From a virus: DNA of 21,950 bases. Both the position numbers and the translations under genes were made by a program. Shown one piece after another: positions 1 through 21,950 of the stretch. The stretch covers positions 1 through 21,950 of IMG/VR virus record IMGVR_UViG_3300012923_000015; one strand, written 5' to 3'. Within the stretch, counting starts at the first letter, position 1. Each line of letters starts with the position of its first letter. The notes beneath the pieces were generated by a model. The model saw only the letters and a program-made list of their open reading frames with translations. It was not told where the DNA came from and did no database searches.

Positions 1-308
1 GCTTTGTTTACGTTTACGCCTTTTTTCAATGAGTATTCGGAAACCCATTCATTCATTGCGCGAGCGTATTCTATTGAACCTGGTACTAGCATGTCGCCAA
101 TGTTGGTTGTCATCTTTTCCGCTGAACAAGGCGTATCATCGGAGAACTCCACCCCACAAGCGCATCGATACGCTCTTACTTCCTTTTTAGCGATTAATGA
201 AAGATTCATGGAGCGCATTTTCTGATAATAAATACTGCGCTTCCCACATATCTTACAATGTGAATAGGCTCTACCGCATGTACAAACACTAACTTGGTCT
301 TGTATCAT
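1..308 (-). CDS. Zinc-ribbon-like small protein, partial at left edge
   Basis: The minus strand is open from an ATG at 308 to the window edge, about 102 codons with no stop, so the C-terminus is missing. The product starts MIQDQVSVCTCGRAYSHC and has cysteine pairs VCTCG, HCKICG and YRCACGVEFSD, a pattern expected of a zinc ribbon. It overlaps the 3' end of the upstream gene (289-576) by 20 nt, so the two are probably co-transcribed and translationally coupled. The CACGVEFSD segment matches CRACGEEFSD of that neighbour, so the two look like diverged paralogues. A purine-rich AAGAAAG lies upstream as a weak ribosome site. The function is unknown; a nucleic-acid-binding or protein-docking role is only an inference from the zinc-ribbon form. 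Confidence 0.7.
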   Translation of the reverse strand, partial: MIQDQVSVCTCGRAYSHCKICGKRSIYYQKMRSMNLSLIAKKEVRAYRCACGVEFSDDTPCSAEKMTTNIGDMLVPGSIEYARAMNEWVSEYSLKKGVNVNK

Positions 309-576
309 TGTCTTTCTTCTTTTTGAAAAGGTTGTCAATAAACTCTTTTCTCTCTTCGGGACTCATCTGAGTTATGTCAACCTGTGGCGTATTTGCCTCG
401 TGCTCCATTATATCCAGGTCACTAAACTCTTCTCCGCACGCTCGGCACATGTATACCTTCACATGAAGAATACGCCCCTCCACTTCTTTTTTGTAACGTT
501 TGCTTATCAAAACATAGTAATAACTTCTCCCGCACAACGGATGATATATGCGTTTAGGCGGAGGTGTGTTCTTCAT
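289..576 (-). CDS. Small zinc-ribbon-like protein, paralogue of the edge gene
   Basis: The product is 95 aa when started at the ATG at 576. It has a C..C pair around LCGRSYYY, a second pair VYMCRACGEEFSD, and a charged lysine-rich C-terminus. The frame is open back to a TTG at 612, but that TTG is the start of a TTGACA hexamer that fits a -35 box better, so ATG 576 is preferred; no strong Shine-Dalgarno precedes either. If the -10 lies near 584-589 the transcript would start very close to the ATG. Its CRACGEEFSD block resembles the partial gene at 1-308. The function is unknown. It belongs to the leftward cluster of small genes. Confidence 0.65.
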   Translation of the reverse strand: MKNTPPPKRIYHPLCGRSYYYVLISKRYKKEVEGRILHVKVYMCRACGEEFSDLDIMEHEANTPQVDITQMSPEERKEFIDNLFKKKKDNDTRPS

Positions 577-807
577 GCTTTTCAGTTTCGCATACAGTTT
601 TGCTCTTGTCAAGTGCTTTTATCTGCTCTAGAATCAATAACTTAGACGTGTCAAGATTGACACAGAATAGTGTATGTACTGTCTTTCTGTAAGTTATTGA
701 TTCGACAGGAGATATAAAGTCTTTTCTTCTATCTTTTATATTTTTATTATTTTTTTTACGTATGTATAATAGAGTATATAACCATATACATACACACAGT
801 TTCCGTC
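577..807. promoter_or_regulatory. AT-rich control region with inverted repeats and opposed TTGACA boxes
   Basis: No convincing gene is seen here. The stretch holds a perfect 14-bp inverted repeat: GAATCAATAACTTA at 631-644 and TAAGTTATTGATTC at 690-703. Between the arms is TGTCAAGATTGACA (649-662), two TTGACA boxes back to back. A further TTGACA is on the minus strand at 612-607, 18 nt after the TAAGTTATTGATTC copy, which would serve the leftward gene at 576. To the right are a T-rich tract and a 9-bp inverted repeat GTATGTATA/TATACATAC (760-768, 785-793). The -10 boxes are poor matches, so the exact promoters are uncertain. Confidence 0.5.
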
Positions 808-1074
808 CTATTGACATGCCACGCCGTTCTTCAAACAGAAGTATTCATACTGTCTCCGAGCATCTTTCCTGGATCGTTTACAGGACGGACAGGTATCGAA
901 GTAGCTTTTAGCGTGGCAGCAAAATAGAAGGCCGTAGTTTACAGGCAGGTACGATGCGTTACGCTTCGTAGGAGAAGGCTCACGGATTGTCCGTGGGGTA
1001 GGCAGCGCCTGTGATTCAGCATTTAGACGCCGCAACGCCGCATCTTTGAGAATGCGGTTGAGATTGATACTCAT
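808..1074 (-). CDS. Small cysteine-rich protein of unknown function
   Basis: The product is 88 aa, started at the ATG at 1074, with AAGGA about 7 nt upstream (TTTAGAAAGGATATAAATG). The N-terminal half is basic and proline-rich. The C-terminal half contains FCCHAK, CPSCKRSRKDARRQ and FCLKNGVACQ, six cysteines and a histidine that could hold one or two zinc ions. The following 230 bp to the left hold no gene. I do not recognise a family. It sits in the leftward cluster with 1127-1597 and 1683-1856, and a small DNA- or RNA-binding factor is possible but unproven. Confidence 0.65.
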   Translation of the reverse strand: MSINLNRILKDAALRRLNAESQALPTPRTIREPSPTKRNASYLPVNYGLLFCCHAKSYFDTCPSCKRSRKDARRQYEYFCLKNGVACQ

Positions 1075-1088
1075 TTATATCCTTTCTA

Positions 1089-1128
1089 AACTCCGTTCGC
1101 CTAGCGAGGCTCTCCGCCTCGCGGAGTT
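1089..1128 (-). terminator. Intergenic hairpin between two leftward genes
   Basis: An outer dyad AACTCCG/CGGAGTT (1089-1095, 1122-1128) encloses an inner perfect 7-bp stem GCGAGGC-TCTCC-GCCTCGC (1104-1122). It lies directly after the stop of the 1127-1597 gene. On the minus strand it is followed only by a short TTT, so it may be a weak terminator, an attenuator or a processing hairpin rather than a strong intrinsic terminator. Confidence 0.45.
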
Positions 1129-1597
1129 AAGCAACACCTTCAGGTGCGGTTGCTTTCTCCAGTTCGGACTCGGTTAGTTCGGATTCAGAATCAGACTTCG
1201 GGTCAGGAGCCGGTTCAGTCTCCGGTTCTTGATCGTCCGATTCCGCCGTCGGCTTAGATAGATCAACGGTGTTACCGTTAATCAATCCGTATTGCTTCGC
1301 AAGCTGCGCAATATCCACCGCGTACTTGGCTGGATTCACCATGTACGGTGCCACTGCCTTTGCGAAGTCCCGTCGGTTCTTCGACAAATCCCCGTTCTTC
1401 CATTGATTACGGACTTGCCGTCGGCCTTTGTCGAGAACATCCAGAAGGACTCCAAGCATGGAGAGGTGTTCTCCACGTCTGATAAAGTCCTCTTGTAGAC
1501 GAAGGAGTGATACAACCTCCGTCGCTGGGAGTGTTACGGACGGAACAGGCACTTGTTTACCCGACCGAGTTGTGAACAGTTGCTTTTCGTTTGCCAT
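1127..1597 (-). CDS. Hypothetical protein with acidic C-terminal tail
   Basis: The product is 156 aa from the ATG at 1597, chosen because AAGGAGA lies 8 nt upstream; the frame is open further up to a TTG at 1645 without a ribosome site. Residues 1-110 are mixed helical, with LLRLQEDFIRRGEHLSMLGVL and a basic patch KGRRQVRNQWKNGDLSKNRRDF. The last 45 residues are almost only D, E, S, P and T, a disordered acidic tail. A compact basic/helical domain with an acidic tail would fit a DNA-associated or DNA-mimic protein, but no family is recognised. It is the second gene of the leftward cluster and ends at a hairpin. Confidence 0.65.
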   Translation of the reverse strand: MANEKQLFTTRSGKQVPVPSVTLPATEVVSLLRLQEDFIRRGEHLSMLGVLLDVLDKGRRQVRNQWKNGDLSKNRRDFAKAVAPYMVNPAKYAVDIAQLAKQYGLINGNTVDLSKPTAESDDQEPETEPAPDPKSDSESELTESELEKATAPEGVA

Positions 1598-1682
1598 AGC
1601 GTGTTTCTCCTTGTTGATGCTCGAATAGAATGGAGAGCATCGCAAGACAAACGGAGTTTATATCGTGTCCCTTGTGCGGGTG

Positions 1683-1856
1683 TTACTTCCGCACAACTCT
1701 TAATTCTCTGATATACTCGGCGCGTCCGAAGAACGGGGCGAGCAGAGCATCTTGAAAGAAGCGAACGGCAGCGGACTTCTTTAATGCAAGTGTCGTGATT
1801 CGTACCCACTTGCCGTCTCGTTTCTCGAATAAAGAGTATAGACGTTTCTCTTGCAT
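1683..1856 (-). CDS. Small basic hypothetical protein
   Basis: The product is 57 aa from the ATG at 1856, preceded by a strong GGAGGTG 5 nt upstream; a TTG at 1871 lies before that ribosome site and is not the start. The sequence MQEKRLYSLFEKRDGKWVRI reads like a two-strand sheet (LYSLFEK, WVRITTL) followed by a helix ALKKSAAVRFFQDALLA. It is rich in K and R. Such small proteins are common in phage early regions and are often uncharacterised. It is the promoter-proximal gene of the leftward cluster. Confidence 0.6.
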   Translation of the reverse strand: MQEKRLYSLFEKRDGKWVRITTLALKKSAAVRFFQDALLAPFFGRAEYIRELRVVRK

Positions 1857-2099
1857 GTAACACCTCCACAAGAGACACGATTGATATGTACATCAGCATT
1901 ATCAACACGCAATCCGTACGTTACGGATGTTATCGTGTAGATATTCTGCTAGTACTCATCTATAGTGTCCGCACGCAGGGTGAGGCACAAAAACGAAGTT
2001 TTCTCTGGGCGGACGGGAGAGTTCGCCAGAAATTTTTTCGGCCCTACAGGCGGGATATTTTTCCATTCCCGTCCTTTTCCAGAATACCTGGTTTCTTAA

Positions 2100-2117
2100 C
2101 CTGGAATACATTCCAGG
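2100..2117. promoter_or_regulatory. Palindromic operator candidate CCTGGAAT-AC-ATTCCAGG
   Basis: This is a perfect dyad with 8-bp arms and a 2-bp centre. A related imperfect dyad, CCAGAATACCTGG, lies 9 bp to the left at 2079-2091 and carries similar half-sites. Two adjacent related dyads about 70-110 bp upstream of the rightward promoter are typical of a regulator binding site. The regulator is not identified in this window. Confidence 0.4.
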
Positions 2118-2123
2118 CTTTGC

Positions 2124-2145
2124 TGTTCAGTCTTTGAACACTAAA
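2124..2145 (-). repeat. Dispersed dyad element, copy 1 (TTTAGTGTTCA-N5-TGAACA)
   Basis: On the minus strand this reads TTTAGTGTTCAAAGACTGAACA. The same 11-base left arm plus TGAAC/AGAAC right arm is found at 3476-3497, 15580-15600 and 19497-19518. This copy is in the divergent control region, 41 bp upstream of the -35 box at 2186. Confidence 0.5.
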
Positions 2146-2156
2146 GATAGAGCTTG

Positions 2157-2172
2157 TAAACTATTGATTCTA
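2157..2172 (+). repeat. TAA-N2-TATTGATTC element, copy upstream of the rightward promoter
   Basis: TAAACTATTGATTCTA here matches TAAGTTATTGATTC at 690-703 (plus) and at 644-631 (minus). It is followed 15 bp later by ACTTGACAA. The minus copy at 644-631 is followed 18 nt later by ACTTGACAA too, so the element and a TTGACA box form a repeated module. Confidence 0.45.
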
Positions 2173-2185
2173 AAAGATTAAGGAC

Positions 2186-2214
2186 TTGACAAACGCTTCG
2201 CGTTGTGATAGTCT
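2186..2214 (+). promoter_or_regulatory. Sigma-70-type promoter for the rightward block
   Basis: A perfect TTGACA (2186-2191), a 17-bp spacer and TAGTCT (2209-2214) with an extended TGA just before it (TG at 2206-2207). Transcription would start near 2221, just before AGGA and the ATG at 2235. The -10 matches only 3 of 6 consensus positions, but the perfect -35, spacing and extended -10 make this the best promoter in the window. Confidence 0.6.
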
Positions 2215-2234
2215 ACCCAGGATAGGACGGGTGT

Positions 2235-2639
2235 ATGTTAAACCGAAGAGGATTTCTAAAGAGGCTAGCCGCTGTTCCGTTAATACCGTTGGTGGCGAAG
2301 GTCGATTTATTTCAGAAGCATCTTGAGCTGGAAACCGGTTGTGATCTTTCGATGACGGCTCTACAAGAGGCTATTAATGTAGGTGCTAAAAATCAGCTCG
2401 GTCGGCCGACGGTTCTTGTGGTACCACCGGAATTGAGATGGATTGCACGAGAAATTCTTGGAGATCCGCCTCGAAAGAAATACACCGCTGATTCAGAAAT
2501 AAATGTTCTTTGGGATCATATTCTGACTTATAAAGTAGTTTATAGTCGTGAGGAATATCGAAGATATAGACTCCCAGTTTCCCAGTCCTCCTGGAGATTA
2601 TTCTTCGAAAAAGGTTCGGTAGGGAGTGTAGGACCTTGA
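2235..2639 (+). CDS. Tat-signal protein carrying a major-capsid-protein fragment
   Basis: The product is 134 aa, ATG start with AGGA 8 nt upstream. Residues 3-22 look like a twin-arginine signal: NRRGFLKRLAA followed by a hydrophobic stretch VPLIPLV. Residues 37-90 resemble residues 181-240 of the major capsid protein encoded at 10551-11504: DLSMTALQ against DISFTAIQ, VPPELRWIAREILG against IPPELKWIAREVLG, and KYTADSEIN against PYTADNEIN. The remaining C-terminus does not align clearly, although both proteins end in GS-x-GP. Its stop overlaps the TTG start of the small terminase gene. The N-terminal two thirds of the capsid fold are absent, so it cannot be a complete capsid subunit. It could be an exported capsid-derived protein, a duplicated and degenerating gene, or a chance Tat-like N-terminus; the capsid homology itself is clear. 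Confidence 0.7.
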   Translation: MLNRRGFLKRLAAVPLIPLVAKVDLFQKHLELETGCDLSMTALQEAINVGAKNQLGRPTVLVVPPELRWIAREILGDPPRKKYTADSEINVLWDHILTYKVVYSREEYRRYRLPVSQSSWRLFFEKGSVGSVGP

Positions 2640-3250
2640 AAATCCACGTTCCTAATAGCACTTCAGGCGGAGTAAACGCAGTTCTAGAAGCGGAGCTATC
2701 GCCGTTCCCTGATAACAGCCCTGTTAATAATGGACAAGGTAATCATCAAGCAATTGGGGGGCCGGGCCGCCCGGGTGGGGTTTCGTCCGCTCTTCGCCTC
2801 CGCATACAACGGGTCGCCCGTATGCGCGTAGCGGGTATAAAAGATCAAGTTATCCAGCTCCGCGAAGGCATAACACCCCCTGCTTTCCACTATCTCATTA
2901 ATCTCCCTGAATATAAAGAAGTAGAAGAAGCCATCTTCGATGGTACGCTCTCGGCAATGGACCGAGCGATAGCGGGGAATGTAGAGACACTTCGTAATGA
3001 AGTTAGAGGAGCTGTGCCGGCTGCGTTGCGAACTGTTATAGAAGTGGCGAATCAACGCCGTGACTTGAAGACGGCGCTTGCAGCGTCGCTGGAATTACTC
3101 GATAGAGACCCAGACCGCGTCGCGCAAAGGAGCAAGCCCTCCGAACTTGCTGTCGATGCCGTTAGGCTGCCCGATGGGGTAATCGACGTTGTATCGAAGG
3201 AAGCCGATAAAGTCGTAAATGAGATTAATGGATCGAAGAGAGTTCAGTGA
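2636..3250 (+). CDS. terS: Terminase small subunit
   Basis: The product is 204 aa from a TTG overlapping the upstream stop (TTGA), with AGGGAG about 9 nt before. Residues 1-50 are a flexible G/P/N-rich arm containing GGPGRPGG. Residues 55-95 (RLRIQRVARMRVAGIKDQVIQ, then ITPPAFHYLINLPEYKEVEE) fit the helix-turn-helix DNA-recognition domain of phage small terminases. Residues 105-160 (MDRAIAGNVETLRNEV, then AALRTVIEVANQRRDLKTAL and LELLDRDP) match the helical oligomerisation part seen in that family. It would bind the packaging site and load DNA to the large subunit encoded at 4060. The GTG of the next gene overlaps its TGA. Confidence 0.7.
   Translation: MKIHVPNSTSGGVNAVLEAELSPFPDNSPVNNGQGNHQAIGGPGRPGGVSSALRLRIQRVARMRVAGIKDQVIQLREGITPPAFHYLINLPEYKEVEEAIFDGTLSAMDRAIAGNVETLRNEVRGAVPAALRTVIEVANQRRDLKTALAASLELLDRDPDRVAQRSKPSELAVDAVRLPDGVIDVVSKEADKVVNEINGSKRVQ
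2756..2780 (+). other. Potential G-quadruplex motif in the small terminase gene
   Basis: Runs G6, G3, G3 and G4 at 2756-2761, 2764-2766, 2773-2775 and 2777-2780 are separated by loops of 2, 6 and 1 nt, so the sequence fits the canonical G3+N1-7 pattern on the coding strand. It encodes the GGPGRPGG linker. Confidence 0.4.
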
Positions 3251-3480
3251 CAACAGCAGAAACGAATCTAGAGATTGTAGATAGGAGAGAAGGTGATATA
3301 GTACCTGAAGGTCTCTCCGTTACTGGTAGAGTAATTGGCTCTTACAGAATTCATTTAGCATATCAAAAGAGTCTAGAGGACGGGCGAATTCTAAGAGTTA
3401 AATTTGCCATTCCAAGAGAAACAGCAGCAGACTTAACCACGTGGACTTGTTATGAAGTGATTCAAGAATCGACGATTTAG
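3247..3480 (+). CDS. Small hypothetical protein between terminase genes
   Basis: The product is 77 aa. It begins at a GTG that overlaps the stop of the small terminase gene (GTGA), so it is probably translated by coupling; AGAGAG lies upstream. The sequence alternates charged and aliphatic residues (GLSVTGRVIGSYRIHLAYQK, RILRVKFAIPRE), suggesting a small beta-rich fold. No cysteines, signal or membrane segment are seen. No family is recognised. A dyad element (TGTTCAC-TCT-GTGAACA) directly follows the stop codon. Confidence 0.6.
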   Translation: MTTAETNLEIVDRREGDIVPEGLSVTGRVIGSYRIHLAYQKSLEDGRILRVKFAIPRETAADLTTWTCYEVIQESTI

Positions 3481-3497
3481 TGTTCACTCTGTGAACA
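3476..3497 (+). repeat. Dispersed dyad element, copy 2
   Basis: This reads TTTAG then TGTTCAC-TCT-GTGAACA, a perfect dyad with 7-bp arms. It overlaps the stop codon of the 3247-3480 gene and ends 16 nt before the ATG at 3514. In RNA it could form a short hairpin ahead of the ribosome site GGAG; in DNA it is operator-like. Confidence 0.5.
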
Positions 3498-3513
3498 GAA
3501 ACGGAGTTTAGCT

Positions 3514-3825
3514 ATGCCATCCTCCGACAGCGCGCGTTACGACGACGCGAAAGAGGTTAAACCCAAGGGTTCCCGCACGGCCTCCACAGGTTCCGTCCAT
3601 GATCCACGCAGTGGGAAGTATCCTTCTACGATCGAATTTGCTTCGCATGAAGACGAAAACGCCTCGAAAGTAAATAGCGGCAGGATGGCGCGTCGCCCCT
3701 CCGGGAAGTTCCGCGGAGCTGGACATGGCTTCCACACGCCTAACTGCACCTGCGGTAAGCATCCGTGTACCTGCGGAACGGAGAAGGCGCATGAGAGTTT
3801 GCAACACTGTAATGTGAATATGTGA
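3514..3825 (+). CDS. Small hydrophilic protein with a CxC-x4-CxC metal-binding motif
   Basis: The product is 103 aa, ATG start with GGAG 8 nt upstream (AACGGAGTTTAGCTATG). Residues 1-75 are highly polar (S, K, D, E, R, G) and probably disordered. Residues about 80-92 contain NCTCGKHPCTCG, four cysteines and a histidine close together, followed by a further H and C near the end; this would bind zinc or another metal. It ends at a lone TGA with no overlapping start. Function and family are unknown. Confidence 0.55.
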   Translation: MPSSDSARYDDAKEVKPKGSRTASTGSVHDPRSGKYPSTIEFASHEDENASKVNSGRMARRPSGKFRGAGHGFHTPNCTCGKHPCTCGTEKAHESLQHCNVNM

Positions 3826-4059
3826 TATGGTGGGGACTAACACAAGGCAGCAAATAAACCGGGTAGCCAGTTTCCTCACAGGCCCTGGTCCGGTGGCTCA
3901 AAAACAGATTGTGTTAGTCTCCTCCAAATCATGTTATGCCTTTCCGCGCACAGCTACTACTGTTTTTAGCCCAAAGCACTGTGCCCGCCGGGAGGCTCCC
4001 CGAAGGGTAGCGTGTTATTCTTTGACTTTCTTCACTGCCAAGAAGAAAGATTGGAGTAA
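3826..4059 (+). other. Non-coding stretch with long inverted repeat before the large terminase gene
   Basis: No well-supported gene is seen in these 234 bp; the frame open from 3827 lacks a ribosome site and has no recognisable content. GACTAACACAA (3835-3845) is perfectly complementary to TTGTGTTAGTC (3909-3919), and GG/CC pairs extend the stem past a one-base bulge. Inside are smaller complementary pairs, AGCCA/TGGCT (3865-3869, 3894-3898) and CCAG/CTGG (3867-3870, 3885-3888). A second GC-rich hairpin, GGGA-GGC-TCCC, is at 3990-4000. It could be a structured RNA, a packaging (pac/cos) site next to the terminase genes, or a leader controlling the large terminase. Confidence 0.45.
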
Positions 4060-5781
4060 TTGGAAACTTTAGAACAGCTTAATAAAGATTCTAAAGTATT
4101 TGAGTTTGATTCCACCTTCAAGCCACTTCCGATAGTCGGCTTGACTGGTGAGGCTTGGCGCAAAGCGATGCGCCTTAATAGTCTTGGCAGTCTGTACTTT
4201 TTTATCAAGATCACCCTCCGTCGTAGACGCCTCACCGAAGCATTACACAAGCCTTTATGTCAGTCTCTCGAACGTCGGCATATCAAGGACGTTTATGAAA
4301 TCCCACGAGACCACTTCAAATCCACTATCTGCGGCGAAGGTCTTTCAATGTGGCGCGTCCTCTTCTGCTCAGATGAGGATCTTCGAGAGTTTCAAAGACT
4401 TGGTTATCCTCCTGAGTTTATTCGATGGCAACAAGAGATACACCGTCCAGAGGCCCGCAATTTACTGGTCTCTGAGAACATTACCAATGCTGGTAAACTT
4501 GGGAGAAAAATTGACTTTCACTACGAATCCAACCAAGTATATCGTAATATCTTCCCTGAATTAATTCCCACCTCCTCTGAAATATGGTCAAACATCTCCA
4601 AGTGCCACAGGCTGCCGACACAATGTAAGTCACTGGGGGGACATGGGGAAGGCACCTTCGATTTTCTTGGCGTCGGGGGTGCCCTCCAGTCTAGGCACTA
4701 TAATGGGCTCGTAGTTCAAGATGACCTTGTCGGTCGCAAAGCTATTGAATCCCCGTCCATTATGGACAAGGCTATTAAGTGTCATCAGCTCATGGTCGGC
4801 GCTTTTGAAAACGAAGATGCTCTCGAAGACAACGACGAGTTAGTTGTAGGTAACAGATGGGGTTACTACGATCTTAATAGCTGGATAAGAGAGAACGCAC
4901 CCTGGTTCTCCTTTCAAACCCACTCCGCAATGGGTGGGTGCTGTTCTGCACATCCGATAGATACCCCTATATTCCCTGAGGAGTTCTCCGCTGAGAAGCT
5001 CGCTAGGTGGCGTGAGCGTTTAGGCGCGTATCAATTCTCCTGTCAGTTCTTAAATAACCCCGCTTCTCCTGAAAATGCTGCCTTCAAAGAAGCCGACTTG
5101 CGTCATTTCTCTATATTCAAAGGGGAAAATGATGAAGAAATTATTCGACACGAAGTCGTCGATGGCGTTATCGTTAAGGATATTAAAGTATCTCATTTAT
5201 CAGTGTGCATGGTCACTGACCCAAATCATAGCGGAGCTGAGGGACGCTGCCGTCACGCGATCAACGTCGTTGGCCTTTCGTCTGATGGCCGTTATTACCT
5301 GCTTGACTGCTGGGCCGAAGCCTGCGAGTCCGATAAATACATCGCAAAACTCTACGAAATAGCCGCTAAATGGAACATGCGTAAGCTCGGTATTGAGACT
5401 GTTGCTGCGCAAAAGTACCTCGCTTACCATATCAACTATCGTAACAGACTGGAGAATCGTAACCTTCGTCTCATTGAGCTTAAAGGTGAAGTCGATGCCC
5501 CTGACGGTACTATCACTCGAAAGAAAGAATGGAGAATCCGAAACGTACTTTCTCCCATCTTTGAATCTAATAAGTTTTACACTCAGCGTAGGTTTCAAGA
5601 TTTTAAGGGTGAATTCACTTCTTTTCCTCGTGGCAGATTCGTGGACTTACTCGATGCCTTGGCCTACGTCCCGCAGATGCTACGACTACCGCAGTCTTGG
5701 GTAGAAGGTCAGAAGTGGAAGATGCAGAACGCAGCTTGGGCTAGGAAGATAAATCTGCCCTATTCGATAGGAGCCCGTTAA
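4060..5781 (+). CDS. terL: Terminase large subunit
   Basis: The product is 573 aa. The likely start is TTG 4060, with GGAG 4 nt upstream. The N-terminal ATPase has a deviant Walker A IPRDHFKST (about 81-89), Walker B LVVQDD (217-222) and a coupling motif LVVGNRW (261-267). The C-terminal RNase H-like nuclease has acidic residues at VTDPNHSG (D387), LGIETV (E446) and FVDLLDALAYVPQ near the C-terminus. Together these fit the motor that moves DNA into the procapsid through the portal and cuts the concatemer. The length is usual for the family. Its stop overlaps the next start (TAATG), with small terminase upstream and portal downstream as expected. Confidence 0.93.
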   Translation: METLEQLNKDSKVFEFDSTFKPLPIVGLTGEAWRKAMRLNSLGSLYFFIKITLRRRRLTEALHKPLCQSLERRHIKDVYEIPRDHFKSTICGEGLSMWRVLFCSDEDLREFQRLGYPPEFIRWQQEIHRPEARNLLVSENITNAGKLGRKIDFHYESNQVYRNIFPELIPTSSEIWSNISKCHRLPTQCKSLGGHGEGTFDFLGVGGALQSRHYNGLVVQDDLVGRKAIESPSIMDKAIKCHQLMVGAFENEDALEDNDELVVGNRWGYYDLNSWIRENAPWFSFQTHSAMGGCCSAHPIDTPIFPEEFSAEKLARWRERLGAYQFSCQFLNNPASPENAAFKEADLRHFSIFKGENDEEIIRHEVVDGVIVKDIKVSHLSVCMVTDPNHSGAEGRCRHAINVVGLSSDGRYYLLDCWAEACESDKYIAKLYEIAAKWNMRKLGIETVAAQKYLAYHINYRNRLENRNLRLIELKGEVDAPDGTITRKKEWRIRNVLSPIFESNKFYTQRRFQDFKGEFTSFPRGRFVDLLDALAYVPQMLRLPQSWVEGQKWKMQNAAWARKINLPYSIGAR

Positions 5782-6047
5782 TGCCATCACATCATTATTT
5801 CGATATTATCGCGGGTGTTGTTCTTGTTTGCTCACTTATAGGCTCTATTCTCCCCCCTTACGAAGTCTTTTCTTTCGCTCCGCGTTTTCAAGTAGTCTAC
5901 AGAATCCTCGTTGTTTTTGTAGGCACCGTTGGTGCTCTTAATCTTCGTAGTATAACAATGAAACTTTATCCTTCCTATCAAAAGGTGGTAACAAATGGCA
6001 AAACGACGAGTGATACTCCTGCTCCTCCCGCTCCTCCTACTGCTTAG
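5781..6047 (+). CDS. Two-segment membrane protein, holin candidate
   Basis: The product is 88 aa, ATG start overlapping the terminase stop, with GGAG 8 nt upstream. Two hydrophobic segments are seen, about residues 8-26 (DIIAGVVLVCSLIGSILPP) and 38-56 (QVVYRILVVFVGTVGALNL), followed by a proline/alanine-rich tail TPAPPAPPTA. Size and topology fit a class II-type holin, which would permeabilise the inner membrane for the endolysin. Its 3' end overlaps the lipoprotein gene by 53 nt in another frame, a compact lysis-cassette arrangement. No sequence signature proves holin activity. Confidence 0.6.
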   Translation: MPSHHYFDIIAGVVLVCSLIGSILPPYEVFSFAPRFQVVYRILVVFVGTVGALNLRSITMKLYPSYQKVVTNGKTTSDTPAPPAPPTA

Positions 6048-6423
6048 TGGGTGTCCGCAGGATCCTTATAAAGCGGCTTTGCAAGGCTCAGCCGACGTTT
6101 CTCAGGCTGTTAGTTCTGCTATTAAGATCACAGCCACCTACTACAGTGCCGGTACTATAGACGACAAAAAGAAAGCCACTGTTGCCGGTATTCTTGATAC
6201 TGTTACTAACTGTAACACAGTTTTTCGTCAGGCCGTAGTAAACACTCATAATTCTGGCCAAACTGTAAAACAGTCTTTTTTACCAATCGCAGACTCCTTC
6301 GTTCGTTGTGCTCAAATTACCCCTCAAGTTATGAATGATCCGAGTGCTTCGGCGATTCTTAAAGCCGTTGATACGGCTATTAACGGCGTGAGTCTCGCAG
6401 TTCAGAGCGCGAAAGGAAAGTAA
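5995..6423 (+). CDS. Lipoprotein, possible outer-membrane spanin
   Basis: The product is 142 aa, ATG start with AAGGTGG 7 nt upstream. The N-terminus MAKRRVILLLLPLLLLLSGC is a textbook lipoprotein signal with lipobox LSGC, lipidated at C20. The mature part is about 123 residues, mostly helical and alanine/threonine-rich, with two further cysteines (TNCNT and VRCAQ) that could pair. It begins inside the holin-like gene, as the outer spanin Rz1 often lies inside Rz, but the upstream protein looks like a holin rather than an inner spanin. An o-spanin, superinfection-exclusion or virion-assembly role is possible. The lipoprotein call is firm; the role is not. Confidence 0.7.
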   Translation: MAKRRVILLLLPLLLLLSGCPQDPYKAALQGSADVSQAVSSAIKITATYYSAGTIDDKKKATVAGILDTVTNCNTVFRQAVVNTHNSGQTVKQSFLPIADSFVRCAQITPQVMNDPSASAILKAVDTAINGVSLAVQSAKGK

Positions 6424-6594
6424 ATGGATCCTAATGTTGCAGTTATGCTAGGCTTGACTATTCTTGATGAAGTAATCAAATTTATTAAGTCTGTCAAAGG
6501 ACAAGCAGGACTAACTCCTGAGCAGTTGGTTGCTTTGGCAGATGCACAGGATTTGCAAAATAAAGAAGATATTAAAGCTCTACTGGCTCTTTAA
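6424..6594 (+). CDS. Small helical hypothetical protein
   Basis: The product is 56 aa. The ATG at 6424 follows the lipoprotein stop directly, with AAAGGAAAG 7 nt upstream; the TAA overlaps the portal start (TAATG). The sequence MDPNVAVMLGLTILDEVIKF continues with KSVKGQAGLTPEQLVALADA and reads as three short amphipathic helices, with no membrane segment long enough for a second holin. Tight packing on both sides supports a real gene. The function is unknown. Confidence 0.6.
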   Translation: MDPNVAVMLGLTILDEVIKFIKSVKGQAGLTPEQLVALADAQDLQNKEDIKALLAL

Positions 6595-7592
6595 TGGCTG
6601 ATAGAAACTTCATTCCCGTTAAGCTGTCTAACGACGCCGAGTCGAAGCTAAAGGCGCATTTGAAAATGCGTATTCTGGCGCTCGAAGACGGCCTCCGCGA
6701 GCTTCACGAAACCAAGATTGTTAAGTGGCGTAAGGCGTATGAGGCCACGCCTAGGGAGAAAACTCGTGAGTTCCCATTCTATAACGCTTCAAATCTGGTT
6801 GTTCCTATTATTGCTACTTTCAGTGACACCTTACTTGCTCGTGTTATGTCGGCGGTATTAAAGACAAGACCTCCTTGGGTTGCTAAAATTTTTGGTTCTC
6901 ATAAAGATATAGATGACTCCGTTCGAACCGGACTCGAAGAGTTTATGGAATATGTAGGTATCGAACCAACAGAGCTTGATCTTTACCGTGTATACCACGA
7001 ATGGTTTGGTGAAGGTATCAAATACGGCACGTCCGTTCTGAAGTGCCCACATGAAATTCGCTATCGAGACGAACTCGTGGAATCTGAAGGAGATGGTTCT
7101 GGCAGAAAGGAAGTCGCTTTCATGCGCGAAACTGCGTATGAAGGCCCACGTCCTGAGAAGATAGCCTTTGAGCACTTCCTGATTCCTCCTGGCGCAAAGT
7201 CTCTCGAATCTGCTGATATTCGGATTCATAAACGTGTAATGATTAAAAGTGAACTTGAAGAACGACGATTCTTCAAGATTTACGATCCTTTGAAAGTCGA
7301 TTCTATTCTATCTCGCCCCGATCGGACTTCTCCTGCTTATCCGCAGTTGATGAACGAAGAGACCCTCGGAGCCAAGACGACAGGTACCTATGGCTACAAA
7401 GAATGGGATCTCTACGAATGCTGGCTAAACTGGCCTACTCCTGATGGTAAATACAAGCCTGCGATAATCGCCACGTATCATAAGAACTCCGATACTTTAA
7501 TGCGTGCTATCTATGATACGCACACGATACTGCCTTTCGCTTTAGCACGCCTTTTCTACCGCGATGACATGATTTATGGCTACGGCTTCTGA
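6594..7592 (+). CDS. Portal protein, N-terminal part up to an in-frame TGA
   Basis: This 332-codon frame begins at an ATG overlapping the upstream stop and encodes the clip/stem-proximal half of a podovirus-type portal: NASNLVVPIIATFSDTLLAR, later GIKYGTSVLKCP, IAFEHFLIPPGAKSLESADI and a wing-domain ending LARLFYRDDMIYGYGF. It stops at TGA 7590-7592. The frame then continues unbroken as ETMWAFQEEISEQHNQRLDN, which is the usual continuation of portals after the GYGF motif, to 8465. The full frame of 624 codons has the normal portal length. The TGA therefore interrupts a conserved stretch, by sequencing error, mutation, readthrough, or splitting into two chains. The portal identity of the whole frame is well supported by content and position between terminase and scaffold. 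Confidence 0.85.
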   Translation: MADRNFIPVKLSNDAESKLKAHLKMRILALEDGLRELHETKIVKWRKAYEATPREKTREFPFYNASNLVVPIIATFSDTLLARVMSAVLKTRPPWVAKIFGSHKDIDDSVRTGLEEFMEYVGIEPTELDLYRVYHEWFGEGIKYGTSVLKCPHEIRYRDELVESEGDGSGRKEVAFMRETAYEGPRPEKIAFEHFLIPPGAKSLESADIRIHKRVMIKSELEERRFFKIYDPLKVDSILSRPDRTSPAYPQLMNEETLGAKTTGTYGYKEWDLYECWLNWPTPDGKYKPAIIATYHKNSDTLMRAIYDTHTILPFALARLFYRDDMIYGYGF

Positions 7593-7598
7593 GAAACC

Positions 7599-8465
7599 AT
7601 GTGGGCCTTTCAGGAGGAGATATCTGAGCAGCATAATCAACGTCTCGATAATCGTACTATCGCTAACACTCGCGTGTGGCGCGTTTCTCCTGATTCTAAG
7701 CTCCACGCAGGCTATCGCATCTACCCTTCTGCGTGTGTTCCGGCGGAGAAAGACGAAATCGAATCCTTACAAGCTGGAGATATATCACAGCAAACTATCG
7801 ATGATGAAAGATTCTCTCTCGAACTTGCCGAGCGACGAGCTGGAATAAGTCCTCCAATGCAAGGGGCGGGGGCCGGGTCCCAGGGCAAGCGGGGGATTTA
7901 TACCGCCATGGGCACTTTATCCGTAATGCAAGAAGGCAATAGAAGAACTGATCTTAATATATCGGATCTCCGATATGCTCACACCAAACTCGGTAGAATT
8001 CTTCTTGCTGATTATGCTAAGTTCGGTGTTCGTTCTTCTCTTCTTGAGATGTTTGGAGAGAAGGCGTCGAAGATAACGAAAGCCTTGGAGGCTGTGAAAT
8101 CTGCTAGGATTGGACTTCCGATTTACTCATCTACTGCGTCCGTTAACAAAGAAGTTGAGAAGCAGAATCTCTTCTTGTTGGTTAACCTAATGCGTCAGCA
8201 TTATATGGGTATCGCTAACCTGATTAATCAAACATCTAGCATGATGACGCCTCCAGAAGTAAAAGTTTATCTCGCTCAGGTTATCAAAGCCTCTAACATA
8301 GTTATGAAGAATGTCCTTCGTAATTTCGATCAAGAAGACGTAGACCTTCTCGTACCAGAACCGCAGTTAGGAGGTCAAGGTGGCCAACAAACTGGACAAG
8401 CTCCTGGTGCAGGCCCACAAATTCCGGGGATGGCTCCAGGAGGAGGTAGCGGAATGCTTCAATGA
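7599..8465 (+). CDS. Portal protein, C-terminal part after the in-frame TGA
   Basis: Same frame as 6594-7592, separated by TGA GAA ACC. An ATG at 7599 lies 6 nt after the stop, with only a weak GAGA as ribosome site, so re-initiation by coupling is possible. The part starts MWAFQEEISEQHNQRLDN, the long helix that enters the portal stem, then has a glycine-rich loop AGISPPMQGAGAGSQGKRGI typical of portals, a helical crown region, and a G/Q/P-rich tail (GGQGGQQTGQAPGAG). Translated alone it would lack the wing/clip half. It overlaps the next gene by 86 nt. If the TGA is read through, this is residues 336-623 of one portal. Confidence 0.8.
   Translation: MWAFQEEISEQHNQRLDNRTIANTRVWRVSPDSKLHAGYRIYPSACVPAEKDEIESLQAGDISQQTIDDERFSLELAERRAGISPPMQGAGAGSQGKRGIYTAMGTLSVMQEGNRRTDLNISDLRYAHTKLGRILLADYAKFGVRSSLLEMFGEKASKITKALEAVKSARIGLPIYSSTASVNKEVEKQNLFLLVNLMRQHYMGIANLINQTSSMMTPPEVKVYLAQVIKASNIVMKNVLRNFDQEDVDLLVPEPQLGGQGGQQTGQAPGAGPQIPGMAPGGGSGMLQ
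7863..7895 (+). other. Potential G-quadruplex motif in the portal gene
   Basis: Five G runs (7863-7866, 7868-7872, 7875-7877, 7883-7885, 7891-7895) are separated by loops of 1, 2, 5 and 5 nt. This G-rich patch encodes the glycine-rich portal loop and stands out from the AT-richer sequence around it. Confidence 0.4.
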
Positions 8466-8676
8466 ATTTCTTAGAGATTATCGAAAAGAAATCTTCGATA
8501 AGCTCGGTACTTCTCACGATACCGTGGAGATATATCGCTTTCAAGGTGCTCTCAAAGTTCTGGATACTCTACTCGGACTTCGTGACGAAGTGGATACTTA
8601 TATCAAAGGCGTATCTAGCGGTAAAATGCGGAAGATAGAAATAGAAAAGGAGAAAGATCATGCCCTGGGGAACTAA
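8380..8676 (+). CDS. Small charged helical protein after the portal
   Basis: The product is 98 aa from GTG 8380, with a strong GGAGGT 4 nt upstream (TTAGGAGGTCAAGGTG). It overlaps the portal 3' end in another frame. The sequence is helical and strongly charged (LQEEVAECFNEFLRDYRKEIF, then MRKIEIEKEKDH). The conserved position between portal and scaffold in podovirus-like genomes suggests a head-assembly or connector role, but I do not recognise the family. Its stop lies inside the next gene's start region (17-nt overlap). Confidence 0.65.
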   Translation: MANKLDKLLVQAHKFRGWLQEEVAECFNEFLRDYRKEIFDKLGTSHDTVEIYRFQGALKVLDTLLGLRDEVDTYIKGVSSGKMRKIEIEKEKDHALGN

Positions 8677-9409
8677 GAAGGAAGAAATACCTGATGAACT
8701 AAAAGACCTTGGTCTAACACCAGCTCAGATTCGTGAACAAGTTTTGAATAACAAAAAGCTAACCGAGGATCTCGCTAACTCGAAAACCGAGCTTTCTACC
8801 GTCAAAACGAATCTATCTCAATTAGATGGTAAGTTTAACGAAACCAAGCGGACGCTTGACGAACTCGAAGCTAACGCTAAGAAACCTGCTCGTCAGCAGA
8901 CCGAAGAAAGAGTTTATACTTCTTTTATCGACGACGAGAACAAAGCCTTCACCGAACGTCTCGTCGATGGAATGCAGCCCGTGGCTCAAGTAGCCTTGCA
9001 GGCTGCCGCTAATTCTGCGATGCTTCTTGCGAAGCAGTCTCTTCAAGGACAGTTTGTCACTACTCCTGGTGGTAAGATTTCTATGTCTCGACTCTGGGAT
9101 AAGTGGTCTGGAGAGATTGATAAAGCTGCCTCAGAAGTTGCTCTGCATGTAAAAGGCAACATGCAGACTTGGATCAATCTCTTTGATTATATTAAAGGCA
9201 AACACTTCAACGAGTTGATGGCCGAGCCTCAGACATTCGTTGAATCCGTATCAACAAACCAGGACAGACTCCCAGGCGACGAGAAGAAGCCTGACAAACT
9301 CACCACAATGGAAGAAGAAGTTATCAAGAAGCAGGCTCGCTACGGTAAGGGCGTAACACCCGAGGCATATCAAAAAACAAAAGATAAGATGACGTTCGTG
9401 AACGTCTAG
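8660..9409 (+). CDS. Scaffold protein candidate
   Basis: The product is 249 aa, ATG start with AAGGAGA 6 nt upstream. Residues 15-75 are a predicted coiled coil (LTPAQIREQVLNNKKLTEDL, then KTELSTVKTNLSQLDGKFNE). The middle is alanine-rich and helical (VAQVALQAAANSAMLLAKQS), and the C-terminus is charged and flexible (LTTMEEEVIKKQARYGKG). Low complexity, high charge, helicity and the position between portal and major capsid protein are the usual features of an internal scaffold that shapes the procapsid and then leaves. There is no protease motif. Function is inferred from context and composition. Confidence 0.65.
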   Translation: MPWGTKKEEIPDELKDLGLTPAQIREQVLNNKKLTEDLANSKTELSTVKTNLSQLDGKFNETKRTLDELEANAKKPARQQTEERVYTSFIDDENKAFTERLVDGMQPVAQVALQAAANSAMLLAKQSLQGQFVTTPGGKISMSRLWDKWSGEIDKAASEVALHVKGNMQTWINLFDYIKGKHFNELMAEPQTFVESVSTNQDRLPGDEKKPDKLTTMEEEVIKKQARYGKGVTPEAYQKTKDKMTFVNV

Positions 9410-9419
9410 GAGAATTCAA

Positions 9420-9980
9420 ATGAGCATGATCAATCAGCAACACGACACTCCCTACGGGGATCCATTTCCAGGTATCGAAGCGCGTCCTCTTCAGTTACCT
9501 GACTTCGTGAATGTGAAGCCGCGAAATCCTGGTATCTCTCTGAGATGGGTTAACAGAGCCGTAGGCGTTCAAGGCTCCACGCAGCGCCTTGACGAAATGA
9601 TCTACGCTGGCTTCGTTCCTGTTAGTCCATCCGAAGTCGTTATGCCTGACGGGAAGCCTTTAATGGCGAATTTAATCAAAGATGGTAAGATCATACGTGG
9701 CGATCTTATCCTAATGAAGATTGATAGAAAGCAATACGAAGGCGCTTTGAAGTATAACTGGGAACGTAGCATAGCTCGCTTGGCGCCTGATCGCCAGTTA
9801 CAAACCGGTCGCAAAGAACTCGCTAAAGCAGTTACTCAAGCAGGCGTACCGCGTGATGTGGGTCGTACGCTCGCGTCGAAACTACAAGCCTTTCGGCCTG
9901 GGTCGTCGGATAAAACCGCTGACCCAAATTTTATGGCCGAAGATGACAAACTACCGTCCGAAAGGACAAAGGAGGATTAG
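9420..9980 (+). CDS. Head-module protein of unknown function
   Basis: The product is 186 aa, ATG start with AGGAGAA 6-7 nt upstream. Conserved-looking features are LRWVNRAVGVQGSTQRLDEM, YAGFVPVSPSEV, LIKDGKIIRGDLILMKIDR and ALKYNWERSIARL. The C-terminal third is polar and probably flexible. The position between scaffold and decoration-like protein points to a head-assembly or minor head protein, possibly a second scaffold or capsid-associated factor. No catalytic motif is visible. Confidence 0.65.
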   Translation: MSMINQQHDTPYGDPFPGIEARPLQLPDFVNVKPRNPGISLRWVNRAVGVQGSTQRLDEMIYAGFVPVSPSEVVMPDGKPLMANLIKDGKIIRGDLILMKIDRKQYEGALKYNWERSIARLAPDRQLQTGRKELAKAVTQAGVPRDVGRTLASKLQAFRPGSSDKTADPNFMAEDDKLPSERTKED

Positions 9981-10535
9981 TTGGCTAGCATTGAAATTCA
10001 CAGTGTTCAGTCTGTCTCAGGAAACCAACCTCGTGTCCGAAGGATGGCTGAGAAAGCTGGACAGACGTTTCTACCTGGTACCCCGATATTCGTAGACGCA
10101 ACGGGCTTTCTTATTGCTGTTGTTTCTCCTGCGACTACCGCGGTGCCTTTGGCGGGATTCTCCAAAGAGCAAGCAGCGAATCTTGCAGCTAGTGGTGTCG
10201 CACAGCAGCAGACCTTCGGTTCCGTACCGAATCAAGCTGCTGCTGTAAATATCGCTAGACCTTTCTTTAACGACGGTAATACTGGGTTTGAAGTTGCGAC
10301 TCAGGATACTGTCTTTTTGGGTCAGGTCGGGCCTGCTCAAACTGCTCTTATTACCGACATTGGTACAACCGTTGGTCTTACCAAAGACGCAGATAATCAC
10401 TGGTTTCTGGACAAGACCGCAGCCGGCGTTAACAAAGTCGCCACTATTACGAAACTGGACCCTAACGATCAAGCTGCCGTGCCTCGCGGTGTATATTTTG
10501 TTCTTATACCTGCCGCGTTCCAGGCATTGCTATAA
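9981..10535 (+). CDS. Decoration or capsid-cement-like protein
   Basis: The product is 184 aa from a TTG start with AAAGGAGG 5-6 nt upstream. It is beta-rich with few charged residues: a basic N-terminus, TFLPGTPIFVDATGFLIAVV, GFSKEQAANLAASG, then VGLTKDADNHWFLDKTAAG. The last segment resembles DWSLTRTAAG in the protein encoded at 12283. The position right before the major capsid gene and the beta-strand composition fit a capsid decoration or head-fibre-type protein. Some such proteins stabilise the filled head; that role here is inferred. Confidence 0.6.
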   Translation: MASIEIHSVQSVSGNQPRVRRMAEKAGQTFLPGTPIFVDATGFLIAVVSPATTAVPLAGFSKEQAANLAASGVAQQQTFGSVPNQAAAVNIARPFFNDGNTGFEVATQDTVFLGQVGPAQTALITDIGTTVGLTKDADNHWFLDKTAAGVNKVATITKLDPNDQAAVPRGVYFVLIPAAFQALL

Positions 10536-10550
10536 GGAGAACTGACGAAC

Positions 10551-11504
10551 ATGACAATGGTTAGAGGGCAGTTCTCACAATTACAAGCTCCAGGTCTTCA
10601 CGGTGAATTCGTTCACTGGGTTGATACCTTGCAGCGTGAAGAGGAATTCTCTCACATCCTGCATGTGGAGCCTTCCGATAAGGCCTTCGAGGACGAAGTA
10701 GAGTTCTCAGGTCTTCCACCTATGCCGCTGAAGCCTGAGGCTGAGGCGACGATTTATCAAGATGCGGTGCAGGGTGGCACGAAGAGATATATTAACTTTA
10801 CGTACGCCTTAGGCGTTCGCTCGTCGTTCGAACTGTATGAAGACGATCAATATGGCATTATCATGCAAGTTCCGAAAGCAATCGCTCGAAGCGCTCATTT
10901 CACTAAAGAGCAGAACGCCTGGAATCTCTTTAATCTAGGTTTCACGACTCAGATTACTGCCGATGGCGTTTCGATCTTTAACAACCAACATCCGCTTCTC
11001 GGTGGCACAGCCGCAACTTCGTACGGGCCTGGTTTGGGGAATATCATTAGTGCCGCTGGTACTTATCCTAATCGACCTGCGACGGACGTTGACATTTCGT
11101 TCACGGCCATACAGTTGATGGTGAATATGTTCGAGAGGCTCGTGGATAGCCAAGGCTTGCCGATTTCGATCAAGCCTCGGTATCTGATCATCCCACCTGA
11201 ACTGAAGTGGATTGCGCGTGAGGTCCTTGGGTCTCCGCATAAGCCTTACACTGCTGATAATGAGATTAATGCGTTAATCAAAGAAGACTTGCAGTACTTC
11301 GTATCGCATTATCTCACTTCGGCGTCAGCATGGTTCGCCGTCACTGAGAAAGAAGGACACTGGCTCAAGTTCTTGGTTCGTAAGGAGCTTGATGAAGATT
11401 TCTCGGATGACTTTGATACTTTCAGTATCAAGCAACTCTCCAGGATGCGCTTCGCTTTTGGAGCGACAACATGGATGGGAACCTGGGGAAGTAACGGACC
11501 TTAA
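10551..11504 (+). CDS. Major capsid protein (HK97-type fold)
   Basis: The product is 317 aa, ATG start (a second ATG two codons on) with AAGGAGAA about 12 nt upstream. Features include an N-terminal arm GEFVHWVDTLQREEEF, the E-loop region TKRYINFTYALGVRSSFELY, FNNQHPLLGG, and the A-domain DISFTAIQLMVNMFERLVDS followed by LIIPPELKWIAREVLG and YTADNEIN. The pattern of PPEL-x-W-x-ARE-x-LG with a C-terminal WMGTWGSNGP fits Mu gpT-like HK97-fold capsid proteins. The position after scaffold and decoration genes agrees. Part of its A-domain is duplicated in the ORF at 2235-2639. Confidence 0.82.
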   Translation: MTMVRGQFSQLQAPGLHGEFVHWVDTLQREEEFSHILHVEPSDKAFEDEVEFSGLPPMPLKPEAEATIYQDAVQGGTKRYINFTYALGVRSSFELYEDDQYGIIMQVPKAIARSAHFTKEQNAWNLFNLGFTTQITADGVSIFNNQHPLLGGTAATSYGPGLGNIISAAGTYPNRPATDVDISFTAIQLMVNMFERLVDSQGLPISIKPRYLIIPPELKWIAREVLGSPHKPYTADNEINALIKEDLQYFVSHYLTSASAWFAVTEKEGHWLKFLVRKELDEDFSDDFDTFSIKQLSRMRFAFGATTWMGTWGSNGP

Positions 11505-11521
11505 CCGGGGGAGAGACGATC

Positions 11522-11779
11522 ATGCCTCAAACCAGCCACAGCGGTCGTGGTATAGCACCATTCCACGACTGCGACCGCTGTGGTTATACTTATCGTGTAA
11601 CGGAGTTGAAGAAGCAGTTGGGATTAATTCTATGCCCCACTTGTGTAGATGACACAATCGCTTGGCAACGTCCGATTATTATTCAGGACAAACTTTCATT
11701 TAGCGGAGACGAAGAACTCCGTGTAGCGGAGATTCTAAAAGAAAGTCAAAGTGATGATGTAGATTCTATATCATCTTAA
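11522..11779 (+). CDS. Zinc-ribbon small protein
   Basis: The product is 85 aa, ATG start with GGGGGAGAG 7 nt upstream. CDRCG (residues 17-21) and CPTC (38-41) form a clear CxxC-x16-CxxC zinc ribbon, followed by an acidic C-terminus ending DDVDSISS. It lies between the major capsid gene and the homing endonuclease. Such ribbons occur in small phage head proteins and regulators; no specific function can be named. It ends 43 nt before the endonuclease start, in the only real gap of this gene cluster. Confidence 0.7.
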   Translation: MPQTSHSGRGIAPFHDCDRCGYTYRVTELKKQLGLILCPTCVDDTIAWQRPIIIQDKLSFSGDEELRVAEILKESQSDDVDSISS

Positions 11780-11787
11780 CCTTTAGC

Positions 11788-11815
11788 CGTCTTCGGACGC
11801 AATCCAGAAAGGATT
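11788..11815 (+). promoter_or_regulatory. Two small hairpins in the leader of the homing endonuclease gene
   Basis: CGTC-TTCG-GACG (11788-11799) is a stem capped by a stable UUCG tetraloop, followed at once by AATCC-AGAAA-GGATT (11801-11815). The second hairpin contains AAAGGA, the best Shine-Dalgarno-like sequence for the ATG at 11823, so it may hold down translation of the endonuclease. Confidence 0.4.
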
Positions 11816-11822
11816 AGGTTAT

Positions 11823-12281
11823 ATGCCTCATGATTATGAAAAGATTCTAGAGCTTCTACCTCGCATTACCCCACAATGGCTAGCCGGGTTTTTTGATGGT
11901 GAAGGTCATGTTTCTATAATGAAAGACTCGAAATCTGGTAACCTTTCAATTCAGCTTGGGATTACTCAGAATGACGAATATCTTCTAGCTCTTATAATGC
12001 TGAAATATAGAGCTGGGAATATATACTCTCATTATAATGGGAATAAGAACGGAAGAATGATTGATTGCTTTGTTTATAGAATTAATGGAAAAGAAATAAA
12101 ACAATTATTAGAAGATATTCTTCCATACTCTGTTGTTAAGAGAGAAAGAATTGAAGTTGCTCTCCGATTTCTTGTTTCTCCCTCGGAAGAACTTCGAGAG
12201 AAAATGCTAGAATTAAATTGTCAAGGAAAATCACCGGCGAGAATAGCCGCCTGGAAAATTAAATCCGGAAGGGAGAACTAA
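11823..12281 (+). CDS. Free-standing LAGLIDADG homing endonuclease
   Basis: The product is 152 aa. Residues 20-32 WLAGFFDGEGHVS are a clear LAGLIDADG motif with the acidic catalytic residue at FDGEG. Only one such motif is present, so the enzyme would act as a homodimer cutting a long asymmetric or pseudo-palindromic site. Typical strands follow (LSIQLGITQND, GRMIDCFVYRING) and a KEIKQLLEDILPYSVVKRERI helix region. The gene is AT-richer than its neighbours, with many AGA, ATA and AAA codons, and sits between structural genes, as expected of an invading selfish element. The last TAA is followed after one base by the TTG of the next gene, so it has been inserted without breaking the neighbours. 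The target is probably at the same place in relatives lacking it. Confidence 0.88.
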   Translation: MPHDYEKILELLPRITPQWLAGFFDGEGHVSIMKDSKSGNLSIQLGITQNDEYLLALIMLKYRAGNIYSHYNGNKNGRMIDCFVYRINGKEIKQLLEDILPYSVVKRERIEVALRFLVSPSEELREKMLELNCQGKSPARIAAWKIKSGREN

Positions 12282-12282
12282 G

Positions 12283-12954
12283 TTGCCACATACTCAATCA
12301 AGATATCAACAGGATTTGGGCTTTACGGACGGAAGGATGTTTCTCAGTCCGGGTGATCTCATCGCTGTAGGCTCCGTTGCTGCTCCCGTAGTAACTCGAA
12401 ACGCCGCTGGAGATTGGTCTCTTACTAGAACTGCCGCTGGTGCTGAGACTATTAACATCGCCGCGAATCTCACAAACGCTGTTATACGTCGAACTGGGTT
12501 TGGTGAGGATTTACAAGAGCAGTTCGGTGGCACTGGTATCCCCGCTTCTGCGCAGCCTCAAGTTTATCGACCTGATGTTATCCCTGCCATGTCCGCGGCA
12601 CAGCAGTTACAGCCGAGAACCGCGTTAAAACTAAAGGGTATTAAACTTCTTTCGATGGATTCTATCTACAGGATTACTGTAGTCAATTTGACTTCTCATA
12701 ACATTCGAGTCGATCAGACTCTTTTTGTTAATAACGTGGCTCCTGCCATAACAGCCGTATTAGCTCCAACGGCTCAGAACACCGTTGTGCAAGCGAATCC
12801 TTATGTTCAGAATACTGCTCTTGCGGCTGGTCAACAAATCTATAGAAATCTTGTAGATCAAGAAATCTGGATCGAAGCCACGATAGTAATGGCCAATACT
12901 GGGAAGATAGATTTCTATGGATTTGACTGCTTAGTGGAATTCAATTATAACTAA
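12283..12954 (+). CDS. Virion protein, decoration-like beta-rich
   Basis: The product is 223 aa from TTG 12283 with AAGGGAG 7 nt upstream. It is strongly beta-rich and low in charge. Residues 36-60 contain DWSLTRTAAGAETINIAAN, matching the form of HWFLDKTAAGVNKVATITK in the decoration-like protein at 9981. Later parts include IYRITVVNLTSHNIRVDQTL and IYRNLVDQEIWIEATIVMAN. This suggests a second capsid or head-tail surface protein related to the first. The exact location in the virion cannot be told. Confidence 0.6.
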   Translation: MPHTQSRYQQDLGFTDGRMFLSPGDLIAVGSVAAPVVTRNAAGDWSLTRTAAGAETINIAANLTNAVIRRTGFGEDLQEQFGGTGIPASAQPQVYRPDVIPAMSAAQQLQPRTALKLKGIKLLSMDSIYRITVVNLTSHNIRVDQTLFVNNVAPAITAVLAPTAQNTVVQANPYVQNTALAAGQQIYRNLVDQEIWIEATIVMANTGKIDFYGFDCLVEFNYN

Positions 12955-12963
12955 GGAGTTCTT

Positions 12964-13164
12964 ATGGCACTTCTAGTCTGTATCGTTTGTGGTCGTACAT
13001 CTACGAGAGCTACCTGGAATAATACCAACGTCTACGGTACGACGAAAGTCGCCTGTGATTTTCATTCTCAGAACGTAATTCAAGCTGCTGTGACTACAGG
13101 AAACGCTGCACAGCCAACTCAGGATAACATACCTAAAACACATCACGAACGGGGGAGTTCATAA
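12964..13164 (+). CDS. Zinc-ribbon-like small protein, first of a tandem pair
   Basis: The product is 66 aa, ATG start with AAGGAG 7 nt upstream. CIVCGRTSTRATWNN and later VACDFHSQNVIQAAV give a C-x2-C and C-x2-H pattern that would bind one zinc. The next gene encodes a closely similar protein (CVVCGRGSTRPSWNN, VACDFHDQQEINWAV), so the two are a recent tandem duplication. Function is unknown; the position among virion genes suggests a structural or assembly role. Confidence 0.7.
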   Translation: MALLVCIVCGRTSTRATWNNTNVYGTTKVACDFHSQNVIQAAVTTGNAAQPTQDNIPKTHHERGSS

Positions 13165-13356
13165 ATGGCGATGCAATTCTGTGTTGTTTGTGGACGAGGT
13201 TCCACTCGTCCTTCGTGGAATAATCAAGTAGGGGCTTTTGTAGCCTGTGATTTTCACGATCAACAGGAGATTAACTGGGCCGTTCAGAACGCTACGACCC
13301 CGAACGCTGGTGTTATGGTTGTTGATATAGCGGACGAGGAGTCTCCGCAAGTATGA
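13165..13356 (+). CDS. Zinc-ribbon-like small protein, second of a tandem pair
   Basis: The product is 63 aa, beginning directly after the preceding stop, with GGGGGAG about 7 nt upstream. It has the same layout as the gene before it: CVVCG near the N-terminus, GSTRPSWNN, and ACDFH near residue 30. The C-terminal tail (VMVVDIADEESPQV) differs and is acidic. The stop overlaps the next ATG (ATGA), so translation is coupled. Function is unknown. Confidence 0.7.
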   Translation: MAMQFCVVCGRGSTRPSWNNQVGAFVACDFHDQQEINWAVQNATTPNAGVMVVDIADEESPQV

Positions 13357-13931
13357 ATATATCCTCAAATCCTTGGTCTTTCACCTCCGCTGATGTACCT
13401 GCGGCAGTTGTGGCAGCGGCGTCTCCTAATGGAATGATTCAGCAAGGGACTACTCCTGGACAGCCAGGATTGGCGTCAGTCTTGCTGACGACCGTAGGAG
13501 CACATGGTCTTACTGCTGGGCAGTATATAACCTATATCGCAGATACGAACGGACGATTTCTTGGCTTTTATCAAGTTATCGCCGTTCTATCCGCTACGAC
13601 GGCTTTACTTGCGAATATCTCCGGACCGAAAAGCGGTCAGCCCTTTAGTACTGTCATCGCTGCCTCGGGGGGTGGCTCCGTTTTAGTGTGTCAGTACCCC
13701 TGGATGGTACGTGCAGAGGATATTTCTTTGCAAGGTACTGGAGGAGCCCCTGGTGGTACTACACAAATGATACTCGTGGATAGAAATGGAAATCCCGTTT
13801 GGCGTGTTGATGTTGGTGTAACTGAGACAACGGGGTTTGTTGCTCAGAATAGAGGAAAAATAATGTGGGTGGATGGGATAACATTACAATCCATACCTAC
13901 GAATGTTATCATTTTGGTTACCATTAACTAA
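13353..13931 (+). CDS. Virion structural protein, beta-rich
   Basis: The product is 192 aa. The ATG overlaps the upstream TGA; GAGGAG lies about 13 nt before, so coupling probably drives initiation. The sequence is low in charge and rich in G, T, A and V: VPAAVVAAASPNGMIQQGTT, a repeated strand pattern LLTTVGAHGLTAGQYITYIAD, and a tail NVIILVTIN. This is typical of virion beta-sandwich proteins near the head-tail junction. No more exact role is visible. Confidence 0.6.
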   Translation: MNISSNPWSFTSADVPAAVVAAASPNGMIQQGTTPGQPGLASVLLTTVGAHGLTAGQYITYIADTNGRFLGFYQVIAVLSATTALLANISGPKSGQPFSTVIAASGGGSVLVCQYPWMVRAEDISLQGTGGAPGGTTQMILVDRNGNPVWRVDVGVTETTGFVAQNRGKIMWVDGITLQSIPTNVIILVTIN

Positions 13932-13932
13932 A

Positions 13933-14316
13933 ATGGGCAAAGATCTAGACGAACTAGCAAGTTACATGAAGCCTTTGGCTGAGGAACTTCTCTCTCAGGC
14001 TAGAGCCGCTGGGCTTGATCCTGTAGTCGAAGATACAGGACGGACCTCGGTGGAACAAGAACAGAAACTCGCGCTCGGGGTTTCCTGGACACCTCGTTCT
14101 AAACATCTTCCTCAGCCTCCTGAGATGAAAAGCGAAGCTATTGATGTGGTTCCACGAATATGCATGAGCATGAAATTCTGGGGGTGGAATGGAGATATTG
14201 GTACTAGTCACTCGCATTGGGGTAAACTGATTGAAATAGGCGAAGGACTGGGTCTCCATTGTGGGGTTCATTTCCCGGTTTCTGACCCCGGACACTTTCA
14301 GTATGTTCACAAGTAG
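13933..14316 (+). CDS. Endolysin, M15-type D,D- or L,D-carboxypeptidase/endopeptidase
   Basis: The product is 127 aa from ATG 13933, right after the upstream stop; an in-frame ATG at 13903 is also possible but would overlap and lacks a ribosome site. The family pattern is visible: TGRTSVEQEQKLALG (substrate arm), SKHL...SEAIDVVP giving zinc ligands H58 and D71, and DPGHFQYV with H121 as third ligand. Peptidase M15 enzymes cut peptide cross-links of cell-wall peptidoglycan, and phages use them as endolysins. A 6-residue insertion is seen between SKHL and SEAID compared with the usual SxHxxGxAxD. There is no signal peptide, so export would depend on a holin such as the candidate at 5781. Confidence 0.78.
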   Translation: MGKDLDELASYMKPLAEELLSQARAAGLDPVVEDTGRTSVEQEQKLALGVSWTPRSKHLPQPPEMKSEAIDVVPRICMSMKFWGWNGDIGTSHSHWGKLIEIGEGLGLHCGVHFPVSDPGHFQYVHK

Positions 14317-14322
14317 CTTGAT

Positions 14323-15606
14323 ATGGATAAGAATATGGGATTCTTGATAGTCTCGGAAGGGGGAGATGGATTGGGGCTGGCGCTCCGGCTTCAGGAAGAA
14401 GGTCATAAAGTAAGTATGGCTATCAAGGATCCCATAGCCGAACAAAGAGGAGAAGGATTAATTGAGAAGAGCGCATCTCCGGAATTCAAGCCTGTTCTTC
14501 TTGCAGACTGTACTGGAAGCGGTGCTCTACTAGATTCTTATCGCGCGAGCGGCGGAGATACTTTTGGAGGTTCTCAGATTGCTGATAGACTAGAAAGCGG
14601 CCGTAAATACGCTAGTCAAATTTTCAAGGAAGCAGAAATTCAAGAGCCTTTCTCGAAGAGATTCACGGACTGGGAATCTGCTTTTGAGTTTGTTCAGTCC
14701 TGGGATGAAGATTCCAAACTCGTTTTTAAGCCCGAGGGTAAACACAGCGGTGTAGTACCTAGCTTCGTACCGCATGATAACGCGGAATTGCTAGAAATGC
14801 TAGAGCACTACAAAGGAATAATCGGCAATGAACCAGAATTTACACTACAAGAATTCATTGACGGCGCATGTATCTCAAGTGAGGTCTGGTGCGCACAAGG
14901 TAAAATGCTCCGTCCAATCAATCACACTCTCGAACGTAAGCAACTCCTCCCTGGGGACATTGGTCCCTCGGGAGGGTGTACAGGTAATGTGGTGTGGTGC
15001 TGTGACGATCGGGAGTGTAGGCTTTGTGAAACACTTGCAAAGCTGTCAGGAATGCTCGAAGAGAATCAATGGACCGGGCCAATAGATATCAACACCGTTG
15101 TCTCCAAGGAAGGAGAAATCTATGCGCTCGAATTTACACCTCGACTGGGCTATGATGCATTCCCGACATTTCTGTATGGGCTTTTTGAATCTGATTTCGG
15201 ACAGTTCGTGTATAACTCTTGCCATGGAGAGTCCAGTGATCTCGAAGTCTCAGATGGCTTCGCTGCGGGTGTTAGGATTTCCGTTCCGCCGTGGCCCAGC
15301 GAGGACTTTCATGCCCGTCCAGGGCTCCCAATTCGTGGACTTCGCAAATCTGACCTCGAAAAATTCTATTCTTACGAGATTAGTTTACAAGAAGATTCGC
15401 TTGTCACCTCCGGAGGGTACGGTATTATAGGTGTAGCCATTGGGCATGGGGGTTCTATAGAAGAAGCCTTTGAAGAGGCTTATAAAATCTGCGATAAGCT
15501 ACGCTTGCCAGATAAACAGTACCGAAATGATCTCGCGGAGGTGTTTGCGAAGGAGTATCGCCTAGTAGAACGCAGTTTATTTAGTGTTCAGAAAGTGAAC
15601 GCTTAA
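14323..15606 (+). CDS. PurD-like ATP-grasp ligase in the tail module
   Basis: The product is 427 aa. The start at ATG 14323 is tentative, with ATG 14335 also possible (GFLIVSEGGDGLGLALRL is the natural N-terminal strand and loop of this family). The ATP-grasp core follows: LVFKPEGKHSG (K136), LQEFIDGACISSEVW (E177, E187), KQLLPGDIGPSGG (206-218) and IYALEFTPRLGYD (E270). This order matches phosphoribosylamine-glycine ligase, but the metal-binding motif normally reads E-x-N-x-R and here reads E-F-T-P-R, so the Asn is replaced. ATP-grasp enzymes join a carboxylate to an amine using ATP. No other purine gene is near, and it lies between an endolysin and tail genes, so a role in modifying a virion protein or cell-wall peptide is as likely as purine synthesis. 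Confidence 0.75.
   Translation: MDKNMGFLIVSEGGDGLGLALRLQEEGHKVSMAIKDPIAEQRGEGLIEKSASPEFKPVLLADCTGSGALLDSYRASGGDTFGGSQIADRLESGRKYASQIFKEAEIQEPFSKRFTDWESAFEFVQSWDEDSKLVFKPEGKHSGVVPSFVPHDNAELLEMLEHYKGIIGNEPEFTLQEFIDGACISSEVWCAQGKMLRPINHTLERKQLLPGDIGPSGGCTGNVVWCCDDRECRLCETLAKLSGMLEENQWTGPIDINTVVSKEGEIYALEFTPRLGYDAFPTFLYGLFESDFGQFVYNSCHGESSDLEVSDGFAAGVRISVPPWPSEDFHARPGLPIRGLRKSDLEKFYSYEISLQEDSLVTSGGYGIIGVAIGHGGSIEEAFEEAYKICDKLRLPDKQYRNDLAEVFAKEYRLVERSLFSVQKVNA
15580..15600 (+). repeat. Dispersed dyad element, copy 3
   Basis: TTTAGTGTTCA-GAAAG-TGAAC lies in the last codons of the ATP-grasp gene and ends 9 nt before the ATG at 15610. The next gene has no clear Shine-Dalgarno, and this copy overlaps where one would be expected. 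It matches copies at 2124, 3476 and 19497. Confidence 0.45.
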
Positions 15607-15609
15607 TAT

Positions 15610-16344
15610 ATGCCATTTCCTCCAGCATTCACAAACGCATGGGACGTAACCTTTCCACCTGATACCCAGTTAGCGAACCTCCTCGGACAGGATCTCCGCA
15701 ACTTCCGCACAGATGTAATGCAACGCCTTTCTCTCCTGAGTGGTACGCTTGCGAATAGACCTACTCCCGAAATAGTAAACGCCACCTGGGGCGGAATCGG
15801 GTACGGGCTTCTTTATTTCTCGACGGATACAAGCCAGATTTTCCAGTGGAATGGGGCGGTATGGAATGATGTAACTCAGAGTCTTATTAAGACGACTTTC
15901 TTCAAAGATAACACAACACATCTTCATACTGGTACAGTGACCGAAGATGTAATTTATACTAATGTTATTAACGGCGGTTTACTGGGTACTAGTAATATCT
16001 TACGAGCTACCCTTGTATTCACTCCGACTGCATTAGTTAGTGGCGGAAGTACTATTCGCTTCAAATACGGAGGAAACACTCCTTTTTTCTATGTTGTAAG
16101 CGTCGCCGGACAAGTTGGTGTTACATATCGAATTGATTTTACCATGGGAAATCAAGGAGTGACTAACTCTCAAAAAGTAACAGCGGCAGTCAACGGTTTC
16201 CCTGGAACCCCTGCTACGCAAGTTACCGCTTCTGGTACGTTAGCAACAGATAGCACGGTTAATCAAAACTTTGTTGTTACTGCTCAGAACGGAGCTGCTG
16301 GAGATTCTCAGAGTTTTCTTGAGTATTTCTTGGAGATTTTGTAA
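15610..16344 (+). CDS. Tail fibre-like virion protein
   Basis: The product is 244 aa. The ATG at 15610 lacks a good ribosome site (only AAAGTGA in the dyad element). The N-terminal 60 residues (DTQLANLLGQDLRNFRTDVM, then RLSLLSGTLANRP) form a helical segment often found at the head of phage fibre proteins. IGYGLLYFSTDTSQIFQWNG then matches the common phage fibre motif GxxYFSTDTxxxYxWNGxxW. The rest is beta-rich, with no enzymatic motif. It probably forms part of the tail or a short fibre. Confidence 0.65.
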   Translation: MPFPPAFTNAWDVTFPPDTQLANLLGQDLRNFRTDVMQRLSLLSGTLANRPTPEIVNATWGGIGYGLLYFSTDTSQIFQWNGAVWNDVTQSLIKTTFFKDNTTHLHTGTVTEDVIYTNVINGGLLGTSNILRATLVFTPTALVSGGSTIRFKYGGNTPFFYVVSVAGQVGVTYRIDFTMGNQGVTNSQKVTAAVNGFPGTPATQVTASGTLATDSTVNQNFVVTAQNGAAGDSQSFLEYFLEIL

Positions 16345-17946
16345 ATGCCCGGAGCTACTGATAGACAGCAAGTAAGATCCGAAGAGTTAATAGAGTTCCC
16401 GATTACCGGACCTTTTGGTGGAGTTCAGTCTGAGCTTCCGCTGGATCAAATCGAAGATTACGGATTTGCCGACTCCACTAACTTCCTTTTTCGAAAAGGC
16501 GTAGCCTATGTTCGCCCGGGGTTTACTGCACTTCCTGCCTTTCCTGCTCCGGCTAATGAGCCTGTTTTAGGGATAGCTGATTTTTTTACTAAAAACGGTG
16601 CGAGAATACAAGTAGTTATGACTCAAACTCGTTTACTTCAGTGGAATCCTGTAGGTCAGTCGTGGACTAATATAACCGGAACAGGTTTTACTGGAACTAC
16701 GACGCAGGTTTTTAGCTGGGATGTTCTTAATAACAAACTACTTTTTTCTCAGGGAGCTGATAAAGTCTGGCTCTGGGATGGTGTAACTGTTGGTTACTCT
16801 CAGAGTTCTGTTAACGCTCCAGCCGCGTTTTATCTCGCAGAGATTGGCTTGCATTTGATGACTCTTAATACTATTGAAGGAGGCATTAACTTTACACAAC
16901 GATACCGTTGGAGCGCCGTGGGAGATCCAACGGACTGGACTTCGTTCTCTGCGGGGGTGAATGATAATCTTAATAATCTCGGTCCGGGACAAGGTCTTCT
17001 TAAACTCGGTCAATACGGATATGGATGGCATAACTGGGGTATTGTTCAGATTCAGCCAACTGGGATAGGGCTAGCGCCTTTTTATTTTACCACAATAGCG
17101 AACTCGAATGTTGGTAACTTCTGCCCTCGTTCTCTTAATCATTTTAACCGAGACGGTGTAGAATGTGCCGCGTATGCTGGTTTTGATAATGTTTACATCT
17201 TTAATCAATCCTCAGTTATCCCAATCGGAGATATGCCTCTTGACGGTAAGCGTCGTATAGGCGCTCGTTCGAGAATCTTTGCTGATTTGATTTCCGGAAA
17301 CCCAGTAAACGCCTTTGGTTACGTGACACAGAGTATCAAGGGTCAGGTTTTTAATGCTTACTGGCTCTTTATACCCGGGGTTCGAGTTTGGGTTTATAAC
17401 TTCGATGAGAATAACTGGACTCCTTTTTCTTACGCTGATGTAAAAACCGTGTCTGGGAGATTCTTTAACCCTAGTGGAACTAGAATCATGGATCTTGTAG
17501 GAAGAATTGCGGATCAAAACTGGACCCCTTCGACTCAAGGAAACAACTCGTTAGATGGCTATGCTATTGGTAATGGCACTGGTCAAGTTGCTTATATTGA
17601 TTTCACAAATTATTCCGAAATAGCCGCGTCGATAACTTCTGGAAAGCATATTTTCAAGGATCGTCGTCATAAGCATACTGTTAAAAAATTTCGACTTACG
17701 GTACAAGATCAAGGGGCAGTAACGTACACCATCGTTATATCAAATGATAAAGGCTACTCCGAGACTCAAGTAGTAACTCTCGGAAGCGGCACTGGGGATT
17801 CGATAAGCACAGTTTTAGGATTCAATGTCACAGGTCTTAGAATTACATGGACCTGTTCTGTGCCTGCGGGGCAACCTGGTGCTGTGATAGAATTCTGCCC
17901 CATGTTTGATATTTCCGGTGAGCAACGCGGGGGAACAATAGATTAA
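16345..17946 (+). CDS. Tail hub/nozzle-type protein (P22 gp10-like candidate)
   Basis: The product is 533 aa, ATG start with GGAG 9-10 nt upstream. It is beta-rich with repeated W-containing blades (LLQWNPVGQSWTNITGTG, VWLWDGVTVG, YRWSAVGDPTDWTSF at 187-201, VWVYNFDENNWTPF). The RYRWSxxGDPTDW motif and the length are typical of the large beta-propeller protein that closes the tube in podovirus tails (P22 gp10 or nozzle-like). It is among the longest genes and lies just before the fibre genes, which fits. No homology search was possible, so the specific name is tentative. Confidence 0.65.
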   Translation: MPGATDRQQVRSEELIEFPITGPFGGVQSELPLDQIEDYGFADSTNFLFRKGVAYVRPGFTALPAFPAPANEPVLGIADFFTKNGARIQVVMTQTRLLQWNPVGQSWTNITGTGFTGTTTQVFSWDVLNNKLLFSQGADKVWLWDGVTVGYSQSSVNAPAAFYLAEIGLHLMTLNTIEGGINFTQRYRWSAVGDPTDWTSFSAGVNDNLNNLGPGQGLLKLGQYGYGWHNWGIVQIQPTGIGLAPFYFTTIANSNVGNFCPRSLNHFNRDGVECAAYAGFDNVYIFNQSSVIPIGDMPLDGKRRIGARSRIFADLISGNPVNAFGYVTQSIKGQVFNAYWLFIPGVRVWVYNFDENNWTPFSYADVKTVSGRFFNPSGTRIMDLVGRIADQNWTPSTQGNNSLDGYAIGNGTGQVAYIDFTNYSEIAASITSGKHIFKDRRHKHTVKKFRLTVQDQGAVTYTIVISNDKGYSETQVVTLGSGTGDSISTVLGFNVTGLRITWTCSVPAGQPGAVIEFCPMFDISGEQRGGTID

Positions 17947-19455
17947 ATGAAGGCAGCGCCAAATCTTAATTTCACCGTTATTAAACCTGAACAAAAGTCT
18001 CTGAGTGATTTTGTTCAGATGTTGAAAACTGTGTACCAGAACTTTATTCAAGTTTTGAATGGAAATATCGGATTCGGAGATGGGACAATTCCTGATAATA
18101 TATCAGGATCTTGGATAAACGTAGTAGCTCCTGTAGCTCCGAATACTGATTTTACTGTGAATCATAATCTCCAGAGACTTCCCGTGGGGTATTGGATTAT
18201 GCAGAAAGACAGGGCATGTGATGTTTATACTGGAAGCGTAGCTGCGACAACGACGCAGTTAACTCTTCGAGCGACCGTGGCATCGGCTGTTCTGCGTTTA
18301 TTCATTATTGGATTTCTTCTTAGTTTTTTCGCATCGCGTAGCGAAGCTCAGGGAGCACAGCATCTAAACTTCGCAGTTGTGGCTGTGAATACGTCTGCTG
18401 GCTCTGGTATGTTGAAGGTAATACCGAGTGCTGTTATCACGGTATGCAACGGATCTACTCTTCCCTCATTAGGTTCTACATGCAGTGGAACAGCGTTGAT
18501 ATTCTCTGATAGTGCTTTAACACTCCCTCTTTCGAATCCGTTCAATGCTGATGTAAGAGGAAACTACGCCTTCTTCACAGCGCCGGGTCAAAGTTATGTG
18601 ATAAGTGTTGGAGGAGTTGGAGTTACAACACTGTCGTATATATGGCTTGCGCCTATCGCCTCCGGGGGAACGTTTTCGAGTTTGATATCGGCGTCAGCGA
18701 GTCCAGCGCAGAGTGGGGTTGTTCGACTGGCGAATAGTGATAATATTGCTTGGAGAAACAACGCTAATAATGGAGATTTAACATTAGGTCTTTCGGGAGC
18801 CGCGTTTGGGAATCGACCTGCTGATATGTTTGTTTTTAATCCAGGCTCAACGGGTTTACTCGCCGCGTTTCTTTCATCTGCGAGTACAAGTATACCTGCC
18901 GTTGGTGGCTTTGCTCGAATGGCATCTGGAGATTCCATCAGTTGGCGTAACAACGCTAACAACGCGGATGTATCATTTAGCAAAACCGCGAACGATCTCC
19001 CGGTATTTAGCAGTGGTGGCCCTTCTCTTTTACTAAACTCGCAAGTAAACGCCGCTGCGATAACCGGAAACGGTGCACCGCAAACTGTTTATCTTTACCA
19101 GATTCCCGCTAACACTGTAGCAAATCTCAAAGGATTTCGTCTTACATTTGGTCTTAATCATTCTTTAGGGGCTGGAAACGTAACTTATATACTGTCATTG
19201 CTTGGTGTAACGATATTCAACGTAACAAGTGCGGCAGGAGGTTCATCAGCAGTGCAGGTTACGTTCCTGAATACCGGAGCAACTACAGGAACCGCAACGA
19301 TATTTGCAAGTGGTGGTGGACTTGCTGCACTTCAGGGAAGTGCTACGTATACAACTTTATCCTGGGCTTCTTTACAAAATTTATTATTAACATTCAATGC
19401 AGCAAATACAGAACAAGTTACCCCAATTCAATGGGCGGTGGAGTTGATTCAGTGA
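17947..19455 (+). CDS. Fibre protein with an internal Sec-like signal segment
   Basis: The product is 502 aa, ATG start with GGGGGA 13 nt upstream. Residues 1-117 match a small phage tail-fibre domain (NHNLQRLPVGYWIMQKDRAC, ATTTQLTLRA). Residues 116-135 then form a perfect signal-peptide core, RLFIIGFLLSFFASRSEAQ, followed by a beta-rich second half (VIPSAVITVCNGSTLPSLG, and two copies of xRxAxxDxIxWRNNANN near 256 and 320). The join looks like two genes fused, the second having begun with a secreted N-terminus. GTG at 18277 (residue 111) could start the second part alone, giving MASAVLRLFIIGFLL, though no ribosome site is evident. The final TGA overlaps the GTG of the next gene. Confidence 0.65.
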   Translation: MKAAPNLNFTVIKPEQKSLSDFVQMLKTVYQNFIQVLNGNIGFGDGTIPDNISGSWINVVAPVAPNTDFTVNHNLQRLPVGYWIMQKDRACDVYTGSVAATTTQLTLRATVASAVLRLFIIGFLLSFFASRSEAQGAQHLNFAVVAVNTSAGSGMLKVIPSAVITVCNGSTLPSLGSTCSGTALIFSDSALTLPLSNPFNADVRGNYAFFTAPGQSYVISVGGVGVTTLSYIWLAPIASGGTFSSLISASASPAQSGVVRLANSDNIAWRNNANNGDLTLGLSGAAFGNRPADMFVFNPGSTGLLAAFLSSASTSIPAVGGFARMASGDSISWRNNANNADVSFSKTANDLPVFSSGGPSLLLNSQVNAAAITGNGAPQTVYLYQIPANTVANLKGFRLTFGLNHSLGAGNVTYILSLLGVTIFNVTSAAGGSSAVQVTFLNTGATTGTATIFASGGGLAALQGSATYTTLSWASLQNLLLTFNAANTEQVTPIQWAVELIQ

Positions 19456-21728
19456 AAAAACTACTTCTAGTTATATTTTTATTATTACTGTTTACATTTA
19501 GTGTTCACGCTCAGAACACTAACGTAACTGCGACTATTACTGATGCTGGGGGACAGACGTGGAATAATGGTACATACACGTTTAATTTCATTCCGAAGCC
19601 TCAGTTTAACGGCTCTTATAGACTAAGCGGGGCGCCGTATACATCGGTCCCTGTAACAGGTTCTCTTAGCTCCGTCGGGGCTTTTACAAGCGTACCTGTT
19701 CCGGATAATAATTTAATAACCCCGACAGGAACTCAGTGGACTGTTACGGTGTGTGCTCAGACTCAGTTTATTTGCTTTACATCAGGGTTTCTTACTATAA
19801 CCGGCGCTTCTCAGACTATTACTAGTAGTGTTATCCCTCCTGCGATTTCTACTACCTGCGGTCCTGGAGCAGTAGCGTATGCCGATTCGGAAGTAAATTG
19901 TAGTATTGGGGGGCAGTATTATAATTTAACGAGTTTAGGGAGTAGACAGTGTACAGCCGTAACAGGAAATGCTTGTACTACTTGGACTTCAGCAGGCGGG
20001 GGCATCACGGTAGCTAGCTTGCCTGGGGGAAATCAAATCTATGCTGCTACTTCTTGTCCTGCATCTACGCCACAATGCTTCCAGGTATTCGACGATGTGC
20101 AAATGTCGGAAAATGCCACATGGACGAACGCCTCTACCACTGTCACAACCATTGCGAATGACCCAGCGTTCGTAGCCGGAGATGTGGGCAAGATTGAGTT
20201 CGGGGCAGGGAATTGTCCCGGCACGAGCGTGAACTGTACTTATATGGTTCCGCAGGGAACAATTCTTACCGTTGTCAGTGCCCACAACGTCACTGTATCA
20301 GTGGCCGCTACCGCTAGCAGTCCCGCAACGGTTAATATCAACAATTTCTTCTGGGGACATGATGACGGGGCGCAGTTGGTGGCAGCATTCGCCGCGCTAT
20401 TTCCTTATACCTTCGGAAGCACGCAGCTTTTAACGCAGCCACAGAAAACACTAAGGCTGCCATGCGGGATGATGTTCACAAGCCTTCCGCCATTTATCGT
20501 GGGCGCCGCTGGTGGAACAAATCCAGCGAACAATGGCGGCGGCTTGGTTGGTTGCGGTGGCCCGTCTGTGACCATAGTCATTCCATTACCGAAAATGAAC
20601 TGCAACGTATCCACTTTTATAGGTTGCATGTTTTCAAACGGCATGATCCCGATTGCCAATCCCGGCAATATACTAGTCGGTTGGCACGTGCGCGATATCA
20701 CCTTTTGGGGTGGCGGAACAGATGTTAAGGATGCCGCAGCGACGTACTCGAATCCAGCCAACGCTATCGTAATCAACACGTTCGACGAACTCGATAACGT
20801 CTGGGTAATTGGCTGGGTTTGGAATTCGAGCAACACTGTCGGGATTTTTAACAACGGCGGCGTGATGACCAATTCTGGCTCTTTTGGAGGCGGGGTGACT
20901 AATTGTAAGTTTTCCGGTTCGGTGGCTGTGGGTGCGGTCATATATGGCGGTGGTTGCGGGAATAGTCCTGGTCATATTGGGTTTGTAGTATCCAATACCT
21001 CGGTAGGAGCAATGGTTAGTAGTTACGGAGTATCCATAACTAATTCAGCGAGCTTAACTGCCGGTATATGGAATGATTATGGAAGCGCTATAATCTCTTC
21101 CACATTTATTTCAGGCGGGTTTGGCTACCTGCACGGCACACTAACCGGACAGAACGGAGGAGGGAATAGTGCATTGACGGTTTCGGGCGGTGTCGTCCAT
21201 CTTGCTGCGGCTCGAATTGATGCTACGTCAGGAGCGCCAATCAACATAAGCGCTGGAACAATCTATGATGACTGCGGGAACATCTTTGCGGATACCCCAA
21301 CCGCTCTCGTGATCTCCGGTGGCAGTATAATCGGTACCTGCTCACTCTCGCAGCAGGCTACAAATACCGCTGTCGCTAGTCGAAACACCAGCCTTGGCAC
21401 CACGGCACTTCTGCCCGCTGTTCGCTGGCCAGGGCCGAATATCACGATTGAACTTTACGCCTACGATTCCGCCGCTGGCGCAAGCTGCGCAGGTAACACG
21501 ACTGTCACCTGGACGATCTCCTACACAGACCCAACCGGAACAGCTCAAACCAGCACGGCGGTTGAGACCATTGCTACGAACGGCGGTGCGACTGGTGCCG
21601 ACTCCCTGAGAGTCACGTTTCCGATCAGCGTGAATCCCAATACGGCGATCAACTACTCCACCGTCTATGCCATTGGCGGCAGCTGTAGTCCCGGACCCAG
21701 CTACGCCGCAAATTTGAAGGTGATCTAA
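19452..21728 (+). CDS. Tailspike/fibre with Sec signal peptide and beta-helix region
   Basis: The product is 758 aa from GTG 19452, which overlaps the previous TGA and has GGTGGAG about 9-10 nt upstream. Residues 1-20 (MKKLLLVIFLLLLFTFSVHA) are a clear Sec signal peptide, with cleavage expected before Q21. Residues 22-140 form a beta-sandwich (VTATITDAGGQTWNNGTYTF). Around 210-350 the pattern TWTNASTTVTTIANDPAFVA, DVGKIEFGAG, HDDGAQLVAAFAAL and TLRLPCGMMF is typical of pectate-lyase-like right-handed beta-helix spikes. A C-terminal beta-sandwich ends SYAANLKVI. It would bind or cut surface polysaccharide; the catalytic residues are not identified. Composition shifts near 20000 and again near 21170 suggest domain exchange. 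A virion protein with a Sec signal is unusual. Confidence 0.75.
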   Translation: MKKLLLVIFLLLLFTFSVHAQNTNVTATITDAGGQTWNNGTYTFNFIPKPQFNGSYRLSGAPYTSVPVTGSLSSVGAFTSVPVPDNNLITPTGTQWTVTVCAQTQFICFTSGFLTITGASQTITSSVIPPAISTTCGPGAVAYADSEVNCSIGGQYYNLTSLGSRQCTAVTGNACTTWTSAGGGITVASLPGGNQIYAATSCPASTPQCFQVFDDVQMSENATWTNASTTVTTIANDPAFVAGDVGKIEFGAGNCPGTSVNCTYMVPQGTILTVVSAHNVTVSVAATASSPATVNINNFFWGHDDGAQLVAAFAALFPYTFGSTQLLTQPQKTLRLPCGMMFTSLPPFIVGAAGGTNPANNGGGLVGCGGPSVTIVIPLPKMNCNVSTFIGCMFSNGMIPIANPGNILVGWHVRDITFWGGGTDVKDAAATYSNPANAIVINTFDELDNVWVIGWVWNSSNTVGIFNNGGVMTNSGSFGGGVTNCKFSGSVAVGAVIYGGGCGNSPGHIGFVVSNTSVGAMVSSYGVSITNSASLTAGIWNDYGSAIISSTFISGGFGYLHGTLTGQNGGGNSALTVSGGVVHLAAARIDATSGAPINISAGTIYDDCGNIFADTPTALVISGGSIIGTCSLSQQATNTAVASRNTSLGTTALLPAVRWPGPNITIELYAYDSAAGASCAGNTTVTWTISYTDPTGTAQTSTAVETIATNGGATGADSLRVTFPISVNPNTAINYSTVYAIGGSCSPGPSYAANLKVI
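19497..19518 (+). repeat. Dispersed dyad element, copy 4
   Basis: TTTAGTGTTCA-CGCTC-AGAACA lies inside the signal-peptide coding part of the fibre gene at 19452 (codons for FSVHAQN). The palindrome here runs AGTGTTC-N7-GAACACT. It is the least perfect right arm of the four copies (AGAAC in place of TGAAC). Confidence 0.35.
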
Positions 21729-21950
21729 ATGTTAAGACGCCTTCTTTTTGCTCTGTTCTTGACTCCATTCATCGTCCTGGCGCAAATCCCCCTAAGACCA
21801 AGAGTGACGCCAGCAGCTCCTAAATCGTCTGTTCCGTCGAGTGCGTTCCGTGGGGATGTGATCGTGCCTATCACGAAAGCTGAACGTGCGCAGATGGCGC
21901 GGACACATAAGATTATTTGGAAACACATCTATCTCAGACTCCCAATAAAC
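21729..21950 (+). CDS. Secreted or virion protein, partial at right edge
   Basis: The ATG at 21729 follows the preceding stop directly, with AAGGTGA about 6 nt upstream; the frame is open for 74 codons to the window end. Residues 1-18 (MLRRLLFALFLTPFIVLA) are a Sec signal peptide ending in AQ, like the other fibre genes. The mature part starts proline-rich (QIPLRPRVTPAAPKSSVPSS) and then becomes basic (TKAERAQMARTHKIIWKHIY). The fold is not visible in this fragment. It completes a run of three fibre-region genes with signal-peptide-like segments. Confidence 0.65.
   Translation, partial: MLRRLLFALFLTPFIVLAQIPLRPRVTPAAPKSSVPSSAFRGDVIVPITKAERAQMARTHKIIWKHIYLRLPIN

Follow-up and report, generated by a model that had tools for sequence, protein, structure and literature searches.

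The described proteins closest to the one reported here are the major capsid proteins (MCPs) of the Mu gpT-like/Phage_capsid_4 type (PF10124, PF25209), with which it shares the A-domain, the predicted fold and a similar C-terminal end. Unlike these MCPs, it lacks the N-arm, the E-loop and most of the P-domain, so that by the standard anatomy of the HK97 fold it cannot build a shell, and it carries a leader of the twin-arginine translocation (Tat) type. Encapsulins, the HK97-fold relatives found in cells, were prominent among its fold matches, but they are full shell-forming proteins rather than single domains and have no Tat leader. Tat substrates, as described by the models TIGR01409 and PF10518, are alike in the RRxFLK-type motif, in a moderately hydrophobic core and, for most members, in a basic residue, whereas the family described here falls below the model cut-offs, has a short core and shows no conserved AxA. 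Capsid-directed proteins are also known from satellites, such as Sid of P4 and CpmB of SaPI; these, together with TcaP of PLE, are to our knowledge scaffold-like, are not cut from a shell protein and bear no export leader. Like the protein reported here, these satellite proteins (for TcaP, PMC10945586) are small and accessory; they act on phage shells, and a parallel in effect is possible. Phage morons, including the membrane proteins of superinfection exclusion, are likewise dispensable single genes scattered between conserved genes, but the accessory gene appears to differ from them in having no evident promoter or terminator of its own, and it is translationally coupled. We know of no moron with capsid-derived content.

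The accessory gene was found in a stretch of viral DNA of 21,950 nucleotides (the window; IMG/VR record IMGVR_UViG_3300012923_000015), in which positions 2235-2639 of the plus strand form an intact open reading frame (ORF) of 134 residues with an ATG start and a TGA stop. The predicted protein consists of a Tat-type leader (residues 1-26; 2235-2312, plus strand) and a free-standing capsid A-domain (residues 28-134; 2316-2636, plus strand), and we hold this anatomy, a capsid A-domain behind a Tat-type leader, with high confidence. The leader (NRRGFLKRLAAVPLIPLVAK, divided as MLN-RR-GFLKR-LAAVPLIPLVA-K; residues 1-26 being MLNRRGFLKRLAAVPLIPLVAKVDLF) comprises a twin-arginine motif with the arginines at residues 4-5, an uncharged core of 11 residues and then a lysine. 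In all eight lineages of the family described below, RRx[F/L] lies at residues 3-7, with the arginine pair at residues 3-5 and Phe or Leu two residues on, while starts of the form RRx[F/L][L/F/I/V] were found in about 0.4% of the ORFs of at least 80 amino acids in the same contigs, the family itself being counted in. The uncharged core is short across the family (11-16 residues) and is followed by a basic residue in most members.

The NCBI Tat model TIGR01409 matched residues 2-14 of the window protein with 14.6 bits, below its cut-off of 16.7, the scores with the Pfam model TAT_signal (PF10518) were also under the curated cut-off, and matches to the two models were seen for some family members only. 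The TIGR01409 cut-off also misses a protein of contig L027 with the Tat-like start TRRDF (10.3 bits), and an exported-looking protein of a related phage group (contig L105) scored 16.4 bits with PF10518 against a cut-off of 22.7. The charge that serves in Sec avoidance is not universal in Tat signals (PMC6085387). No AxA signal peptidase site was present in the window protein, nor was one conserved across the family. Since uncleaved Tat anchors exist, this absence bears on the fate of the protein and not on its targeting. On balance, genuine Tat targeting of the family's leader appears likely: the invariant arginine pair, the Phe or Leu at +2, the moderately hydrophobic core and the basic residue after it speak in favor, and the sub-cut-off profile scores, the short core and the lack of a conserved AxA speak against. 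The protein is not counted here among established Tat substrates. Folded proteins are the cargo of the Tat system (PMC6085387), which suits a self-contained domain.

Two other interpretations of the N-terminal region were set aside. Inspection of the alignment ruled out a lipobox at the conserved Cys: its key positions are occupied in most members by Pro, Glu or Asp, and this Cys lies far from the core. Origin of the leader as the capsid's own N-terminus, by internal deletion, found no support: shuffled sequences equalled the score in 2.6-90% of trials, and in contig L040 a leader and a capsid N-arm occur side by side. Proteins of about 200 amino acids with Tat-like starts and a lipobox-like Cys were observed at L105 2419-3048 (SRRTFIKG) and L027 3268-3870 (TRRDFGKY), and these are possible Tat-routed phage lipoproteins.

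The MCP of the window, of the HK97 type and Mu gpT-like, is encoded at 10551-11504 of the plus strand (PF10124, 2.2e-10; PF25209, 7.9e-10; phrog_371, 6.5e-13). In a single BLASTP comparison, accessory residues 34-103 aligned with MCP residues 178-253 (11082-11309, plus strand) with 34 of 77 positions identical (44%; E=4e-16). Both elements noticed in a sequence-only reading of this DNA, namely the Tat-type start and the homology to a capsid fragment, were confirmed. The A-domain part scored 155 against a panel of MCPs, compared to a maximum of 60 in 300 shuffles, and the alignment is thus far better than chance. The MCP family profile detected the accessory protein at 3.5e-13, while its Pfam capsid match was sub-threshold (14 bits, with a gathering score of 27). 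The same reading had taken the domain for a fragment of the phage's own capsid; it is indeed a capsid A-domain, but the closest capsid is not the MCP of this phage, since MCPs of other phages match slightly better.

The A-domain is predicted to consist of a helix (40-52), a strand (58-63), a second helix (65-75) and three strands (98-101, 120-124, and 127-131); it carries an invariant Cys36 and ends in GSVGSVGP, which resembles the C-terminal GTWGSNGP of the MCP (residues 310-317; 11478-11501, plus strand). Compared to a shell-forming MCP, the alignment begins only at about MCP residue 178 and skips approximately 40 residues before the C-terminus. In HK97-type proteins the C-terminal strand is part of the A-domain, so that loss of these residues and of a 7-residue loop probably closed up the domain and separated it cleanly from the rest of the shell protein. 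For the accessory protein, the AlphaFold2 model had an overall pLDDT of 77 and a pTM of 0.68, with ten-residue blocks at 86-94 for most of residues 31-70 and 101-134 and lower values (55-77) for residues 71-100; the model of the whole capsid protein (pLDDT 31) was left out of the analysis. Foldseek with the accessory model gave no match at E<=0.001. After re-alignment of the 1000 best Foldseek chains with VIA-align, HK97-fold capsid proteins or encapsulins filled nearly all of the first 50 places; Z reached 7.4, most of these alignments spanned 75-97 residues, and many extended to the C-terminus of the target. The model thus places the domain within the HK97 A-domain fold; a Z below 8 would be weak on its own and Foldseek by itself was not significant, and it is the sequence homology that makes this assignment firm. 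Thioredoxin-like Foldseek matches were judged to reflect a common arrangement and were set aside.

Searches with the accessory protein alone recovered only near-identical copies from other samples (L002-L004). Contigs were fetched with capsid and terminase queries (at most 80 in each scan), followed by iteration with family profiles, and these viral contigs yielded at least eight divergent lineages in which a Tat-type leader is likewise joined to an A-domain (window/L003, L044, L151, L124, L145, L189, L190, and L185/L192). Identity within the domain was 29-56% for most pairs of lineages and 72% between L189 and L190. An alignment of the eight Tat proteins with 14 capsids revealed positions kept in all eight lineages (window numbering: Leu11, Pro15, Cys36-Asp-Leu-Ser, Gly56, Pro58, Leu61, Trp120, Phe124, Gly127, and Ser131), among which Cys36 and Phe124 are absent from the capsids. 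All eight Tat proteins also share a 7-residue deletion that lies after the first helix and before the strand that follows it, and some 40 residues have been lost from the stretch separating the Trp-containing strand from the C-terminus. A capsid-like end, SxGP or SxGL (compare GSNGP in the capsid), is retained by seven of the eight lineages, and in those seven the tail match was rare among shuffled tails (fraction 0.0065 or less). The domain of L145 scored 39 against capsids with a shuffle maximum of 58, and is not separable from chance by this direct comparison; it belongs to the family through the family profile only.

The ORF is open and the Tat start is retained in all eight lineages, so that the arrangement which the sequence-only reading proposed to look for in related phages was found intact. 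The window copy differs from those of L003 and L004 by 9 synonymous and 2 nonsynonymous changes (dN/dS 0.067, on small numbers), indicating that selection on the accessory gene is purifying. All carriers are uncultured viral contigs, presumably from soil, to judge by the type of collection. An MCP-family capsid was found in seven of the 10 carrier records, the other three being fragments of 4-17 kb, and thus every carrier record in which any capsid gene was found (7/7) has this Mu gpT-like family. No relative was detected in 50,697 phage records (INPHARED), 72,556 plasmid records (PLSDB) or the GTDB genome contigs searched; in INPHARED phages whose capsids resemble that of the window, no ORF combined a Tat start with a capsid segment, no PHROGs family matched the accessory protein, and literature searches returned no protein of the capsid-domain plus Tat-leader type. 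On the basis of these absences, the family has no description in the databases and papers searched, and what is new is its architecture and not a function.

Phylogenetic analysis placed the Tat proteins on one side of a branch against all capsids (support 100/99). Their identity to the capsids of their own phages was 22-45%, and these were not their nearest relatives; a recent duplication from the own capsid gene was thus ruled out by alignment and tree, and the attribution to the phage's own capsid names the right type of protein but the wrong line of descent. The branch support, the shared deletion and the invariant Cys point to a single origin, and most likely the Tat plus A-domain arrangement was made once and then spread. 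By these comparisons, the accessory protein is identified as one ancient, horizontally scattered paralogue of capsid proteins.

Genomic context analyses revealed where the gene is inserted. In the window, it lies behind a promoter-like element (TTGACA-17 nt-TAGTCT; 2186-2214, plus strand) and ahead of a terminase small subunit (TerS)-like gene (2636-3250, plus strand), which has TerS-like homologues in all relatives and whose TTG start overlaps the accessory TGA stop. The terminase large subunit (TerL) gene, the neighbor used for the phage tree, follows at 4060-5781 of the plus strand (phrog_38, E=8.8e-53). The accessory gene had been described as the first gene after the best promoter, and this is plausible because a like element with the same spacing stands upstream of TerS in L009, L071, and L102; the element itself was under the threshold of the promoter consensus scan, which did not report it. 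In L009 and L071, the TerL of which is, respectively, 99 and 96% identical to that of the window, the site is empty and TerS begins with ATG directly at the promoter-like element. The junction reads GGGTGTATGAAAATCCACG in L009, with one base different in L071, compared to GGGTGTATG-[gene]-TTGAAAATCCACG in the window. These junctions indicate that the accessory gene displaced TerS from its start site and probably relies on the promoter-like element found ahead of TerS in relatives, while TerS now starts at the TTG overlapping the accessory stop. L102 has an unrelated small gene in the same slot. The slot between the promoter-like element and TerS is interchangeable and contains a Tat/A-domain gene, an unrelated gene of about 90 amino acids, or nothing (one-gene slot at window 2235-2636, L102 2143-2418, and L010 1459-1731).

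Empty sites were found in L009, L071, L125, L045, and L146. Comparison of L124 with L125, L145 with L045, and L040 with L146 showed insertion downstream of TerS, fitted at TAATG or similar stop/start overlaps, while the member in L151 lies just 3' of TerL and those in L185 and L189 follow a small upstream gene, with 4-base overlaps. When the gene was mapped onto a tree of TerL from 64 phages, its seven occurrences (six of the A-domain and one of the N-arm type) required seven changes; it is missing from the closest sister phages, several of which have a nearly identical TerL. As with phage morons, the gene is present or absent between near-identical phages and cleanly inserted between genes. 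Taken together, the sequences compared show the accessory gene to be a mobile single-gene cassette, fitted into start/stop junctions in the vicinity of the terminase genes.

The single N-arm case was found in L040, where an 80-residue ORF between TerS and the following gene starts with KRRSFLKSIGLGLAGAA, a Tat-like leader, and ends in a segment homologous to the capsid N-arm (VRGSFAELMAPGIRKVF...). This ORF scored 81 against capsids (shuffle maximum 51; 66 with the capsid of its own phage), and its best matches among 10,075 ORFs were all capsids. By homology, a Tat-like leader is here joined to another part of this shell protein, in the same kind of slot.

Further genes were observed in the same regions. 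A second accessory ORF of 77 amino acids, with no family match, lies right after TerS (window 3247-3480) and is present in L003 and L102 and absent from L009 and L071. HNH or LAGLIDADG-type genes occur between TerS and TerL in L044 and L040, a LAGLIDADG homing endonuclease is encoded downstream of the capsid gene of the window (11823-12281), and the 913-aa TerL ORFs of L185 (2456-5197) and L192 (2659-5400) contain an internal LAGLIDADG-like domain that is probably an intein. The portal gene of the window (6594-8465) has an in-frame TGA at 7590-7592, where the loci of seven relatives read Cys, and this TGA is thus attributed to a nonsense change or to an assembly error in the record. In the structural region, a PurD-like ATP-grasp protein (14323-15606; TIGR00877, E=2.2e-22, far below the curated cut-off) is a possible auxiliary enzyme. 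A protein with a weak match to M15 peptidases of the D-Ala-D-Ala carboxypeptidase type (window 13903-14316; E=0.0046, below the gathering score) is possibly the lysis enzyme.

Regarding function, in the reading that we favor the leader would deliver the domain, already folded, through the Tat pathway to the inner membrane or the periplasm, and the domain would probably stay tethered at the membrane, since no cleavage site is conserved. In the weakest step of the proposal, the domain would act as a capsid mimic in conflict by binding something that recognizes this part of the capsid, most likely a host sensor of capsid protein or the capsid subunits of a rival, and the bound target would be put out of action by being carried to the membrane. 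Even with the other steps granted, such a conflict role is tentative, as is the function in decoy, immunity or exclusion suggested in the sequence-only reading, and the whole chain, from the anatomy through Tat targeting to a capsid mimic in conflict with host defenses or rival phages, is rather unlikely to hold in every link. A route by which partners of Tat substrates are exported as hitchhikers is said to have been described by Rodrigue et al. in 1999. A more specific version, in which the A-domain (in L040, the N-arm) would be a Tat-tagged bait and a bound sensor or rival subunit would hitchhike to or through the Tat translocase as a counter-defense, is given a distinctly small chance. Capsid proteins trigger several bacterial defenses, among them Lit, CapRel, and PifA (PMC10286901). 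The main difficulty for a decoy is that export removes the protein from the cytoplasm, where both the sensors and the assembling capsids are located, so that capture would have to precede export, or co-export would be needed. In addition, the gene lies in an apparent late operon, and a capsid mimic might disturb the assembly of the phage's own shells.

A rival reading is that the A-domain was exapted for its small, stable fold and now serves some other purpose in the envelope, such as binding a periplasmic or membrane partner, timing lysis or blocking the DNA entry of a second phage, in which case the capsid ancestry would say nothing of the target. We regard this as a real, though minority, possibility: a protein placed outside the cytoplasm by the Tat route, the distance of the Tat proteins from the capsids of their own phages and the family's own Cys36 and Phe124 would all agree with it, but the shared capsid family of the carriers and the capsid N-arm behind a Tat-like leader in L040 suggest that capsid ancestry matters. 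That two different capsid pieces are used would also agree with interference in assembly, whereby a membrane-held, dominant-negative capsid fragment poisons the shells of rivals with related capsids, comparable in effect to the satellite proteins that remodel or inhibit helper capsids. The accessory, mobile distribution would fit this as well, and divergence from the own capsid would spare self; nevertheless, the fragment would be made alongside the phage's own capsid protein, its leader would carry it away from where shells are assembled, and the capsid-remodeling satellite proteins known to us are scaffolds or decorations and not shell-domain fragments (for TcaP, PMC10945586). Interference is considered unlikely.

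Little credence is given to a part in the virion or at the assembly site, in which a membrane-tethered A-domain would nucleate capsomers at the inner membrane or enter the head: the fold and the capsid-like C-terminal end are kept and the gene lies among head and packaging genes, but it is dispensable, being absent from phages with approximately 99% identical TerL, and Tat topology would put the domain outside the cytoplasm. The dull alternative raised in the sequence-only reading, a degenerate duplicate, here taken as a functionless copy of the capsid gene whose RR start arose by chance, could account for the short length and the scattered distribution; it is at odds with the low dN/dS between close copies, with the open frames and invariant RR of eight divergent lineages and with the clean start/stop coupling of each insertion into an operon, and these make a decaying duplicate very unlikely, with a nearly negligible share of the probability. 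What is left over from the readings listed belongs to roles not thought of.

Among described phage proteins, none was found in which one capsid domain is directed to the membrane. If export is real, either capsid surfaces act outside the cytoplasm or capsid-binding proteins get removed. Because several bacterial defenses are triggered by capsid proteins (PMC10286901), a conserved and mobile capsid mimic would offer a handle on how phages answer them. The accessory protein would, in addition, provide an instance from nature of a shell domain that folds alone.

Follow-up and report, generated by a model that had tools for sequence, protein, structure and literature searches.

A fibre-type protein family of uncultured tailed phages with predicted Sec signal peptides and a conserved glutamine after the putative cleavage site

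Tail fibres set the host range of phages and are normally taken to assemble in the cytoplasm. A 21,950-base IMG/VR virus record from an uncultured tailed virus (analysed in full and referred to here as the window) ends in a series of genes that appear to carry export signals and two of which are of fibre type, which raises the question of whether some phage fibre-type proteins are substrates of the host Sec system and, if so, what becomes of them. The upstream genes of the window encode a large terminase subunit (phrog_38), a protein with a portal match and a Mu gpT-like major capsid protein. The three genes of interest, named here by their first positions (17947, 19452 and 21729), sit immediately 3' of the gene for a phrog_3287 virion protein and adjoin or overlap one another, so that 17947 and 19452 lie in the virion module, where tail fibre and tailspike genes are located. 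The features of this region are as follows.

15610..16344, + strand: slot A, non-exported fibre-type protein of 244 aa with no signal and no cysteine (from tip comparison)
16345..17946, + strand: virion structural protein, phrog_3287 (PHROG match, E 4.3e-19)
17947..18303, + strand: F1N, conserved N-terminal domain of the first gene, about 119 aa, ahead of the signal (from alignments of relatives)
18292..18348, + strand: predicted internal Sec-type signal, LRLFIIGFLLSFFASRSEA region, with hydrophobic core and small-x-small site (from sequence and alignments)
18349..19455, + strand: predicted exported part of the 17947 protein, from Gln135, with Cys167/Cys179 (from alignments and cysteine map)
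19437..19443, + strand: Shine-Dalgarno-like GGTGGAG serving the GTG at 19452 (from the sequence directly)
19452..19511, + strand: predicted N-terminal Sec signal peptide MKKLLLVIFLLLLFTFSVHA (from sequence, relatives and a model helix at residues 2-15)
19512..19991, + strand: predicted mature N-terminal beta-sandwich domain, residues 21-180, from Gln21 (from alignment, model and fold search)
19992..21728, + strand: remainder of the second fibre-type protein (from cysteine map)
21729..21782, + strand: predicted signal peptide MLRRLLFALFLTPFIVLA of the truncated third gene (from sequence)
21783..21950, + strand: beginning of the predicted mature third protein, ended by the contig edge (from sequence)

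The 19452 gene encodes a 758-residue protein that opens with a textbook Sec/signal-peptidase-I signal ahead of Gln21, the product beginning MKKLLLVIFLLLLFTFSVHA and continuing with QNTN. Its GTG start overlaps the stop codon of the previous gene (GTGA) and has GGTGGAG 8 nt upstream; a program-made list of open reading frames puts the start at the ATG at 19431, but the relatives begin instead at the position of the GTG. Downstream alternative starts, which would yield a second, cytoplasmic form of the 19452-family proteins, are not conserved as judged by eye. In the 17947 protein the corresponding hydrophobic segment is internal (VLRLFIIGFLLSFFASRSEA) and ends in SEA directly before a glutamine, residue 135. 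The 21729 gene starts with MLRRLLFALFLTPFIVLA, again followed by glutamine, and reaches the contig edge after 74 codons. The original prediction had called all three genes signal-bearing fibres. Comparison with relatives confirms the signal at the start of 19452 and the similar segment inside the preceding gene; for 21729 the signal part of the claim holds, but the gene cannot be called a fibre gene because its product is cut at 74 aa by the contig end and our searches found no relative of it.

Viral contigs were scanned with three queries, of which the 19452 protein recovered 20 loci, the 17947 protein 19 and an alignment of 16 rows 59; a six-frame profile search of those loci yielded 66 distinct IMG/VR open reading frames with the 19452 N-domain. 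For signal-peptide prediction, which had been proposed as a check, we used a home-made and crude rule that asks for a positive n-region, a hydrophobic core free of charges and a small residue at both -3 and -1. This rule is passed by 63 of the 66 homologues; of the three misses, those at L041 and L051 have an internal signal and L045:309-1163 is without any. Other open reading frames of these loci pass in 59 of 500 cases, many of which are cassette neighbours. Lambda Lom passes as well, but none of the eight fibres and tailspikes taken from lambda, T7, SP6 and P22 does. The predicted signals thus occur in the 19452 family far above chance.

The alignment of the 66 sequences locates a putative cleavage site. 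The -1 column contains A in 51 sequences, G in 7, S in 3 and C in 3 (small in 64/66), and the -3 column A in 23, V in 12, S in 12, T in 6, C in 5, L in 4 and G in 2 (64/66), with position -2 free to take 16 residue types. Glutamine occupies +1 in 63/66 and is the second most conserved column, while the letters of the signal themselves vary; in L033, which is displaced by one residue in the alignment, the glutamine is present as well, leaving L045:309-1163 and L074:5977-8592 as true exceptions. In a separate alignment of 35 diverse sequences the glutamine is invariant (35/35). The 'AQ style' that the original prediction had seen in the three genes of the window is therefore a family-wide feature and no coincidence. 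Sec and signal peptidase I substrates are marked by this pattern: a positively charged n-region and a hydrophobic core close to the N-terminus, then a site with small residues at -1 and -3 and a free -2 position. A second, still crude site caller finds a signal in 52 of the 66 members but misplaces sites, so that glutamine falls at +1 in only 29 of the 52. As a separate observation, the stretch L045:396-12537 holds seven consecutive genes, six of them with signal-like N-termini; the sole exception is the first, which encodes a fibre N-domain without signal and without cysteines.

Cysteine content offers an independent test of export, as exported proteins of Gram-negative bacteria favour even cysteine numbers according to the passages cited (PMC7678975). 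Among 46 complete 19452-family (F2) proteins of less than 50% identity, the count is even in 42, or in 41 of 45 once the signal-less member is left aside. The controls were complete proteins of these loci that lack a signal and reach at least 150 aa; they were clustered in the same way, and 17947-family members were removed. Of those with at least two cysteines, 62 of 113 have an even number (Fisher p 5e-6 against the family), as do 21 of 46 when the length is at least 300 aa (Fisher p 2e-6). The bias expected of folding in an oxidising compartment is hence present in the 19452 family (41/45 versus 62/113), and other signal-bearing proteins from the same loci are even in 16/20 cases. Cysteine density is 1.94 per 100 aa in the family versus 1.05 in the controls, and the 19452 protein of the window alone encodes 20 cysteines, most of them as pairs 7 to 30 residues apart. 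Conversely, the single signal-less family member, L045:309-1163, has no cysteine after its start codon. For the 17947 family, of which 14 complete members were available that are related to each other, the part after the glutamine is even in 11/14 (the odd ones being L028, L031 and L051) and the whole protein in 4/14; of the three cysteines in the window's 17947 protein, only Cys91 precedes the signal. The site pattern, the +1 glutamine, the even-cysteine bias and the joint loss of signal and cysteines all point the same way, and textbook fibres fail the signal rule; an oxidising compartment is therefore very probably where the family proteins fold.

The internal position of the signal in the 17947 type calls for a separate explanation. 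Fifteen sequences of this type share a near-invariant first stretch of about 119 residues, followed by a variable hydrophobic stretch and then by the invariant Gln135 (15/15). An internal start does not account for the signal, since L029-L031 offer no ATG, GTG, TTG or CTG just before or within the hydrophobic stretch (L031 has one start codon well upstream of it, and L028 one within it). L012, L013 and L019 encode a distant form of the first domain by itself, in a gene that stops at the point at which the hydrophobic stretch would begin, and in L032, L033, L041 and L051 a 19452-type N-domain is joined without interruption to the first domain and its signal. The stand-alone conserved domain, searched as a first-stage fragment, matches no PHROG and has no convincing match in INPHARED. 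Internal signals without a start codon, the stand-alone first domain and the fusions to the 19452-type N-domain suggest that signal peptidase would split one 17947-type translation product in two, and we infer a topology in which the first domain is cytoplasmic and the rest exported.

Are these proteins fibres? Neither the 19452 nor the 17947 protein of the window matches a Pfam or PHROG family, and among 50 full-length relatives scanned, PHROG names of tail-fibre, tail-protein or lyase type occur in only four. The predicted exported proteins L060:4010-5641 and L064:4543-5973 contain tail-protein and tail-fibre PHROG stretches in their C-terminal or central parts, and behind the signal L077 has a tail-fibre stretch and L072 pectin lyase stretches. 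Pfam assigns K1-lyase_C, Pect-lyase_RHGA_epim, GDSL lipase, Laminin_G_3 and head fibre to one member each of the 50. Sequence profile searches of the PDB gave E values of at least 0.27 or nothing, NCBIfam nothing relevant, and hhalign detected no sequence link of the N-domain to lambda orf-401 that would indicate kinship with Stf.

The AlphaFold model of the 19452 protein is reliable for residues 1-180 only, where it contains a helix at residues 2-15 and a beta-sandwich from residue 22. The modelled N-domain resembles residues 1-103 of the cyanophage A-1(L) tail fibre (Z 8.7) and the A-1(L) neck fibre (Z 8.2), followed by the Ur-lambda tail tip (residues 1-90, Z 7.8), the XM1 neck (Z 7.2) and the Bxb1 tail tip (Z 6.9). 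The fold is a common one, and human carboxypeptidase regulatory domains as well as the SusC N-terminal extension (NTE) score alike. The same list includes 9yh9, a crystal structure of soil-metagenome origin that is named as a phage catechol 1,2-dioxygenase (Z 7.3), and such names may partly reflect the shared beta-sandwich fold. Beta-helix matches of the 19452 model were set aside as they fall in its low-confidence part, and the model of the 17947 protein was unusable (pLDDT 36.6). Of four rows with E<=0.001 in a search of viral structures, three were whole-length matches with rmsd over 20 and the fourth aligned locally with a protein of Rhodobacter phage RcapNL; none was counted as evidence.

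Taken at the level of sequence, the family can be read as fibre-type proteins that are Sec substrates, a variant on the known phage fibres. Like lambda J, orf-401 and orf-314, T7 gp17, SP6 gp38, gp49 and gp50, and P22 gp9, its members are large and modular with swappable C-terminal tips, are encoded after the head-tail genes and have an N-domain whose modelled fold, a common one, resembles the N-terminal domains of virion fibres. Unlike in those eight fibres and tailspikes, none of which passes the signal rule, here signal, +1 glutamine and paired cysteines are the rule.

The swapping of tips also connects the family to a fibre-type protein without a signal. The C-terminal tip type of the slot-A protein trades places with the tip of the exported protein in other phages: the last ~140 residues of the window's 17947 protein, the tip of its predicted exported part, have 41-43% identity to the tips of the non-exported 15610-type (slot-A) proteins of L005 and L033, and the 17947-type tip of L005 has 44.5% identity to the 15610-type tip of L010. 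Within one and the same contig, exported and non-exported tips match in none of the 14 contigs in which both tips were kept after duplicate removal, in some of which the contig ends within the exported protein. The proteins with signals thus carry fibre-type tips that are never copies of the other tip of their own phage. In nine listed pairings of exported and non-exported tips, the exported copy is richer in cysteine in five and neither has any in four; the 17947 tip of the window shows no gain over its non-exported relatives (0 and 0).

The reading we favour is that the 17947 and 19452 genes represent large fibre-type adhesion or depolymerase families of uncultured tailed phages, the products of which would be exported by the host Sec system during infection. 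Signal peptidase I would cut directly before the glutamine, the new N-terminal glutamine would probably cyclise to pyroglutamate, and the exported proteins, once in the periplasm, would form many disulphide bonds as they fold; for the 17947 type, the ~119-residue domain would stay in the cytoplasm as signal peptidase frees the exported fibre part. Lysis would release the exported fibres, and we lean slightly towards their then attaching to virions as real fibres, although no route by which an exported fibre could be added to a tailed virion is known to us. The steps from Sec export through cleavage before glutamine to disulphide folding in the periplasm appear highly probable on the evidence of signals and cysteines. 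For the whole chain, continued through release at lysis to use on the virion as real fibres, we regard the chances as evenly balanced. The main rival to virion attachment is that the proteins are exported and cleaved and never join virions, acting instead as free depolymerases or adhesins on polysaccharide of the host or its neighbours or in the lysate, which we hold to be somewhat doubtful though well worth considering. The Pect-lyase_RHGA_epim, K1-lyase_C and GDSL lipase domains, each in one of the 50 members, the pectin lyase PHROG of L072 and the runs of two to six consecutive signal-bearing genes (for example in L045, L035, L073 and L055) would suit such enzymes; they sit less well with tail-fibre PHROG domains behind a signal, with tips exchanged with the non-exported slot-A protein and with genes placed directly after virion genes. 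A more elaborate version of the favoured reading, rather unlikely as a whole and offered tentatively, is an assembly in two compartments: capsid and tail would be cytoplasmic, the fibres would be exported, trimmed, capped by pyroglutamate and disulphide-bonded, and the parts would meet at lysis, signal peptidase acting on the 17947 protein as a polyprotein protease that yields a cytoplasmic virion domain and an exported fibre.

The remaining explanations fare worse. According to the original prediction the fibres might also be secreted, possibly for receptor blocking. Secretion itself agrees with the signals and cysteines, but an exported tip that masks the phage's own receptor on the cell or on debris, causing superinfection exclusion, seems quite improbable: although exported and non-exported fibre-type proteins share kinds of tips, blocking of the own receptor would demand the same tip within one phage and is disfavoured by the 0/14 contigs with a match, and large multi-domain proteins in several copies would be costly blockers. 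We give very little credence to the view that the hydrophobic stretch is an uncleaved membrane or virion anchor, or a trimerisation stretch of a fibre assembled in the cytoplasm. It draws on the internal position of the stretch after a conserved domain in 17947 and on the relatives without a start codon before it, but has to contend with the conserved small-x-small and glutamine pattern with its free middle position, with the even-cysteine bias and with the concerted loss of signal and cysteines in L045:309-1163. Equally remote is the capture of whole extracellular host genes together with their signals, the products not being fibres. The carboxypeptidase-regulatory and SusC N-terminal-extension type of the N-domain fold and weak, below-cut-off CarboxypepD_reg matches in L085 (2.4e-5) and L086 (8e-5) would fit an origin of this kind; tail-fibre domains in the C-terminal parts and tips exchanged with phage proteins speak against it. 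The 175 and 19 pattern matches from two scans of a genome collection included no confirmed relative, which is weak negative evidence because few patterns were used. The suggestion of host capture in the original prediction is therefore not supported at the sensitivity reached.

If a widespread family of exported, disulphide-paired fibre-type proteins exists, either virion assembly is completed outside the cytoplasm in some tailed phages or large free adhesins or depolymerases are released alongside virions. Among the titles and abstracts listed in searches of open-licence papers on phage fibres with signals or export, none describes Sec-exported tail fibres. Other phage proteins do use host export, as the cited passages describe for SAR endolysins, spanins and T4 RI (PMC10194101, PMC12989515, PMC8385771), but these are lysis proteins without fibre domains. 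Lambda Lom is likewise a signal-bearing gene among tail-fibre genes and differs in encoding a small outer-membrane barrel and no fibre, as far as the cited passages of PMC12309495 go. The closest parallel comes from Porphyromonas gingivalis phages, in which five signal-peptide genes of unknown function with glutamine at +1 are described and read as use of host secretion in the passages cited (PMC10367356). The present case shares the phage-encoded signal and +1 glutamine with them and goes beyond them in comprising a fibre-type family on dozens of contigs, with cysteine evidence and internal-signal fusions.

The +1 glutamine may also help to trace the hosts. Glutamine directly after the signal-peptidase-I site, the Q-rule, is typical of Bacteroidetes, with scattered high values elsewhere, in the passages cited from PMC5837995, and the Bacteroidetes rule is also treated in PMC10653852. 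The phage family resembles these substrates in the position of the glutamine. Acidobacteria were considered as hosts as well: with the second crude caller, signal proteins predicted on a 350-kb Granulicella plasmid have glutamine at +1 in 11 of 32 cases and those from 200 kb of E. coli in 5 of 23, a difference with Fisher p 0.38. The signal set is even in cysteine in 10/28 cases for Granulicella (no bias) and in 11/15 for E. coli (bias), so that the cysteine data, if anything, speak against Granulicella as a model of the host. INPHARED contains no match for the 17947, 19452 and 16345 proteins of the window or for three other family members, and the terminase of the window matches only distant phages, at most at 31% identity. 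Prophage copies may be rare, for just 2 of the 35 contigs that were tested for an integrase have one.

Three further genes of the window deserve mention. The 134-aa gene at 2235-2639 starts with MLNRRGFLKRLAAVPLIPLVAK, a sequence of twin-arginine look, after which it repeats part of the major capsid protein encoded at 10551 (44% over 77 aa, E 4e-16); the gene is 99-100% conserved in three other contigs. At 11823-12281, a 152-aa open reading frame with a LAGLIDADG-like look separates two genes, of 85 aa and 223 aa, that are adjacent in L006 (545-802 and 846-1517), and it is probably a mobile insertion. Finally, an ATP-grasp protein with GARS (PurD-like) domains is encoded at 14323-15606, inside the virion gene module.
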